Assembly (NCBI GenBank): GCA_941918925.1 | Contig: OW799237.1 | Location: forward strand, 3,577,201-3,641,200 | Reading direction: 5' to 3' | Source of the DNA: Phyto melanocephala | Lineage: Eukaryota > Arthropoda > Insecta > Diptera > Rhinophoridae | DNA length: 64,000 nt | Shown here: piece after piece, positions 1 to 64,000 of the stretch | Position numbering within the stretch: position 1 is the stretch's first letter | Layout of the letters: every line of letters starts with the position of its first letter | The notes under the pieces: model-generated | What the model was told of the DNA's origin: nothing | Database searches by the model: none | Seen by the model: only the letters and a program-made list of their open reading frames with translations | Program-made: the position numbers and the translations under genes

Positions 1-1560
1 AAAACTTGACTAAAATTCCATCTTTAAAAAGAAACTGTTCTGTTAAATACTAAATATATGTTTGAGCATTTGTGTGTATGCGTTTGTTGAAACTCAAAGA
101 TATTTGCACAAAAATGAAAAAAAAATGCAAAAACGTTGAAGAAAATTTGTAATGCAAATTCTATCGAAATATTCAATAATAACCAAACAGCAATGAGAGT
201 AATATTTGCATTTATTTGCATGTATATGTTGTTGCCATTGCTGAGAAATATAAACTGAAATCAATAAGTACAAATTTGTATTATTAAATTTATGTAATAA
301 ATTTGTTATAAATTTTATGTTTTTTAAACAGTAATTTATATTCAACAGAGGACGTTATAGTTTAAGGCATTTACAAATAATTACTATTTGAAAACAGTTT
401 TTCTTAGAAAATTTGTAAATTTATTTATTTGATAGTCGTTTTCGAAAAATTATATAATTTTGTGTCTGAATTGCCACCTGGTTAAAATAGTGTTAGTTGG
501 AGGCGTCTCATACATAAAAATTTTCTATGATTGTCATAACATTCCTTTAAAAATTGCTTAACATAATTTTGTTGGTTTATCTGGGGTCATTTTTCAAACG
601 CTAAGCGGTTAAAAACCGGTTTTTTTAATATAACTTTATGTTGCAACTTATTTTCTGTTTTAAAAATTCGTTTGGGAAATGGCAGAGTAAAATACTCCAA
701 CACAAACAGACCTCTAATGGAAAACCATTTATTTTAGATTTTTATATTTTAAATCTTCTACCATCTTAAGTGTTTACTTAATTTACTTTTAATTTGAAAT
801 TTTTAATAAATTTTAATTTTTTAAATAAATTAATTTTACAGTTTTTTTTAGGAAAGTGTTTGATAACTTATTTCTTTAAATAGTCATGTGAAAATTTTAT
901 TTATAAATTTAATTTAAAATAAAAAAAAATGAAATACTCAATTTAAATTTTATTTATTTAATTTGCCTAAAAATTAAAGACCCAAAAGAATTCCACAAAA
1001 TATTGAAAGCCTTAATAGGATACACTCAAATGCAGACATTTTATAAACCAAATTACACACACACACACTTTAAAATTAAAGTAAGTAGAGACATAATACT
1101 ACTTTCACTATAGACTTTCGTTGTGATTTTTTTTCTCAAAGGAGTAAATAATATTGGGACACAATAAAACAGTAACAGCAACAACAAGTTGCATTAAAAA
1201 AGGATTCTATTGCATTTTAAACATGTACAGCATTACACGCACGTATGCACACAAATATATGTTTACATACTAACACTCACAAACACACACAATATTTACG
1301 CATAAAAATTTAAATCCAAACAGATTGAAATCCTTTTTTGTTTTGTTTTGTATGAGGGCTGTTGTTGTTGTTGTTGCTGCTGGACAGAATGTAAACAAAT
1401 GAATAAATAAGTGAATGTACGAATGTATAGATGGACTGATAGATGGGAAAATGAATGTACGACTAAATAACTGAAAGTTCACAATGGGTTGATTTTTTTT
1501 TATAAGCCTTTGAAAAAGCGAAGACATAAAGTAACGAGTTATTCCATCAATTTGAACATC
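1..1560. other. AT-rich DNA without recognisable gene
   Basis: No open frame of convincing length or codon structure is visible on either strand. The stretch holds short poly-A and poly-T runs, a CA run near 1057-1068 and a GTT/GCT run near 1361-1381. The short open frames are low-complexity (Phe, Lys, Asn, Ile) and typical of random AT-rich sequence. I see nothing else supportable here. Confidence 0.6.
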
Positions 1561-1568
1561 TTTTATAC

Positions 1569-1830
1569 TATAGCTGTGTCAAATCGTTCGTTTCAGTGAT
1601 CGCTCATTTTTGCTCAATTTGTAAAAATTTTCCCGTTCGTTCAAGCTTCACTTCACAAGCTTCACTTTGGAACGATAGTACAAAAACAATTAAACCAAAA
1701 GCGCTCAACTGAAGCAAAGAACATAACATACACTATTGAACGAAAAGTGCTCAAAAAAATAATTGGATCCTTCGTTCATTTCGATGATTCGTTCACTTTA
1801 ACCCGTTCGTTCATGAGCTACACAGCTCTA
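1569..1830. mobile_element. hAT-type MITE, 262 bp
   Basis: A short non-coding element bounded by inverted ends TATAGCTGTGT at the left and ACACAGCTCTA at the right (10 of 11 bases pair as inverted repeats). It is flanked by a perfect 8-bp duplication, TTTTATAC, at 1561-1568 and 1831-1838. An 8-bp TSD with TAGAGCTGTG-like ends fits the hAT superfamily. The interior is rich in TTCGTTCA-like words (for example near 1588, 1636, 1771, 1789 and 1806), which may be subterminal transposase-binding repeats (inference). It encodes nothing. Confidence 0.85.
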
Positions 1831-1838
1831 TTTTATAC

Positions 1839-2256
1839 CAATTTTATCGACTTGTGGTAAATATAAGTATCAAGTTTAGTGTTTTATTTAAAAAAAAAAA
1901 GATAATTCAAATACTTTTCAAACAAACTTCGTTATTTGTAATGGAACTCATGCTGAGAACAAAGTTGTATCTAATGCAGTTTTGTTTTCCAAAATTTATT
2001 AAATGGATCCAACATAAAAATTATATGCACTATAGTATAGACTATGTAAGAATAATGTACTAAACGAAATTCGGCCGTTGATTTCTTTTACCTTTATTAC
2101 CTGAGCCCAAAAACCACTTACAACGGTTAGAAATCAATTTTTTTTAATTCCTAAACTTTAAAAAATCCATACTTAGAAAATTAATTCCCCGGAACAGGTA
2201 ACAATAGCAAGTCAGTTTCATAATTACATTTATTTAAAAATAATTTTTGTTTACTC
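1839..2256. other. AT-rich spacer
   Basis: No gene or repeat structure recognised. A 69-codon open frame on the plus strand has low-complexity composition and no domain. Confidence 0.5.
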
Positions 2257-2607
2257 TATGGGCCTATTCAAAGTAAACTCTCATATTGTACTATGTCATA
2301 TAATTGTCATATGACTAGTGACTTTGAACACCTTTTGTTAACTAATTATGTATTTCATACAAGAAAGAAGACAAAGAGATGACGCTGTTAAAAATTGTAT
2401 GTATACAGGCAGCGTTACCGTTAGGGCCACTAAAGTAGCATTTTGCCACTTTTTCAAATGCTTGGATACTATTGTGCCACTTTGTCAAAATGCCCCCAAA
2501 TGTGATACTTTTTATAAATCGTGCCACTTTTTAGATACTTTTTACGAAATGGAAAAATACTTTCGTTTTGTTAAAACACCTAACTTTAATACATCATGCG
2601 TGTTTAG

Positions 2608-3472
2608 TAGGGAGTTCGATTATTCGACATTTTTAAGAAACCGGTTTTCAAATAGTTTGAAATTCAGAATTAAAGAAAAAACCGGTTAACCGGTCGAATA
2701 CATAAAATATAATTCTTTCTTATACCCATGACAGAGATACATATATAGGTATGAACTAGTTTGTTTTATGGTTTAATTGCATTTTAAGTTAACACAAATT
2801 CAATGGCATTATTATAAAATACCGTTAACTTTGTAACAAGGAGGTTGTAATAATGAAAAATATTAAAAAGTCACTTCACTGCTCACTGTAGTCACATTTA
2901 TCTTTTACTAACATTAACTTTGTAGGCGAGCTGTAATAATGACCCTTTGTGTGCCAAACTATTTTAGTATACAAGTCAAATGTTATCAGAGATATTAGTA
3001 AAGCTATGGGTAGTCTTTAGTACAAGTCGCTAGATTTCGTAGAAGCAAAATATTATGAAATTCGAAAATGAGATCAAAAAGTATTGCAAAGTACAATAAG
3101 TACTGAACACCTGATAATCACGCCAAATTATAAGCGCAACAACGTATTAAATACCTGATCTCCATTTAAAACAAATAATATTTAACCTAATTGTTCTTAT
3201 TTTGAAACAACAAAAAAAATTCTTACAATATTATGGAAGAGTATTTAATAAAGTTTTTGATTTTTGGAAATTTTTTAAGTAATAAAAATTGTATGTTACG
3301 TTTGGTTACAAAAATAAATGAACATACAACTAAAAATGAAAAAAACCGGCTTCTGTGAGTAAAAAAACCGGTGTATTCGAAATTTGAAAAAATAACATTT
3401 GGAAAAAACCGCCAGCTGAAACAGTAAAAAACCGAGTTTTCCACCGGTTTTAAAACCGAGTCGATCACCCTA
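2608..3472. mobile_element. hAT-type non-autonomous element, copy 1 (865 bp)
   Basis: It begins TAGGGAGTTCGATTATTCG and ends GAGTCGATCACCCTA, flanked by the perfect 8-bp TSD GTGTTTAG (2600-2607, 3473-3480). It lies inside the hAT element 2410-5812. A second, independently inserted copy is at 39179-39934 with its own TSD; both carry repeated AACCGGT/ACCGGTT words near both ends and share most of the interior. No coding capacity is visible. The TAGGGTGATCGA ends and 8-bp TSD indicate the hAT superfamily. Confidence 0.9.
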
Positions 3473-3543
3473 GTGTTTAGCTTATGTATGTATATGTTTC
3501 TTGCGATTGCGTATACTTATGTCCAAAATACATTAAATAAGGT

Positions 3544-4899
3544 GTATGCTGTGCCGAATTCAATCAATCAATGTTTTAGCCTAATAATTGATGAAACTAC
3601 AGATATTTCTATGGAAAAATGTTTGGTGCTGGTGGTTAGGCAGTTTGATAGTTGCAAAGAAAACACTGTTGATAGCTTCTTTCGGTTAGTGCAGCAAAGC
3701 GATGGTTCTGGAGAAGGAATTTGTAACTCCATATTGTCATCACTAAAAGAAAATCAAATTCCACTTGTTTAAAGCATTTAACGTATATTTTATTATTTCA
3801 ATTTTAATGAAATAACTTAACATTTTAATTGTAACGTAGTCCCATTTCTGAATAATTGTGAATTGATTTATTGTAAAACCGCTTTATTACTTTAAACTGC
3901 TTTATAACTTAACGATTAATAAATTGCATTAACGATTTTTTGACGAAACATATGAACGGAAATTGCTGAGGCGACCTAGGGATTTCGGGACTGTCTTTGA
4001 CACGCACTCGATCTGTTAAGAAGTCTCCTAGCTCACCTCAAGCGTATTGCGCTCAAGGAATCGTCATTGTGAAGAAAATTATCAGTAACCAAAAGTTTGT
4101 ATAATAAATTACAAATGTGAGTACAATTAAAAAAGCATAGCAGTGTTATTGTTTAATTAAGTTGAAACAGGTTCCTCTCCTGTCCCCATTTAAATATCGC
4201 CTAAATTCCCTAGGTATTCAATAAAGGCAAGGTATAACGCTTGTTCAAATCACTCTTTGTGTATTCCTGATAATACATATTCGTGTTAACATTCACTCAT
4301 ATAGGGTTGAATCTTCTAAGGATTTATTAATAAATTCATTACTCTTAGTTGTCAATTTAAAGTATGACCTCTCAATGTCATCTTTAAACACCACTAAAAA
4401 TTTAATAGGTCTTGCTACAGACAACGCATCTACAATGGTGGGGAAAATAAATGGTGTAGCAACAATATTAAAGAAAAAGATTCCGCATTAATTTCATATC
4501 GGCTGTGTGTGCCATTCTATAAATCTAGTGAACAATGCATCATTATCTTGCATTCCAAATGACGTTGAACAGTTACTTAGAAAGGTTTTAAAGTATTTTA
4601 AGAGTGCAAAAAGACAACACGATTTGAAGGAGCTGCAAGGTATTTTTGATGTACCTGAACATAAAATACTAAGGCTAAGTGATACTAGATGGCTATCATT
4701 TAAATCTGTTGCAACAAGAATTCTGGAGCAGTGGTCGGTTCTGCAGCACTATTTTATCCGGGCACAATTTGAAAAAAAATGTGCTTCTAATTTAAAAAAA
4801 ATTAGTGTTATTCTAGACTCTTTGTCGCCTGCAAACAAAACATATTTAAAATTTCTAACTTATATTTTGAAAACTATGAACAAATTTAACAAAAAGTGA
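3544..4899 (+). pseudogene. hAT transposase remnant (DDE region), interrupted
   Basis: A fragment of a hAT-superfamily transposase, the nuclear enzyme that cuts and joins element ends. The first part contains SLIIDETTDIS, with a catalytic Asp codon at 3590-3592, then SDGSGEGICNSILSSL. It breaks off after NQIP at 3761-3765. Directly beyond the inserted LTR-like block the protein resumes with NLIGLATDNASTMVG (second catalytic Asp codon 4420-4422) and then GCVCHSINLVNN and LSDTRWLSF, all familiar from this family. Joining the two parts needs one base restored at the insertion point. An in-frame TAA at 4489-4491 and the loss of N- and C-terminal regions confirm that it is dead. The catalytic Glu region was not confidently placed. 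Frames: 3473-3772 is one, 4399-4899 another. Confidence 0.85.
3766..4390. mobile_element. Solo-LTR-like insertion, 625 bp, in the hAT transposase
   Basis: The block begins TGTTTAAAGC and ends TCTTTAAACA, so it has the TG...CA termini of long terminal repeats plus a 9-bp inverted end. It is flanked by a perfect 5-bp duplication CCACT (3761-3765, 4391-4395). Removing it brings the two halves of the hAT transposase together, with one base missing. An AATAAA-type polyadenylation motif lies near 4220. Termini and TSD length fit a solo LTR, for example of a BEL/Pao or Ty3 element (inference). A short inverted-repeat DNA transposon is the alternative. Confidence 0.7.
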
Positions 4900-4982
4900 G
4901 TCCTCTCAAATAATATATCTTGTTTCTTCAACCAAAGACATTTTATTAGAGCTTTACAAAAATTTTTTAAGAAAAGAATATA

Positions 4983-5570
4983 CAGTAGTATCTCGATATA
5001 ACGATCTATATATTGTCAGCCCTTATCGTTAAATCGAAAATATCGTTATATCGAATGAATTTTTTGATTATTGAAACTGCAGAGTAAAGCTATTTTTTAG
5101 TTTTATTATATGTATGTATTTATTATTATAAATATTTTATAAAAATAAATATAATAGAAAACATTAAAAATATGACATTCAGTAATTTATTGGCAAGCAA
5201 TTATTTATAAAAACTAAGAGAATCCATTTTATGAAATAGAAAAGAGTCTATGAAGATTTGAAGAATTGAATAATTGTTGTTTGCTTTTGAGGAACTATTA
5301 GGCTAATACGAATGGCTTCTTCTTGAAGTTCTATCGATTTCGAAGAATCAATATTATTCTGTTCGCTCCCGTTGGGCTAGGAACCAGGAAAACAGTTTTG
5401 TTTCCATTCTTTCGAATTCCCCCGAATTCATCGATTCTCTGTTTTTACAACCAAAATTTGTTTTTTCCATATTGTGCAAAAGCTTTTTACCCTGAAGATG
5501 CTTCCCATTGTTTTTTTAGCGAAATATTGGTTTCTAATAAAAAATTTTTTATAAAAAAACAAAAAAGTTG
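4983..5570. mobile_element. pogo/Tigger-like fragment, one end visible
   Basis: At 4981 the sequence changes to TA followed by CAGTAGTATCTCGATATAACG, the style of pogo/Tigger termini (CAGT plus TA target). Just inside, CGATATAACGAT (4994-5005) recurs inverted at 5042-5053. No matching right terminus (ending ACTG) was found before the hAT end at 5812, so the right boundary given is arbitrary. The interior around 5300-5500 is less AT-rich and may be decayed coding sequence on the minus strand, but I could not identify a transposase domain. Confidence 0.45.
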
Positions 5571-6056
5571 ATCTCAAGCTTAAATAAAAATCAAATATTA
5601 TCATTAAATAATATTTTTGTTATGTTTTTATATTATTTTTAATATGTTATTTTAAATAAATTTAACAAAATACTTAAAAAAAGTTTTGGTGTACTTTTTT
5701 TGATTTTTAAAGAGGTGCCCCTTAAAACAAAAAAATCCCCTTTTTGTTGCCACTTTTGTTGCATAAATCCCCTTTTTTTGATACTTTTTGAAAATATCCA
5801 ACGGTAACGCTGTATACAGGAAAGAAGAAAAGAGAAAATATTCTCTCTGAGAGGTGAGAAGCGAAGAAATTCTCTCTGAGAGACAGTATGGTTAAAAGTA
5901 TAACATAAACAATAACATAAACATAACATAAACAATAAATGTGTAAAGTCATATTATTTTTTTTGTATGGAAATTACTAACAAAAATTTTAAGCATGCAT
6001 AAAATAATATGAAATAGTACAAATACGACTGATATGCAACCACTTTGAATTGGCCC

Positions 6057-6512
6057 TATATTAAGTTTACATACCCATTGTGCCCTTTGGTTTACATTCA
6101 CAATATCAGATGGGGTTTATGTGATTTTGATTGTTTTTATTTTGTTGGTGTTATAGCTTTAGTTGCTGTTTCATTCGGTTTGAACACAAACAATTTCATA
6201 TTTTGTTATACTTATTAAAGGACAATTGTTAATATACTTTTTTATGCAGACAAATGCAGACACATAGATACCCAAAACAAATTTTAATGATAGAGTTGTG
6301 AATCTACACACACACACATATAAACAGACAGGGAAATAGTCAAATTGCAGAATGTTTAAATAAACGCTCGGCAGTTTTACTAGAAAATCATATAGAATAG
6401 AATATTTGATCAAGTTCAAAACAAGATCCGATTCAAGTTGTTATAGTTGTCTTATAGTTTGTCGACTGAAATTAGATCTAGCATTACTTTACTATCTCTG
6501 AGTAAAGTATAG
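6057..6512. other. AT-rich spacer with CA run
   Basis: Short CA array near 6308-6318. A minus-strand 82-codon open frame has no recognisable domain. Nothing else supportable. Confidence 0.4.
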
Positions 6513-7483
6513 TGTATGGATCTTACGGATCTCTGGTATGGAGGACTGCAGTGAGGCGCAAATATGTTGTAGACCAGTTGCAGAGGGTTCAACGATTACA
6601 TGTATTGGGATAACGGGTGAATTATGAACTATGTTGCACCTTGTTCCCATTAATCTTCATATTATGGCAAAAATCTGAAGTACTTAGTGCAACAAGGCTC
6701 AATGCATCTGGATGTTGGAGATCGAGAACATATGGCCATGCGTGGATTGTGGCCAGGCTGCCTGCAATTTTGAATCAACCTTCTGATTATGTCACCCATT
6801 ATCTGTGTTTCGACAGGCCGTTTAAAATCTTAATTTACTATAAGGAGCTTTGACACTAAAATCTATACGGGTGGTTTTAAGATGGTCTTTGGGGTTGGAT
6901 CCGGTGTCATCGGTCAATACAGGAAAGATTTGTCAAAGCTTCAGCGGCTAACTGACGTTGCTTTCATTTAGATTGCTGCACTTATGGTTCACTATGGTAA
7001 TGAGCGGGTGGATGAGCTAGCCAGAAGGGAATTTGCTTTGGATATTTCCAATGCAAATGCAGTTGCAATCCCGTTGAAGAGTATCAAGAGAAAAATCTTC
7101 AGGCACTTTCTTGAAAATAGCCGAGAACAGGTGGCGTGAACAAGAAACATGTATTGTTTACATGGCCTTCTTTTGATATCAAGCACATGAAGAACCTAAC
7201 CAGGCGAGGTCGGAGGGACATTATGAGGTTGCTGGCGGAAATGACAGATGACGGGATGTTAGGGAAACATGCAAGCTAGCATCGACTTTTCTTAAACGAC
7301 CATTAGGGCTGTATGGATATGGAAGATCGGTACTCGGTTTTCCACTTTCTCTGTGAATGTCCTGCCCTGGCTGCCAAGAAACATAGAATCCTGGGTAAAC
7401 ATACACTGAAAAGCCTCTCTGAGATTTATGAGGTCAAACTGAATGATCTGCTGGGATATCACACAGCTACAGGGTGGTTCTAG
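6513..7483 (+). pseudogene. LINE ORF2 C-terminus (RT end, RNase H, C-terminal motif)
   Basis: Coding remnants lie in several plus-strand frames. YGSLVW...VVDQLQRVQRLHVLG (from about 6513) matches the end of the reverse transcriptase. RLNASGCW...YGHAW follows at about 6690-6760. FGVGSGVIG (6880-6920) and GNERVDELARREF (about 6998-7036) are RNase H landmarks; in intact elements the latter reads GNExADELAR. The final frame HFLCECPALAAKKHRILG leads to DLLGYHTATGWF and a TAG stop at 7481-7483, the typical C-terminus of this group. Multiple frameshifts and in-frame stops show that it is inactive. Antisense open frames over 7221-7603 are shadows. Confidence 0.85.
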
Positions 7484-7612
7484 TAAAACCACCCCCTTCC
7501 CTTTAGTACTGATTTTAGGAGACACCAAATCTGGCAAGTGATGTGGTCTCATCAGACCGGTGTCATACAGACTTGACAGCTCATACGATAACCAACCAAC
7601 CAACCAACCAAT
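6513..7612 (+). mobile_element. 5'-truncated non-LTR retrotransposon, 3' end
   Basis: The segment holds the decayed C-terminal part of a LINE ORF2 (see the pseudogene entry), a stop codon at 7481-7483, roughly 100 bp of 3' untranslated sequence and a CCAA-repeat tail near 7586-7606. Severe 5' truncation is normal for target-primed retrotransposition. The RNase H domain downstream of the reverse transcriptase restricts it to clades such as R1, LOA or I. The exact clade is not determined, and no flanking duplication was recognised. Confidence 0.8.
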
Positions 7613-9755
7613 CTATAAAATTTTATTTTGAAATTTTTATATTAATTACTGGCTTCGTACTGAGTGTGTTTTGCAGGAAAGTTGAAAAAACTTTCATTGT
7701 GCGTCTTTTTTTGTACAATATAACTTAACAATTACCTTCACCAGTGGTAATGATGTTTAATTACTAGTTCTTGTTCCGGCATCAGAATTGCAGGGTTATT
7801 ATTTGCTGGTATATATGCTTGTTTGCAAAGTGTTGTAGTCGTAGAGAAAATATTTAATTGAAATAATTTACTTTATGCTTTTGGGAGTTTTGGGAATTAA
7901 ATTTGCACTCTTAAATGCATACATGTGCACTGTACACACTCACATAAACATACATATGTATGTATACACATACTTTAATTTAAATTTAAACATTAAATGA
8001 AAATATTTCTACATACATACATACATATATAATGTATGTTTACAGACTCAAGCACATACATACATATTTTTAGACACATTTATGTACAAAATTATTTGTA
8101 TGAATATTGAATTGAATCTTAATGTGCCAAACCGAGTTCAGTCAGTCATTTAGTTCTTCATACAATCCATCAACTTTTGCAATCGTAATACAAAATAATA
8201 TTGAGTTCAATATGTTGTGTTCAATATATATTTATTAATTTATTATACAATATTTACCAGAGGCTCGCTAACACACATGCACACTTGTAATTATATCAAC
8301 TCAAATTTATGAGTATTTTAAAATGCAACTGTCACAGAGTTAGACACAAACATACAATAAATATTATATGAGTGTGTATGCTTATATTAAATTATTGTTT
8401 TTTGCTGTTTTGCCAAAATTATTTTAGTTTATTTAGGTTTGATTTGGTTATAATAATAATTGCTTAAAACTAACAGAATTAAGTAATGACTGTCAAATAA
8501 TTCATATTTTTCATTATTCAATTTGTTTTCAATTGGAATTTGTATTGTTAATATACTCCATGCGTAGTGAGAAATATATATTTTTTTGTTAAAGAAACTT
8601 TTGGTGTTTTTTTTTTAAGAAGTTTCAAGCAAAATCTGTAATTTTGGATGTTTTATACAAATTCTTTTTATATAGAAAATCAAGATAATTTTCTTTTTGT
8701 AGAAAATTTTTGTTAATTTCACTTAACACTTTTGCATCAGTTTTAAAAAGTCATTAATTTTTAAACTAAAGATAGTCTTCAATGTATAGTTCTCCGAACC
8801 TAGCTGTCGGCGTTCATGATGCTACTACCACTGGGTTTTATATGGAGCTTTTGCAATTAATACTAGTGCAAGATGGGCGTCATGCTTAGGATTAAATGAA
8901 ACCTAAATAGGAAGATCACGCTAATCAAACTCTGTTGCTGTACCGTTAAACAAAGACAGCAATGACTTCTACATGTTTTATCCCGAGTTTTTTTGGATGT
9001 CGCATTTAAATCATGGTTTCGAAAACTATAGAAATATTTCTGTATTATGATTGAGTGGACTTTGCCGACTTTGCTCCTAAGGCAAACGATTGAAAAATGA
9101 TTTTTTATGTTTTTATTTGTGTTCTCATTATGTACCAAATATTTTTACTATCAACAGCTTTTGTTAATCGCTATTTGTGTACACATACTGCTAATAAAGC
9201 AACTAGAACTTGCAATAATTTTTCTAAAACGTTTTCATATAGCACAATTACGAATTACAATTAGTCAAAAAGAGAATTTTAAATAACTTACTATTAACTG
9301 ATATTAAAGCTTTGCAAATATGATTAAAAAGTTTTAAAAATCTATATATATATATATTTGAGATACGTAAAAGGGCAATTATATAAAAGGCCTTCACTAT
9401 AGCGACCTTTTGAAAGCTAATATTTAAACAAATAAATTCCCAGGCCTTCGTTAATATCAGAAACAAGTTAATGAGTTGATTAATTAAAGTTATTATTTTT
9501 TTAATCAAATTTAATTAAACAAAAATTATTTACATTGGAAACTGGGTGTGATCAGCTCGAGTAATAAACAAATTTTGTCAGTTAGACAAAGAAAGTTCGT
9601 CCTGTAAGAAATTAGTGTAATTTTTAGTAACACATGGCGTAAACCAAAGTTTTATGACTTTTATATTATATTTGGCTTTAAAAAATACAACAACAAAATT
9701 TTAATAAAATTAAAAAGCAAAAAAAAAAAAAAAAAATTAAAAACTAATAAATTAT
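7613..9755. other. AT-rich DNA without recognised gene
   Basis: Dominated by poly-T/A tracts and CATACATA-type simple repeats (7930-8070). The part at about 8790-9060 is less AT-rich and may be an old unidentified repeat. The minus-strand 91-codon frame across it has no recognisable motif. An AT dinucleotide run lies at about 9343-9357. Confidence 0.45.
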
Positions 9756-9761
9756 GTATCC

Positions 9762-9802
9762 TAAATTTTCTCTATTAGTCCCACTGTGATAGAGAAAATT
9801 TA
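9762..9802. repeat. Perfect 14-bp hairpin
   Basis: TAAATTTTCTCTAT at 9762-9775 is the exact reverse complement of 9789-9802, separated by a 13-nt loop (TAGTCCCACTGTG). It may be a remnant of a MITE tip or simply a cruciform. No function can be assigned. Confidence 0.6.
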
Positions 9803-10403
9803 AAATAAAATTAGAAAATCTTGTTTTCACAAAATCAGGCCTCTTTATAGTTCGCCTTAGCAATCTTATATGGGAAGGGGACCCTTACTTAATACGATAC
9901 CATGTCCGAGTATGTATGCATGTGTGTTAAAATACTTGTGAGTTTCATTTGAAATGGTTTTTGCAAATCACAAATAATTTGTTTAAACTGCAAATAAAGC
10001 TGTATATAATGAACTAATATTGAAGATTAAAAGTAATTATGGTCGTATGGAAAATTGTAATTTAGCAATAATACACATACTTACTCACTAATACTTAGTT
10101 CAATATACATACATGTGTGTTTGTATTCAATTACAACGGATTAAACGACAATAGTTATAACTTCTTCAGTAAGAGCATTCTAGCAAGAGATTAATCACCC
10201 AGCTATAAAATTACTTTCAAAAATGTCAAAAAGGTAGAATTTACTAATTTAAAGTTTTATAAAATAGAAATAAATGAAATGAGTTGAATACAGAGATTTT
10301 ATAGAAAGAATTCTTTTCTTGAACTATATACTAAAAAAAATCAATCCTTCTGATATGACAAAGCTCAAAAATGTTTAAATATAAGGTAATATCTGTCATC
10401 CCT
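9803..10403. other. AT-rich spacer
   Basis: No gene or repeat recognised beyond short simple-sequence runs. Confidence 0.4.
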
Positions 10404-10406
10404 TAA

Positions 10407-10701
10407 GGCTATAATACACGGCATGTTTTTTACATCTGACTTGTCAAATTCTCCACTGTTAATACGAACATGTCGTGTGCTACCTTTAAAACATTACTTC
10501 TGTAAAAAAACATGTGTTGAGACATCTGACAAAATTTCGCTCTATTTTGTTCTGCCAAAACATGTGACATCAGCCGTTGGCAGAAATCTCTGCTGCTGCA
10601 AAGCAGTCAGCGTAAAAGTACAATTTTGACAGACATGTAGATTTACATATGTCTCACAAATTTTAAAGTCAGATGTAAAAAACATGCCGTGTATTAGCTC
10701 C
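10407..10701 (+). mobile_element. GG-TAATACACGG MITE, copy 1 (295 bp)
   Basis: Long terminal inverted repeats (about 35 bp) run from GGCTATAATACACGGCATG at the left to CATGCCGTGTATTAGCTCC at the right. TAA lies directly outside both ends (10404-10406, 10702-10704), a 3-bp duplication of the PIF/Harbinger type. A second copy is at 25501-25806. Its interior is reverse-complemented relative to this copy, but its outermost bases are in the same orientation. The 68-codon open frame inside is a by-product. Confidence 0.8.
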
Positions 10702-10704
10702 TAA

Positions 10705-12450
10705 GCAGGATTTAAAAAAATATATTGCAACCACCTTAAATGCATTTAAAATTTCTCCATATTCTTATTTCACTTATAGAAAATAAACAATATTTGATAT
10801 TTGATAAACTGATATTTGTTACACTATAAAAAAAATTTAAATAATTTTTTAATTAATTAAAATTAGTTTTTAAATATTTTGTAGAAAATATTTGGTTGGA
10901 TTTTTATTAAAAGAAATCATTTGTGTATTTCTTTATTAATGGTAATTGTTTATCAAAAATAATGATAAATATGAATTTCAATTACGAAATCAATACTATT
11001 AATTAAAATTTTATTTGATTTCGCTCCAATCATCAAAATGATACTATTAATTAAATGAAAATAAATATTTTTAATTGAAAATATATTGCGAAAAATATCA
11101 ATTAAAACAGTATTAATCAATCAATCAATAAATTTAAATTCCTAGAAATAAAAAAAATTATTTTAACTGATCTTATCATGCCTATAATTAAAATTTTGGA
11201 ATTACTTTAATTAAAGTATTTATTGTATCAATAATATAAATGATTGAAATTGCTTTAAATAAAAGAACTCGAAAAGAAAATATTCATATTTTATATATAT
11301 ATAAAGCATACATTTTTAATTACATTTCAAATATTATAAATATACGAAAAGTACAAAGCATAAGAATATATACAATATTATACATTTAGGAAGTACTGGT
11401 GGCATAAACAAACGTCATATTTTTGAAATTAAAGAGGGTACATCTTAGGCCTAGGCACAAAGAAATTTTACCCTTAAAAAATCTTGATCGAACAAAGGAA
11501 AGAAATTAAATTTTTAACTTTTACTTACATTAAAGTTATAATCCAACAGAATATATCGGGCTGCAAGGAATATTGACTTGAGTCCCATCTGTAATAAAGT
11601 TTCAGCTCTCTATGATATTTATTAGGAACAAAATGTGATATGTAAATATATACTTACTAGAATATTAATCTGCTGAATTACCTTTTTAAATATTTACATC
11701 CCTATTTACACGATTTATCAAAATTTTATGAAACCACTCCCTTGAAATAAATTCTTGGCAAAGTAATAAATCTGTTCGATTTTATTTTTCAATATAATTT
11801 TTTTAACTGACAAAAAAATTTTTTAAAAAATTTAATATCAATTTAAAAAGTTATTTAAATGAATTGAAAATATAATTAAAATTTAAAAATAAATAAAACT
11901 ATACTAAAATTAAAATTTTTTTTTACAAATATTGAAGTTATTGGCTGAAAAATTTATCATCGACTCTAAAAAAATACTTGGAACACATGCGTTTGCTTAT
12001 CCTAAGCATCAATTTAATGTTAATGTTTTTTGTGTTTTTTTGTTTTTTTTTATTTAAAAAATTTAATGCAAAAAATAAGCAATTAAAGCAAATAGAAATA
12101 ATTGTTTTATTCATATAAAATTTGGGATAAATTGTGTGTTTTTAAGCAATTTTCAATACATCCAAAAACTAACAAAAGTTCTTGTTTATATAAAATTTTA
12201 ATTTAATTCTTCATTTCTAAAAAGCTTTCATAAATTTTTTGAGAAAATTTTTATTCTTTAAAGCTTTAGAAAAGTTTCATATTTTTACTGAATCGTTGAT
12301 AAATTGTCAATTTTTAACTAACTATTAATAAAACAATCTATTCATATACTTATTTAATTTAGAAAATGTTTTCTAAATTCCACATAAAATATTTTTTTAA
12401 TTTCCTATACACAATAAATAAAGTCTTTATTAAAAAATACTAATTGTTAA
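10705..12450. other. Very AT-rich DNA without recognised gene
   Basis: Extended AATTAA/TTTAAA-rich sequence. No open frame of note and no repeat boundary that I could support. Confidence 0.5.
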
Positions 12451-12452
12451 AT

Positions 12453-12459
12453 AAAAAAA
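12453..12459 (-). terminator. RNA polymerase III terminator of tRNA-Lys
   Basis: Seven consecutive A residues on the plus strand are a T7 run on the minus strand, six bases past the mature tRNA 3' end at 12466. This is a standard Pol III stop. Confidence 0.85.
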
Positions 12460-12465
12460 CTTTCT

Positions 12466-12538
12466 CGCCCGAGCAGGGACTTGAACCCTGGACCCTTGGA
12501 TTAAAAGTCCAATGCTCTACCGACTGAGCTACCCGGGC
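12466..12538 (-). tRNA. tRNA-Lys (anticodon TTT)
   Basis: The minus strand folds as a 73-nt cloverleaf. The acceptor stem GCCCGGG pairs with CTCGGGC (one G-T pair) and is followed by discriminator G. The D arm is GCTC...GAGC, and the anticodon stem TTGGA/TCCAA encloses CTTTTAA, giving anticodon TTT (lysine, AAA/AAG codons). The T arm CAGGG-TTCAAGT-CCCTG is intact. The box A-like TAGCTCAGTCGG and box B-like GGTTCAAGTCC internal Pol III promoters are present. There is no intron and the CCA is not encoded, as expected in eukaryotes. A T7 terminator follows. The gene appears intact and functional and stands alone; no second tRNA was seen nearby. It is the only likely host gene in the window. Confidence 0.96.
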
Positions 12539-13138
12539 ACTTATTTTCTCTTCGCTTAGAACAGCCCACATCCCAACACGTTATACTAGAAAAAAACAAC
12601 GCACACACAAACACGTTACTTGCTTGTTCATAACATGAATAATGTTTGGTTTACACATTACAAACGAGCGTTACGAGTGATATTTTGCAAATGTTCTGTT
12701 ACTTCTACAATAAAAATTTAACACAAAAAAAAAAATTGCCACACATTAAACAAACTAATTGCAAATAGTTTTTAATATTTGTTTTTGCACACATGGAATT
12801 TTGTTTTTATGAGATTAAATACCTACAATGAGATAACAATAAATTCAATTAACTGGAAATTGATACAGTTTATTATTATTATTATGTATTAATTTTAACT
12901 TGTTGCTTTTATTTGATTTAAGATTAATAGCAATAATGAACACATTCATATTAAAAAAATATGTTTATTTTCCAATTATTGTTTTTGCTAATTGTACACA
13001 GTTTTTTTTTGGATTAAGTGTTATAATTTTTTTGAAAAAATATTTGCCTTATTCATAATCAATTTTACACGAAGTTTATTTATACGTAGGCTTATTGCAA
13101 TTATAAAACTTATTGTTTTTTTGCACGAATTGCTAACA
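12539..13138. other. AT-rich spacer upstream of the tRNA
   Basis: No further tRNA or coding gene seen. Poly-A/T and ATT runs (about 12872-12890) only. Confidence 0.4.
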
Positions 13139-13255
13139 TACAAGTATTCACAAAAAATATTTTAGGTGTATTAAAGGCTTATTTGACAGATGTTGTAGGG
13201 AAATTTGTCAAATAAGCCTTCAATAAACCTAAAATATTTTTTTCGAATACGGCCC
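13139..13255. mobile_element. Hairpin MITE, copy 1 (117 bp)
   Basis: The element is nearly a perfect palindrome. AATATTTTAGG...TTAAAGGCTTATTTGACAGA on the left is mirrored by TTTGTCAAATAAGCC and CCTAAAATATT on the right, ending GAATACGGCCC. A second copy of identical length, with better ends and a TTA duplication, is at 31647-31763. Here the left terminus has decayed (GGGCC replaced) and no TSD is evident. Confidence 0.8.
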
Positions 13256-13344
13256 ATACTCTTTAGTGCTGCCGAATGAAACTCTTCCTTGCAACTACAA
13301 CGACTACTTTCTGCTTTCATTTTTAAATTTTTTGTTCCCTAAAG

Positions 13345-14620
13345 TTAAAAGTTCGACATTCTGTTTGTAATTTCTACAATATTCATTTACGATCCTATAA
13401 AGTACATATATATTTTCTGAAAGCTAGTCATACTAGGGGAGTCGATTAAGTAATGTCCATCTGTCCGTATTTTTATCTGTCGGTGTGGTTAAAATCAACT
13501 TTTAGAAGCGTAGTATGTAGTAGTAATTTTTTGAAAATATCCAGAAATCAATCGCTATTAAAATTAAGTACAATGGCCCTATAACTTACTGAGATATGAT
13601 CAAATAAACGGGACCGTCTTTTTTCCGTTCTGCTATTAAAATCAAGACTAGGATATGTTATAGACATATTTGCTACTACTTGTAGATATATGCCTCTAGG
13701 CCTAACATATTTTGGATAAATCGATCACTAATCGGCAAAGTTATATACAAAAAAATTTTAAAAATATAAATTTTTTTTAATACATCAAGTTACTAAAACT
13801 CCTAATTAAATTTTGGACACAATCAAGATCCTAAAATACTTGTAGTAGTTTCTAAAACTATAGCAAAGAAAAACTGACAAATCGGTTTGAAACTAACTGA
13901 GCACAAAAATACAACTGCTTCGGTGTTTTCTGAAAAATTTACTCTGGAACATAAATTTTTTTAAGCTTCTGGACAAAAGAGAGGAGCGATATGGTATCTA
14001 AAAAAAAGGTTTGACTAGCAAAATATAATAAGCTATAGAAAAAAATGTTAAGCCCATGATGGCCTCTATTACAAAATAACGTATCTGTAAGTTAAACCTA
14101 GTAAGTAAGAATGTATTAACATTAACTTTTTCAATATTTGTATCTATAAAAAGGGTTTGACTAGACAGTTAAAATTCAAAATGGCGTCTTAAACAAAATG
14201 GCGGATGATTTTTTTCTCAACTCCATCAATTTTAGTATCAAATAAAATAAATTCACTAGTAGAATACACTTGATTGTGAAACAGTTAAAATCTAAGAACC
14301 TCATAAATTTGGGTATCAACTAAAAGGGTTTGTCTAGTAGAATCCACTAAATATGAAACAGTTAGAATTCAAGATGGTGGATGATATTATTTCTCAACTT
14401 TATCTATATGAATATCAAGTGAAAGGGCTTGACCAGTAAAATACAGCTCACTGTGTAAAAATTTGAAATCAAAGATAACGTCGTAAATAATAAAACAAAA
14501 TGGCGTATAATATTAAATCTAAAATCTAGGCTTATCTACGATGTGGTCACTATACCTATATACATGATGGTGAAGGGTTTTATCAGATTTGACGCAGCTG
14601 AATATTGCATTCTTTCATAT
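13345..14620 (+). mobile_element. DINE-1/mini-me (Helitron-related) element, old copy C
   Basis: The sequence ATTCTGTTTGTAATTTCTAC, then the 'CCTATAAAGTACATATATATTTTCTGAAAGC' type block, a GGGGAGTCGATTAA motif and a decayed GTCY region (13458-13485) align with the clearer copy at 18364-19127. The 3' end (GGTGAAGGG...GAATATTGCATTCTTTCATATTT, about 14570-14620) is a degenerate version of the family end. The middle contains imperfect repeats of AGGGTTTGACTAGTA and AAAATGGCG words (14150-14520), shared with copy D at 42.7-43.7 kb. It is non-coding. Boundaries are approximate. Confidence 0.7.
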
Positions 14621-16660
14621 TTTATTTTAATGTTTGCACAACATTTACATATCGATTAATTTTAGTTGTCTGTAAATTATTTACGTATTAATAGTAATTT
14701 TTTAATTTTGACAGACAACAAATTGGGGATGTTATTGATTTTGTTAATCAAGACTTCTTTTCGTGAGCACGAAGGTTTTAAAACAAGAACTAGCTCATCG
14801 TTTATACACAAAAAACAATATTGCAATAACTTTAATTGCAATTAAGACGTACGTATAAATGGGGCGTTAGAATTAATTTTAAGTCTTTAAACGAACTGAA
14901 CACAACAATTTTGTTCCTAAACCTTTGAAAAACTAAAAAATGGGTTAACTTATTTTATACATTAAATTATGAAGTCTGAAACATAATTAAAAATTTTCCA
15001 TAAGCTTTTTATATAGAAAATTAAAAAAAAATATTTCTTTAATAAAAAATTCCGTAAAACGTTTTAATACACACATAACTTTTTAATAAAAATTTAATTG
15101 TATTAACAAAGAAGAACAAATTATTAATATGATAAAACTTGTAGTTCATTTCAGTTTAAAAATACACATTCGCAAAAACCATTTAACCTAAATTTTTTAT
15201 ATACAAAGTCAAATAATAAATACAGAGCAATAAAATTAAACAATTTATTTTTATGTATTTTAGGAAAATACCTTTGCTTTCTTATTTTTGCTTACTTAAG
15301 AATTTTTTTCGTCATTGTTATATCCATACATACATATTTACCAACAAAATATAATATCTAGAAATACAAAGAAATATATACATTTGTATACTTATACATA
15401 AATATTTTCTTTTTTCGTAACTATGTGTGTGTATGTTATTTTTACCTTTTGGATCAATGTGTCAGAATTGTGGTCAATTGTTAAATGACAATAGACTAAC
15501 GACCATAATGTCATTTCTAAGTTTTCATACCATTGTGTAGACATTTTTTTTAAACATTGGTCATCCACATCACCATTTTTATGGTCCCCATCATCCTGAT
15601 CATCATGTAACATACATATAAATATACTTATATAAAAAAGAACATATGAATTTAAGTGCTCTTGGGTTTCTACCTTAACATGTAGAAGAGGGTGAAAGAC
15701 AATTGTGGTAGAATTTTATTGAAGAATTCTAAACTCATAAAACTTGAAACATATTTTGAAATCATAATGTAGGAATGTGGGAGAATGTTGGTAACAAGAA
15801 ACATACATTTACAAAGGACACAAAACATGCAATCGCAATTTACATATTTACTTCCCAATAGTTTCAATACAAAAGTCTAACTTTGGTTTTTTGTAAAGCA
15901 AAAGTAACTAGCATATTTGCCACTTGGCTAACCCTAAGTAAGGTGCAAGGTGCAAGTCTGTGTATTTAATCAATTTTTAAAAATTTAAAATTTTTTCTTT
16001 ATAATTTTCGGAAAGCCCTCCTGGGGCACTCACAAGTTCACTCTGTTTACATTCCGATATTTATAGTATAATCATGGACAATCATCAGAACTGTAGGGTT
16101 AAGTGTAATAGTGTGTATTTATGTTCATTTTATTTATGTGTGCTGAGAAACACACTTATAGATTTTAAAGCTAAAAATGTTTAAAGAAATTTGAATACGT
16201 TATAAAAAAGATTTGATATAAAAGAAATTTTTGTACACTTATATAATTCAAGATTTTTTTAGGTTGAATAGTATATGGCAGTAGACGAGTAATTCAAAAG
16301 GAAATTCTTTGCAAAAATCCGGGAATTATTTTTTTAAATTATAAAAAATTTAATTATTTAATTATACCTACTTACTACTTATATTTGAGCTGCATCTGAT
16401 ATATCGTAACACTGGGTTAATTTTAATGACATGCAGCCAATAGGTCTATTATAATTTTTTCCTATAAAAGAGAGAATCATAAAGATGGAAAGGTTGTTTG
16501 TAATACTAGTGCAGAGAAAGAAATATATAGAGATTTACAGAATCTAGAAATATAAATACAAATGGGAGATTTTTCGATCCACTGTGATATAAAAAGTTTC
16601 AGTCATTTAGTAAAAGTCAGTATTGCTCTTGGATCGTGCGTGGAGAGCATAAAAAGGCAA
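14621..16660. other. AT-rich DNA without recognised gene
   Basis: No coding or repeat structure supported. The small minus-strand open frames (15392-15613, 15670-15867) show no domain and no coding-like composition. Confidence 0.45.
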
Positions 16661-16672
16661 TAAATTACTTAT

Positions 16673-17075
16673 TCACACAAGAGCGGACCTTTCCTCACAG
16701 TAAGTGCTGGGTAGTAAAAAATGTTTTGCAGTCTCTTCCTTCTCCTCATCCTCCCAGAAATAACAGAAGTCGATAAATTTCAATTGCCATTTCGCAATAG
16801 ACGATCTAATATCGCAGTGACCGGTCAGATGCCTGTTAGCAGTTTCAAATATTTTTCCTCTAATATTACTAGCCAAAGGGTGTTTTAAACTCTGTTTCCT
16901 GCAGCGTTGGCCCATTTTGAGTTTCCGATAACACTATCGTGTCCTTCCATCTTGCCGTAGAGTTTACACAGTCGAGGGTACACAGAGGTGTAAGCAAAAG
17001 CAGTTTTCATCTCAGAGCCTCTTCGTGCCAGTTCGTTTCCAGGTAAGCTAGAGTGACTTAGAACTCAGCACAGTC
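16673..17075 (-). pseudogene. LINE ORF2 C-terminal remnant
   Basis: The minus strand reads SLPGNELARRGSEMKTAF (from about 17075 down to 16990), the end of a retrotransposon RNase H domain. After a frame change it reads HLTGHCDIRSSIAKW and CYFWEDEEKEETAKHFLL (16880-16700), which correspond to the TGHC and CR.C...E..EH.L region of the R1/LOA-like LINE C-terminus. The frame change near 16915, a degraded CPAL motif and truncation on both sides show that it is dead. It is a different copy from the plus-strand LINE at 6.5-7.6 kb; whether it is the same family cannot be judged. Confidence 0.7.
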
Positions 17076-17156
17076 TTACGTTGTCGGCTTTTCTCCAAAA
17101 ATGAGCTCCTGTGGCTGGAAAAAGTTACTTCAGTTCTAGGGTCCTTAAAAAAATTT

Positions 17157-17372
17157 TTAGATTCTGTCGAAGGGGAGGTTATCATCATCCATGCTGCTAT
17201 TTTTGGATGAATCAATAAAAAGCCGGCAATCCTCAGATCTATGAATGAAACATAGTTGTTGGAAAAGTCCATCAGCATTATCACAAAATACCAAACCTTC
17301 CTCTATGTTAAAATAACTCAAAAAAGGTTGTTCTCTATTTCGAAAGTACGAGACGTTAACGTCCTTTTGCAC
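17157..17372 (-). pseudogene. Fragment of a repetitive arthropod ORF (RLFIDSSK motif)
   Basis: The minus-strand frame contains LVFCDNADGLFQQLCFIH followed by CRLFIDSSKNS. I recall the pattern LVFC-x-D-x2-GL and WRLFIDSSK-x-SLK from multi-copy, transposon-associated arthropod predicted proteins, but cannot name the parent element. The expected continuation after SSK is lost. It abuts the LINE remnant on the same strand, so the two could belong to one composite insertion. Low certainty on identity; moderate that it is decayed coding sequence. Confidence 0.4.
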
Positions 17373-17375
17373 CTA

Positions 17376-18363
17376 ATTCCATACTTTTAATTGGGATGCA
17401 AAAAGCTCAGACTTGTTTTTTGAGAGTTAAGTAAATAGATAGAAGTAAATAGTTGCCATTCATTGTTGCTACAAGGCGCTTTAGTGCGCCCACTCTAACG
17501 TTGTTTGCTGCATTACACATATTTGGTCAATATTGGGTACCTGCGGTAAATTGACAATAAAATCTACATTTTTTAACCGATTTTTATGGCTCTCAGAAAA
17601 AAGTATAAAATGTTGAATATTTGCTTTAAATTTGTTTAAACTCTATTTTTAAATTGGAAAATATTACGAATTTTGAACGAAAAAAATTGTTTTTCTCCAT
17701 TATTTTTTGAATAATTCCAAAACGATAAGAGATAGAGAAAAATTCTGTTCAACTAAAATAAATACAATTTTGCTACACATCTTCTGGTGTTTAATTTTTG
17801 AAAATAGAGTTAGTATGAAATATGTCTCCGTATCTGACTAATTTAGGGGAAAAAATTTGCCACGCCCATAAAAAAAATCCCGATCTGATGGAAAAAACCG
17901 ACAACGGATTTGAGTTCAGCGCATCAACATCCATATAGTCCACATAGTTTTATTTAATGGAGGATTTTGATGCTGAGCAGTGTAATTGGTTGATTATGTT
18001 TTTTAGCTGAATTATTTGTGCAGTTCTAATCAAGATGCTCGAGTCTCCCGAGTATGAATCGCTCCAGACAATTGACATCTTTAGAACGGAACCTAGAACA
18101 TTATGGATTATGGAGACTTTTTTAAGTTTCTATAATGATTACCGAGGGTGTTTTCTCTACCTTGTTAAATGTCTTAACACAGTAGCTTCTCTTGGTGGCA
18201 TTTTACTAAACCAAACATCGATAGGTAGTGATCAGTCAGACTGTTGCTATGCACAGCCTATGAATGTGCGCATATAGAGCTTTCTTTCAATTCTTTTTAG
18301 ATTCAGTCTGCAGTATTTTTCTTTCAGCTTAATTTCTTGTTTAGATTGAAAGAAAGATATTTT
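17376..18363. other. Unidentified spacer
   Basis: Somewhat less AT-rich in places (17460-17540, 17880-18060) but with no recognisable domain. The 80-codon plus frame at 18035-18277 has no family resemblance that I can see. It may be the remainder of the minus-strand repeat next to it. Confidence 0.3.
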
Positions 18364-19127
18364 TATACCCTTCACCTGTGGTGCACAAGGGTATATATAG
18401 CTTTGTCATTCCGTTTGTAATTTCTACAATTTTCATTTCCGACCCCATAAAGTATATATTTTCTGAAAGCTTATGAATAGAGGAGTCGATTAAGCCGTGA
18501 CCGTCTGTCCGTCTGTCCGTCTGCCCGTCTGTCCGTGTGTTGGTTGAAATCAACTTTTAGAAGCAACTACATGTTCCTCAGATCTGTATATGGTATCAAT
18601 CTCTTGGAAATATCCAGGAATGAATCGCTATTGAAATTCAGCACAATCGCCCCATAACTTTCTGAGATATGAGCAAAAAACCACGACCACCTCGTTTTTT
18701 TCACAATTACAACAACAACATACATACATAAATACATGTGAAAAACATACCAAACAAAAAAATATTACAAAAAAAAAAAAATATTAAAAATAAGAAAAAA
18801 AATAATAAAAAAAACTAAAAAACAAAAATTAAAAAAAAATTTTAAAAAAAATGTAAAAAAATTTTTTAAAAATTTTTCTAAAAAAATTTTTTAAAAAAAT
18901 TTAAAAAAAATATAAAAAAATAATAAAATATAAATAATATATTAAATAAAATAAAATAAAATTTTTTTGGCTCAGCTGGGATTCGATGCCACATTTATTC
19001 TAACGTGTACGTCTGCACGTATTTTATATGGGATGAATGGTGATACAAACAATTGTTATTGCATGACTACACGTTGTGAAGGGTATATAAGATTCGGCAC
19101 GGCCGAATATAGCACTGTTACTTGTTT
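18364..19127 (+). mobile_element. DINE-1/mini-me (Helitron-related) element, copy A
   Basis: The 5' end carries the subterminal palindrome TATACCCTTCACC...AAGGGTATATA. The conserved block CGACCCCATAAAGTATATAT and GGAGTCGATTAA follow, then the GTCY microsatellite, A-rich filler, and the 3' end. The 3' end has the hairpin ATTCGGCACGGCCGAAT followed by ATAGCACTGTTACTTGTT. Paired TA and GTCY proto-microsatellites plus a 3' hairpin are hallmarks of the mini-me/DINE-1 group of non-autonomous Helitron relatives in flies. No transposase is encoded. The internal module GGCTCAGCTGGGATTCGATG (about 18969-18988) is inverted relative to copy B at 58.7-60.5 kb. Confidence 0.85.
18497..18538 (+). repeat. 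GTCY (GTCTGTCC) microsatellite of DINE-1
   Basis: Tandem GTCTGTCC/GTCTGCCC units, the characteristic proto-microsatellite of mini-me/DINE-1 elements. The equivalent array in copy B is at about 58797-58844. Confidence 0.9.
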
Positions 19128-20322
19128 CTTAGACAAGATTTTAAGCTCTATTTCATTTAAGATCGGACCGCGAAAGTTCTCTATCCTGTGCCGTCGAGAA
19201 AAACGTACTAATGACCTAAGTTTTGTACTTATTGAAATTTTCGTTGTAATTGCCCCACTTAGACTTTGGTTTTGTTTTGTAAGCTTTTTTATATAGCTTC
19301 CTGAGTGTATTTAGATTTTAAGTTCATCATTGTAAAAGAATGGTATTATTAAAAGGCCTTTAGGTTTTTCATTAGTCTCTCTACTGTACAGTACAGTACC
19401 GCGCTTGTCAAACAGATGGTCTAATAATCTGATGCGATAAATAAAAAAGTAATTAATAAAGATACAAAAAAGCAACAATAGCAAAATATGTATTTGCAAG
19501 GAGTAACACAATCACATAAACTATTATGTGATGGTAACTTGAGTATTTATGCTTAGACTTCCTTTTTCTGTTAATGATGTTTTTTTTCCTTTAATTTTAA
19601 CACTAGTCTTAGTTGTTTTATTCTTTATTTTACTTTAAAGACAGCATGACTTTAACACTCATACATATTTTTGTTTGATATTGTGCTTTAAAGACATATA
19701 ACACTATATCACTTACACATACATAAACTTTACGATTTGATTGGGTGTCCCTATTCTATTTAGTATCATTAAATACAAATCACACCACAAAATAAGAAGA
19801 CAACAAGAGAAATCATTTAGTTGTTTTTTTTTTAAATTTTGATCTTTAGACCTAGAGACTAAACTAAACAACATCAAAAACTACAATTTGCAAACTTACT
19901 AGACAACAAACTAAAGAAACTTCATCTTCTTCTTTATCATCATTAGCAAATGGATTTTGTTGAATGTTTTAAACTTTTACACACACAAACACTGCACTCA
20001 CACACACACACACACACACACACGAATGTATATAAAGTTCTGCTTTAACATAAAACATTTATAGAGATACTACTAATTTTGATTATACGTAATAGAAAAA
20101 TTGGTTTAGTTTAACACCGATACTTGTACACAAACTCAACTCTACTTATAGACATTAACTTAATTACATACAAATACACACTTCATTTGACATGTCTGCA
20201 TGTGTGAGTTTATGTATAAAAACACTTGGCTAAATAAAATCTATTTTCTATTTTAATGGTATTTTAATAGTGTGTTTGTGTATATGTGTCTCTGACATAC
20301 AATCGCATATAGACGCATGTAG
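19128..20322. other. AT-rich spacer with CA microsatellite
   Basis: Contains a CA array of about 12 units (19999-20023). The beginning (19140-19290) is less AT-rich but unidentified. No gene supported. Confidence 0.45.
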
Positions 20323-20324
20323 TA

Positions 20325-20683
20325 CCCTGCAGATAACGTCAGTTGTCCATACACGCATGTAAAGTGTACTCCATAATAGACTAGGACTAGTCCAAAGGTA
20401 ACCCAAATGTATGGTCGATTCAACATTACGATGTCCTAGGGCTGGACCATATAACCCATCGGAGTAGTCTCAAAAGTACTCTTTGTCACTACACGATGGA
20501 GCACCTACACGACCATTATACACGTTTTGACAACAAAATATGTAATCGTTAAAACACGAACACTTGTCGTTTAACTACAATCTCTTGTTTGAAAATGATA
20601 TGGTCTATAACTGCATAACATAGGACCTACAACATAGTCCATTTAGCTAAAATGGACCACGTAGCCTAATATTATCTGTAGGG
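20325..20683. mobile_element. TA-flanked MITE with CCCTGCAGATAA ends (359 bp)
   Basis: CCCTGCAGATAA at the left end and TTATCTGTAGGG at the right are 12-bp inverted repeats with one mismatch, flanked by TA on both sides (20323-20324, 20684-20685). The interior is rich in partial palindromes (CTAGGACTAGTCC, TAGTCC, TGGACC). Non-coding. The TA duplication suggests Tc1/mariner-type mobilisation (inference). Confidence 0.75.
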
Positions 20684-20913
20684 TATGTCAAACATGCCTC
20701 AAAATTTAGTATATGTTGCCAGAAATGTTTGTGTGTGTATTTTGATAGACTGTGTGTGAGAAATGTATGATAAAATTGTTGAAAATTGTATAAAAAATTA
20801 TTGTTTTTTAAATAAAAAAAAATATTTTTTTTTTATAAATTCCAAAGTTGTATAACCTTAATTGGCCAATTTTTATAAAGAGGCAATTAATGCAAAACTT
20901 TCTAAAATATATA

Positions 20914-21000
20914 CAGGCAAATCCCGCTATAACGAACAGTGAAATATCAGGCCCATTCGTTATATCGGCAAATTCTTTATATCGCGTAGTTTTTTTTTAA
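20914..21000. mobile_element. pogo/Tigger-like terminus
   Basis: TA followed by CAGGCAAATCCCGCTATAACG and, a little further, TTCGTTATATCGGC, resembles one end of a pogo/Tigger element. No mirror terminus was found within the next kilobases, so the element is truncated or too decayed. The 66-codon minus frame at 21127-21327 shows no transposase motif. Confidence 0.45.
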
Positions 21001-21649
21001 TTTTTTTCTCATATTAGATTAACAAAAAATTATGCATGTACAATATGTACAAATATTAAATATTTTAATATCAAATTTACAATAATATAAGACCCACAAA
21101 AAACATAAAAAATAGTGACAGCTATGTTAACCATATAATACGATATAAATAATAGGCGTAACACTAGGACGCATGAACATAGTCCATGTGTTACAACATC
21201 TTGTAGTCTTTATTAATTGCTGTTCAGAAGGTTGACTATGAGGCTGACTAAGAACAAATTTTTCTTGCATTTTTTTTAAATAAACATATTGATGATTTTG
21301 GTATTTCATATTTCCATGAAATTTCATAGAGTCTTATATTCTTTTTACAATCATCCAAAACTGTTACTTTGGCATTCTACGAATTTATTATATTTCCTAT
21401 TCGTTTTTCACTCTAATACGAGTGCAGATAAAATTTTAATAAAAAAAAGTTTCTGACAGTTTTTTTTAAACAAGTTGTCCAGCAATAAAGTAACGGTACT
21501 CCAACGTGTTAATTACTTAAACACAATTTCATGTATAGGCATTTCCTTATTTTTCCGTCATTCGTTATAAATGTAAAGCAAAATTGTTCTAAACATTTAC
21601 AATGTTCAAAATTATGTAGATATTTTGTCTTTGGTTTTATTTTTGGTTC

Positions 21650-22340
21650 TTCTTTCTTACCACTCCAGCAGCAAGTGATAGGAAGGAGGGTAAGAGTGTA
21701 CTACCCGGCCCTCTATGTAGTAACAGAATAGTTACAAATAAGGGAGTTTGGCCTGACCATGTATCCTCTACTAGCGGCGCGATGAGGACTGCCAAGGTCT
21801 TAGTGATCTCCGGCGGTGACTCCCAAAAGAGACTCGCCAAAGGAGTTTCTATTGATACAAATCAGTTCACATCTGCAAGCAAATCTGGTGATCATTATCC
21901 AAACCCTACAAAGAGCTCCAGAACAGCAAGGTTACTCCGTAATTCTATTCTAAAATTTTTTTTTTCGAATTTGTATGCTTAACACAATGTAATTTGAAAA
22001 TATTTTCTTTCGAATCGAATTACGGAATAACCTCCCAGGGGGCGTCAAAAGAGTAAGGTCTGGTGATGACCAAAAATCCCCTGCGGTTAAGAGGGCTGCT
22101 CAGGCTGTAATTGGTTCTATTAATGATCTTCGTGAGGAGATTATTGAGAGGACTGCCTCCAGAGTGGATCAACCCTCGACATCGAAGAAGCTGAAGGCAT
22201 CGTCGAGTAAGGACGGTATTCTAGGATCAGTGTAGCGAGATGGCAGGTGTTAGAGAACAATTTCTTGACGAAATCTTCAGCGTTTAGGGACGGCCAAATG
22301 AAGTTGAGTTTAAGGGGGCCGATTGGGCAAGATAAAAATT
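21650..22340 (+). pseudogene. Unidentified coding-like remnant split by a MITE
   Basis: This stretch is clearly less AT-rich than its surroundings and reads on the plus strand as a charged, Ser/Lys/Arg-rich protein. Before the break: TAKVLVISGGDSQKRLAKG (from 21782). After it: LPGGVKRVRSGDDQKSPAV, INDLREEIIERTASRVDQ and STSKKLKASSS, up to a stop near 22231. The composition resembles the N-terminal, gag-like ORF1 of non-LTR retrotransposons, but no zinc knuckle or other diagnostic motif is visible, so the identity is open. A 93-bp MITE (21935-22027) interrupts it, and simple excision does not fully restore the frame. Confidence 0.4.
21935..22027. mobile_element. 93-bp MITE inside the 21.7-kb coding-like remnant
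   Basis: CTCCGTAATTCTATTC at the left mirrors GAATCGAATTACGGAA at the right, with TA on both sides (21933-21934 and 22028-22029). The composition drops sharply to AT-rich between the ends, and the flanking coding-like sequence resumes at once, so the insertion boundaries are clear. Confidence 0.75.
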
Positions 22341-23582
22341 TGTTAAAACTGAGCAAAAATGTCTAATACAATAAAATTGTTTAAAATAATTTTATTTATA
22401 ATGTTTAAAATAATATAATAGAATTGAAAAAGCTTTGTTAAAACTAAAATTTCTATTAAAAATGTAATTAGCAATATACTTTCCTCTTAAACTTAACGCA
22501 CGACCTACGCAGGTGTATATGTCTGAGTTCATGTAGTAGATTATTTACCAACAACAATTTTAAAAGACTTCATCTTAATGTAGGCTATTAAATTTTGCTT
22601 GTGTTGCTGTTATGGCTGATGTGTTGTTGTTGTTGTTTTTATTTTTATTACCAGTATTGTTGATATTTTGCAGTAGATTTTTTTTATAGTTTTAATCGAT
22701 TAACTTTCTCACATTTTGCTAGATGTATGTACACAGATACACTAGACATAAATTCAGATATTTTGTGTTTAAGTAAATATAGGTGAGTTTGTCTGTGTGT
22801 ACATTTAATAGGGAAATGGCTATTTGAAAAGAAAATTTTAAGTATTTTTTTTTTAATTTTCTCTTAATAGAACAATTTTCTAAGTTGATAAATTCTTTGC
22901 TTTTAGGAATTTAAGCATAATCTTTGATTTTTCAGAATTTTTTTATATGACCCTAATGCCATCAACTGCATGCATACTAAAATTAGTTAATTCTACTGTA
23001 TTCGATCTTTTGCATGTGTGTGAATGTAGTTTAATTTTTTTGTTAAATTTCCATTTTAAATTTAATTAAAAAAAAGTTTGTTAAAGTCTTAAGGCAATAT
23101 GCTGCATAAATACACACATGAGCACAAAAGCACACACACACACGCATAAACGTAAATAAATAAATAAATAAACCTACAGACACATATACATACGCATATA
23201 AATGTAAATGAATTTGCATGAACTATATATTTATCATACTAATATTCGTTTTTCATGTTCTCATATGTATGCATGTATGTGTAATTATACTTACACATAT
23301 TTATATTGTTAATTTATAAAGGATTAAAAAGGGATTTTCATCTTTTTTGTACAAGTTCATTTTGTATTTTGCGAATTCTGTTAAATATTCATTTACTCAT
23401 TGTTTAATGTAATTAATTTTTGGGCAATTTAAAAGAGTCTAAAAAAAAACATTCTTTTGAATTTTTCGTAAAATGAGTTGAAATTCAATTAAGAGAGTAA
23501 GTTTGTGCATAAGAAATATTGCTTATTTTGTTCAGTATGAATTATTAATAGCTTTTTAAAAATCAATAAAACTTTCAATTAT
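22341..23582. other. AT-rich spacer
   Basis: Holds GTT repeats (22622-22640), CA and TAAA/AAAT runs (23130-23172) and ATGTATG-type words. No gene recognised. Confidence 0.45.
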
Positions 23583-23590
23583 ATGATGGT

Positions 23591-25328
23591 CAGTGTTGTC
23601 AACTTTTAAATTTCAATTTCACCTATACCCAGGAAAAAGCGCGTAATTGTAAGAAAAAATACTGGATTAAAAATTTTTACTTTTGATTCTATTTATTTTA
23701 TAAAATTAAAAATTTTTATATAAAATGTAATAAGTTCACATTGTTCCTATTAAAAGCATTAGGTTTAGATAAATTCAATAAGAATTTTATTTTAAATAAT
23801 ACATTTTTAAGCAGTGTGGTCACTTTAACTTCACAGTTGCCAATGTAATCACTATTTTACAGAACAACTTTAAGACGCCACTTTCCCTTAAGTTCTATTG
23901 CTATCGGTTAATCGTCATATAAATAAGTCTACCGATATTATATTATTAATATCATCTGTCCAAAACATCCTTTAAATTATACATTATGATGTCATTAATA
24001 TGAAAGTTGCTAACAATGTTAATATTAACCTCATCAGGATGCCAACATCTGTTTTGTAAAATTGTAAAATTAAAAGTTTTTGCATATAAATTTCTTTTTT
24101 TTTTGTTTTAATTTTTTAAAACATCTCCACGCAATCTGAAAGCATGTACAAAATAATATGTTGAATGTACTAAAAAACAGTTCTTCACTTATTACAATTT
24201 GGCATCTAAACCCATTATTTTAACAAGGCGATGTCATTGGAGGCAAGTACTTACCACTCCCGCTTATAAATAGGGACCCGAATAAGTACTTGCCATCCTC
24301 GCTTATAAATAGGGACTCGTGTAAGTACTTATTACGGTTGCTTATAAATAGATACTTAAATAAGTACTTTATAGCAATAAAAAAGTACTTGATTTTAATA
24401 ACCTATAATTATTATGGACTTACAGAAGTCGTTCGGATCTTCTTAGGACAAAAATTCAGTTGGATTATTTTGCGATACGTTAATTTGAAATTTAATAGTC
24501 ATTGAAAATCAGTAACTCACCAGTTTCCTAATAAACTGCTTTTCCGCTAGAGTGAAAAACATTAGTACTTATAATTTAAGAGTGTTAAACTAAATGAGAA
24601 TTATAAAAGTTAATGTATTTTAATAGCTTCTGACAAATTTCGCAACAAGAAATTAAATTGTTTGTGTACCTAAGCAAATGTCTGAAAATAAGTACTTACG
24701 CATCACATTCTAAATCAAGTCATTACTAGAACCCTTCTTCGTAAGACAGACGATATGTAATTGTCATTGAAAAGTATGTCGTTTAGTAAGATCAACTTAT
24801 TACCTAGTTTTTGCTGGGTCAAAACGTTCGATCAACGTGAAACTTAACTTGTATATTAGGTTCCCATAACAATAAAATTTTGAAAAAAGTATTTTCTTTA
24901 TGTCTCATAAATCATATAGGATAAAAAGAAACGACTAGCGGAATTAAATTACAATATATAAGGTAAAATATAAAATCCAACCATATATTTTTAAATGGTT
25001 GTTAGTTCAAAAAAATAATACTATCAATCAAATCAAATGTACTATCAATCCTTATCATTTTACTAATTTAAAGTTTTAATACATTTTCCATACTTTCAAC
25101 TTAATATCATTTAACAATAAGTAAATATGTTGTAGTTTTTGTATCTTAAATCACTCTTACCAAAAATTATTTATAAAAAAAAAATATTTTAAAAATAAGC
25201 ATTTGGTGATACCGAAGAAGAAAGAAAAGCACTAAAAATTAAACTAAAAAGCAACGAGCACTGAGTAGAAAATTTCCGCGTCAAAATGAACTATTAATAG
25301 TACTAAAAACATCGAGTTGACAACACTC
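23591..25328. mobile_element. Non-autonomous hAT element, 1738 bp
   Basis: Left end CAGTGTTGTCAACT and right end AGTTGACAACACTC are inverted repeats (13 of 14 positions). They are flanked by the perfect 8-bp TSD ATGATGGT (23583-23590, 25329-25336). No transposase frame is visible. The interior carries a 39-bp tandem repeat (24261-24378) and additional AAGTACTTAC words (24247, 24692). Confidence 0.85.
24246..24378 (+). repeat. 39-bp tandem repeat, three units
   Basis: Units containing GCTTATAAATAGGGAC and TAAGTACTT start at 24262, 24301 and 24340, an exact 39-bp period. The first two are closest; the third is diverged (ATAGATACT). Partial AAGTACTT units extend the array at both sides. It lies inside the hAT element 23591-25328. 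Confidence 0.85.
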
Positions 25329-25500
25329 ATGATGGTGTTATTTTCATTAGCAAATTATCAGGAGTAATTATTACAAAAAAGTTCTTTGTTTTTGTTTCAA
25401 ACTCTACAAGAAAAAAGTAAAATATTTCAAATGAATTTTACTAATTTTAAAATTAATATTTCGAGTTTTCGACAGCACTTCGTAGAACTTGTTTTCTTAA

Positions 25501-25806
25501 GGCTATAATACACGGCATGTTTTTTACATCTGACTTTAAAATTTGTGAGACATATGTAAATCTACATGTCTGTCAAAATTGTACTTTTACGCTGACTGCT
25601 TTGCAGCAGCTGAGATTTCTGCCAACGACTGATGTCACATGTTTCGACAGAAGAAAATAGAGCGCACTCTAATTAAAATTTTGTCAGATGTCTCAACACA
25701 TGTTTTTTTACAGAAGTAATGTTTTAAAGGTAACACACGACATGTTTATATTAGCAGTGGAGAATTTGACAAGTCAGACGTAAAAAACATGCCGTGTATT
25801 AGCTCC
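25501..25806 (-). mobile_element. GG-TAATACACGG MITE, copy 2 (about 306 bp)
   Basis: The same family as 10407-10701. Left end GGCTATAATACACGG and right end CCGTGTATTAGCTCC read the same way as in copy 1. Everything between the terminal repeats is the reverse complement of copy 1 (for example GTGAGACATATGTAAATC here, GATTTACATATGTCTCAC there). TTA immediately outside both ends (25497-25499, 25808-25810) is compatible with a 3-bp duplication if the end is taken one base further out. Confidence 0.8.
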
Positions 25807-25810
25807 TTTA

Positions 25811-26895
25811 GCTGATAATTATAGCGAACGGCAAATTAGTTATCCTTCTCTACAAATCTGAATTTAAGTTGTTATATTTTAGTGGAGAATAATTGGACAC
25901 TACTAAAACGCAAACAATCTTAGGATATAAGCAATTTAGCTTTTGACTTGACTTTCTTCGCTGAAAATCGTTTGAATCAAATAAGTTTTGAAATTCTTTT
26001 TTAATCAAAAATATTTTTAAAAATAACCTTCAAGATATTCAAATAAGTCTTTAAAGTAAAAAAAAAATGTTTATGGTAAAAAGAAGGGGTGAACATATTT
26101 TTCCCTGCCATAATGCAGCATTTCACTCTCAATTTTTGTGATTTTTATTACGAAAAAAAAAGGTAAAAGCATAAAAACATCTTGGGTTTCTCTACAAAGT
26201 TGTGGAAAAGAAATAAGTGGCAGTTGATATTTTTGCAACCAATATGTCACTATGTTTTTTAAAATAATTGTAGGTTTAAGAGATTGTTAAAGGAGAAAAA
26301 ATCTTTAAAATTTTAAAATTAATACACATTCCTTCAGGGTGGTAAATTGCTACAATAAATTAAATTTTTTATAGGTGTTCTCTGTTTAGAATTTTAGAAT
26401 TTGTATATCAGAGATAAACGAGTTCATATCATCTGTTTATTTTAATACTATTTAATTAAAAAAAATTTATTTTTGTGGCAATAGGGAAAAACTGCTTATA
26501 TCGGTTTTACAAAATTTTCTGGAAAACTCTTTTGAATTAATTTTTATAAATTAATTGCTAACTGTTATATAAATTCAGCGCTGTATATTTTAAAAGGCAT
26601 ATCGGTTCTTGTATATTTAGTGAAGTTATAAGTTAAAATAAGTTGTTATTCCAAATGATGTTGTTCATTGAAAAATAAAGTCAAAAAGTTTTTACACTAC
26701 AACTGCAGGAATCAAATAATGTTATTATCTCAATTTTAGCTTATGTCGACTTAAGCAGTTATTTATTTTTGTCACAGATATATTTGTCAAACCCATTAAA
26801 GGGATAACAAAACATTATATATAAATTAGTTTGGAATATTCAGTTAAAAAAGTACACTTGTGTAAATTTTTTAATACCAAAAATAAAATCTAATT
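25811..26895. other. AT-rich spacer
   Basis: No coding or element boundary supported. Confidence 0.4.
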
Positions 26896-26977
26896 TTCCA
26901 TCCCTGCACAAATAAATGAAATCAAAGCGAATTAAGAAAAAATATATAAAGTATGCAAGGCATATTCAAACATTCCA

Positions 26978-27199
26978 TACATACTTCTTAGGAGATGTTT
27001 TCTCTCAAGGCCAATTCGTATATCAGGGATGGAAAAGTTGTTATGTTATTTATAATTTAAAAAAATTAGTGGCGCAAAAGCAACATATATACAAAAATTT
27101 GGTACATACTTCTTAGGATATGTTTTTTCTCAAGGCCAATTTGTATATCAGGGATGGAAAAGTTTTTATGTTATTTATAATTTAAAAAAAAATTAAAAA
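26978..27199 (+). repeat. 125-bp tandem duplication
   Basis: CATACTTCTTAGGA...CTCAAGGCCAATTCG...CAGGGATGGAAAAGTT at 26980 onward is repeated 125 bp later (27105, 27149) with few changes. CAGGGATGGAAAA resembles a hAT terminus, and the inverted version TTTTCCATCCCTG lies just upstream near 26895-26907. The duplication may therefore derive from a hAT-type repeat, but no TSD could be defined. Confidence 0.65.
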
Positions 27200-27317
27200 T
27201 AAAAAAATTAAAATTAAATTAGTTAATAATTAATTTATTATCCAACCAGTACCTCTAAATTAAATTTTTAATACCGAAACCAAACTCATATTGTCCATTC
27301 CTGTATTAATAAATGAA

Positions 27318-27383
27318 TTTAAGGCGAATTGAACTAATTTTGATATTATGCCTCCCCATAAGCTGAGCTGAATTCGCCTTAAA
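27318..27383. repeat. Short palindrome with AAGGCGAATT ends
   Basis: TTTAAGGCGAATT (27318-27330) is the exact reverse complement of 27371-27383. The core AAGGCGAATT is also the tip of the P-like element at 45925-46899. It could be a tiny internal-deletion derivative of that family; no TSD was seen. Confidence 0.55.
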
Positions 27384-29430
27384 GTTATGCTCTACTATTA
27401 GCTGTTGCGAGAAGACAACCTTGTAAATATGCCCTGCAAAAGATTTAAATTGTTAAATATTTGATATTATTTACCATAAAACTTTTAAGATTCAGAATAA
27501 ATTTAAATATTTTTTAAATTTTCTGAAGTAGGGTTCATATAAGAACGTTCTTTACCTTCTTTACCTTCTTAAACTTTTTTAATACTCAACATTTTTTATT
27601 GCCATTGTCTTAGGAAATTTGTACGAAACGTTTCTGGTACATAAGTAACAAGCAAAAACAAAAGGTTATAAGAAAAGAGCACAAGAATATGAAGAAAAAT
27701 CAACATAAATAATTCATTATTGCCGCCTGGTTGAACATAAATCAAAAAGCCACATACACCACATATGACTCGCGTTAAAAGTTACCTTTTTCTTACAGTA
27801 GAGTAGCTTGTGTTAGTACGTTGGTGTAAGTTTGTTTGTAGATGTTGTAACCCTGCAGTTTTTTTCTTTATTATGCTAAAAGTCTAAAAGAATTAAACTT
27901 GTGTTCAAATAACCCTAAAGAAGATGTCATTAATTACATTGTAATGGTTTACTAATGTCTTTGCCACCAACACAACTTAAATCGCGGTAGACTATAAATC
28001 ATAGCTAAACACATACTAAGTGCAAATGCTACGGCAGACCTCTGTCTAACAAATATTTTGGCGGTTACAAAGGACTGCACGATTGGACATGTCGGAAAAC
28101 ATCCAAAATTCTTTTCTAGCCCAGAGAAAATGCCTGAAGTGGCATGGAACTCCGTGAAAGAAGAAATACCGATTGTTATCCATGGAATTACTAGTGAGTG
28201 AATGGGGTTAAAAAGGAACTCATATGTATAACTCTTACCACTGAGGTAATGGATATTAACGTTGTTATCCCTATGCTCCTAAACGGCCTTAATATCAAAA
28301 TTTTGAGTTCAGAGTCTATATTCCGGTGAATTAATTTCCTAGTACTGTTTACGTTACTCCATCTGACGAATTATGGAATCATAATCCTAATTGATAAATA
28401 ACCACATTATGTAATCTAAAAGCTAGTCCTCTTAAACAAGTTTCTACCATTGCCATTGCAAATTAAGTAGAATTTATTTCCCTTCTTCTAAAACAAGCTT
28501 GTATTTAAATAGCTGTAAGACTCGCACTTCCCTTTGTTACCCAAAACAGTAAAAAAGTCTCAAATTTTTAAGCAATTGTCCTCCGAACTGTAGGGCTTAA
28601 CTGAAACACAATAATAACCACCTGCGTTTATAACACACATAAACAAGTGCAAGTACATAATCTAAGTATATCAATGATATATATCGCGCAAATCGGTACT
28701 CTCTTCAATAATTAGGTTTCAGTTTTAAATACCAACAACAAACGCATTTAATTGTACATTCATAGCAAAATCTATTTAAGTCTAGATTTTAGAATGTGAA
28801 ATGTTTCTTTTATTGTTCTTTGGAAAATTGTCTTTTTGTGAAATTTTTTTGTTGTATTTGTTGTTTTAGTATTCAGGCCGCTAACTAAAACGCATTCATG
28901 TATGCACACATGTAGACAATGGAATTTTGCAGCTGGGATACAGTGAAGAATATTTAATAGTGGGTAGTTATAAATAAGTTTTAAAAGTTAAAAAGGATAC
29001 AAAGGATATTTTTTTGGTTGTGAACTTATAATAACACTGTTGTGTTTCCCAACTAATCTAAGCGATTTTATTTTGTTCTGAAAATATTTATGTTTAAATT
29101 GTCTTACGATCTCTTACTTACGTCAAGGACCGTCTTAACTTAAAACGTAACCGCAAGAGTTCATACAAGAACTTTTAACAGGTTAACAATTACCGATTGA
29201 TATTGCTCAAATGATCAGAAATGTAAACAATATTAATAAAATCCACTTAAGAATTGTTTTTATACTAAGAAGTTGCTCACATATACACGTATGTATTGGC
29301 TGTTTTATTCATACTTCTCTTTTATTCAGACTCCATTATTCTGAAACTAAGCGGGCCAAGACTTAGCAGATTAACTAGTATAGTAACAGTTCACACGGAG
29401 CTGACAACACATTTAGCTTGTCGAATGATA
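27384..29430. other. Spacer without recognised gene
   Basis: Mostly AT-rich. 28030-28330 is less AT-rich and reads in part VTKDCTIGHVGKHPKFF on the plus strand, but it matches no family I know and is interrupted by stops. No annotation can be supported. Confidence 0.35.
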
Positions 29431-29437
29431 TGACATA

Positions 29438-30211
29438 TGGGCAATTCCATGAATATGTCAACCACGACTGTAAAAACAAAAACTCTTAATAAAGGTTTAA
29501 TTATAAAGAAAACACTTAAATTTTACTATGTGCAGGTATTTATAGCTTATTTAATTATTTTAAGAGCAATAATAAGAGTTTAATCTGATTATCTCTTGGT
29601 AAAATGTCCAGCCCATTCCAAAGACAAAAAAACTTCATACGTTTTCATATTATGACAAGCACTTTATAAATGCCTCTCAAACTTCATATTCATTAAGCGA
29701 AAAAGTTAGAATTTAACTAGTTTGTAGTAGGCTAAGGTGACAGTTAAAACTTAGCACCTAATTTAGAATTTAACTTTTTTTCTTAACATTTATACCCAAG
29801 AATATTATAAGAGAAAAATCTGTCACAAACGATATGTCACGTACGATATTAAATTATATTTATTATGAAATCATTTAGAGATTGTTTTCAATTAAGTATG
29901 ATGGATTTTAAATGAAAAATATATGGTTTAGTGTAAGAAATTAAAAAAAGAAAAAATACCTCACAAGATTCGCAGATTTTTTCATATTTCCATATATACC
30001 TCAAAATCACTTCTGTCACGTACGATATACTCTAATTTTGCCCGATATTTTAGACAACAATTATTCGAATATAATTATTTTTTTTTTTAAATAAAGTACC
30101 CTCTGAATGGAACATTAAGATCTATTTTTTTTTCAGTTACTCTTACTTTTGCAAAAATTATTCCACTTTATATGAGTAAAAATGTCACGTACGATGACAT
30201 GGAAATGCCCA
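29438..30211. mobile_element. TIR element with repeated TGTCACGTACGATA (774 bp)
   Basis: TGGGCAATTCCATG at the left and CATGGAAATGCCCA at the right form inverted ends with one mismatch, flanked by TA on both sides (29436-29437, 30212-30213). Inside, the 14-mer TGTCACGTACGATA occurs at 29835, 30014 and (last base changed) 30183. A variant, TGTCACAAACGATA, lies at 29821. The repeats lie only in the right part. No open frame. A TA target suggests a Tc1/mariner-type non-autonomous element. Confidence 0.75.
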
Positions 30212-30213
30212 TA

Positions 30214-30570
30214 TAGAGCACCTTGCAATATTATCTTTGTTTGGAGTATTAAACACGAGAACTTAAACATGGACACTATGCCAAACTTGGAATATCTAAC
30301 GAATTCGAATTGTAAATCCCTATGGAATTACATTTAAGGAATTGGGTGCTAAACCTGGTCGAAGTATAAGATGAGTTTAGGATTATGGTTTTTGTAGTGA
30401 AATTATTATTCCCTAGAGCGTACAACATGCTAACTTGGGCAGGCTCCTTTTTGAAATCTAACCTAACGCTACTCTACTCTATTCAATCGCTTGTTCATAT
30501 TTTCGAAAAAAAAAAAAAATAAATATGTGTAATGTAGAACGAGAGAGACAGCAAGCATTTGCATATATTC
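30214..30570. other. Spacer
   Basis: No gene recognised. Confidence 0.35.
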
Positions 30571-30576
30571 TTTGAC

Positions 30577-31314
30577 GTTAGGCAAAAAGGTCTTAAGTAA
30601 AATAAACTGCAGCTTCAATTTTTAAATAAGGTTTACAAATTTTTTTCTTTCTTTCATTTGGTAACAATAACTCAAGTCTAGCTCAACTACCTTTAATCGT
30701 AATCATTTACGGCCTTATTCATAACAAAAAGTTGGCATAAAGTTAGCATTAACTTTATTCATAACACACATGCCAAACTCTGGCTAACGATTTACTAAAA
30801 TCTTGTTAACGAGTTGCCGAACGTTTGCCAAATTGTGAAAAACAGCTGTTCTGTGTTGTTGTTTTATATTACCAATATTTTTTTACGTACCTATTCATCC
30901 TGTTGCCAATTTACAGACCGTTTGCCTTGTTTTTCCATTTTTATAAAAAATTTATTGTTCCTTATTTTTTAAAATTATTTTTCAATTTTAAAAATTGGAA
31001 AAACAAAAAATGTCTAAATCAGGGGATATACAAAAAATGGTTGCATTTTTGAGGAGTTTCTTGCAATTTCAGAGTTGATTTATGAAAAGTTGGCAGACGG
31101 ATAAAAATTTCTTATGAATAAACTCTGTGCCAACGAGCTGCCAAGCTTAATCGGCATTCTAGTTAGCAGCTCCTTATACGTAGTGTATAAACTGTGGCTA
31201 ACTTTTTGTTACGAATAAGGCCGTTAGTTTTTAGGCGATAGTTCAGAAAAATTCATATTTTGTTTGGTATTGAACACAAACAGCAATTTTTGACTTAACG
31301 CCTTTTTGCCTAAC
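30577..31314. mobile_element. Outer MITE with GTTAGGCAAAAAGG ends, split
   Basis: GTTAGGCAAAAAGGTCTTAAG (30577 on) mirrors ACTTAACGCCTTTTTGCCTAAC (31293-31314). The region between contains the younger 514-bp element 30710-31223; without it, this element is only about 220 bp. No TSD could be fixed. Confidence 0.65.
30710..31223. mobile_element. CGGCC-ended MITE with TTA duplication (514 bp)
   Basis: CGGCCTTATTCATAACAAAA at the left mirrors TTTTGTTACGAATAAGGCCG at the right. TTA flanks both ends (30707-30709, 31224-31226), the preferred target of PIF/Harbinger transposons. Repeated GCCAACTTT/GTTGGC words occur inside. The 75-codon plus frame inside is low-complexity noise. Confidence 0.75.
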
Positions 31315-31640
31315 TTTAATGAATTGAGTATTAGAAAAGCAAAATACAATAACATCAATACAAGGTTCTTTTGCATGTAACTGTTTTCTAGCAGTTCAGA
31401 ACAAACTTTCAGTTAGCCGACTAGAAACAAAGTTAAAGCACTGTTCGAAAACATACTCATTTTGATGAAAAGTATATATAAACAAGATTCTTTTTAACAT
31501 GAGCTAAGAAAACTTAAGAATATGTCGAATTCTGGCATAGACTAAGGCGCTGTTAATGGCTTAGTGTAATTGATAAAATAGAAAATTTTGACGGTTTTTG
31601 AAAAGAATTCATCAAGAGTATTGAAAATTTCATCCTAAAA
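31315..31640. other. Spacer
   Basis: No gene recognised. Confidence 0.35.
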
Positions 31641-31646
31641 CTATTA

Positions 31647-31763
31647 GGGCCGTATATATAAAAAATATTTTAGGTTTATTAAAGGCTTATTTGACAGATA
31701 TTGTAAAGAAATTTGTCAAATAAGCCTTCAATAAACCTAAAATATTTTTTATGAATACGGCCC
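31647..31763. mobile_element. Hairpin MITE, copy 2 (117 bp, TTA duplication)
   Basis: A near-perfect palindrome from GGGCCGTAT to ATACGGCCC, with AAAAAATATTTTAGGTTTAT mirrored at the other end. It is flanked by TTA on both sides (31644-31646, 31764-31766). Its length is the same as copy 1 at 13139-13255, with high sequence identity. GGGCC tips plus a TTA target fit PIF/Harbinger-derived MITEs. A transcript would fold into one long hairpin. Confidence 0.85.
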
Positions 31764-31769
31764 TTAGCC

Positions 31770-32580
31770 TATAATCCACCCATAAATATTAAAAAAGGAA
31801 CCATTTAGTTCCAATAACAATTAAAATATTTTTCTTGTTTAACAACTTAATGCTTGGCAAAAAGAGGACACAAATGTTAAAAACTTCCTTTAAACAAATA
31901 TCCGTAAGTGCTTAATATCGGCTTCCTTTAGTCATTTTAACAACCGCCGTACCATATACACATCCATCGAAATTCATTGAACCGTCTATCCATCACCATC
32001 TATAGACGTACATATTCATGCAGCCAGTCATTTGTTGTGCCATTCCATTGGAACGTACGTTCATGTATTCATTTAAACCGTCTTGTATATCCTTAGTTTA
32101 GAACTTTTGATTTTCCCTTTTAAATTCTACTCAATTGCATCTTATTACCACATCACAGACATACACACACACACATATCCCCTATAAATAGACTTGTGCA
32201 TACTGATTTCTTATATCCTTAAACATTTAAATGCCTCTGAACAGATGTGTGTAATTGTGTTTGTGTGTGTGTCATTGTACTGTTTGTGCATTTGTTTGTT
32301 ATATTTCGGAGCTATTGTTGTAGAGTCATCTTATCCGCTGCTGTTACTGCGGCCTTAGACTAAAGTATGTTTAAGTATGAGTGAAGTATATAGATGATCA
32401 CGTACATAAGCATATAACTTTTAAACCATAAAATAGTATTTTGTGTAAATGTGGTAGTATATTATATGGAATATTTGTAGAAATTTCTACTCTATTTGTC
32501 GTTTACTCCATTTGTGGTTTTATGTATGTTAATACGCACACATACATATGCACGTACTTATGTCAATGAAAACATACAAA
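31770..32580. other. AT-rich spacer with CA/GT runs
   Basis: CA near 32162-32174 and GT near 32262-32272. No gene recognised. Confidence 0.4.
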
Positions 32581-32586
32581 TGAATA

Positions 32587-33130
32587 CAGTAAAAGCTCCA
32601 CAATTCGCATAATTATATGCAGCCGTAATCGGAATAATCGAGTTATTCGCATGTCCTTTACAGTGAAATGTTGATGCATTTGCTTTCTATTTGGATGATT
32701 ACGAAATAGTGATTTTGAAAATTGGATCATCGCTTAGTCGATTGTTATTAATAGAATTTTTATTTTGTGAAATGAATAGAAAGCGATGCAGAATTGCTTG
32801 TATTTGAAATTTATTTCGCTTCGATATTCGCATATTTGATATGTGTATATTTCGTACGATAAAATAATTATTTTAGCAATAAGGCTTGCGCTGTGTAAAG
32901 GCCTAAGCTAGTGGAAAAAGGTAAGGGAAATATTAAAGACATTTTGCTTGAATAATGTAGAAGACGATTAAGGAAAATTTTATTAAAAAATCGGTATTCA
33001 ATAGTCGATGTTCAATTATTTATTCAACAAATGCTATGCACTTACACTTTAGATCTGTTGATCAACTCTCGTTATGTGAAACTGTGAAATTAAAACTTTT
33101 TGCGTGTCATATTATATGGTGCTTTTACTG
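32587..33130. mobile_element. pogo-type non-autonomous element (544 bp)
   Basis: Perfect 10-bp inverted ends CAGTAAAAGC and GCTTTTACTG, with TA on both sides (32585-32586, 33131-33132). CAGT...ACTG ends plus a TA duplication are the signature of the pogo branch of Tc1/mariner. It encodes no transposase; repeated ATTCGCATA/TATTCGCAT words lie near the left end. Confidence 0.85.
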
Positions 33131-33132
33131 TA

Positions 33133-34720
33133 CGAAAGCTTTTCATTTTACAGTTTCACAGAACGAGAATTGAGCCCCCTGGTCTTTAAACAACTTTTTA
33201 AGAACTGAGACACAAATAATAAGAGAGTGTGATGTTGAGAGCTCTTTTACAAATATTTCCAATTGTTATTTTTGACGCTAAGTCTTCCTCAGTATGGAAA
33301 TAAGAAATACTGGGAATTCCCGGGATCTGATACTTAAATAATTGAAATTTCTAGTGAGACTGCACTCAACACAACCTTTTTGTGTATCTCTAATATTTCT
33401 TTGATGCATTTGGCTGCTTTCAATCGCTTAGTCTTACGTTTATAATGTGAAAGACATCTTACAAACGAAAATAAAAGAAAATTTATAGCAAAAGGAATAA
33501 AGCGTGTGCAACATTATTTCATATTTAAGATTCGCTTAACATTCCTTTAAATTTAGTTCCTCTGCAATAAGTCGCTAGCAGCATAAGGAAAAGATTTCAA
33601 ATAATTTTAAATCTTTTATTGAATTTTATCACATGATGGTATTTTAGTTGGTTGGTGTCATTGCAACATTTGGTGGTCCTGACACACAAACACACACTCT
33701 TACATATAACCTAAATGACCCCATTGACACCTAAAGCATGACGCATGATTTTATGGCAATTGACATGACATCAAGTCATGGCTCAATTGTAGAATTTTCT
33801 ACTTTATTCTCTGTTCTTTGTGATTTTGTACTTTTTTTTGTTTGTTTTTGATTTTCTTCTATTTGCATGGAAACGTAACGTTTTGTTTTTGGCATTTTCT
33901 GAGAAATTAAATGAAATTAATTGAGTTGGAATTTAATAAAGACAGCTGCAAAGAAAGAAGAATAAAGGTCAGGTAAAATGTGTTTAAAAGTAGGAAGTAG
34001 ATATTGATAGTTTTAAATTTGAGCACAAAATCTGTGTGACTTTTAGGAAAAAAAAAAAATAATAAAAAAAAAATTCTCAAAAGAAAATTATCAATGACTT
34101 CTCTCCATAGAAACAAATTTGATAGATAGTAAAAGTGTATGTGCTAAGATTTATATCTTAATTCAGAAACTAGCTTTAAGGTTTAAATTTATGTAATTTA
34201 ATTTTTTAAATTTAAAAAAATATTTTTGATAATAATTCAATCGATTTGAGACGTTTTTTCTTTCGAATAATAAATAATGGGTTTTTGTATTAAAATGCGA
34301 TTTTTTTACACGTAAGACACTTCCACATATTTTCTTATTTTGATTACATTGCACACTTACTGCAAAAACATTACAACTCAAAATTTTAAAATTTTCAATT
34401 TCGAATTTTTCAGGAGAAGCAAAAAATTATTTATGTCAAAGTGATTGTTCTACTTTAAAAAAATTTAGTTCCATTATAAAAATGGCCCATTTTAATGTGT
34501 TTTTGCTATTTGTTTTTTAAATTTTATTTTGTGTTTGCGTAAATAAAATAAAGACCCTTTAACTTAAATTTTTCCGATTGACTAGTTTTATTATTTCAAG
34601 TCGTGCCTCTGTAACTGATAAAATGCTTTAATTTTTTACGTTAAATTTTTCGATTAAAGCAACACAATTCAAAATTATACATCACAAAAAAGACTGAAGA
34701 CAACAATATTTTTTAACTTT
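33133..34720. other. AT-rich spacer
   Basis: No gene recognised. A CA run lies near 33685-33700. The part 34680-34800 may be the 5' flank or UTR of the adjacent mariner remnant. Confidence 0.4.
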
Positions 34721-34812
34721 TATCTTTTTGGCAACACTGGTTTAAACAGCTGACGTACGTTTCGTGTTTTGTTTCACTGTCAAACATCTTCAGTTTGGTC
34801 TATAATTTAACC

Positions 34813-35525
34813 ATGAATCATCTTACAAACGAACAACGTTTGCAATTTATTGAATTTTATTATCAAAATGCGTGCTCTGTTAAGAAAGTTCATCGCGCGC
34901 TTCTTGTGTTCAGCGACGAAGCTCAATTTTGGCTCAATGGGTACGTTAATAAGCAGAATTGTCGATTTTGAAGTGGAGATCAGTTAGAAGCATTGCAAGA
35001 GCTACCAATGCATCCAGTAAAAGTCACAGTTTGGTGCGGTTAATGGGCTGGTGGCATCATTGGACCGTACTTCTTCAAAGATGATGCGAATCGTAACGTA
35101 ACTGTGAATGGTGCGCGCTACCGTGAGATGATATCCAACTTTTTTTTGCCCAAAATGCAAGAGCTTGACTTGCATGACATGTGGTTTCAACAAGACGGTG
35201 CCACATGCCACGCAGCACGCTTAACAATGGACTTATTGAAGGCGAGTTCGGTGAACATTTTATTTCACGTTCGGGACCGGTCAATTGGCCACCTAGATCG
35301 TGTGATTTAACGCCTTTAGACTACTTTTTGTGGGGCTATGTTAAAGCTCATGTCTATACACACATGCCCGCTTCAATTGACGCATTGGAAGACAACATTG
35401 AAGCATTTATTCATGAGATACCATCCGAAATGTTGGAAAGAGTATGCCAAAATTGGACTAAGCGGATGGACCATTTGAGGCGCAGTCACAGTCAACATTT
35501 GCATGAAATAATCTTCAAACATTAA
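34813..35525 (+). pseudogene. mariner transposase, rosa type (DD41D), defective
   Basis: Tc1/mariner transposases cut and paste their element at TA sites. This copy starts MNHLTNEQRLQFIEFYYQNA at an ATG (34813) and jumps after about 30 residues straight to VFSDEAQFW (first catalytic Asp codon 34915-34917). An in-frame internal deletion of over 100 residues has removed most of the DNA-binding domain. It continues WCG, WFQQDGATCH (second Asp 35194-35196) and CDLTPLDYFLWG (third Asp 35319-35321) and ends IIFKH with TAA at 35523-35525. I count 41 residues between the last two aspartates, allowing for a one-base loss near 35240. That spacing is typical of the rosa group. In-frame stops at 34969-34971 and 35041-35043, the frameshift and the deletion make it non-functional. 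Terminal inverted repeats were not identified. Confidence 0.88.
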
Positions 35526-35719
35526 ATTATATGGACCGTACTATCGATTCAAATAAAGATTTCATGCATTTTTCTGAATTTTATGTGTTTTTTTTTTTTA
35601 ACTTTCCTATAGCTCTTAAAAAATCACGCTTTATGAGACAAAAATAATTAGTTGTTCTTAAGTACACTGATACAACTAAAAATTGTTCTCTTTTTCAAAT
35701 CAAAAAAGGAAACTAATAA

Positions 35720-36040
35720 AGCACCCCATACACTTTTCAATTTAATTGGTAACTGTGTCGGTTGGTATCCAAATCAAGGCGTGTGTGGCTCTATCAATAG
35801 ATTAGTTTGGGAGTTGTCGAATTGGTTAAAGAAAAATCAAAAGATTTTGATTTTTTCAAGTTGGCTAGTAAGTCTTTCAATTCGATTGTTCTGTGTGTGT
35901 TGAAGTATCTTGATCAGCTGTCAAAAAAAACTACAAACAAGTTTTCAATTCTTTCAATTCAGTTTATGAAGTGTGTGACTAAGCATCAATTCAATTGAAA
36001 GACTCAATTGACAATTGAATTGAAATATGTATGGGGTGCT
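35720..36040. mobile_element. AGCACCCC MITE with TAA duplication (321 bp)
   Basis: AGCACCCCATACA...TTTCAATTTAATTG at the left mirrors CAATTGAATTGAAA...TGTATGGGGTGCT at the right, roughly 30 bp of inverted repeat. TAA flanks both ends (35717-35719, 36041-36043), the PIF/Harbinger-type 3-bp target. TCAATTGAATT-like words recur inside. The two small open frames across it are incidental. Confidence 0.85.
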
Positions 36041-36187
36041 TAAGAAAGAAATATTTGGAGTAGTTAGGGATATGTGCACTGCAAATCAATTAAGTCAATT
36101 TTTTTGCGAATTCTGAGTTGTGAAATTATTGCATTTAGTGTGTGATATGTATTCGTAATATGTTAATTTTTTTTTAATTCTAAAGTT

Positions 36188-36541
36188 TTGTTAGCGGAGT
36201 TTAGAAAACTCACAAAATGCCAGGTTATCCCAGGATGGTTCAGTATCCTCAAGTCGACCTATACCTTCATATGGGAAGTCGGAGCTGAACGCAAAATTAT
36301 TATCTTCTTAGTAAAAGTTTTGCATGTGGTCAATTAAGACTCCGGGCAACTGTATGTCGAGACGTGAAACTCTCGAAGCCGGATGAAAAGAACGGCCTGA
36401 TTGCCCTTAAGAGATAATGGCAATGACGCGCGAGCTCTTGACCCGACCAGAGATAAATCACGACTGTATGTTACATTGAATTAATAAAACGATTGTATCA
36501 TACTGTGCCGAGATCTGCGTCGATAAGTTTTAAAGAAAACA
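36188..36541 (+). mobile_element. Possible LTR (TG...CA, AATAAA, PBS-like TGGCGCC)
   Basis: A segment much richer in G+C than its surroundings, beginning TGTTAGCGGAGTTT. It contains AATAAA at about 36482 and can be read to end AAGAAAACA at 36541, followed three bases later by TGGCGCCGTC, which resembles a tRNA primer-binding site. These features fit an LTR joined to the start of an internal region. No second LTR, TSD or coding sequence was found, so the call is tentative. Confidence 0.35.
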
Positions 36542-36732
36542 TGTTTGGCGCCGTCTTATATCCGCCTACTAGCCGCTATTATTGAACAATTTTTCGTCAT
36601 CAATCCTAAATATTGTAAAATGTTGTAGCAAAAATATAAATCTACAAAACAATATTTATTTCTTTGATAATATTATGGTTAAGGGTTATATCTCAGCAAA
36701 TATTGCTGGTATTACAGCTGCATATTGTGCCT

Positions 36733-37190
36733 CTGTTTTTAGAATATTGTTCATTACGCAACCTGGGGCCAAATAACGGCATTCGGTCACGATGAAAATT
36801 TTACTCGAACGATCGAGTTCGCTGTGCTTTAGGTATAGAGATTCTAATAAGAATTTTCAAATTTCGATCACGTTCGAATGCTGTAATTTGCCCGTTGATA
36901 ATAAACCGTTCGTCGTTGATTTATGAATTATTTTCTGCCTCGAATATCTTTTGTTGGGTAAACCAATTACTATCCGCTTATGGTTGATTTACACTTCTAC
37001 TTTTTTCTGTGTTTCTAGAATATCGTTCAACAAACAACCTGACTTAAAAGCGTTCGTAGTTAATTTACACTTCATATTCTGTCTGCGTTTTTAAATTATC
37101 GCTCGTTACGCAATCCGATTATAAACCGTTCGTACTTGATTTGCGAATAATATTCTGCCTGTGTTTCTAGAATATTGTTAGTGTTGTAAC
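36733..37190 (+). repeat. 76-bp minisatellite, about five diverged units
   Basis: Units share CTGTGTTTCTAGAATATTG, a (C)GTTACGCAACCTGA-like stretch and ATAAACCGTTCGT. Anchor positions at 37007, 37083 and 37159 give an exact 76-bp period. Earlier, more diverged units start near 36733 and 36939, the interval lengthened by the 129-bp MITE 36767-36895. Confidence 0.75.
36767..36895 (-). mobile_element. GGCC-ended MITE, copy 1 (129 bp), in minisatellite
   Basis: It runs GGCCAAATAACGGCATTCG...CGAATGCTGTAATTTGCCC and is the reverse-oriented relative of 61934-62062 (129 bp). The flanks are TGG at the left and TGA at the right. The neighbouring minisatellite unit reads CCGATTATAAACCG and this unit, without the insert, CCTGATAATAAACCG. 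The pre-insertion target was therefore probably TGA, duplicated on insertion and later changed on one side. Confidence 0.75.
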
Positions 37191-37406
37191 GCGACTGCTA
37201 GAATTAGTCAATTAGTAAAGTCCGAGTACGTTCCGGGTAAGAAACAAATACAAGAGATCGCCACACGTGGACTAAATATAAACACGCTAGAGCACACATT
37301 GCAACATCTGAATTAAATTTAGCTTACATTAGGCCAAGTAGTATAAGCCGTAGAATAAGTTCTACAGACAAAGTTGTATTCGAAACAGAAATATAAATTC
37401 TGAATA

Positions 37407-37526
37407 TAAAGGGTGGTTAAATTTTAACAGTGAGTCTTAAATTGAGAAATGTCAAATGAAATGCAGAAAAAAACGTTTTAATGTGGTTCACATTCAACAG
37501 CGGCCTTAAAATTTAACCACCCTTTA
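37407..37526. mobile_element. TAAAGGGTGG MITE (120 bp)
   Basis: AAAGGGTGGTTAAATTTTAA (37408-37427) is exactly mirrored at 37506-37525, and TA lies outside both ends. AGGGTGGTTAAATTT-type tips on a TA target indicate a Tc1/mariner MITE. It could be a deletion product of a mariner whose autonomous copy is elsewhere. Confidence 0.88.
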
Positions 37527-37529
37527 TAT

Positions 37530-38280
37530 GCTATTAAATGATGCAGACCATTAGTACGAACCTTGACCAAATAAGTCATATAGAGACTAGAAAATGAAAC
37601 TGTATTACAATGTTCTAAAAGATTTAGAAAATTAAAAAATCCCCTTGATAAGTTTTATGACTTTGAATTCGCTATTTTGGAAAATCTAAAAGTAACACTA
37701 TTTTCAATAAAACTATTATTAAAATCCTTTATGGTGAGTATCAGATTAATAGTGAACGATAAATTTTCGTTTTGTAGAAATTTTATAGAAAACTTTTTCT
37801 TTTGTAAAACTTAATTGAAAAATATTATTTTTCCGGAAGTATTTTTATAGGATATTTTTTAAAATTCTGGATTTATAGGAAGACACCTAGATGCTTTCGT
37901 TTTTATAAATTTTAATTTACTTTAACTCCTTTTTCATCCTTAATGCCCATCTTTCTCCGACATTTTCAACCAACTACCACAAAAGGTCACCTGCGATTAA
38001 ATCCCATTTTCCTATTAAGGATTTTATTGTAAATCCTTTAATAGTTACTCGCTAAAGCTAATAATCAAAAGACCTTTTCTTCTGTACTCCTTCTCTTGGA
38101 GAATAATTTTTCAAATTGATACACCTACAAAAAGCAAACAAATTTATTTTATCCTTAGTCCTGTACAACAGAAATAGCAGAAACTTCACTTTTTTTCCAT
38201 CAAACTGTTATAGAGCATTTATACAATTAAGTTCTCGTTTTGTATGGTTTTTTCTTCATTTAGAATGGGAACTAAATTAA
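37530..38280. other. AT-rich spacer
   Basis: No gene recognised. Confidence 0.4.
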
Positions 38281-38510
38281 AAAAAGGGATATACTCGGCC
38301 GTGCTGATTTTGATAATACCCTTCATCATTATGTTCATAGGTATAGCGACTATATCGTAAAATATTAGTGCTAATGCTATACATACTACAGTTGTCATGA
38401 GCATTCAGAAAATATGTATATGCTTTATGGGGTTGGAAATAAATATTGCGGAAATTCCAAGCGGAATGACAAGGCTAAATATATCCTTGGCACCACAGGT
38501 GAAGGGTACA
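38281..38510 (-). mobile_element. DINE-1/mini-me, copy E, internally deleted
   Basis: Read on the minus strand it begins at the family 5' end (TACCCTTCACCTGTGGTGCC at about 38510) and passes the CAACCCCATAAAGCATATAC block. It then jumps to the 3' end (GATGAAGGGTATT...CAGCACGGCCGAGTATATC, about 38325-38285). The GTCY array and the filler are missing. The open frames over this part are incidental. Confidence 0.75.
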
Positions 38511-39170
38511 AATATATTTGAAATAAAAAGCTCTAGTTTCAACATTTTTGTTTCAATTTTTTTAAATGATGTTTTTTTATAGTACAATATATACTCGTAC
38601 GAGGGTGATAGGGAAAGTCCTTAAAAATTTACAAAAGGAGACATTAATGGCTTTTTAGAATTTGTGGTCTTTTAAATATGTTCTGAACCAAGATAGATCA
38701 ATAATTTAATCACAAATAGCCTAGATCTTTAAACAAGCTTTTGAATGGAATTTGCAACTTTTTAAAAATTCGTAGCTTTTATAACATCATATCAAACACT
38801 TATACAGCAACGAAGTCTTAAATAATTCCAGTTTTAATCACCAAATATTTAACAATTTCTTGGTGCTTTTATAAGTTTAAAATTCTATGGGTAACAAGTT
38901 TTTTAGAGTTTCTTCAACATTATGAGAAAATAATAAAAGCTTTCTGCTCATTTTTTTGTTTCAATTTTTAATACATAATGCTTTCAAGATAGAAGCTTAA
39001 ACTCTCAATAAAAAATCCTTAAAGTGTAGCGTTTGAAGAATTTGATGCTGCTTAATATTAGTGAACAAGGAAATGAAACGTTTGCTAATTATGTTTAATA
39101 AAAAAAATTTGTGACAACAAAGATATCGATATATTACTTTCTATTTGATCTGCCACAGGTGTAAAATTAT
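38511..39170. other. AT-rich spacer
   Basis: No gene recognised. Confidence 0.4.
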
Positions 39171-39178
39171 AATAGAAC

Positions 39179-39934
39179 TAGGGTGATCGATTATTCGACA
39201 TTTTTAAGAAACTGGTTTTCAAATAGTTTAAAATTTAGAATTAAAAAAAAAACCGGTTGCTCTTTTTAAAATTTAGAAAAAACCGGTTAACCGGTCGAAT
39301 ACATAAAATATACTTTTTTTTTATACCTATGACAGAGATACATACATATATATAGGCATAAAAGTTACCTTTTATTAACGTTAACTTTATGGGCAAGATG
39401 TAATAATGACCCTTTGTGCCAAACTATTTTAGTATACAAGCCATGTGATATCAGAAATATTAGTTAATTTATGGGTAGTCTTAAGTACAAGTCGAAAATG
39501 AGATCAAAAAGTATTGAAAAATACAATAATTTGGTCAAAAACCTTAACTGAACAGCTGATTATCACAGCAAATTATAAGTGCAACAACATATAAAATACC
39601 TTCTCTCCAGTTAAAACAAAAAATATTTGAGCCTAATTATTTTTGATATTTTACATTTGTTTTTGAAACAACAAATAAATTTCTTACAATATTATGGAAG
39701 AGTATTTAATAAATTTTCGGATTTTTTGAAATTTTTTGAGTAATAAATATAGTATGGTACGTTTGGTTACAAATATGTATGAACATAGAACTAAAAATGA
39801 AAAAACCGGCTTCTGTGGGAAAAACAAACCGGTGTATTCGACATTTGAAAAATTAACATTTGGAAAAAAACCGCCAGCTGAAGGAGTAAAAAACCGGATT
39901 TTCCACCGATTGTAAAACCGAATTGAGCACCCTA
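39179..39934. mobile_element. hAT-type non-autonomous element, copy 2 (756 bp)
   Basis: It begins TAGGGTGATCGATTATTCG and ends TTGAGCACCCTA, flanked by the perfect 8-bp TSD AATAGAAC (39171-39178, 39935-39942). It matches copy 1 (2608-3472) over most of its length, including the clustered AACCGGTT words near both ends and an AATATTATGGAAGAGTATTT block. It is about 110 bp shorter through internal deletions. Confidence 0.92.
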
Positions 39935-39942
39935 AATAGAAC

Positions 39943-40631
39943 TCATAGTAAGTATGGATTTAGATAACTTTTGTAAAAATCGGTGGGAGTATTTTAAGTG
40001 TCCAAATGATTGAACTTTGCCTATAATAAACTCATAATAGAAACGTCAGTCAACTAAATAATAGTGCTTCTTCCAAATAAAAAATCGATGTTGTTTTCTT
40101 TTTTGTTATTGAGTTTTTCAATTTTTATATTTTTTTTTTAATTTATATAACACAAGCTTACCCGGTGTGATTCGCTTCCCCTGAGTTTAAAAGTGTTGCC
40201 ATAGGTTAATGTTAATTATTATTATTTTTTTAAATATTAAGTAAACACAAGATCTCAAGTTTTTAAAATTAAAAACTATTGATACTATTTAAAAAAAAAA
40301 AAAAAAAGAAACTAGTTTTCCCGATTTCCAACTTGTGGTACTGATTTCCAACTCCAACATAGAATTGACCATTCTAAAAGCACGCTTTACAAATTCGACT
40401 ATTACTAAAGAAAAGTTTTTTCTTAAAACTTATTAATTGCCATTGCTAAAGATGTTTGTACCGGAAATTGTAGCCTTTAAAATGGTATAGGCAGGTCTTT
40501 AGGAATCATAGAAAGTATTTTATTCATGGGGGAATAATACTACCCCTGCACCGATCGTAACAATATTTGACTGTAATTACTTGCATTGTTGTCAAAATTA
40601 CTCATACAAAGTTTCAACTAAATATCGCTTA
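39943..40631. other. AT-rich spacer
   Basis: No gene recognised; poly-A run at 40293-40308. Confidence 0.4.
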
Positions 40632-40633
40632 TA

Positions 40634-40860
40634 CACAGAGAAAACAGTATCGGTTGTGAGTTGCTAATCGCATTGTTTAGTTGTGATAGTAGAATTTTAC
40701 GGTTATATCTGCAGAATTTCGTTTCGGAATATAAATATGTAGTCAGCACTAATAAATAATGATTCTTGCAATAGAAATTTTATAATCACAAATAAAAAGT
40801 GCGATTGCAGGAACTGAACCATTCGATTGGCAATGAATGTAATTTTCTGTTTTCTGCGTG
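40634..40860. mobile_element. CACxxAGAAAACAG MITE (227 bp)
   Basis: CACAGAGAAAACAG at the left mirrors CTGTTTTCTGCGTG at the right (two mismatches), with TA on both sides (40632-40633, 40861-40862). A related single end, ACACTCAGAAAACAG plus GCCAATCGAAT, occurs near 61183-61230. Confidence 0.7.
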
Positions 40861-40879
40861 TAAATTCTATATGTGACAT

Positions 40880-41060
40880 CAAATGTACTTTTTTTTGTAT
40901 GGGCTATACCATGCCCCCTGCTTTGATTCTAACCATTTTTTTTTCTCGTTGTTATTAAAGTAGCTCGTATAAAGTTTAAAGGGAATAGCTGTTATAGTTC
41001 TCAAAATATGCCACAAAATAAGTTCAATTTGTATGGGAGCTACCACGCCCACCTTAAATA
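40880..41060 (-). repeat. Degenerate GGGCGTGG repeat unit(s)
   Basis: The minus strand carries GTGGGCGTGGTAGCTCCCAT and, further on, ATAACAGCTATTCCCTTTAAAC. These resemble the GGGCGTGGC...ACAGCTCAATATGTGTGCAAAG units tandemly repeated in the Helitron at 59.2-60.1 kb. Probably an old relic of the same repeat class. Confidence 0.45.
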
Positions 41061-41109
41061 TTAAACAAATATATAGCCTATGTCCATTCGGAAGGTAGAC
41101 CAGAAGCAT

Positions 41110-42690
41110 TTATGAAACATACATTTCCTCTTTATTATTTACTATATAGCCTTAGATTATTTAGATTATTTTTTTTTTCTTTTAAATTCGGATTTTCTAA
41201 AACTTTAGTAAAAATCTAGAATTTTTTATAATTTTCTATGGATAAACATTCTTAAAGAATTTGTAAGACTTTCAAACCGACCACCTGGAATATATCGAAT
41301 GTGTGTAAAGTTATGTGTGTGGGAATGCTGGTGCATATGTACACATGTATGTGTGTTGACAAATCTTGTTGCCATGATGGTGGACCACAGGTATTCATTT
41401 GAGTAAAAATCATGAGAGTATAATTGTGTTGTTAGTGTAGTTGTCGTTTGTAATTTTTTTGTTGTTTTTGTAGATTTTGGTGTTTTGTTTTACCTCCCCC
41501 TACGTTTGTTATTTTGAATTTGTATGGTTGGGTGATTGTCTCGTTTGTTGGTCAGTTGTTTTTGGCTTTCTGTTTGTTCAATGCGATTGAAAGTGTGTGT
41601 GTGTGTGTGTGTGTGTGTGTAGGAATAGATGTTACAAAACCAAAAAATAAAATACACAAATAGCGTTCTTCTTCAATAGGGAAGTTGAAATGGGACCAGT
41701 AAACATGAATCCAAATAATCTTTGGGTAACAAAAAAAAATGTTTTTTTTTAAATATTTTTTAAAGCGTATGAAACAAAATTAATATTTGAGGTTTTTGAA
41801 GAGTGCAATTGTGTTACTTGTAGGGTTTTCTTTGTTAAATTTAAGCTTAAATAAGTGTAAGAAACGATTAGCTAAAATAGGTTTTAAATGTTTAAAAATT
41901 TTTAATTGGCTGCTTACAGGAGAAGCTACAACTTTAGAACAATGTTTGCTCTTGTATTAAGGTTAAATAGAAAATATATAAAATTAGCTTACAAAAATTT
42001 ATCATTTATTAAATAGGTCTGGTGTAGAAAAAATCACATTTACTTAAGCTTTTGATTTAAAATGGCAGTTTGGATAATTTTTCTGTAAAGGTTATGTTCT
42101 ACAAGTTCTACTTAGAGATTATTTTCTATACAATTGTTTAAATTTTATTTAAAAAAATTTAGTAAAATTTGATTTAAATCCTTGAAATCTCTTACTTACA
42201 TAATTGTAAATAAATGTCACAAACTCAGCATGATGTCACAAATCCTCAACAATTACATTTAGTTATATTATGCTTAATCTTTAGCAAAAAGGACATTCGA
42301 AATAAAGTAACTAATCTTAAAAATACTCTTTATATTTGCCTACACTTCAGTAGAAGTGCACGTAAATGTTTAAATAACGAAGAAATTATTTCTTAAAATT
42401 CAATTATAATCTAAATACTAAAAATCGTATAAAACAACAACCGAGCAATAGAGAAAATAAAAATAGCAAAATATAGCTTAAACTATGTTGATATAAGTTT
42501 GATATTGAGATTATTTATGTTAAAGCTTTTAAAGATTATGGATAGTTACCGAAATTTTAGATATTAAAAATTGTTGAATTTTTTTTTATTAAAATTAAAA
42601 AATAATGGTGCTCGAAACTCGAGACGTTTGAATAATAAATTTTGGGGTTTTTTAAAAATCTCAGCTATTTTCGAATTTCAAACATTAAAA
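41110..42690. other. AT-rich spacer with GT microsatellite
   Basis: Contains (GT)14 at 41593-41620. No gene recognised. Confidence 0.45.
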
Positions 42691-42693
42691 TTA

Positions 42694-43715
42694 AAACAAG
42701 TAAGAGTGTTATATTCGTCTTTGTACAATCTGATTAGACTTTTTACCATCAGGTATATATGTATGTCTAATGACCACATCGTCTTAGCCTAGATTTTAGA
42801 TTTCATATTAAACGCCATTATATTTTATAACTTTCAACGCCATCTTTTATTTTTAATTTATTCTTTTATATTATTATTCTACTAGTCAAGTCCTTTCATT
42901 TGATACCCATATTGATGCGGTTTGAAAAAAATTTCCACGCCATTTTGTTTCAGACACCATCTTGGATTTTACACTTTTTGAAGAGTCTACTGTGTTCAAC
43001 TGGTCAAGACCTTTTTTTGATACCATTATTGTAAGAGGAAACCACTTTATTTGACTCATATACTTGCCATTTAATATTGGACGCCATCTTGGATTTTTGC
43101 TCTTTCATAGTTAACTGTATTTTACAGTTCAAACCATTTCATTTGATGTCCACAATGGCTCTCTCGGTGATATAGAAACTGAAAAAAATCTACCAAATTA
43201 TTTAGGAGTTTGAAAAACTTGATATACTTGAAAGAAATATATACTTTTTCTAATAATTTTTGCTATAACTTTGACGATTAGTGACCGATATGTCCAAAAT
43301 TGTAAACAAATATATTATATATGTATATAGAGACATATAATATGCATAAAAGTCACAATCGTGTCTACAAGTTATCCAGGAGCTAAACAAATTTAAATTT
43401 TTTGATAAAAATACGGACAGTCGTGTTTATTTGCTTATAACTCAGAAAGTTGTAGGGTGATTGTAGTGATTTTAAATACCAATCTGCTGTCGAATATTTA
43501 TAATATTTTGATTTAAAACACGAACCTTGGTGCTACCGGAGGCTTTCGAAAAACTGATTTCAACATGCACACGTACAGACGAGCAATGCACAATTGGGGA
43601 GTTGATTTCATAAGCTTTCAGAAAATATATACTTTAAAGGGCCTGAAATGAATATTGTTAAAAATTTTACGCGGAATAACAAACCTATATATACCCTGAC
43701 ACTCTCTGTGCATAT
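42694..43715 (-). mobile_element. DINE-1/mini-me, copy D
   Basis: On the minus strand it starts near GGGTATATATAGG (about 43700) and passes a CTTTAAAGTATATATTTTCTG block. It contains AAGATGGTGTCTGAAAC and AAAATGGCGTGG words (about 42940-42975), as copy C does. It ends with GACGAATATAACACTC-TTACTTGTTTT near 42694. The GTCY array is nearly lost. Copies C and D therefore belong to one subfamily, distinct from A and B in the middle part. Confidence 0.7.
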
Positions 43716-43943
43716 GTTTTTTAATTGGGTTTTTTAAAGTGTATAATTCTTTTTTTGAAAATTCGAATTTTTTTAAAATATCACTTTAAGTGTCTGTGTT
43801 GTTGTTGCATTTCTGAAAAATCATTGATATTGAAAAGTTTTCTCAACTCTCCCAAATTAAGAACTCAATTTCCAAAATATATAATTTAAAGCCTAAGGAC
43901 CTTACTTGGCATATGTGTGTATGTATGTAGGGTGAATTCAGTG

Positions 43944-44078
43944 TTCAACCTAAACGTACAAAAAACTGACTACAAGGAAACTACAATAAAAGCCTAAAAC
44001 ATGAATGATGACAGGGGACAAATGGAAGTGGAATTACCTGTATGCAGATACAGGACGGAGAGTGTACGTTTAAGTTGA
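43944..44078. mobile_element. Short inverted-repeat element (about 135 bp)
   Basis: TTCAACCTAAACGTACA (43944-43960) mirrors TGTACGTTTAAGTTGA (44063-44078) with one mismatch. The interior is less AT-rich than the flanks. No TSD could be defined, so it is a probable but unproven MITE. Confidence 0.5.
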
Positions 44079-45916
44079 TCGTCGGGATGAAGAGTTGTAA
44101 ACTTAGAGATAAAAATTTATTGCCGAATGATCAAGTAATATTTAATTTCTTATTCGATAAAAATAATTATAATCTTTTACCTAATAAAATCGTAACTTTC
44201 TTGCTTCTTGGAATTGCTTAATTTTAGAATCTCACAAAAATATTTTATTTAAAACTTAAATATTAATAATTTCTAAAATTTGGTGTTTATTTAAAATAAA
44301 CAACCTGTAACTTTTTGAAACCTTCAATTAAAATCTGCAAGCCAGCGGATTACGTTTTCAGCTTTTCACACCCTCTACTAATTCCACTCACATAACTGTC
44401 AAACTCTGTAATTCAAAACAATATGTGGTAACAATTGAAAACGGCAACAACAAAAATTACATTTATGTTCAACAATAGTTGAAGCAACAGCAGGAGCAGC
44501 AGGAACAACGACAATATCAACATTAACAATAACTAGTAATAAAACAAACATGACCCATACTAAAACTACATGATTAACAAGATGTAAAAATTATGAACAA
44601 TAACAACACAAAATATGTCTGTATAGGCACATTAGAAAACTGTTACCAGTACAACAACAATCTACTCAGTGCTAGCTGCAACAAAATACCTGTTTTGACA
44701 AAAACACAATGAAACAAGGACTCAAAAACACACACACACATTCATACATAGTTTGCAATTACCTAACAACAAAACCAAATACACGCATTTACTTTTTGGG
44801 GGAGAATAAAGTAGTAGTAGTGGTGTTAGTAGAACTGCAAAATAAAGGGATTTTACTTTTTTAATAAAAGAAAAATTAAAACTACAATAATACATACATT
44901 AACAATAGCACTACCAAAAGCAGTTATCGATGTGTTACCAAAAAAAACGTTGGACATCATCATCATCATCAGAATGTCATATTGTATACGTGCACGTACA
45001 CATCCACAATGCAAGAGCAATGAGGTCCTTTTATTTAACAATAAATGTTCATATGCACATTGGTCAAACCTCTGTAACCGAAAATGTTCGAAATACGAGG
45101 AAAAACTACAAGAATCCAACCATACATAAATACATTGATGGAAATGCACACATTGACATGTTCATGAACGTAATAGAACACTCATTGACTACACAATTTC
45201 CAATTTACCACAGACACCAATAACCAGTGGCCTCATAAGTTTTATACTCAAACCTTTCAAACCTTAACAATTTAACACAGAAATTCACAAACACACAACT
45301 ACTTAGGCTCTCACACAGGCAGGTAGTTAAATATTGTGCTTAGCATGTGATGATCACTCACTCTCTTTCTTGGAATAATATAGTTTTTTTGCTTTGTAGG
45401 AAGTCTACATAAATGGGGAACACAATATAAACACTATTTAGCACACATGCTGAGACAGGTATGAGCGAGAGGCATTTAAAAGAATACATTCTTTTTCTAA
45501 GAGAAATATTGTAAACAGATAAAAAGAGAATTTAATAGAAAATTAAAAAAGGATTAATTAAGAAAAAAAAATTTTTATTTTAAAGTCGAAAAAAATGAAA
45601 GATTTTTTTTAGTGTAAAAAAAATATTTTAATTTTAATAATAAATTAAACAAAGAGAAGACATGGTGCAATTAAAAAAAGTGATTGTATTTCGGAGAATT
45701 AAAAAAAAAATTTATATGAAGTTTTATAATTAGACGGTTCGACAGAAGAGAGAAAATTTATGAAATTTTCACATTTGGAAGGTATCAACTGATCAACAGC
45801 TGATCAATTGAAACTACTTTGTCAACGTGCTGTTTTACAATCGAAGCCACTGCTTTGAGTTGACGTTTAGCGTGTAATTTGATTTTGTTATTGTAAAATT
45901 CTCACTCAAAGTGATT
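44079..45916. other. AT-rich spacer
   Basis: CAA/CAG-rich and CA-rich stretches (44450-44770) and overlapping short open frames in several phases (44853-45223) without recognisable domains. No gene supported. Confidence 0.4.
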
Positions 45917-46196
45917 GTTGGGATCAAGGCGAATTCATTATCAGGTGAAGTTATTAAAGCAGCTGTTTATCAGCTGAGCACTCTTTTTAATATTGAAATG
46001 TCAAATTTTGTTTGTGTTTTTATGTGTGCTTCTACTTTTTTATTGTTTACATTTGTGGGCGCCATTAATTGAAAAATTTTTTAAATTGTGAAAAATTAAA
46101 AATTTTAAAAAAAGAGATAAAAAAATTGTAGATTGTGAAAAATTTAATAAAACGTTAAAAAAATTAAATAAAACAGAGTATTTTTATTTGTGAATA

Positions 46197-46317
46197 ATGC
46201 GTGTGTGCTCTTTGTGCAAAAAGAAATATTTGAAGGGCAATGGAACTTTGTTCTATGTGCCCAGAGATCAAGCCACCAGAAATAATAGGTGGAGCGAAAT
46301 TTGTGGAGTGAATTTCT
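46197..46317 (+). pseudogene. Truncated THAP domain (P-like transposase N-terminus)
   Basis: From ATG at 46197 the frame reads MRVCSLCKKKYLKGNGTLF, then YVPRDQATRNNRWSEICGVNF. This shows the first half of a THAP zinc finger: C4 and C7 (C-x2-C), the conserved Pro (P22) and Trp (W32). The second metal pair (C-x2-H) is absent because the sequence switches to the captured EGF-like segment near 46312-46318. The frame then runs to a TAA at about 46359 without THAP similarity. THAP domains bind DNA at element ends in P transposases. Truncated and presumably non-functional; if expressed, it could at most yield a short partial peptide. Confidence 0.75.
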
Positions 46318-46725
46318 TGTCAACAGTGTGGTACTGGAGCTACATGCAACACAGTAAATAATCATCGTTCCGTTTGTGAATGTCCCAAGGGTTACATTGG
46401 TAGTCCATATACTGAATGTCGTCCAGAATGTTATGGTGATTCGGATTGTCCAGCTGGTAGACCAGCTTGTTTCTATGGTTTTTAGGGTGAATGCCTTAGC
46501 ATTGGTGAATGTCAAGATAATAAGGCTTGTATTAATCCATGCATAGGTAAGTGTGGTTCCGGAGCCGAATGTGAGCCAAAAGCTCATTTGGCTGTCTGCA
46601 AGTGTCCTCACGGAACATCAGATGATGCTCTAATTTCTTGCCGTCAATATCGTACTTATCCTGTTGCCAAGTATCATGGTTCATCATCTAGTTCTTGTAA
46701 TTTTTATTTAATTGCATCTTTTTAA
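46312..46725 (+). pseudogene. Captured EGF-like, dumpy-type extracellular gene fragment
   Basis: The frame beginning at 46312 reads CQQCGTGATCNTVNNHRSV, CECPKGYIGSPYTEC, RPECYGDSDCPAGRPAC, a TAG stop (46483-46485), then GECQDNKACINPCIGKCGSG, AECEPKAHLAVCKCPHGT and SCRQYRTYPVAKYHGSSS, to TAA at 46723-46725. The regular cysteine spacing, CxCPxGYxGxPxxxC and NPC...CGxxAxC motifs are those of EGF/DPY modules in large insect matrix proteins such as dumpy. Only the single TAG interrupts about 135 codons, so the capture may be fairly recent, or codons were conserved until it. It is out of frame with the THAP start. The antisense 155-codon open frame here is a shadow. Confidence 0.8.
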
Positions 46726-46937
46726 TATTTTATTTTATACAATTTATTATGTAGTATATGTAAACAAACGTGTTTTTTATTTTTGATTTCGTAAACAATT
46801 TTTTGACAGTTCAAGTTAGTTTACACTAACAAAATACACGTTGTATTTTTCACTTTGTAGTTGTTTTAGCGACGAGTTCACCTTATTGAATTCGCCTTGG
46901 TTGGGATTATAAAAATGGCACATAAGTGTATTCTGAG

Positions 46938-48040
46938 CAGTGATGGGAACTTGTTTTCAACAAATCTCGCTTAATGTGGCCTCAAAATCACTAGAAAATA
47001 ATTATGTTATTTTCTAAGTTAAAATTTTAGCTATAAATCACTAAATTTCCTCATAAATTCCAAATTTCGTTAAAAATTTTAGGGATAAACCATTGAACTG
47101 TAGTATAATCAGCTTTTACACTTGAGAAATTAAAAGACATACAGGCGTAAATTGATGATAAAAGAACAAAAAGGAAGAAGGAGTGTGTGAAACACGTATG
47201 CCTGGGTTATACATATTTTTTTTGTTCTTTTGTCTTTTTAAAAATTTTCTCAGTTGCCACATAATTTTTCTCAATTTTACAGAAAGAATTTAAAATATTT
47301 TTTTTGTGTGTAACTGAAATTATTTATAAAAAATAAGTGTTATTCACCATGATCGCTTTTTTAAAACTCCTTCATAGTGAACCAGAAAAAGTTTAGGTAC
47401 AAATTACATTGAAAGAACAAACCTAAAAAAAGAATTAATTGTATTTCAATATTATTGTTGTATATATATTGTAACGTAGAATTATGAAAAATCATGAAAA
47501 GAGACAGTTTCGATTGCGGGAAATATTTAAATTATATTTTTTTATTTATTTATTTATTCAATTTTGTAATATATTAAAAAAAATTAATTTTGTACTTCAA
47601 CTTTTTGGGTTCACTGTATAAGTGTGCCCATCGTATTATCATAGGATCTTTAACTGATACTGTTTTCTATATTTATTCTGAAAGGACATAAAATTTTACA
47701 ATTATTTGTTTTAGCTTTCAATGCTAATCACTTTTAACTACATTTTTTTTATTTTATATTATTCCCGAACTTTACAAATGTGCTGAAAAATCCGTGACAT
47801 AGAGTTTATAATTGTGAAATTGATGTCCTTTAAACTTTGTTAACATATTACATTTTTTATTCTGATTTCATTTGTATGAAGTTTTATTTGCACTAACAAA
47901 GAGTAGACTTTTAGTGGCACAAAGGGTGAACTAGCCAAAATCGCTAGAATTCCCGTTAAAATCTTAAATATATTTGTACCCGCCAAACTGGTTTTGAAAA
48001 CGCTAGATTCAACGGGAAAATAGCTAAGTTCCCATCACTG
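46938..48040. mobile_element. Non-autonomous hAT element, 1103 bp
   Basis: Perfect 15-bp inverted ends CAGTGATGGGAACTT and AAGTTCCCATCACTG, flanked by the perfect 8-bp TSD ATTCTGAG (46930-46937, 48041-48048). No transposase frame is visible. It lies only about 30 bp downstream of the P-like element, so the two are separate neighbouring insertions. Confidence 0.93.
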
Positions 48041-48048
48041 ATTCTGAG

Positions 48049-50870
48049 AGAGTTTTTATTATAAAGTCTTTTTAAGTAGAGTAAAGAAAATATTTATAAA
48101 ATATAGTTTTAGAATTTTGGCCTTAAAAAGTAATATATTCCTAAAATCATAATGATTGCCAAGTTTGTAGGAAGACGGAATTTAATCAAAACCTTTAAAA
48201 GTCAGGACTTGTAATTACTAAATAACTAATTAGTAAATTGGATGACATTGTAATGTTATTTGTCCTTAATATTTTATTAAAATTAAAATCAACATACGCA
48301 TACAAATTAGAAAGTAAACTTAATATTTTATTGAATTATTCAACACCTTTGGAAATTGAAATAACAATATTTTGTCATTAATTATATGCTTGCAGCTAGG
48401 CCTGCAGCATATTACGCCATTGTGCTTGAAAAGCTTCTACTAAAATTTTCTAATATTTTCTCAACGTTGGATTCTTTCTCCATTCTGCCTTGAAAATGTA
48501 AAAATGAAGCTTTCTTTTGCAACTAGATAAACCTACAAAAAAAGGACAAATGATAGTTGTGTGCTCTCACTCTTTTGTTACAAATGAGTTTAACTATAAA
48601 GTGTTAGTTGGTCTCAAGCACACAATCGCACATCTACTTATGCACGTATGCTCTCGCATACCCAACACAATTTTTACACTAACGAAGAGGCAATGCATAA
48701 GTACACACATACCAAATGCCTTTGGGGAATTTTCCAACAACATACGCATTACGCATTACGCATACAAGCACAAGTTCACTTACTTACATATGGACATGCA
48801 TTTAAAATTTCTATATAATTTTTCTCCAATTTTTTTTTTTGCCTACTAGTCATCAATGTAATGTAAATGTAATCAATACACATGTAAGTAAATGTTATTT
48901 TTGCCAATGCCTTTGTGCATTTAGTTCATCTGATGCATGCTGCCGCATGCACAGGTAGTTAAGTTGCATCGTGTTGCAATCTGTTTAGAACTACCACACA
49001 AATTCACAATTTGAATTCGAGGCTCGACAAGAAAAAAAAAAATGGAAAATATCAACAATAACAACTTTAACTATATTCTAGCATATACATACATATGTAT
49101 GTGTGTGAATGCATACACACACATACTTGTCCTAAACTAATTACGTTAATATGTGACAATGCACCATTTACCAATACAGATTGGTCACTGATTGTTACAC
49201 ACAGTAGGCGCCATTAAGAATTTTTTTTGGGTTTATTTTGGAGTAAAATCGTGAGTTTTCTGCAAATAAAAATTTATTGTAGATTTAGAAAAAATTTTTT
49301 AAAAAAGAAATTTTTTACACATTAAATTGTACCCAAATTTAATTCGAATGAAAGGTTAATCGTACATTTTTCCTTCAGAATATTTAACAGTAATTTTTAT
49401 TTTTTTTTTTAGTTTTCTGTAATTTTAGAACTTTTTTATGAATAAAAAAATTTTTTTAAATTTTTTGTTGGCAAAAATCTTTAGATAAATTTTTTTTAAA
49501 TACAAAATATTTTTAATTTTTCTTCAAGACAAATATATTTTAAATTTTCTCATTAAATGTAAAATGGTAAAGAAAATTTATCGTTAGTAAAAGTTAGTTG
49601 CCACTGTGCGGGTGTGGTGTATATGGTAGTGTGTATGTCTAGAATGGATTAAATATCTTTTATAAAAATAAAAAAAAATTTTACATGAATTATTCTGGTT
49701 AACTAAATGCTTAAGTTTTTGCCTTACAACTCCCAAACGACTTTCAATTTATAAAGATGTTAAACAATTTTGAGAATTTAAAATTAAAAAAATAAACTTA
49801 TAACAAAATTTGTAGGTGACAGTGCGTTATTAGGGACTTATAATTTAAAAGAAATCTGAAATTGATTTAAAATTTTTTACATCTTTTAGGAGTGACAATT
49901 AACATTAGTTTAGTTATAATTAGATAATTATAACATTAAAGTTTTTCGCCTAAATCCCGAGAGCAAGACTTTAGCAATGACTAATAACAACAGAAGTCAA
50001 AATTAAAATTACACGCTTAATAAATAGAAAATCTCCCCCGTATACTCTGCTCCCTTTAGGAGTAATAATGAGGATTAATGAAGCCATTATGGTGAAAAAA
50101 CGCATTCGCTTAATTAAAGACATTTTTGTACTACAATAACACGAAACCGTGTAATACGTTTAGGGTATTGTAAATTGTCTCAAAATATAAGTGCGTATTA
50201 TACTGTGTACTTATATCCTTAATAAATCATTTCCTAAGTCTCTTAAATAAAGTCTGTCTTTTCGTCTATCCTTTTGTAAACCTTGAAATCAAATGACATT
50301 CTGTTGAATTTTTCTCGACTTTAATACAAAAGTTTAATTCCCAATGTAGCATTTTACCTGACATTTGGGACCGTTTTAAAGAACTCCAAATCCTTATAAA
50401 ATAAATGTTTATAGAAAAAATGCGTGTGCTTCTGTGTGTGTTCTGTAAATTTTACACTAACTTATTTGCACCCCTCAACAAAAGGCGAAAGGAAAGAACT
50501 GTAAGACTGGTAACTCCTATTTATGCACACCTCTATGATTATACAAACTTAACCTCAACGGCAAACAAAGGGAGCAGAAAAAAGTGGAAGGGCAGCAAAA
50601 AAAAAAAAGAAAAATTGATTGCTAAAAAAGCTGTAATAAAATGGAAAGGAATAACAATAATAACAACAATGGTAAAGTAAAATAACCGTTATAAGGTACA
50701 CAAACAGAAAAACCTTTGTTTTAGGGTAGATCCGGAGATAAATTCACCACGTGTTTTTAAGCAAAATTTTTGTCCAAAGAATAATTTTTTAAACCAGAAT
50801 TTTCTGCAGCGCGATTTTTTTTTAGTTAAAAAAAATTTGTTTGAAAATCAAAGCTGCCATATTATACATC
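48049..50870. other. AT-rich DNA without recognised gene
   Basis: The open frames at 48517-48849 and 50405-50680 lack domains. The latter is Lys-rich from A-rich simple sequence. CA/TG runs at 49080-49130. No element boundaries supported. Confidence 0.45.
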
Positions 50871-50877
50871 AAGTCTG

Positions 50878-51133
50878 TAGTATACGAAATGTAAAAAGCC
50901 ATATACGCATGGGGCTGTGACGTAATTTTGTCGTCATCATAGACCATAAACGTATCCGCTTCGGCCACATGGGTTTCATTTGCATTTTTGGACTAAAATA
51001 AATTTCGTGTAATATTAAAATCTTACCGCATGCATCCCACTACAACTATTTAAAAAAAAATTAACCAAAGTGCTGAACATTTTAATGACGTCAGACCCAC
51101 ATGTGCATGTGGCTTTTTACATTTTGTGTACTA
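50878..51133. mobile_element. Inverted-repeat MITE (256 bp) with AAATGTAAAAAGCCA ends
   Basis: TAGTATACGAAATGTAAAAA and GCCATATACGCATG at the left mirror CATGTGCATGTGGC and TTTTTACATTTTGTGTACTA at the right. Inverted similarity covers about 35 bp. The interior includes matched CCACATG/CATGTGG words. A TA target is possible but not certain. Confidence 0.7.
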
Positions 51134-51535
51134 TAGGCTTAAGAAATTTAAATTTAACAAATAAACGATTTTTAGAATTTTACTATGCAAACATTAGCTG
51201 ATGTGGCAACTCAGTTCGATTTGACCTGAACAAAAATTAAAATGAAATCAATCTTAGTTAAGAAAAAATTATTCTAAACAAAAAATTAATAAATTAATAA
51301 AAATTGGGTAAATTCTACAGCGCTTAAAATGTTTTATTATTTTATTAATTGCTCAGAGGAATAATTTTTGATAAGTAAAGGTGAAATTTTGGTGTATTTT
51401 TTTTAAAAGCCTTGATAAAAATTGTGTGTTAATTGCGGGAGAGATTATTAAGTTGTAAGTCAATATTTTATTTGTTTTGTATTATTACAATAAAATTAAA
51501 AATTCTTTTCTAAAGTTTATCAATAATAGAAAGAT
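51134..51535. other. AT-rich spacer
   Basis: No gene recognised. Confidence 0.35.
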
Positions 51536-51540
51536 TATTT

Positions 51541-51640
51541 GCCCTTTATAGTGTAGTAGAACCGATCATCTAGTGGGAATCAAACCACAAACCGTGACTA
51601 GCAGACTAGTCTAGCGGGGCACTATATTTTGTTTTAAAAA
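51541..51640 (-). repeat. tRNA-like / SINE-like unit 1
   Basis: The minus strand contains TAGACTAGTCTGCTAGTC followed by CACGGTTTGTGGTTTGATTCC. This resembles a tRNA-derived Pol III promoter with a degenerate A box and a box B-like GGTTTGATTCC. A related unit lies at 52812-52910 in the same orientation. Both are followed on the plus strand by TTTTAAAAAATATCTTA. No tail or TSD was defined. Confidence 0.45.
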
Positions 51641-51884
51641 ATATCTTAATTTTTTATTAAATAATAGCAGAACTCGGACCGTTTTGCTTGTCCCAACAAA
51701 GTTTTTACATTGTATTCATCAGGAGATGGATTTCACTATTATCTGCCAGCTTTTGTTAGGTACACAATAATTGTCATAAATAGTAAAAAATTCGTATTTC
51801 ACTTTTCCGACCTTTACCAATATTGTTCTTATTGGGAAATTGCTGTCAAAAAATAGCTCGCACTTAATTTAAATCAAATAAATT

Positions 51885-52740
51885 TTATTCACAATGACAT
51901 TTAATGTGTTTCTTTGAAAAAATTAGTACCATGTCCCCTGCTCTGTCCCCATCGATTTTGTGCCTGAAAAAGTAAACTAATATCGCAGCCATATATACAG
52001 AATTGAAAGCTTGTAAAGATTTTAGTTCAGCAGATATGCCATTAAATCTATTTTCCTTGTATGCAAAGTGCCACGCCCTCTTATTTGATCCCAATCATTC
52101 CTTTAAATGAATTATACAATTTTTGATTGTTTTATACCTGGATTACATTTATAGTTAATGAAATATATCATACACTCAGTTTTTTTTATGGGGGGTATCA
52201 TTTCCCCTAATCCGATAGTATCGTTTGTTTGCTGGAAAAGGACAAATAAAATAAAAGTAAAGATAAAAAATTACACAAAATTTTGAGATTATAGATTTAA
52301 TAGTTTTCTAGATCTCTAATATAATATATTTAATTTATATTGAAGCTGCCACGCCTACTGTTGTTTTTTAGCTAATTTTAAGCTCAACTATGCAAGTTAT
52401 TATTATAATTCCTCTCACTTATTTTTGAAGGCTCTAGGTATTTAATACTCTGGATATGCGGCTTAAGCTGTACATTTTAAAAGGGAGTTGCCACGCCCAC
52501 TATACATTTTAAGAAAAAACGCCTGAGAGAACTTCATAGATAATTTTAAGAAAAATTTTCAAAATCAATACAGTCAAACTCGATATTTTAAAACAAATTA
52601 GCCAAAGCGGTTAAATTGGATCATTACGAAAATTAAAAAAATCGTAGACAAATCGGCTTAGAAGTTCTTCAATTTTAGACAATTAAATTAGTAAGCGTTA
52701 AAGTGGGCATGGCCAAACATTAAAAAAAAAAAATTCGCAA
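51885..52740. repeat. Degenerate 'GCCACGCCCAC' repeat block
   Basis: GCCACGCCC or close variants occur at about 52070, 52351, 52491 and, inverted (GTGGGCATGGCC), 52697, spaced irregularly. This looks like a decayed relative of the GGGCGTGGC tandem array at 59281-59990. The block sits between the two tRNA-like units. Confidence 0.45.
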
Positions 52741-52811
52741 ATTTGTTCCAGCCGCTTTTAAGACTGGCGTTTATCAACGAAGGATATTTGTTTTTTAACT
52801 ATATAAGAGAT

Positions 52812-52910
52812 AGAAAGACCATTTGCTTATTGTAGTGAAAATTTAACCCACGATTCTCAGACTGGCAGACCAGTCTACCTGGGTACACTATTTTATTTTA
52901 ATATTACTTT
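52812..52910 (-). repeat. tRNA-like / SINE-like unit 2
   Basis: The minus strand reads CCCAGGTAGACTGGTCTGCC, AGTCTGAGAATCGTGGGTT, with a decayed B box. It is clearly related to unit 1 at 51541-51640 and shares its 3' plus-strand flank TTTTAAAAAATATCTTA. Confidence 0.45.
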
Positions 52911-53151
52911 TAAAAAATATCTTACGCTGGTGAGACTGAAATTCATAAAAAATCTATCCCTATTCCATTTTATAGTTTTGAAGGGCAAATTCTTTATCGA
53001 TATCCTAGGAAATCGTAATAGAGTTTAAATGAAAATTTCGTTTGATAGGGAATGCTGTAACTGGTCAATCCACGACTTTCTCGAGAGTACAAAATGCTTA
53101 TTGATTCACCCTTGCATATGCAATTCTTTGAAAAATAATATATATTATATG

Positions 53152-53389
53152 GACCCCTGTGCGCGAAATTATCGTACAGGAGAGCGTTTTTATTATTTAA
53201 AAAAAAAATAAAAACGTAAATAACACTGCTAAATACGATAAAATGTACACAGTGTTATCTCCATAACTTAAAAAGTTTTTGCTATAATATTTTATCAGCA
53301 GATGGACAAATGGATGTAGATCCAATTTGCATAAAAAAGACGAATTCTTAAAAAAAACGTAACATACGATAATTTCGCGCACAGGGGTC
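53152..53389. mobile_element. GACCCCTGTGCGCG MITE (238 bp)
   Basis: GACCCCTGTGCGCGAAATTA plus TCGTA at the left is exactly mirrored at 53365-53389, a 25-bp perfect inverted repeat. The ends are strikingly GC-rich for this region and the interior AT-rich. No clear TSD. Non-coding. Confidence 0.8.
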
Positions 53390-56300
53390 GATAAGTTTGT
53401 TACCAATCAAAATTCTATATAACATATCCTATTTTGGTTTTTGTTCAAATTCTTCTCTGTGTATTGCATTTTAGTTTAAATTTTTTTCTTTTTGTTATAT
53501 TCTTAAAATTTTTATTTCATTTGCCAACCTGACTATAGATATGAAAAAAATAGTGGAATCATGTATAAATGTGCGTTTCTTAGTTGTTGTTGTTGCTGCT
53601 GTTCAAACTTTACATACTCATATGTATTTGCTTACCAGCTAGAATTATAATAAAATAAAAGTATGGTTCATATTTCCGTTTCCTCTTTTCTCCACTTAAA
53701 TAAGAATATTTACAACTGTATGTATGAGTGTCTTTTAGTTGCATTTGTTTTTTTGTTTGCAGTGTTTTGAAATTAAAATTTTTTTTAGTTTCATTTCGTT
53801 GCCACGACCATTTCAGAGGCAACGAGTAAAGCTGACATCCACTAACTTTTGCTCGCACAATGAAAAGGTGTCAATAGGAAATAAATAGCAAATTTTATTT
53901 TTCTATAAATTAAACATTTGTTGTAATATTTAAAAAAAAAAAAAAATTCTCACCAAAAATGCAGCGAATGTTTGTCTTAAAACAAATGGGCTTAATTGAA
54001 GCACTAGAGATGACGAAGACGACGCAAAAGGTTGAGACAGCCTACCATTAAAGCAAAAACAAAGGTAGTAGCTGCCGCTAGGACTTTGTTAATGTTGGGG
54101 ACAGTTGGCCATAAAGACTTGCTGCTACACAGACACTTTTAGACTAGAGAACTGGGAATCTATAAAGGAAAACCAATGTCCAATATATACCTGGAAGTCT
54201 TAGAACATAATATGATATTTCAGGGAGAAAGCAATGCTATAAACTCCAATATAGATAGATAGATAGAATGATGGCCCCAAAGGTCAGTGATAATGGCCGG
54301 TACAAAAAAGTTCAAAATATTTTGAATTTAAAGATGAAAATCTAAATCTAAAATCTAAAACTGTGCAATATTTGGTTGCTGAGAAACTATAAGAAACATG
54401 AACTCTCAATTTTTAAATTAAGAAACCATTTAAGGCCCGCAAAATTAAGCCTTTAAACTGTGGAAAAAGCACTATATATTGATGTGAAAAAACAGTGGTT
54501 GGAATGACATACAACGTGAAAGTAAAATATTTTTTTTTTTGGGATAGATACTCAATAGCATAGGCGCAGCTGTAACGAATAAATAATTTCGGAAACAATG
54601 ATATTAAAAAAGGTGTTCAAATAATAGATAATTTTAATGTCTTTTTCTGGTCCTTGAAAGGTCAAATTCTAATACTTCGCCTTAAAAGATAGAACAGTTA
54701 AAAAAGCTTCTAAATAGAGAGGGTACAATAGGCCTAATCACTAGCACAAGTCTTTGTACAAACTATGAAAATTATGCTGAGGCCACTAGCAAGCTTCAAA
54801 GAATTCGCAATCGAGAAAGTTTGTCTAAGGAGTCAATTATTTAAAGAGCGATAAAAAGATTTCTAAAAACTGTATCGATTATGAACAGACTATGTGTCAA
54901 CGTACCTGTCGGTCTCTTAAAAACATTACTGTTATGAGCGAAAGTGTCGCCATCGTCCTCAACATCTTAAAATTTCACGTAGCACTACTTAGAAAATATA
55001 AAAAAGGACTCCCACTTTCATGCGTATAAAACTCAGCTTACTCAGAAGCTCAAACCAAAAACTCAGACCATAGAAAGCGTCGGCCATTCCTTCAATGGGT
55101 AACAGAGCAAAGTGAGGTTAATGCTAATTTTTCGAAAAAAGTATTTTCTCCGTTGAAGCAAATTTTCATGTGAATGAACAATGAACAAAATTATCGAATT
55201 TAGGGCTCCGAAAATCTTCATGAAATCCATAAGAAATAAATTTATTCACAACGAGCAACTGTTTGGCAGTGTGGTTAATCCTTAATTTCTTAAAGATGAC
55301 AAAATAACTTTCCTATAGACCTTCACCGAAGCACAAATGTAATACGAATAAGTAGAAACTTAAATTGCATACAGCTCCATTTTTTATATAAAATGTTGCT
55401 ACTTTTTTTTATATGCTTGTTTCTTTTTTTTTTTAATTCGTGACATTCAGAAGCATATAACTGCAAAGACCTACACAAACTCGCATTTACATATGAGACT
55501 CGAGAACTTTGGCGTCATTGTAAGAAGAGACAAAAACAAACATATTTTTAAACACGCAAAGAAGTAGCAAACAGCTTTACAATTCTGTGAGTTGGTATAC
55601 CTTGCTCTTGCTTCTTCTCCATACTCTCCTTGACATTAGGCTTTACTTGGGGTATTCTTAAGTTTTTTTATTTGTTTCTATTTTTTGTCTATCTTCTCTG
55701 CATGTATTTAAAAGGCATATTTCCGTTTTATTCTTTTATTTTTAGTGTCTTTTTGCAGCCTGCTTAAATACGTGTAACAGTGTCTGTGTTTGTTATTTTA
55801 TTGTATGCTTTTGTTGTTGCTGTTGTTTGCCTTTGTTCTCTATTTAGTTTTGTACTAGTCTTTATTGCTGCTATTTCTACGGCTGTTAGACAGTTTCTAG
55901 CGTTAAGATTCACACAGGAGGTGCTGTGGCACATATGCGACATTTATAAATTTATAACCACTTCAAGTACTATACAACAACTACATAAACTAAGTATGTG
56001 TGTTTGTATGCATTTATGTAGAGAAAATAACTTACAAAAACAACAGCTTAGAGTAGAAAAAGTATGACAACAACTTTCTGCTCGTTTGAAATACTTTATA
56101 ATAAAGACAAGTTGTAGAAAAAACAGAAATGAACAATTTAAAAGAACTTTAAGTTGCCTGTATGCAAAATAAGCATTCACACATACCCACACATATACCA
56201 TCATACTTATGTACATTCTGGGAAGAATGCAATAAGGACAAGTGTATTTGTAACCTGCAACTTACTGACGGTTATTTAAAATTATAATGGCAGATATAAT

Positions 56301-56455
56301 TTCTTAAAACAAACAAAAAAATTAAACGAAATTGTTTAATTGTATTAAATAATAAATTATTAACGATTATTTCGAACTAAGAAAATGTTGCCAAATTTGT
56401 TTAAAAATTTTTAATTTTTCACTGATTTATAATTTAGTTTTTATTGTTGACTTCT
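53390..56455. other. Spacer without recognised gene
   Basis: AT-rich overall. 54000-54230 and 54660-55120 are less AT-rich and may be decayed repeat or coding sequence, but stops occur in all frames and no motif is recognised. The two open frames at 55780-56216 are antisense to each other and lack domains. Confidence 0.4.
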
Positions 56456-56459
56456 AGTA

Positions 56460-58660
56460 TTAAATTATTTAATTTTTTACAAAAAAAAATGTTCTATAAA
56501 AAAATTGAACGAAAATTTTGTATAAAAGACATTGTTTTTTAACGTTTTTGTTATAAAAAAATATTAAAGGAAAAATTTTTATGGAAAATGTTTTTATATA
56601 AAAAATTTTCTTAAAAAAAGAGTTTCCTATAAATTTATATTCAAAACAATCTTTAAAAAAAATTTGTAAATTTTTTCTGTTAAACAACTTTTTTGGTAAA
56701 GATTTTTTGAGATAAAATTCTTAAAAAAAATTCTATAGAAAGAAAGATCTTATTCGAAAAGATTTTCTTTATTGAATATTATTTTATCTAAATTTGTTTA
56801 GAAAAAATTATGTTTTTTTTTAAGTGTTCTATAGATGGTTAAAGTTAACAGAAACAATTTTTTGGTTGATTGATTTTTTATTGCAAAAAATTTATATTGA
56901 CCATTTTTTAAAGAAAAGAAAAAAAAAATTAACGATTTTTATATTCTACAGAAAGATGTTTTTTTTATTAACTAAACCCTTTTCTATAACAACCAGGACT
57001 TTTCGGACTTTTCATAGCAAAAAATTCATTTATTTTTGATAAAAAAAGAATTTATCAAAATGTTTCTCTAGAAAGAAAATTCATAGTGAAAATTTTCTAT
57101 AGGATAATTTTTTTATCCATATTTTTTTATAGAAAGAAGTTTCTTTATAGAAAGAAATTTTTCATTAAAAAATATTTTTCAAAACGAGAATTATTTTAGA
57201 CAATTTTCTAAATAAAGAAAAATTTTCAGAAAGAAAGATTTTATTTCCATTTTCCCATAGAAGGAAGTTATTTATTAAAAAGAATTTTTAAAAATGTTCT
57301 ACAGAGAAAACTATGTTTTCAAAAATGTTTTTAAATGGATAAGTTTTAGAGAAATTTTTCTACCGAAAAAATGTTAAAAAAAAACGATAAATTTTATAGA
57401 AAATTTTTATTGACAAAGTTGGAAAAAAATTTCATTTAACTTTTTCTATAGAAAGAAGTTTTTTTGTAAACCATTTTCTAATTAAACAAATTTTGTATAG
57501 ACCTTTAAACAATTCTTATTGACTAATTTCTTTTAAAGTAACTTTTTATCGACTTTTTTTTATGGTAAGAATTTTTTAAATGAATTTTTATAAATATTTT
57601 CAATAGAAAAAAATATTTCTTTAAAAATGTTCTTTGGAATGATAAATTTTATAGATATTTTTAAATGGAAAATATTTTTTTTATTTATTTTTAATAAAAA
57701 GAAAAGAAAAAAAAATATTGACTTTTTGTGTAGTTTAAAATTTTTTGTTCATAGAACTTTTGTCAATATTTTCTAAAGAAAAAAATATTTCTTTGAAAAT
57801 GTTCTATAGAACGATAAATTTTATAGAAAGTTTTCTATACACAAATTTTTTTATTTGTTTTTAATAAAACGAAATTTTTTATTGACAATTTTCTATATAA
57901 AATTAATTTCTATATAAAAATAATTTTTTTGTTGAATAGAACTTTTAGCAAAATTTTATATAGAGAAAAATTGGGTTAATTTTAAATTTTTGAAAACGAT
58001 TTATTTTTTTTATTTTTTAGAGAAACATATTTTTTCCAAAATTTTCTATAGGGAGAAATTTTGATCGACCTATTTTTATTAAAGAAGAAATAATTTTCAA
58101 TAGAAAAAAATGTTCTCTTAAATGATAATATAAATTTTATTGAGATATTGTGTAAATTTCTTCGATCTTTTTATATTAATATATTGTTTTTATTTCTTCG
58201 AGCTAATTTTTATAAAAAAAGTAATCTTTAGCTCGAAGAAATAAAAACAATATATTTTATTGAGATAATTGCAAGAAAAATTTTATTGAAATTTTTTAGA
58301 CCCTTTCCCTTAAATAGAATTTCTTATTAATATTTCTCGAAAAAAAACAAAAAAAAATTTTTGATGTTTAAAGAAAGGAAATTTTTATCGATCTTTTTCT
58401 ATAAGAAATACATGGAAAGAAAATTTTTATTAAGCATTTTGTATTGAAAATTTTTTAAAAAAAAAATTTTTTTTATTGAAAATTTTCTTTCAATTTTTTT
58501 ATTGAAAATTTTCTTTAAATTTTTTCTATAAAAAAATTTTTTGAAAAAAAAAGTTTTATTGCTAATTTTTTTTTATTACAAAATTTGTATAAAAGAAAAG
58601 TTCTTCATTGTCTATTAAAAGAAGAATACGCTAACAAAATTGTCTAATTTTATATAGAAA
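56460..58660. repeat. Degenerate TTTTCTATAGAAA-type low-complexity tract
   Basis: Two kilobases of almost pure A/T built from diverged, roughly palindromic words related to TTTTCTATAGAAAGAAATTT. Recognisable instances lie at about 56731, 57095, 57124, 57140, 57447, 57812 and 58044. No constant period is obvious. Open frames here are artefacts of the composition. Confidence 0.7.
58178..58256. repeat. Perfect 29-bp hairpin
   Basis: AATATATTGTTTTTATTTCT with TCGAGCTAA (58178-58206) is the exact reverse complement of 58228-58256, separated by a 21-nt loop. It is embedded in the AT-rich tract but contains the distinctive TTCTTCGAGC. A diverged TTCTTCGATC lies just upstream (58158). It could be a snap-back duplication or a small palindromic insertion. 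Confidence 0.85.
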
Positions 58661-59280
58661 TTATTATACCCTTCACACAGTGAAAAAGGGTATATATAGG
58701 TTTGTCATTCCGTGTGAAATTTCTTCAATTTTCATTTCCGACCCCATAAAGTATATATTTTCTGAAAGCTTATGAATAGGGGAGTCGATTAAGCTCTGTC
58801 AGTCTGTCAGTCTGTCCGTCTGTCCGTCTGACCGTCTGTCCGTGTGTATGTTGAAATCATTTTTTTGAAGCCCTCAGACATCGCTTGGACCCGAGTGAGG
58901 TATTAAAATATCAGAAATATTCGGGAGTAGATCGCTATTGAAAATCAGAAACATCGGTACATAAACACCTGAGATATGAGCAAAAACCCACAACCACCTC
59001 GATTTTTTTTTCACAAAAACAACATTACAACAACAACATACATACATACAAACGTGTATACTGGTTAGAGTAACTGTGGCATTGAATCCCAGCTGAGCCA
59101 AAAAAAATTTTTTTTATATTTTTTTAAAATTTTTTTTTTAATTTTTTTTAAATTTTTTTTTATTTTTTATATAATACTAGCCAAACCCGGCGCGCGTTGC
59201 TACGCCCCTTAATGAATCGAAATGCATTCTGAATCTTAATTGAATATCAAATGCAAAAACCTAAATATTATAATTTTTTT

Positions 59281-59995
59281 ATGGGCGTGGCATTGCCCAC
59301 TTTTCTAATCACGAAATTTTAAAGTCATAACAGCTCAATATGTGTGCAAAGTTTCAGAAGAATCGGACCAGTGCAAGTACCTCAAAGTTAAAATTGGTTT
59401 TATGGGCGTGGCCCTGCCCACTTTTTTAATCATGAAATTGTAAAGTCATAACAGCTCAATATGTGTGCAAAGTTTCAGAATAATAGGTCCAGTGCAAGTA
59501 CCTCAAAATGATACCTATTTTTTATGGGCGTGGCACTGCCCACTTTTCTAATCACGAAATTATTTAGTCATGACAGCTCAATATGTGTGCAAAGTTTCAG
59601 AAAAATCGGTCTGGTGCAAGTACCTCAAAATTATAACCTTTTTTTATGGGCGTGGCCCTGCCCACTTTTCTTATCACGAAATTGTATGGTTATGACAGCT
59701 TAGTATGTGTGCAAAGTTTCAGAAAAATCGGTTTAGTGCAAGTACCTTTAAATTAAAACTTTTTTAGGGGCGTGGCCCCGCCCACTTTTCTTATCACAAA
59801 ATTATTTAGTCATGACAGCTCGATATGTGTGCAAAGTTTCAGAAAAATCGGTAAAGTGGAAGTAGCTAAAACTGATAACTAATTTTTATGGGCGTGGCCC
59901 CGCCCACTTTTTTTCACCCATAAACACTCCCTGGTATGTGCACAACAACTTGACAAAGTTTGAGTCCGATCGGTTTTACAGTTTCGGAGTCTATA
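59281..59995 (+). repeat. Six tandem units of 120-122 bp (GGGCGTGGC)
   Basis: Units start ATGGGCGTGGCNCTGCCCAC at 59281, 59402, 59524, 59646, 59766 and 59888. Each contains TAATCACGAAAT, GTCATGACAGCTCAATATG and TGTGCAAAGTTTCAGA. The last unit is shortened and diverged. Together with the microsatellite they make up almost the whole Helitron. Confidence 0.95.
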
Positions 59996-59997
59996 GC

Positions 59998-60000
<3 letters not shown>

Positions 60001-60054
<54 letters not shown>
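60001..60054 (+). repeat. (CA)27 microsatellite
   Basis: An uninterrupted run of 27 CA units within the 5' part of the Helitron (minus-strand orientation). The open frame encoding a His/Thr run here is an artefact. Confidence 0.97.
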
Positions 60055-60058
<4 letters not shown>

Positions 60059-60453
60059 TTCACTTTTATATATATAGATATTATTTATATTTTTATTATT
60101 TTTTTAAAATTTTTTTTAAATTTTTATTTATTTTTTTTTTTTTTATTATTTATATTAATTATTTTTTAAAAAATTTTTTTTAAAAATTTTTTTTTAAATT
60201 TTTTTTTAAATTTTTTTTTATATTTTTTTTTTATTTTTTTTTTAATTTTTTTTTTTATTTTTTTTAACATACATACGTAAATTTATAATTCTACAATGGG
60301 ATGTTTTTATATAGGTGTGTTTTTTATATGTTTGTACATACATACGTATTTCATATGGGATGAATGGTGATACAAACTACTGTTATTGCATGACTACACG
60401 GTGTGAAGGGTATATAAGATTCGCCACGGCCGAATATAGCGCTCTTACTTGTT

Positions 60454-61930
60454 TTTTTGTTTATTTATTTCTCTAAATTGTAATTTCTTTCTACCATTTA
60501 ACAATTTACCTTAAATTTTTGGTTTGTTAAATAATATTCGAAATAAATACACATAAATCTAAAAAAACTTCAAACTCCTGTTAGTACCGGTATTCACACT
60601 CACACTTGTAAATAACACAGGTCTAATAAGTTTTGTTATCAATTGTCGCAGTCACATATTTTGGCGTTTTTTGTGTGTTTGTGTAGTTTATACGTTGGTG
60701 TTTTGTAAATTTTTTTGTTTGTTCGTGAAAAAAATTTAAACAGCAACAACAGAAATGACTACAATATGCATAAAAAATTATTTCCCATTTAAATGTACTA
60801 TAGAGTAGAGAAAGTTGATGTCAGAACAAGAGCTTAAGGCTTTCGAGCGAGGAAACTAAAAATAACATTTTTAAGCAGCTTATAACAAGCAACTAAAATA
60901 GTAAAAAAAATGAAAAACTTAAAAAAAGAACGAACGAAATGTAGGAAATATCCCTAAAGGGTGATATACAACATGTTGGAAGTAAAGTTGAGGCCAGAGA
61001 GGAAGAACAATCAAAAAGTTGGTCAAAAGATACAGGAACTATTTGATTAAAAAAAATCGATCTCAAAGAATCTGATACTTGGACATTTTTTGTTGTAAAA
61101 AATTTTTCTTTGGTGAAAGTATTAATTAATAAAATTTTATTTTTCTGACTAAAAGATAAAAACGAAGGGCTTGTATAAGCTACACTCAGAAAACAGATTC
61201 GTTGTGGTAATCGAATTTGTTGCCAATCGAATTCCTTCGGTTCTACGTACTATCTCTAAATTCGTTTATACCAACTGAAATTTTCGTTTCTTATTACCGT
61301 AGTTTTAATAACAGCACTAGACTTTTAGTGACATAATGGTTGTTGTAGCAGATATTGTTAGTTTACATTATAGATATCTTTAAAATATACCATATTTGTA
61401 TCCAAAATATTTGATTGATACAATCGAAAGCAAATATATAATTAGGGTTCCCAAAAGAATTATCAATTGAATTGAATTAAAATGATTTTTAAATATTTAA
61501 TTTATTTTACCCAAAAAAATAGCAAAAATGAATTTTTTTAAATTTAATTTTTTTATTTGAGTATTATTTAAATATATTTATTTATTAATATATCTACTTT
61601 AAATATAAACCAATACTTAAAATAAAATGTATGTAAAATTGTATGTAGTTAAAATTAATAATATATTTATAATGTATTAAAACTTTAAATATGTATGCTG
61701 CATAGCTAAAGCTAGTAAATCCATATAACAAATTCTTCTCTATTAGCTGAGGTAACAATATGAGAAATATAGGTAACTTTAAGATGTTTTGTATTTATAA
61801 TGCGAAGCATGTCAGTTTGATTGTTTATTTTTTACGCAAAGAAGTTGATAACAAAAAACCAAGTTTCAAGAACTTTACCGCATAGAAAGAAATTATCATT
61901 ACGGACAATGTATTATACTAAACTAAATAC
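60454..61930. other. AT-rich spacer
   Basis: No gene recognised. At 61180-61300 lies a partial relative of the 40634-40860 MITE (CAGAAAACAG and GCCAATCGAAT). Confidence 0.4.
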
Positions 61931-61933
61931 TGA

Positions 61934-62062
61934 GGCCGAATTACGGCATTCGAACGTGATCGAAATTTGAAAATTCTTATTAGAATCTCTATACCTAAAG
62001 CACAGCAAACTCGATCGTTCGAGTTAAATTTCGTTCGATATCGAATGCCGTAATTCGGCCCC
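61934..62062 (+). mobile_element. GGCC-ended MITE, copy 2 (129 bp)
   Basis: GGCCGAATTACGGCATTCGA at the left mirrors TCGAATGCCGTAATTCGGCC at the right. TGA flanks both sides (61931-61933, 62063-62065). It matches 36767-36895 in inverted orientation, including the shared stretch GAATCTCTATACCTAAAGCA. Non-coding. Confidence 0.85.
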
Positions 62063-62065
62063 TGA

Positions 62066-64000
62066 TTTGCAGTTTTCACAAAAGTCTAAACAAATTACTG
62101 CAAATTTTTTTAAATGTAAATTGTCGTATTGAGGAAATGTTATTTCTTGTGCTGTTGAACTTAAGCTATATTTTGTATACATTTTTTTACCGATCTAAAT
62201 GAAATTTCTATACTAAAATCATTAAATAAAATTAAATTTGCAAATTTCAATTGGTTTTTTATTTGCAAGGACTTTAAAATGTTGACTTTGTTATTAGAAT
62301 TATGTGCTGTTTTTTTTTTAAACGTGGTATTTATTTCAAATCTCATCATTATGAGACCCAATATCGGAAGAAGTTCTTTTTTCAAAACTTAAATTAAAAC
62401 TTTCTGATTAGGCATAAGTACTGAGTGGCAAACTCTTTTTTAATTCGTTACTTTTGTTAAACGTAATTTATTGAACATTTTCTTCAAAATGGCAAATTTT
62501 TATATGCTTCAACTGACTGTTAATGTTATAGAATATTCGGTTGCAGTGCAGTGCAAGTGCACTTCATCTTTGTAAATTAAAAGAAGAAAAACAATTTATA
62601 CAATAAATTAAAATAGATTAACTAGAACTATGAACATACATTAAAACTAATGCAGTAGTTTTTAATACACAGACCTAATACTAGTGTCATTCAAATCATG
62701 TTGTGTGGTTATTTTAAAGATGTACATATTTTTGTATAAAATTCCAAACCATTTTCGTTTCTTTACGATATTCTCCATTGAATCCCTTATATATTAAAAA
62801 GCAACTTTCTATAGGATCCAGCGAGCTTTCAAGTATGTACTTTTTATCAAACAGTGTAGTTTGTCAAATGTTCCAACAAATAACTACCTTTGGCTGCAAT
62901 TCAACAGAATTTCTTTGATATACATATATGTATCTACCTTTTCTAAGGACTGAAATAAAGCCAATTGAATCAACTTTCAAACAAAATTTTTATAAATGTT
63001 AAAACTTACATATATCAAAATATGAAATTAATTTTTCTTGCACTTCAATTTTTGTAAGTTTTGTAGATTTTTGACTTTTGATTCTTCAAATTGTCGAAGG
63101 AGATAAGTACGGTAGAAGTAAAAACGTTGCAGCTTTTTTAGATTCTAAGAAACCATAAAATAATTACAATAAATGTATTTACATATAACTTCATACATAT
63201 ATAGAACAGTAAAAAAGACATTATCTATATAAAACATTGTTATGTAAAAATATAAACAATTAAAAATACCTTCGTTTATATTTTCAGAAGATTTTAAAAA
63301 TATTTTAGCTGTTTCGTCGTGTACGTAGAAACATAAACTTTTTAAGATTGTTGTTTAAAGCTTCTGCGATTTCTTCAATTTTTAGTCCCCACCCAGGTGT
63401 GCAAAAATATTGTGCGGCAAGTCTTCCAGAACTATAATTAGTTTAATAAAAAAAATATAAATATTATTTATTTACTTGTTTCGAAGTAAGGTGTCATAAA
63501 ACCGGATATGTCCAGTTGTATGTTCGTTCATCATTTGAGTGTGTCAATTCTTGCATCACATATCATCTCTATGAATTACATCTACATCTGCTTTTCAGTC
63601 GCTTTTTCTTCGTAAATTAGGAAAGAAATGTACATGCCCATCATTAAAGAATGTGCTCTTAATCACCAAGTAACTAGGCACTTTGCAACGAAAATAGCTA
63701 TTGAAAGTTAATTTAATCGATCACTAGAAACTACCCGCGAAAGTTGTTCACCAAAACCTACTGCAACAGTATCAAAGACTGCAACAGGAAGGAAGGAAGT
63801 CAGTAGCTGGATCTTGTTATTTATACTACATGCAGGAAACAAAACAAAGAGAAAAATACGAAAAGAATGCAGTATTTGCAAGAAACCAATGTGCCTGGAG
63901 CACTCGATAACAAATTGGGTCAGCATTTCTTTTGACTGTAATAAATAATATAGTTTTATATATTAACATTTTTTTTAATTCATACTACTGTATTTTTAAT
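62066..64000. other. AT-rich DNA without recognised gene
   Basis: No open frame with recognisable domain and no element ends that pair. The last 300 bases (63700-63930) are slightly less AT-rich but unidentified. Confidence 0.4.

What the first reader, a model, noticed from the sequence alone, without database searches (positions are those of the whole stretch)
45925..46899. P-like transposon that captured a dumpy-type EGF exon
One element, exactly delimited by CAAGGCGAATTCA ends and the TSD GTTGGGAT, contains both a truncated THAP start (transposase-derived) and about 400 bp of an EGF/DPY-like cysteine-rich segment. Gene capture is well known for Pack-MULEs and Helitrons. I am not aware of it being typical of P-superfamily elements, so this could be an undescribed 'Pack-P' case. 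The captured part has only one stop in about 135 codons.
Basis: partly seen in the sequence, partly recalled or inferred. Interest (0 to 1): 0.9.

Follow-up and report, generated by a model that had tools for sequence, protein, structure and literature searches.

The report
P element carrying host gene fragment
A cut-and-paste jumping gene of the P-element family picked up a piece of an ordinary animal gene together with parts of its introns, trimmed it, and spread it to about a hundred or more places in the genome, much as plant Pack-MULEs do.

Summary
Window 45925-46899 is one element: 13-bp inverted ends, exact 8-bp TSD, truncated THAP start, EGF/DPY-like segment.

It belongs to a family. 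Of 43 copy loci examined, 33 have both ends and 31 of those have 8-9-bp TSDs. A search lists 122 places besides the donor with captured EGF exon sequence.

The donor is a multi-exon EGF gene (G000:C2:73.315 Mb), not the dumpy-like giant locus (C4:93 Mb). Consensus and donor differ at 6 of about 396 captured bases. Genomic DNA was captured: most copies keep an intron's last bases, L058 keeps two whole introns, and other copies keep further collinear donor pieces.

An 8158-bp copy with exact TSD carries THAP, P-transposase relics (PDB 6p5a, 3.2e-63) and the same fragment. This ties the family to P elements and makes the small copies its internal-deletion derivatives. THAP and EGF are out of frame, so no fusion protein is expected.

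Verdict: a natural, recent, high-copy 'Pack-P' family. Pack-TIRs and laboratory P-element capture are known, so it is a new variant of a known kind. A second multicopy element in this genome carries a RuvB-like 2 fragment. The capture mechanism, active transposase and RNA effects are untested.

The parts
45917..45924 (.). left target site duplication GTTGGGAT
   Evidence: other copies have other TSDs
45925..45937 (+). left terminal inverted repeat CAAGGCGAATTCA (matches the right end to about 25 bp with one gap)
45938..46196 (+). A+T-rich 5' leader of the P element, shared with the 8158-bp copy
   Evidence: 22% G+C; consensus 1-409 to the 8158-bp copy at 97.1%
46197..46317 (+). truncated THAP coding start of P transposase (P-derived part; the frame runs on to a stop at 46359-46361)
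46316..46479 (+). captured exon A part of the donor EGF gene (donor 9538-9700 in L056+L057); CT at 46316-46317 shared by both sides of the junction
46480..46485 (+). TTTTAG: last bases of the donor intron before exon C; gives the in-frame TAG stop
46486..46701 (+). captured exon C part of the donor (last coding exon); the window copy lacks 15 bp of it relative to the 20-copy consensus
46702..46886 (+). 3' part of the P element
46887..46899 (-). right terminal inverted repeat (CAAGGCGAATTCA on the minus strand)
46900..46907 (.). right target site duplication GTTGGGAT

Best explanation
A non-autonomous member of a P-element family that captured host genomic DNA and then multiplied. Step 1 (inferred from collinear pieces): a transposase-bearing P element took up about 1.9 kb of an EGF-repeat gene at C2:73.315 Mb, most likely when a break in the element was repaired with template switching. 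Step 2 (forms seen; order inferred): deletions removed intron and exon stretches and joined exon A to the end of the intron before exon C. Step 3 (forms seen; order inferred): further deletions removed the transposase, giving copies of about 1.1 kb with a whole THAP segment, about 1.0 kb like the window copy, and about 0.75 kb. Step 4 (TSDs shown; transposase source not identified): these were moved in trans to many sites in a recent burst. The captured DNA is passenger DNA and makes no THAP-EGF fusion protein.
For: TIR and TSD of the window copy. 31 of 33 two-ended copies have TSDs. 20 copies lie 1.1-2.5% from their majority sequence; star-like tree of 41 copies and the donor. Donor with introns and 6 differences in about 396 bases. 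L058 with two introns: 738 aligned bp at 95.8% to the donor, joined to the P 3' end, sharing two derived bases with the family. Further donor pieces in the 8158-bp copy and L026 (49 bp, 98%) and in L070 (20 bp, 100%; 29 bp, 93%). The 8158-bp copy: TSD TATGAGAC, THAP, PF21787, PF12017 at its cut-off, PF12596, PDB 6p5a 3.2e-63. 122 exon C places besides the donor.
Against: No complete EGF-free element with the same two ends and a transposase was read; L065 has both ends and no EGF but may be a deletion product, and L068 has a different 5' end. None of the 100 listed 5' ends has one of the 150 listed PF21788 matches on its strand within 9 kb downstream, so the active transposase is not identified, and the 8158-bp copy looks decayed (GTP-binding domain 17.1 bits, under its cut-off). 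L058 lacks its 5' end, so its TSD cannot be tested. Shared letters at the junctions are short (1-2 nt), so the repair model rests on weak evidence.
Confidence: 0.9

Rival explanations
1. The EGF-like segment is a native part of this P element, and the host gene got it from the element.
For: 82 of the 95 exact 5' ends have EGF exon C within 9 kb downstream, so it is common in this subfamily.
Against: The host gene has more exons and open introns around the captured part. Homologous proteins in other data sets carry the undeleted exons. The element carries an intron end and a deletion inside the sequence. 14 of 21 THAP-bearing places tested have no exon C match within 12 kb.
Confidence: 0.02
2. 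Capture went through RNA (retro-copy of a spliced or partly spliced transcript) rather than genomic DNA.
For: The small copies lack the introns and exon B, which looks superficially like processing.
Against: The join is not an exon-exon junction: exon A is cut in mid-exon and six bases of the next-but-one intron remain. L058 keeps both introns. Donor stretches with no open frame upstream of exon A are kept in the 8158-bp copy and L026.
Confidence: 0.02
3. Same family, other capture mechanism: fork stalling with template switching before transposition (the FoSTeST model), or end bypass in which a P element near the donor used a distant end, instead of gap repair.
For: PMC8277862 (section 9) favours FoSTeST for multicopy Pack-TIRs. 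The donor lies on the same contig as L058 and the 8158-bp copy, but 42-44 Mb away.
Against: Captured DNA sits inside the element between transposase relic and 3' end, which simple end bypass does not predict. Nothing here separates gap repair from FoSTeST.
Confidence: 0.4
4. The chimera is, or recently was, a coding gene: a THAP-only repressor or a THAP-EGF protein.
For: L025 has an open 70-aa THAP frame that passes the Pfam cut-off. Small P elements such as KP encode repressors (PMC7776569, passages).
Against: Of the six long copies examined (L021-L025, L059) only L025 keeps that frame. In the window type THAP lacks its last zinc ligands and EGF is in another frame with an intron-derived TAG. 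Donor-consensus differences (4 silent, 2 amino-acid) are too few to test selection.
Confidence: 0.06

Closest known systems
Pack-TIRs of animals, with the multicopy Ssk-FB4 family of Drosophila melanogaster (Tan et al. 2021, PMC8277862; sections 4, 7, 9 and passages read)
   Same: Host genomic DNA inside a TIR transposon, amplified with distinct TSDs, donor still in the genome.
   Different: That survey: 370 cases, 323 of them hAT or TcMariner; four multicopy, none in the insect reference genomes; Ssk-FB4 has four copies. Here: a P element, 122 places with exon C, with intron-bearing, transposase-bearing and deleted forms together in one genome.
P element of Drosophila and zebrafish P-like elements (PMC7776569, passages)
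   Same: THAP, HTH, RNase H and C-terminal P transposase domains, 8-bp TSD, internally deleted small copies; zebrafish elements also have 13-bp TIRs.
   Different: 13-bp ends against 31-bp in the Drosophila P element; carries a captured host gene fragment.
DNA capture by P elements on artificial transposase activation (as described in PMC8277862, section 4; original papers not read)
   Same: P element taking up foreign DNA by gap filling or end bypass.
   Different: Natural and amplified genome-wide.
Pack-MULEs and other Pack-TYPE elements of plants (PMC8277862 section 4; PMC8616336 passages)
   Same: Works alike: gene fragments caught from genomic DNA and multiplied by a TIR transposon.
   Different: Other superfamily and kingdom; here one donor was seen in this family.

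Membership tests
P superfamily of DNA transposons | 8-bp target site duplication | tested here: met
   31 of 33 two-ended copies (8-9 bp); 8158-bp copy 8/8; 5 of 5 two-ended loci among L061-L066
P superfamily of DNA transposons | short terminal inverted repeats | tested here: met
   13 bp exact, about 25 bp with one gap
P superfamily of DNA transposons | transposase with THAP, HTH, RNase H and P C-terminal domains in an element with the same ends | tested here: met
   8158-bp copy: PF05485 27.4 bits, PF21787 3e-17, PF12017 at cut-off, PF12596 4.8e-9; PDB 6p5a 3.2e-63; GTP-binding domain only 17.1 bits, under cut-off
P superfamily of DNA transposons | movement by a P transposase | not testable with these tools
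   inferred from TSDs; active source not identified
Pack-TIR (host gene fragment inside a TIR transposon) | non-transposon donor identified elsewhere in the genome | tested here: met
   C2:73315509-73316361
Pack-TIR (host gene fragment inside a TIR transposon) | captured DNA enclosed by TIRs and TSD | tested here: met
Pack-TIR (host gene fragment inside a TIR transposon) | related transposon without the captured DNA | tested here: inconclusive
   L065 has both ends and no EGF but may be secondary; 14 of 21 THAP places show no exon C within 12 kb; no complete EGF-free transposase-bearing element was read
dumpy as donor | best match at the giant EGF/DPY-repeat locus | tested here: not met
   C4:93.03-93.105 Mb (taken as dumpy by inference) 38-49% to P0005; donor on C2 97%
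hAT superfamily | hAT-type transposase in an element with these ends | tested here: not met
   the one transposase-bearing copy read has P domains; the 8-bp TSD alone would not exclude hAT
Helitron | no TSD, no terminal inverted repeats | tested here: not met
   TIRs and TSDs present

The most novel reading that the evidence does not exclude
P-type elements in this lineage act as a natural gene-shuffling system comparable to Pack-MULEs: at least two multicopy families in one genome carry host gene fragments (an EGF gene; RuvB-like 2). The many near-identical copies of the donor's last exon may feed piRNAs or siRNAs that act back on the donor gene.
Probability: 0.4. Interest if true: 0.8.

Novelty: new variant of a known kind. 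Interest (0 to 1): 0.66.

Why it matters
In the 100-genome survey of PMC8277862 (section 7) animal Pack-TIRs were mostly single copy and none was found in the insect genomes. Here a P element naturally captured genomic host DNA that now lies in 122 listed places, and donor, intron-bearing form, transposase-bearing form and serial deletion products survive together in one assembly. Capture, trimming and amplification can therefore be read step by step and tested in relatives. It also gives a test bed for whether captured fragments turn small-RNA silencing against the donor, as described for maize (PMC8616336, passages).

Tried and rejected
Rejected readings: native EGF part, retro-capture, dumpy as donor, hAT, Helitron (see rivals and membership tests). 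A spliced THAP-EGF fusion was considered because a GT lies on the THAP side and an AG at 46325-46326, but CAACAG there is donor coding sequence (Gln-Gln) and the stretch between is 19 nt, so it was dropped. A '5-bp microhomology' at the exon A/exon C join in my notes came from overlapping BLAST ends; the letters show about 1 nt. My note that no listed 5' end lies within 20 kb of a PF21788 match was made by eye and was wrong: two do (10.97 and 16.56 kb), and none has one on its strand within 9 kb downstream. My note that about half of the exact 5' ends were EGF-free was also wrong: 82 of 95 have exon C. Phage and plasmid collections gave no match. The search for RuvB-like 2 host genes (PF06068) did not complete. 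What is not in print rests on searches in an open-licence library. Papers: PMC8277862 abstract, outline, passages and sections 4, 7, 9; PMC7776569 and PMC8616336 passages; all others search listings only.

Counts and what was left out: one search used 43 of the 60 loci then fetched (L001-L040, L058-L060); L041-L055 (overlapping cuts of the same places and of the donor) and L056-L057 (donor) were left out. In one search 40 of 1198 candidates were scored. The 122 places are 124 typed rows of the 150 listed (the other 26 lie in the C4 cluster), merged when less than 400 bp apart (123), minus the donor; 150 of 319 candidates were scored. One search lists 100 of 719 places, sorted by mismatch, so the 95 exact ones are complete. 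One search tested 21 of the 40 matches; the other 19 are 6 EGF long copies and 13 matches of 38-39 bases. Six of 20 aligned copies lack the exact string TAGGGTGAATG at the intron-derived stop and were not studied further.

Full report
What is there. The element is exactly delimited: 975 bp at 45925-46899, inverted ends CAAGGCGAATTCA, TSD GTTGGGAT. An ATG at 46197 opens a THAP start. From 46316 the sequence is EGF/DPY-like, in another frame, with one internal TAG. In the window copy Pfam sees EGF_3 and Dumpy_DPY under their cut-offs and WAP just over its cut-off.

It is a family. The window lies in a 740-Mb assembly, G000. A DNA search gave 49 matching stretches, with 40 of 1198 candidates scored. 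Of 43 loci examined, 33 have both ends, and 31 of these have a TSD (at least 7 of 8 letters, or an exact 8-9-bp match within 1 bp); the target letters lean to GT....AC. Twenty copies lie 1.1-2.5% from their majority sequence. A tree of 41 copies and the donor is star-like, with 5 of 39 inner branches well supported. A protein search with the donor's last exon lists 122 places besides the donor and outside the C4 cluster. The exact 26-bp 5' end occurs 95 times: 82 have EGF exon C within 9 kb downstream and 13 do not. With up to 2 mismatches it occurs 719 times, against 0 for the reversed pattern.

The donor. Homologous proteins from other data sets show the ordinary gene and suggest where its introns lie. 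The best match to P0005 in G000 is C2:73315509-73315841 at 97%. In the coordinates of L056+L057, consensus 408-570 equals donor 9538-9700 with 1 difference, and the exon C part up to the breakpoint has 5 more: 6 in about 396 bases. The exons are open, with introns between them, and the last exon ends in a stop just past the captured part. The giant EGF/DPY locus on C4, which I take to be dumpy from its size and repeats, matches P0005 at 38-49%.

Capture and trimming. In the consensus exon A runs straight into the last bases of the intron before exon C (TTTTAG|GGTGAATGCC), so the DNA was genomic, and about 413 bp between are missing; about 1 nt is shared at the join. L058 (C2:29.298 Mb) has the missing part: 738 aligned bp with both introns and exon B at 95.8% to the donor, joined to the P 3' end. 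It keeps a longer 3' donor edge and shares two derived bases with the family against the donor. Its 5' end is missing, so its TSD cannot be tested. The 8158-bp copy and L026 also carry donor 8447-8495 (49 bp at 98%; 45 of 45 letters in the 8158-bp copy), and L070 carries a 20-bp exact and a 29-bp 93% donor piece. The first capture therefore probably spanned about 1.9 kb.

The transposase-bearing form. L027+L067 make an 8158-bp element with both ends and TSD TATGAGAC. It has a THAP (27.4 bits), PF21787 (3e-17), PF12017 at its cut-off, PF12596 (4.8e-9), and a 228-aa stretch that matches Drosophila P transposase 6p5a at 3.2e-63. The GTP-binding domain is seen only in part (17.1 bits, under cut-off), and repeats fill much of the interior, so I do not claim activity. 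The captured DNA lies between the transposase relics and the 3' end and already has the exon A/C deletion. The genome holds at least 150 PF21788 matches, all listed ones over the cut-off, but none lies on the same strand within 9 kb downstream of a listed 5' end. The active transposase is thus not identified.

Derivatives. L021-L025 and L059 keep the whole THAP segment and then donor sequence. The window type has lost about 100 bp more, joined at CT. L062-L064 and L066 (about 750 bp) join the THAP start to exon C, and L069 is a further form. L065 has both ends, TSD AATAGTAC and no EGF, but may be a deletion product. Of 21 THAP-bearing places tested, 14 have no exon C match within 12 kb. L068, one of them, has no EGF in the 3.5 kb read but also no recognisable ends there.

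Function. THAP and EGF are out of frame in the window copy, and the EGF frame holds the intron-derived TAG. Of the six long copies examined, only L025 keeps the 70-aa THAP frame. I read the captured DNA as passenger; an RNA-level effect on the donor is possible and untested.

Comparison. Tan et al. 2021 (PMC8277862; sections 4, 7, 9 and passages) report 370 Pack-TIRs in 100 animal genomes, 323 of them hAT or TcMariner, four multicopy, none in the insect genomes, plus the four-copy Ssk-FB4 family; they cite P-element capture on artificial activation. The P-element review (PMC7776569, passages) gives 8-bp TSDs, and 13-bp TIRs for zebrafish P-like elements. This is thus a natural, high-copy P case: a new variant of a known kind, as far as the open-licence papers searched can tell.

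A second case. Nested in L065 is a 768-bp TIR element (ends CAAGGTCTATTAAATAAGGTCTG, TSD GTTTACAC) with an open 88-aa frame that matches TIP49 (95.1 bits) and RuvB-like 2 (8.5e-26). All 40 scored candidates of 802 match essentially its full length at 96-100%, itself included. Its superfamily and donor were not established, because the search for the host gene did not complete.

Noticed in passing
L065:567-1334 (G000:C3:25373378-25374145): A second TIR element (TSD GTTTACAC) nested in an EGF-free P-like copy carries a RuvB-like 2 (TIP49) fragment; 40 of 40 scored candidates of 802 are essentially full length at 96-100%.
   Followed up: partly
genome-wide, e.g. C1:97855276, C3:45865558: At least 150 matches to the P-transposase GTP-binding domain PF21788, all listed ones over the cut-off, some in open frames of 695-844 aa: a P-element-rich genome.
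   Followed up: no
window 26923-27381: Several near-copies of the TIR motif (CAAGGCCAATTCG, TAAGGCGAATTGA and others) within 460 bp; 8 matches in the window against 1.09 expected. L008's element sits in a similar CAAGGCCAATTCG stretch.
   Followed up: no
L070 (G000:C2:40294300-40295060): A rearranged copy in which the element's 5' half lies inverted next to its 3' end, with small donor pieces.
   Followed up: partly
8158-bp copy (L027+L067), element positions about 3200-4560: Direct and inverted arrays of a short tandem unit fill the interior of the transposase-bearing copy.
   Followed up: no
window 4507-4899: 130-aa open frame that, from recall only, looks like a hAT-type transposase fragment.
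   Followed up: no
P0004, P0008 (NCBI records named Eumeta japonica): Close relatives of the donor gene come from records named as a moth; contamination by another insect is a guess, not tested.
   Followed up: no
window 12465-12539: tRNA-Lys (TTT) gene; the only Rfam match over its gathering score in the window.
   Followed up: no
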